Below are positions 1-8,877 of a DNA stretch of 8,877 bases, piece by piece. The notes beneath the pieces were generated by a model that was not told the origin of the DNA, ran no database searches, and saw only the letters and a program-made list of their open reading frames with translations. The first letter of the stretch is position 1, and each line of letters begins with the position of its first letter. The stretch covers positions 71,151 through 80,027 of the forward strand of contig WVZH01000045.1 of the NCBI GenBank assembly GCA_011772595.1. Direction: 5' to 3'. The position numbers and the translations under genes are program-made. This DNA is from Anaerolineales bacterium. GTDB taxonomy: Bacteria; Chloroflexota; Anaerolineae; Anaerolineales; E44-bin32.

Positions 1-18
1 AAACCACCTTTCCCGACG

Positions 19-423
19 CTACTGCATCACCACCCGCACGGAAAAAGTCTTTATAGGTTTCTCCTCTTCCCAGGGTCGATGGTAGATCAACTCTAAAACC
101 GCTACACCACTGCTGAGCGCTTCAAAGCGGAAGACCTCAACACCCCCGGCACCGACAAACTCCCGTCCGCTTGAGGCTTTATAAGCAGGTTCGCCTTGAA
201 GCCGTAATAGCATCTCGTCGATCTCGTCGACCTCCCAGACATATCCTGTAGTGGGGTTGGATTCGAGCTCAAGCACGAGTACCTCACCGATGTCGAGTTG
301 GATCTCCTGACCATCATGCTCAAGCCCAATTGTGACCTCTCTGGAAAAACCACACCCCACTCCAAAAATCATCAACAACATGCCCCCGAGCAATGCCCAA
401 TTTCTACCCAGCTGTTTCGACAT
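19..423 (-). CDS. Chagasin-type (I42) cysteine-protease inhibitor lipoprotein
   Basis: This 134-residue protein resembles the chagasin/I42 family, small beta-sandwich proteins that block papain-like cysteine proteases with three loops. All three signature loops are visible: NPTTGYVW at residues 56-63 (loop BC), the glycine-rich GAGGVEVFRF at 91-100 (loop DE), and RPW at 116-118 (loop FG). The N-terminus has a basic start, a hydrophobic stretch at about 10-22 and a Cys at 24 in a GVGC context. This looks like a slightly atypical lipobox, so the protein is probably lipid-anchored and faces outward. The length suits a single inhibitor domain with a signal peptide. An AAAGG-like ribosome site lies just upstream of the ATG. 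It ends 18 nt from the window edge. The family call is firm; the target protease is unknown, and no papain-like protease is in this window. Confidence 0.88.
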   Translation of the reverse strand: MSKQLGRNWALLGGMLLMIFGVGCGFSREVTIGLEHDGQEIQLDIGEVLVLELESNPTTGYVWEVDEIDEMLLRLQGEPAYKASSGREFVGAGGVEVFRFEALSSGVAVLELIYHRPWEEEKPIKTFSVRVVMQ

Positions 424-449
424 GTTCGCACCTTTCTACTTGCGAGAAA

Positions 450-480
450 TCTTACAATTAGGATCGCAACTAATCGTAGA
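450..480. repeat. Imperfect inverted repeat upstream of the inhibitor gene
   Basis: TCTTACAATTAG (450-461) and CTAATCGTAGA (470-480) form a near-palindrome around the 8-nt centre GATCGCAA, with one mismatch and one unpaired base. It lies 27 nt upstream of the inhibitor start codon, in the short spacer after the DfsB-like gene. It could be an operator or a leader hairpin. No convincing promoter hexamers could be placed around it, so its role is open. Confidence 0.35.
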
Positions 481-512
481 TAATCCCTCCTTGCCAACCT
501 TTGTCCCAAAAT

Positions 513-528
513 GGAGGAATTAACCTCC
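513..528 (-). terminator. Weak stem-loop overlapping the DfsB-like stop codon
   Basis: On the minus strand GGAGG, a TTAATT loop and CCTCC form a 5-bp stem that contains the TAA stop of the DfsB-like gene and is followed by ATTTT. The stem is short and the T run weak, so it is at best a partial intrinsic terminator. The next gene could still be reached by read-through. Confidence 0.25.
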
Positions 529-1029
529 TTCTGGATCTCCCAACCAGGCGCTTATGGACTCTTCATGCTCATCGTAATGCCAATGCATGTTCGCGGCGAC
601 CATCTCCCACAGTGGGGTACCCTGGCGCCAGGAATAACGATGGGGATCGATCAAGTCTTCCTCCACTACAGTTTCGACGGTCGCGAGTGCCTCATCATAG
701 GAGGCCCTAAACTCGAGAAGAACGTCTTCCAATGGCTTGTCACGAAGTTCGAGGTACGTCTGTTCGTTCCACTGATCTAAATCGTCCCACGTCAATCCTG
801 GCGGCAACATTTCAGGCACTTCGCCCCGCATTGTCGTTTCAAGCCAGAGCGTCATGCGCCTTTCCCAAACGCTGATGTGCGCCAGCAGGTCTTTCACGCT
901 CCACTCCCCAATCGCTCCTGGAACGGTCATCTGCTCCTCTTGAACGCGGGATAACGTGGTTTCCAATTTCTCTCTCGCAGCCAGGATCGATGCCATTAAC
1001 TTAGCTTTATCCATGCTCTCGTCCATCAT
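520..1029 (-). CDS. DfsB/ClbS-like DinB-superfamily four-helix protein
   Basis: This 169-residue, mostly helical protein has the hallmark stretch of the DinB-like/DUF1706 (ClbS/DfsB) group: GEWSVKDLLAHISVWERRM at about residues 41-59, followed by an aromatic- and His-rich C-terminal helix containing HWHYDEH (149-155). His51, His151 and His155 are the likely metal-site positions of the DinB fold. ClbS of this superfamily is a cyclopropane hydrolase that protects against colibactin, and other members are thiol transferases or have no known role, so no substrate can be assigned. Two ATG codons stand together at the start (1029 and 1026). A GGAG at 1034-1037 fits either, slightly better the second. 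A possible -10 (TATAGT, 1043-1048) lies very close upstream, with only a weak -35 (1067-1072). Confidence 0.8.
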   Translation of the reverse strand: MMDESMDKAKLMASILAAREKLETTLSRVQEEQMTVPGAIGEWSVKDLLAHISVWERRMTLWLETTMRGEVPEMLPPGLTWDDLDQWNEQTYLELRDKPLEDVLLEFRASYDEALATVETVVEEDLIDPHRYSWRQGTPLWEMVAANMHWHYDEHEESISAWLGDPEGG

Positions 1030-1071
1030 CTATCTCCATCACACTATAGGTAACTGACATTAACGATGTCT

Positions 1072-1151
1072 TGTCATTGCGAGCCGAAGGCGAAGCAATC
1101 CCCAATCCGCAGCATGGAGATTGCTTCGTCGCTCCGCTCCTCGCAATGACA
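1072..1151. repeat. 80-bp imperfect palindromic repeat element
   Basis: The left arm (1072-1100) begins TGTCATTGCGAG and ends GAAGCAATC; the right arm (1119-1151) is its imperfect reverse complement, with a perfect 12-bp outer match and a perfect 9-bp inner match. The inner arms differ (CCGAAGGC against GAGCGGAGCGAC), and an 18-nt centre separates them. The sequence type is one I recall as a dispersed, non-coding palindromic repeat (REP/MITE-like) found in many copies in some environmental bacterial genomes. Only one copy is in this window. It sits between the genes at 520-1029 and 1218-1565, both on the minus strand, so it would fold as a long hairpin in read-through transcripts. Confidence 0.8.
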
Positions 1152-1217
1152 GAAAAGTAGTTGAAAGTGCCACACTGTCATATTGGGATACCGACCTTGA
1201 GATCGCCCCACCTTGGA

Positions 1218-1565
1218 TTAGAAGACCTCATACGACGTGAAATGGATCGCATCGGGATCGGATACCAGGAAGGGTGCCAGGACTTCGTCCTCCCATACCC
1301 TCCAATCCCTTGGGTAATCTTCTCTCCCGATAGGCCGCTCTACTGGACCCCAAAGCTTCTTCCAGTCTTCCTTACTCTCGTATATCCAGACCGCGGCGTA
1401 TTTCCCGTTGCGGATACCTCGCACACCTCGTAGGAAATAGAAGGAGATTAAACCAGGTAGTCGCAGCAAACCCCGATCTCTCGCATTCTTGACGGCCTCT
1501 TCGAAGGCCCTCGCCTCGACTCCGGGCTTGAGCTCGTACTCATGGACGCTGATGATCCTACCCAT
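1218..1565 (-). CDS. Small alpha/beta protein, possible dimeric-barrel (ABM-like) fold
   Basis: I do not recognise a named family for this 115-residue protein. It starts with a strand-like segment (IISVHEYELKPG), followed by an amphipathic helix (about residues 18-31), a second strand around LISFYFLRG, a third around YAAVWIYES, and a Trp-rich helix with KEDWKKLW. This order resembles the ferredoxin-like dimeric alpha-beta barrels of antibiotic-biosynthesis-monooxygenase or EthD type proteins, and the phrase 'WIYESKEDWKKLW' is typical of their third strand and following helix. No catalytic residue can be named. The ATG at 1565 has a GGGGTG ribosome site 5 nt upstream. It lies 98 nt after the M28 peptidase and may be expressed with it or separately; no clear promoter was found in that gap. 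Confidence 0.7.
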   Translation of the reverse strand: MGRIISVHEYELKPGVEARAFEEAVKNARDRGLLRLPGLISFYFLRGVRGIRNGKYAAVWIYESKEDWKKLWGPVERPIGREDYPRDWRVWEDEVLAPFLVSDPDAIHFTSYEVF

Positions 1566-1663
1566 TTAGACACCCCACAAATACTAGGTCAGTGGAAGGT
1601 TCATTTTACAATCGATCTGTGGCACCTATCACGGAACGGAAATATACGACCCACTTTTTATCC

Positions 1664-2848
1664 TCACCTTTGAGCTTCACCAACAGAATTACGGTCGATC
1701 TCACGGACAAGCTCCCACAGAAAACGTTCGCTGCGATCGAGGACATCCAGGTCCACGTTTTCGACGACATCCGTTGGCCGATGCCATTCCGCGACTGTGC
1801 CATCCATCCGGAAGCTGATCATAGTGATCACCCGGAAACCATATATTGCGCCGATAGCCGCTTCTGTGTAAGCGCCAGAGAGTTTGTATGGATGAATCCC
1901 GAGCTCGGGATTATCCTTTGTCACGTGTCTTGCCATCTCGAGCAAGCCCTGGTCGCTGTGGGTGGTGAGCAGAAATGTTTCCTGAGTTTGATACGCGGGA
2001 ACAGTGTGCGCCCCACCCACGCTGTCGACAGCGATCCACACGGCATTACGCAACTCTTCTAAGTGCGTGCGGGCGAACGCGTCGGCGCCGTAGCATCCCA
2101 CCTCTTCGCAACCAGACAACACAACCCAGACGCTGGCCTGCGTCAGCGGCTCAGACTTGAGCCGTTCTGCGAGGCTCAAAACTACAGCCACTCCGGAAGC
2201 GTTGTCGTTCGCACCGGGGCTATAAGGAGTAAGATCCGCCTGGAGCGTGAGCAGGAAGATACCAAGAAGCACGAGCGCAAAGGGTATGAACAACAGCCTC
2301 CATGTCGCTACCGGTGAGGCGACGCCAATGGCAAAGAGGGCGATCAAAGCCAAGGCCGAGACCACACCAATCGGGATGAGCACTCTGAATAACCGCAACC
2401 ATCGTTCGCTTGAAAAAATCAGCGGGGTGCGGTGGCTATCCACGTGGCCGATCAATATAATTTTCTCTCCGGGTTGATCCCGTGGCGGGATCTTTGCCCA
2501 CACATTCTGACTGTGACCCTTCGGTAGAACCCAGCGCAAGGGATTTCCACGAAAAGCCAACTCCAAAAGCACGGAGACGAAGGCCAATGTCGCTAGAATC
2601 AACGCACCGACGGATCCCCAGCGGCCTGCAAACCAATGAAGCAATGCGCTAACCAGCATAGCCGCAGTGAACAGCACAAAAGGGTAATAGGCCGAGCGTG
2701 CACTCCTGAACGGTTCGATAGTGGGATCCAAGCCGACCTCTTGTAGAACTTTTGCAGCGTACTGTGAAGCCTCGGCTTCCTTCGCCGTCGTCGAGCCGCG
2801 TGGGCCGATTGTCTCAACCAGATGTCGTACGTGATCGATTGTGCCCAT
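1664..2848 (-). CDS. Membrane-embedded M28-family zinc peptidase
   Basis: This 394-residue protein carries the full metal set of M28 aminopeptidases: His135 (IGHVDSH), bridging Asp215 (SPGANDNASG), general base Glu248 and ligand Glu249 (SGCEEVG), Asp275 (AVDSVGG) and His356 (EWHRPTD). M28 enzymes usually cleave N-terminal residues from peptides using two zinc ions. It has no signal peptide, but four hydrophobic segments, about 54-72, 78-98, 155-178 and 183-203. The last two lie between the first and second zinc ligands, so the catalytic domain is interrupted by a membrane hairpin. The ATG start is preceded by AAGGA, which overlaps the stop region of the selenoprotein gene 12 nt upstream. It is therefore the third gene of the reductase-selenoprotein operon. 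The peptidase family is certain; substrate and topology are not. Confidence 0.9.
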   Translation of the reverse strand: MGTIDHVRHLVETIGPRGSTTAKEAEASQYAAKVLQEVGLDPTIEPFRSARSAYYPFVLFTAAMLVSALLHWFAGRWGSVGALILATLAFVSVLLELAFRGNPLRWVLPKGHSQNVWAKIPPRDQPGEKIILIGHVDSHRTPLIFSSERWLRLFRVLIPIGVVSALALIALFAIGVASPVATWRLLFIPFALVLLGIFLLTLQADLTPYSPGANDNASGVAVVLSLAERLKSEPLTQASVWVVLSGCEEVGCYGADAFARTHLEELRNAVWIAVDSVGGAHTVPAYQTQETFLLTTHSDQGLLEMARHVTKDNPELGIHPYKLSGAYTEAAIGAIYGFRVITMISFRMDGTVAEWHRPTDVVENVDLDVLDRSERFLWELVREIDRNSVGEAQR

Positions 2849-2860
2849 GGTTTCTCATCC

Positions 2861-3757
2861 TTATAAGCCCCGCGACTTGCCCTTCCGGCGCTTGCGCAGC
2901 ATCTCTCGAAAGCGCGGCGCCATCTCAGCGATAATCGGGGCCGGATGCGGAGGTTGCCACACCTTCTGTGCCTCCTCTGGAGGTACAGGCCAGGTTTCCG
3001 AGGAATGAACGATCGTGCCCGGCCCCTGAGCCTCTTCCAACACGCTCAACGCTTCTTGAATAACTCGCATCTGCTGCTCCACGTTGTGGGGCTGACCCAA
3101 GGTCTGTCCAAAGGGAAACTCAACTGCCAGCGTGCGAGGTACGCCGGTTTTCTCCGCCCAATAGGGCATCATCGTCACCAAGATCGTCGCCAAGCCAGCA
3201 GCTTCAAGCGTACGTGCCAGCACGGGCACGTTGATGGCGCAATCCGGTCATGCCGGTGTGAGCAAGACACAATGCACTCCTTCGGCTTCGAATCGATCGG
3301 CCACCTGTGGCCCATACGTTTCCTTCCAGCCGCTCGTATCGGGTGGAAAGCCCTGGTAACCCATGAAGGAGTAGGCATGATCTGCTAATGCCGCGATGCG
3401 GCCATCCGCCACCAATTCCTGAAACCGCCGCAAGGGTAAGACCACATTGACGTCTGAAAGAATCGGTTCGGGGTTGATGTGCAGGTGACTTACGCCCAAG
3501 TCCTCTGGCTTGATCCCGACAGGTATGGAACGAAACGTGGGATCGCCCCAGGTGGGTTCATCCCGCTCGCGTTCGAGATTAAATGGCTGCTCTACTCCTT
3601 TTTGAAAAAGGCCTCCAGAAGTCACGAGGCCAAATTTACACGCCTCAAGGGGGTGGGGAACGGGTGTCCAGGGGATAGGTTTCTCCGGCTCGCACTCTGT
3701 CATTTGATAAAAGGTTGCGATCAACCGCGGCAAAAACTTAAAACTGTCCACCGACAT
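2861..3757 (-). CDS. GrdB-family (PF07355-type) selenoprotein, UGA-encoded Sec170
   Basis: Read with TGA at 3250-3248 as selenocysteine, this is one 298-residue protein of the 'glycine/sarcosine/betaine reductase selenoprotein B family'. Its family pattern spans both sides of the TGA: FGLVTSGGLFQKG (43-55), GDPTFRSIP, SHLHINPEPILSDVNVVLPL, ALADHAYSFMGYQG, then GVHCVLLTPA-U-PDC and a typical cofactor-like helix after it (LEAAGLATILVTMMP). Sec170 and Cys173 form a UxxC motif where non-selenium relatives have CPxC, implying a thiol/selenol redox role. It is shorter than true glycine reductase GrdB (about 430 residues) and no GrdA/GrdC/GrdE genes are nearby, so glycine reduction itself is not supported. 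A SECIS-like hairpin follows the TGA. The ATG has GGAG 6 nt upstream. It lies 24 nt after the reductase gene and 12 nt before the M28 peptidase gene. Confidence 0.87.
3212..3231 (-). promoter_or_regulatory. Predicted bacterial SECIS hairpin
   Basis: On the minus strand, inside the coding region, ACGTGCC (3231-3225) pairs perfectly with GGCACGT (3218-3212), giving a 7-bp stem and the 6-nt loop CGUGCU. The stem begins 16 nt and the loop 23 nt after the UGA. Bacterial SECIS elements bind SelB through a short hairpin just downstream of UGA, with a loop of a few nucleotides that has a G in its first two positions. Here the second loop base is G, followed by U. Spacing, stem and loop all fit. No folding program was run. 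Confidence 0.75.
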
Positions 3758-3781
3758 GATATTCTCCGTAGTTCGACATGC

Positions 3782-4831
3782 TTAACGGACCAGCTGCTCA
3801 AGATTCTTCGGGCTCATCGATCTTTCCCCCGATTCGATTTCCCGCACCATAGAAGTCAGTGCAGTGTTGACCGGCGTAGGGACGCCCACTTCCCGTCCCT
3901 TCTCGACGACGTATCCGTTCATGAACTCGATCTCGGATCGCCGACCTCGCTCCAGGCTCTGCAACATGGATGATCTCAATCGGCGGAACCTGACACCCAC
4001 AGCGAACATGATGATCTGTCTCAAAAGGATGTCCCATCCAAATCCACGATCTCTTCGCATGGGAGGGAGATAGAGTCGTCCGATGTCCAATGTTCCCCCT
4101 ACTGGCTCCATGGAAATCCCCTGTGCTCTGGCGACATCCACGACTTCGCTCGTGATCGCCAGAGCGAGCCGTCGGACACGCCTGCGACTCAGCATCCGAC
4201 CGAGAAGTTGACCTGTCACCGCGCCGAGGGTGGTGATCGTGCAGTTAATCGCCAGTTTGCTCCATAACACACCGTAGATGTTATTCGACAGTGTGGTTGC
4301 TGTCGCACTTTCGAGTGTCGATAGAAGGCGCTGGGCGCGTGCCGTTATGCGCCCGTCTAATTCACCAATCACAATCTCACCCCGAGAGGTCATCTCATAT
4401 TCCCCAGGTGCCCGCATCGTAGCACCCCACCCAACCAGCGCTCCGATTACCCGCTCCTGCCCCAGGATCCCAGCGATCCGGTCTTCCACGACACCGTTCT
4501 GCAGGGTAACCACATATCCTTCAGGCGAAAGGTAGCTGGCGATATCACGCGCCGCCTGTTCGACATCTGTCGCCTTCATAGCTAGCAGCACGGCGTCGAA
4601 GGGTCCTCGTATATCTCCGAGAAGGGTAGAAACTTGAGCGGGTACGTTCCACTGCCCCTTGGGTACCCTTACCTGTAAACCGAATGCATTGACGGCGTCG
4701 GTGATCTCATTGTTGTTCGTCACGATAGTCAATTCTCGCCCGGCTCGCAATAGAGCGGATGCAAGCACGCCTCCCACACTCCCACACCCCATCAACAAGC
4801 GCCGCTCGCGTGAACTAGTATCGGCTGCCAT
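3782..4831 (-). CDS. Ketopantoate reductase (PanE/ApbA) family protein
   Basis: This 349-residue protein has an N-terminal Rossmann motif GCGSVG (residues 15-20), AMKATD with Lys86, LQNGV with Asn112, WSKLAIN with the catalytic-type Lys192 and Asn196, and SEIEFMNGY with Glu300. These match the active-site residues of NADPH-dependent 2-dehydropantoate 2-reductases. It is longer than the roughly 300-residue enzyme of E. coli. The extra length lies between the C-terminal helices, around residues 245-295, with a hydrophobic stretch near IIMFAVGV. Substrate may therefore differ from ketopantoate, and no other pantothenate gene is present. I chose ATG 4831, not the in-frame GTG at 4840, because GGGAGGTG (4845-4838) is an ideal ribosome site for the former and overlaps the latter. 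It is the first gene of the operon with the selenoprotein and the M28 peptidase. Confidence 0.88.
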   Translation of the reverse strand: MAADTSSRERRLLMGCGSVGGVLASALLRAGRELTIVTNNNEITDAVNAFGLQVRVPKGQWNVPAQVSTLLGDIRGPFDAVLLAMKATDVEQAARDIASYLSPEGYVVTLQNGVVEDRIAGILGQERVIGALVGWGATMRAPGEYEMTSRGEIVIGELDGRITARAQRLLSTLESATATTLSNNIYGVLWSKLAINCTITTLGAVTGQLLGRMLSRRRVRRLALAITSEVVDVARAQGISMEPVGGTLDIGRLYLPPMRRDRGFGWDILLRQIIMFAVGVRFRRLRSSMLQSLERGRRSEIEFMNGYVVEKGREVGVPTPVNTALTSMVREIESGERSMSPKNLEQLVR

Positions 4832-4837
4832 GATCGC

Positions 4838-4845
4838 CACCTCCC
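4838..4845 (-). promoter_or_regulatory. Ribosome binding site deciding the reductase start
   Basis: GGGAGGTG on the minus strand is an excellent Shine-Dalgarno sequence. Its GGAGG core ends 8 nt before the ATG at 4831. The alternative GTG (4840-4838) lies within the site itself, so it is unlikely to be the start. Confidence 0.75.
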
Positions 4846-4928
4846 ATCGTCAGGTGTGCCAACTGCAACCATCGTGATCGTCTGTTCATTTTCCACCCGT
4901 ACTAAGTTGAAGTTAATGGGATGTGAGG

Positions 4929-4957
4929 AATCTAATCCAAGCCCGTTACAATGTCAA
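4929..4957 (-). promoter_or_regulatory. Sigma70-type promoter of the reductase-selenoprotein-peptidase operon
   Basis: On the minus strand a perfect -35 TTGACA (4957-4952) is followed after exactly 17 nt by TAGATT (4934-4929), which matches four of six bases of the -10 consensus. Transcription would start near 4922, leaving a leader of about 90 nt before the ATG at 4831. Confidence 0.65.
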
Positions 4958-4976
4958 TTTTTTCACTTATTGACGT
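4951..4976. promoter_or_regulatory. Inverted repeat between divergent -35 elements
   Basis: GTCAAT (4953-4958) and ATTGAC (4969-4974) are perfect inverted repeats 10 nt apart. They largely coincide with the two back-to-back -35 hexamers. This may be a mere consequence of two good -35 boxes, or an operator serving both directions. Confidence 0.35.
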
Positions 4977-4998
4977 GACGAACGCTCATCCATACAAT
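4970..4998 (+). promoter_or_regulatory. Sigma70-type promoter facing the decayed DinB gene
   Basis: TTGACG (4970-4975) and TACAAT (4993-4998) each match five of six consensus bases and are 17 nt apart. The start point would be near 5005, 26 nt before the ATG at 5031. No good Shine-Dalgarno sequence lies in that short leader. Confidence 0.65.
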
Positions 4999-5030
4999 CA
5001 CCCAATGCTTTCCCCCATTAGTAGCAATCG

Positions 5031-5492
5031 ATGGTCAATCAAGAACAACTCACCAAAGCGTTTGAACTCAATTTTAGGCGCAATCGAAGGCAAACCGAGG
5101 GGCTTTCTCATGCGGACAACCAATTGCATCCTCCTATCCGCGGTGACTGCTGGAATTGGGTGTTGGGGGTCCCTGTGGGTCGAAATCGCGTCTTGCAACT
5201 CTTGGGGGAGACGCCCGTTCCTTGTGGTGCTGAGAGGATGCGCGAAGAGATTGGCTGAGTTCCAATTACCGAGGACGCCGAAGAAGTCGTGCCTCTCGAA
5301 ACGCTACGCGAAAGATCGACCCGCGCGCTAGGGCGAATCCTAGTCGGCTTGCGACGCGCTACAGTGATCGAAACTTCTGCTGAATTAGAGGTGGGCCAAA
5401 AAATCTTCGGACTCTACTTTTACGACACGTATCACATCGGGCAGACAGAGTATCTCCGCCAGCTTGCAGGAACCAACGACGGGGTGGTTTAG
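5031..5492 (+). pseudogene. DinB-family (DUF664-like) gene broken by in-frame TGA
   Basis: Read through the TGA at 5256-5258, the frame gives 153 residues with clear DinB-type features: LTKAFELNFRRNRRQTEGL, NWVLG followed by RVLQLLGETPV, then ITEDAEEVVPLETL, and the C-terminal FGLYFYDTYHIGQTEYLRQLAG. DinB-fold proteins are small four-helix bundles, often with a three-His metal site and roles in thiol-linked detoxification. Two expected His positions are changed here: relatives I recall have LGH and FHDTYH, while this has LGV and FYDTYH. The segment after LLGETPV also looks shortened. Stop codon, lost ligands and short middle together suggest decay. A good promoter precedes it, so the loss may be recent. 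It ends 5 nt from the convergent HtrA gene. Selenocysteine at the TGA is considered unlikely. Confidence 0.75.
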
Positions 5493-5497
5493 AGTCA

Positions 5498-6502
5498 CTA
5501 AATCTCACCGGTCACGATCTGCACCATTCGCCGCTTGCCACGACGCAGGATCGAGAGTCCGACTTGTGATCCGGGTGGGACATCGGCAAGCAGTCGATGG
5601 ATGTCGTCCACCGAGGCGACACTTTGCCCGTCCAGTCCGACGATCAGGTCGCCATCACGAAGCCCCGCCCGATCGGCGGGACCACCACCCTCAACGGAAA
5701 CCGCCTCAACAGCGGTTGACGTCTCCAAACTGTGATAGCGTTGCAGTCGCCGCGCGGTCGGCCGCACCTGGCCTGCCAAGCCCAAATAAGCTCGCCGCAC
5801 CTTGCCCTGGGTCAACAGTTCACCGACGACCCAACGCGCCGTGTTGACCGGCACTGCAAAACTTATGCCTTGCGCCATGAAGATCATCGCCGTGTTTATA
5901 CCTACCACCCGGCCGCGACTATCGACTAAAGGACCCCCAGAATTCCCCGGATTCAAGGGAACGTCCGTCTGAATGACGTTTTCAATCAACCGCCCAGACT
6001 GACTGCGCAAGGAGCGGCCAAGCGCAGAGACTACTCCCGTCGCTATAGTACTTTGAAATCCGAGTGGGTTGCCGATGGCGATGACCAATTGTCCCACCCG
6101 CAAGGATTCAGAATCACCCAAATCAGCGGTTGGCAGATCAGCCTCTCCTACGCGCACAACGGCCAGGTCCGTGTGCGGATCGCTGCCAACGACTCGCGCT
6201 TGAAACGTCCTTCCATCCGTCAGTCCAACCTCGATCTTTTTCCGGCCTTCGACCACATGATGATTGGTTAGAATGAAGCCGTCTGGTGCAATCGTGACGC
6301 CTGATGCCGCCGATTCACGCTCGAAACGGCGCGGCCGCCTTACGTTCTTGACTTTGATACTTACTACCGCCGGCCCCACTTTTTCCGCCACACCAACCAC
6401 GGCCTGTGAGAATGCGTCGAGTAGGTCCTCACCACGCTCCTGGCCAGTCGGTACCGCCGTGCTTTCTCCCATACTCCTACCAACAACCTTGATCTCACGC
6501 AT
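5498..6502 (-). CDS. HtrA/Deg-like serine protease with PDZ domain
   Basis: This 334-residue S1C protease has the full triad: His82 in TNHHV, Asp112 in HTDLAV and Ser188 in NPGNSGGP. A single PDZ domain follows at about 236-330, with YLGL at its start, the central AGLRDGDLIVGLDGQSV and the closing GSQVGLSILRRG. HtrA proteins degrade misfolded or exposed peptides and can act as chaperones. The N-terminus (about 35 residues) is polar, with no signal peptide or membrane anchor, so the enzyme is probably cytoplasmic, which is unusual for the family. It is the most canonical of the three neighbouring proteases. A gap of 147 nt separates it from the upstream protease gene. The ATG at 6502 has only a weak GAG-type ribosome site. 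An internal ATG ten codons in is possible, but its ribosome site would be too close. Confidence 0.92.
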   Translation of the reverse strand: MREIKVVGRSMGESTAVPTGQERGEDLLDAFSQAVVGVAEKVGPAVVSIKVKNVRRPRRFERESAASGVTIAPDGFILTNHHVVEGRKKIEVGLTDGRTFQARVVGSDPHTDLAVVRVGEADLPTADLGDSESLRVGQLVIAIGNPLGFQSTIATGVVSALGRSLRSQSGRLIENVIQTDVPLNPGNSGGPLVDSRGRVVGINTAMIFMAQGISFAVPVNTARWVVGELLTQGKVRRAYLGLAGQVRPTARRLQRYHSLETSTAVEAVSVEGGGPADRAGLRDGDLIVGLDGQSVASVDDIHRLLADVPPGSQVGLSILRRGKRRMVQIVTGEI

Positions 6503-6649
6503 GTTTACCCACTCTCGTATGTCTTCAATTTAAAGTCTAATTGCTGTTCTTAAAATCTCGGGCTGGGTCATCGATCCCGCCGGTTTTTCGGTCTGGAAAT
6601 ACCCGTGCTTCGTCGGTTAGCCGATGCTTCTTTTCGCTCCAAAGGTCAA

Positions 6650-7276
6650 CTACACACCAACCGGGGTGACGAGCTTGTCCTTCCCAAGATGCTCTTTTAG
6701 AAACAACTTGATGGTTTGTACCGGGATGGCGAGCCCTGCGTTCGGTCCTGCCATCATCGTATTAACACCCACAAGCCTGCCTTGCGTATCTACGAGTGGC
6801 CCACCGGAATGACCGGGACGAAGATGCAAGCTGACCTGAATCAACTCTTGACCTAATGAAGCCATCTCCGGAGGTACCCCGACGGCGATCACGACACCAG
6901 CGGTCGCTGCCCCTTGTACGCCCCAGGGATGGCCCAAGGCAACCACCCAATCGCCGGGCCGGAGTTGCTTTGAATTTCCTAGCTCCACAGCTGGTAAACC
7001 GTTGCTCTTAACTGTCAGAGCAGCCAGATCATGGGCTTTATCGCTGGCAACCACTCTTGCCGGAGTGGTCTCTCCATTCGGGAGCGTGACCCGTAGAGCT
7101 CGCTTACCGGCGACATGTGCGTTGGTCAAGATCAATCCTTCCGGATGCCAGATCGTCCCTGCCCCTGCACCTCGACCAGCGGTCTCAATCCGTACCAAAG
7201 CTGCTCGCGCCTTCTCGACAACTGTCGACATATCCTCATTGAACCGGCTTAAAAAATCGAATGCCTCTTTTTCCAC
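6650..7276 (-). CDS. Trypsin-like S1C serine protease lacking a PDZ domain
   Basis: This 208-residue protein is a bare HtrA-type protease domain. It has His54 in TNAHV, Asp83 in AHDLAAL and Ser157 in RPGHSGGP, followed by GRLVGVNTMMAG and a C-terminal helix that ends where a PDZ domain would begin. His replaces the usual Asn before the catalytic Ser. There is no signal peptide. The start is GTG at 7276, which overlaps the TAG stop of the upstream protease by one base (TAGTG), so the two are translationally coupled. A GGAG lies about 10 nt upstream. Without PDZ, substrate choice or trimer control must come from elsewhere, possibly from hetero-assembly with its neighbours (inference). The lack of any PDZ remnant in the 147 nt before the next gene suggests the short form is genuine. 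Confidence 0.9.
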   Translation of the reverse strand: MEKEAFDFLSRFNEDMSTVVEKARAALVRIETAGRGAGAGTIWHPEGLILTNAHVAGKRALRVTLPNGETTPARVVASDKAHDLAALTVKSNGLPAVELGNSKQLRPGDWVVALGHPWGVQGAATAGVVIAVGVPPEMASLGQELIQVSLHLRPGHSGGPLVDTQGRLVGVNTMMAGPNAGLAIPVQTIKLFLKEHLGKDKLVTPVGV

Positions 7277-8202
7277 TATTCACGCACTCCAATCAATATC
7301 TGCAAATCCTTCAATTCACCACCACGCACAACTCGAACCGGCACATCACTGCCGATACGTTCCCCGCTCAACAATGCCAACAGATCGTCCATATGTCGTA
7401 CACGTTCCCCGTCGAAGGCAACGATGGTGTCACCAAGAACCAGACCTCCTTTATCTGCGGGGGTGTCTGGCTCGACAGCAACCAACATGACACCGGTTTC
7501 TTGGTCCAGCTTCTCCGCTAATAGGACTGGCAAGCGCACCGGTTGAACGCTTACACCGAGGTAGCCTCGCCGTACGCGTCCATGCTCGAGAAGGGCACGA
7601 ACCACCTGGTCGAGCGAACCGTGAGGCACAGTCAGGCTGACGCCCCGTAACAAACCTGACGTGTTTAACCCCAATCCAACACCCGTCCCGCTCACCAACA
7701 AGCCACCGGAGAAGCCGGGGTACATGACCACATCGGTTTGTAAATAGGGTTCTAGTTCACCACCTGCAGGTGTTTGCCACCGCTCGCCCAGGGCACTGAC
7801 AATTCCCAAGGTTGCCATCACTCGTTGCCCTGGTCTCCCCAATGCCAGTACAAGGTGGCCCACACGCAAATCCTCCACATTCGCCCAATCCGGCACCTCA
7901 ATTCCTGAAACGTCCGCACGCAACACGGCCAAATCGGTTGTGGCATCCCGCCCGACTAACTCGGCCGAAACTGTCTTTCCCTCATCTAGCCCGATCTGAA
8001 TATTCCCCTCCCGCTGGACAACGTGATGCGCCGTGACAATGACACCGTCGGAGGACCAAACGATCCCACTCGCCGGTAAGCGTCTCCTGGCCTCCACCCG
8101 TACGACGCTCTTACTCGCCCGCGCCACAGTTTCAGCCAAAGCGCTCGATACATCTTTCAAAGCTTCCATCGTGTTCCTGACCTCCATCCCAAAGGTAGCC
8201 AT
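7276..8202 (-). CDS. Divergent HtrA-like serine protease with PDZ domain
   Basis: This 308-residue protein is the first of three adjacent HtrA paralogues. It keeps His60 in TAHHV, Asp90 in TTDLAVL and Ser165 in YPGFSGGLL; the residues around Ser differ from the usual GNSGGP, with Phe before it and Leu after GG. A PDZ domain spans about 212-305 (YLGVSVQ, DTPADKGGLVLGDTIVAFDGERV). There is no signal peptide or membrane segment. The ATG at 8202 is used here. Another ATG at 8169 follows GGAGGTCAGG and is a credible alternative, giving 297 residues that still hold the whole protease domain. Its stop overlaps the next protease start. It lies 114 nt downstream of the response regulator gene, across a leader with two small hairpins. 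Confidence 0.9.
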   Translation of the reverse strand: MATFGMEVRNTMEALKDVSSALAETVARASKSVVRVEARRRLPASGIVWSSDGVIVTAHHVVQREGNIQIGLDEGKTVSAELVGRDATTDLAVLRADVSGIEVPDWANVEDLRVGHLVLALGRPGQRVMATLGIVSALGERWQTPAGGELEPYLQTDVVMYPGFSGGLLVSGTGVGLGLNTSGLLRGVSLTVPHGSLDQVVRALLEHGRVRRGYLGVSVQPVRLPVLLAEKLDQETGVMLVAVEPDTPADKGGLVLGDTIVAFDGERVRHMDDLLALLSGERIGSDVPVRVVRGGELKDLQILIGVRE

Positions 8203-8256
8203 AGCAACCTGCTATCGCTCCTTCCTATGACTGCTACATCGCTATCTGAATCGTAT

Positions 8257-8292
8257 CCCTTCGGAGAGAAGGGCACATCCTCCATTTGGAGG
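8257..8292 (-). promoter_or_regulatory. Two tandem small hairpins in the leader of the protease genes
   Basis: Between the regulator stop and the first protease gene, the minus strand carries GGAGG paired with CCTCC (8292-8279, 4-nt loop), then CCCTTC paired with GAAGGG (8273-8257, 5-nt loop). Neither is followed by a T run, so they are not convincing intrinsic terminators. They may be leader structures or mark a processing site. Confidence 0.35.
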
Positions 8293-8316
8293 GGGAAATA
8301 TCGGAAAAAGGGAGGA

Positions 8317-8877
8317 TTAGAAGCTGATCAATCCCAGACGTGCGGCTCGCATGGCGGCCTCGGTGCGGCTTTGCGCGCCTAATTTGCGTAAGACGGCATT
8401 TACGTGATATTTCACAGTGAACTCACTGATGTCCAATTGATGGGCGATGGCTTTGTTGGTGAGACCTTCGGCGATGAGTCCTAACACCTCCTGCTCACGA
8501 GGTGTCAGCGGCTCGAAGCTGTATGGCGGAGCGCCTTCTCCAGTGGGGAATAGTTCAGCAGACAGACCAGGATCAATAACCGCCAATCCCGAAGCCGTCG
8601 CACGTACGGCCATCGTTAGCTTCGCGCGATCGGCCTGACGAGGCAACAAGCCGCGGGCGCCTGCCGTCAAGGCGTCCTGTGTGAAACTTTCATCCTGTAG
8701 TAAGGTCAGCATCGGGATGTCTTCAACCCCCAACTCCACGATGCGCTCCAAGTTCTCCTCCGGATTCCAACCCAAATCCCAGAGTATGACATCGGGGCGA
8801 TAGACCCCCAACGCCGCATCGAGGTCCTCGTCCCCCGCTATCTGACCGACGACCGTGCATTCTCGCTCATCTTCCAG
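8317..8877 (-). CDS. NarL/LuxR-family response regulator, partial (N-terminus beyond window)
   Basis: The frame is open to the window edge, giving at least 186 residues, so the true start is outside. The visible receiver half includes the phospho-acceptor Asp in PDVILWDLGW, a switch Thr in MLTLLQDES and the GARG turn. The usual conserved Lys of the 'LLK' motif appears to be Arg (GLLPRQAD), and the common MPG after the Asp is missing. The C-terminal 60 residues form a classic LuxR helix-turn-helix: LTPREQEVLGLIAEGLTNKAIAHQLDISEFTVKYHV, then KLGAQSRTEAA. It should bind DNA as a dimer and regulate transcription. Its place directly upstream of three protease genes on the same strand suggests it may regulate them or be co-transcribed with them (inference). 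No histidine kinase is visible. Confidence 0.92.
   Translation of the reverse strand: MEDERECTVVGQIAGDEDLDAALGVYRPDVILWDLGWNPEENLERIVELGVEDIPMLTLLQDESFTQDALTAGARGLLPRQADRAKLTMAVRATASGLAVIDPGLSAELFPTGEGAPPYSFEPLTPREQEVLGLIAEGLTNKAIAHQLDISEFTVKYHVNAVLRKLGAQSRTEAAMRAARLGLISF

Follow-up and report, generated by a model that had tools for sequence, protein, structure and literature searches.

The closest described relatives of the protein reported here are two selenoproteins, PrdB of D-proline reductase and GrdB (glycine reductase protein B, PF07355). In D-proline reductase, the subunit PrdA carries a pyruvoyl group. For glycine and sarcosine reduction, the substrate is described as forming a Schiff base with a carbonyl close to the selenocysteine (Sec) in the passages of PMC10838667 cited here. 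In the same passages, FarB, a GrdB-like Sec protein of fluoroacetate breakdown, is proposed to cleave a carbon-heteroatom bond, and its partner FarE is said to be without cysteines forming a pyruvoyl group (PMC10838667), which implies that the superfamily need not always use pyruvoyl. The motif of GrdB is given as UxxCxxC in the cited section of PMC13188914. PrdB selenoproteins have also been counted in marine metagenomes, and the parts of these accounts cited here name neither a Chloroflexota clade nor the PrdA question (PMC1088965, PMC2398784).

We have analysed a stretch of 8,877 nucleotides of Anaerolineales DNA (the window) that encodes a protein of this kind. On the one hand, the window protein resembles PrdB (TIGR04483) of Terrisporobacter, Enterococcus, Peptoclostridium and Ligilactobacillus, being homologous over residues 29-250 with the same Sec column, and both are small single chains with a UxxC motif. 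Identity to the Terrisporobacter protein is about 34%. With the marine metagenome PrdB it shares the UxxC motif, pfam07355 and environmental abundance, as far as the cited part of PMC2398784 describes these. On the other hand, the window protein has UPDC where PrdB has UGTC, carries an extra C-terminal segment and belongs to a separate clade, and PrdA was not found in its relatives. Compared with GrdB, it passes the Pfam gathering score, but its match starts at position 213 of the PF07355 profile, so that it lacks the N-terminal region of GrdB. Its motif reads UPDCAIN, with Asn at the third position, and so departs from the UxxCxxC of GrdB; GrdA was found in none of its 16 relatives. FarB keeps a GrdE-like partner in the cited passages of PMC10838667, whereas a GrdE-family gene was not found in the relatives of the window protein.

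Results

The preliminary description had proposed a minus-strand frame at 3757-2861, open except for a TGA at 3250-3248, and had expected standard annotation to report it in pieces. Re-reading gave the same coordinates. The read-through product has 298 residues, with codon 170 as the sole in-frame TGA, and mechanical ORF finding indeed splits the frame into a product of 169 aa (3757-3248) and a GTG-started product of 122 aa (3229-2861). We consider that this frame is almost certainly a single redox gene that looks like two owing to an internal UGA. The features of the window are collected in Table 1.

Table 1. Positions of the features discussed, numbered from the first nucleotide of the window.
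Feature	Position	Strand	Basis or remark
PrdB/GrdB-superfamily selenoprotein gene	2861..3757	-	ATG at 3757, TAA stop 2863-2861
In-frame TGA at codon 170, taken as a selenocysteine codon; motif UPDC with U170 and C173	3248..3250	-	conserved column
GGAG, Shine-Dalgarno-like, 6 nt 5' of ATG	3764..3767	-	sequence; role inferred
SECIS-like hairpin, 7-bp stem ACGUGCC/GGCACGU, 6-nt loop CGUGCU (3224-3219)	3212..3231	-	conservation and folding
DinB-like frame with in-frame TGA at 5256-5258	5031-5492	+	homologue alignment
Three consecutive serine-protease-like genes, apparent tandem array	5498-8202	-	

The protein had been assigned to the GrdB family. Membership of the GrdB superfamily held, as Pfam GRDB (PF07355) matches residues 27-167 with 27.4 bits against a gathering score of 22. 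PrdB proved closer: among NCBIfam models the top hit is the one for D-proline reductase PrdB (TIGR04483), which matches residues 29-250 across the TGA with 144.4 bits, below its equivalog cut-off of 300 bits. Sec170 aligns with an in-frame TGA in each of five PrdB genes, of which four are annotated (there the residue is numbered Sec151) and one is not. In a tree of 44 proteins, several deeper branches of which have weak support, the window protein falls in a clade of 19 (support 100/99) that includes neither the five PrdB rows (100/100) nor other Chloroflexota types with UPxC, CUPxC and UGxC motifs. Other Chloroflexota PrdB-like types (UPIC, CUPIC, UGLC and similar; L039-L045 and L047-L058) all have a TGA in the same column.

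To collect relatives, 84,980 species, each represented by a single genome, were scanned with short patterns, which returned 46 candidate stretches, 16 of them encoding a relative. The titles of all 16 loci name Chloroflexi, Anaerolineae, Anaerolineales or Ardenticatenales. In 14 loci the match spans at least residues 3-287 of the query, across the TGA, and it is shorter in L014 (residues 1-190) and L016 (residues 1-161 only). Codon 170 is TGA in all 15 close loci that reach it, followed by PDC in 14 and PEC in one. In the 14 longer loci, 55-68% of the residues before the TGA and 53-72% of those after it are identical to the window protein, and the part after the TGA is at least as conserved as the part before it in 10 of them. 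Together with the single domain predicted below, these values bear out the earlier view that both sides of the TGA belong to one protein.

A class sample extended this pattern. A homologue was present in 62 of 396 genomes from the class of one relative, giving 76 matching stretches, of which 73 contain at least one TGA at any position and the other three are fragments short of the codon. The best 30 of the 76 were fetched, and in each of the 29 that span the codon the aligned column holds TGA. Since seven of these genes were already in the first set, 37 distinct genes agree with the window on TGA. In a phylum sample of 301 genomes, all 41 matches at E 1e-30, from 40 genomes, likewise contain at least one TGA at any position. 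The query carried Cys at codon 170, so Cys versions were not disfavoured, and the class and phylum searches with it returned no match covering the codon without TGA. When a different residue at this codon was looked for in close relatives, the 37 distinct genes had TGA and one protein, P0002, had Cys. An in-frame UGA kept at one position across relatives is the pattern of a selenoprotein.

P0002 is a metagenomic protein of 305 residues with 59% identity across 99% of the query, and was placed by the tree within the clade of the window protein. It is a single continuous chain in which TCPDC aligns with AUPDC of the window protein, and it is the one full-length Cys relative seen from this clade. 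The preliminary description had placed the Sec at a redox position occupied by CPxC in Cys homologues and had proposed looking for Cys opposite U170; P0002, with CPDC there, supplies it. A distant homologue from Roseomonas has CPVC at the motif, so that replacement of Sec by Cys, which is typical of selenoprotein families, is found in both proteins. In the Roseomonas locus (L060, 3887-6272), the Cys homologue adjoins an oppositely oriented SelO gene.

The database homologues are mostly short. Among 120 listed (1085 found), 116 have lengths of 168-183 aa, and their last residue, in LTPA, LTPT or similar endings, is the one that precedes the TGA; the window's own fragment P0003 is one of them. 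With 116 of 120 listed homologues stopping right before the Sec codon, a systematic annotation error is evident. The Pfam GRDB match to the window protein extends to position 345 of the 347 in the profile but stops three residues short of the Sec codon, and the model looks as if it may have been built from truncated ORFs.

The hairpin after the TGA had been cited in favour of Sec. It lies with its loop 23 nt from the UGA, has G at loop position 2 followed by U, and folds alone at -10.5 kcal/mol. The limits for bacterial SECIS elements given in the cited section of PMC13188914 are a stem of 4-16 bp, a loop of 3-9 nt, G in the first two loop positions, a distance of 16-37 nt from the UGA and an MFE of at most -7.5, and the window hairpin lies within all of them. 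The ACGUGCC-CGUGCU-GGCACGU element is common, with few changes, to 19 close sequences (18 distinct), and for 18 of the 19 the energy of the hairpin folded alone lies between -9.9 and -11.9 kcal/mol; L035 has a stem mismatch, reaches only -3.8 kcal/mol and falls outside the energy limit. Over the seven codons +6 to +12 downstream of the TGA (Asn-Val-Pro-Val-Leu-Ala-Arg), mean pairwise codon identity is 0.76, whereas these amino acids give 0.40 in the rest of the gene, and none of 20000 resamples reached 0.76, for a stretch that was picked after the hairpin had been seen and in sequences that are related. The first four codons are nearly invariant (AAC 19/19, GTG 17/18, CCC 19/19, GTG 18/18), and those for Leu, Ala and Arg (+10 to +12) are more variable, with identities of 0.49, 0.54 and 0.39. 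This synonymous constraint is the strongest evidence for the hairpin. The stem shows weak covariation (a single double change, with 169 of 500 shuffles as high) and the fold of a 77-nt window is ordinary (z -0.28; 67 of 200 shuffles equally good). A stem of at least 7 bp arose in 1166 of 5000 synonymous shuffles of the window gene, whereas in the gene itself just 7 of 277 positions have one. The hairpin is therefore credible because it is conserved and not because it is improbable in a single sequence; as support for Sec it is real and fits the bacterial limits, but in the window sequence alone it is not exceptional.

The machinery for Sec, which the preliminary description had proposed to seek in the same genome, was searched in the genomes of the 16 relatives. 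SelA, SelB and SelD each exceed the curated cut-off in 14 of them. A tRNA-Sec exceeds the gathering score in 14 as well, a score that 5 of 14 control genomes also pass, and is clear at 59 bits or more in 12. All four parts are clear in 8 of the 16 assemblies and every assembly has at least two. Among these assemblies, whose completeness is unstated, SelB was not found in G009 and G016, SelA in G005 and G012, SelD in G012 and G016, and a tRNA-Sec over the gathering score in G002 and G014. SelD itself carries an in-frame TGA in 12 of 18 matches over the cut-off. In the class sample, SelA exceeds the cut-off in 315 of 396 genomes; of the 62 with a homologue, six gave no SelA match (G313, G327, G333, G347, G381 and G403) and in four others the matches were weak.

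The structure of the read-through product was predicted by AlphaFold from 36 sequences, 16 of them full length and the remainder partial. The model is one compact alpha/beta domain spanning the TGA (pLDDT 90.8, pTM 0.91), in which strand 163-167 is followed by the Sec motif and then by helix 173-186. Splitting the gene at the TGA would thus cut the predicted domain. No solved structure proved to be clearly related.

The partner subunits of the known reductases were also sought. The PrdA/GrdE proprotein family (PF09338) was found in none of the 16 relatives' genomes, with a control plasmid positive. In the class sample it occurs in 3 of 396 genomes, and among the 62 with a homologue only G063 has it, leaving 61 unmatched. 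GrdA was absent from the matches in all 16 relatives' genomes; it was found in G187 and is present in one of the three genomes with PF09338. No conserved neighbour gene was seen around the relatives in loci of limited length. This PrdB-like branch seems to be without the usual partner subunit.

Discussion

We are highly confident that the locus is one gene whose UGA codon 170 would be decoded as Sec through SelB and tRNA-Sec with the help of the hairpin, giving a single-domain oxidoreductase of the PrdB/GrdB superfamily that apparently has no partner. Sec at residue 170 is supported, at the level of sequence, by the conserved TGA, the Cys homologue, the constraint on the SECIS-like hairpin and the Sec machinery of the relatives.

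Other accounts of the in-frame TGA have been considered. If the UGA were a true stop, the locus would encode two separate proteins of 169 aa and 122 aa, and a GTG start 18 nt past the TGA and the 169-aa product in public annotation are in keeping with this. However, Pro171, Cys173 and Asn176, which lie between the TGA and the GTG, are retained in 15 of 15 loci, P0002 is continuous with Cys, and the break would fall inside the predicted alpha/beta domain, making two proteins very improbable. It is even harder to believe in a dead gene split by a chance nonsense mutation or by a sequencing error. Stop-broken genes do occur here, as an apparently decaying DinB-like gene with an in-frame TGA lies in the same window, but for the Sec gene the same TGA is found in the 37 other genes that were examined and span the position, and the part after it is 53-72% identical in 14 relatives and folds with the first half. 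The DinB-like stop differs from the Sec case: of 28 proteins found, six relatives were aligned, and all six have Ser opposite the TGA; in addition, 8 residues have been lost from the window copy. Since none of the DinB-like matches listed in the class search has an internal stop, that frame looks to be decaying. We give as little credence to UGA being read as Trp in this organism (code 4). P0005 was deposited with Trp (W) at the Sec position and could be taken that way; this Trp is probably the same TGA translated under another code. Against code 4, an M28 gene in the window terminates in TGA, the listed genes use TGG in frame, the gene's own copies in L001, L007, L012 and L015 appear to terminate at TGA, the relatives carry Sec machinery, and the full-length homologues have Cys and not Trp.

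Given a Sec protein, it could be a true PrdB subunit of D-proline reductase, as databases name it, and TIGR04483 is the best NCBIfam match with its Sec column shared by the five PrdB genes. We regard this as very unlikely, if somewhat less so than the two-protein account, in view of 144 bits against a 300-bit equivalog cut-off, a separate clade, the absence of PrdA/GrdE-family matches in 16 of 16 relatives and 61 of 62 homologue-bearing class genomes, and the lack of a conserved neighbour in loci of limited length. The window protein is nearer to PrdB than to GrdB and yet no canonical D-proline reductase, because it misses the PrdB cut-off, stands in a separate clade and has relatives in which PrdA/GrdE was not found. 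By its sequence it is best described as a solitary UxxC PrdB-like selenoprotein of Chloroflexota.

For the selenoprotein reading, conservation suggests that the hairpin would steer SelB and tRNA-Sec to decode codon 170 as Sec. In the model, the Sec170-Pro-Asp-Cys173 pair lies where a helix begins, following a beta strand. By analogy with PrdB and GrdB chemistry, the Sec170 selenolate would most likely attack and reductively cleave a small substrate or a disulfide, Cys173 would resolve the selenyl-sulfide, and a thioredoxin-type donor would regenerate the enzyme. Unlike in D-proline or glycine reductase, catalysis would apparently proceed without a PrdA/GrdE-type partner. A partnerless protein may have a substrate activated beforehand or a disulfide as its target, or may use some further partner.

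We tentatively suggest, as a possibility that we hold with less than even conviction, that the PrdB/GrdB superfamily has a stand-alone branch of Sec reductases which recurs in Chloroflexota, acts without a PrdA/GrdE-type proprotein and has a substrate other than proline or glycine. If this is true, a new selenoenzyme activity is hidden in databases as 169-residue fragments. Many of these bear the name D-proline reductase, which is doubtful for many of them because the defining partner was not found in genomes with PrdB-type selenoproteins. That such selenoproteins can occur in genomes where this partner was not found raises a testable enzymatic question. In the open-licence literature, we recognised nothing on a solitary, PrdA-less PrdB-like branch; this branch may be new, and the superfamily itself is known.

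Other features of the window

The DinB-like frame provides a negative control for reading an in-frame TGA as Sec. In the apparent tandem array on the minus strand, the first gene is trypsin-like with a PDZ domain by Pfam, and the other two we take to be serine-protease-like as well. An imperfect palindrome, TCATTGCGAG...CTCGCAATGAC, was seen by eye at about 1071-1154 of the window and is possibly a dispersed repeat.
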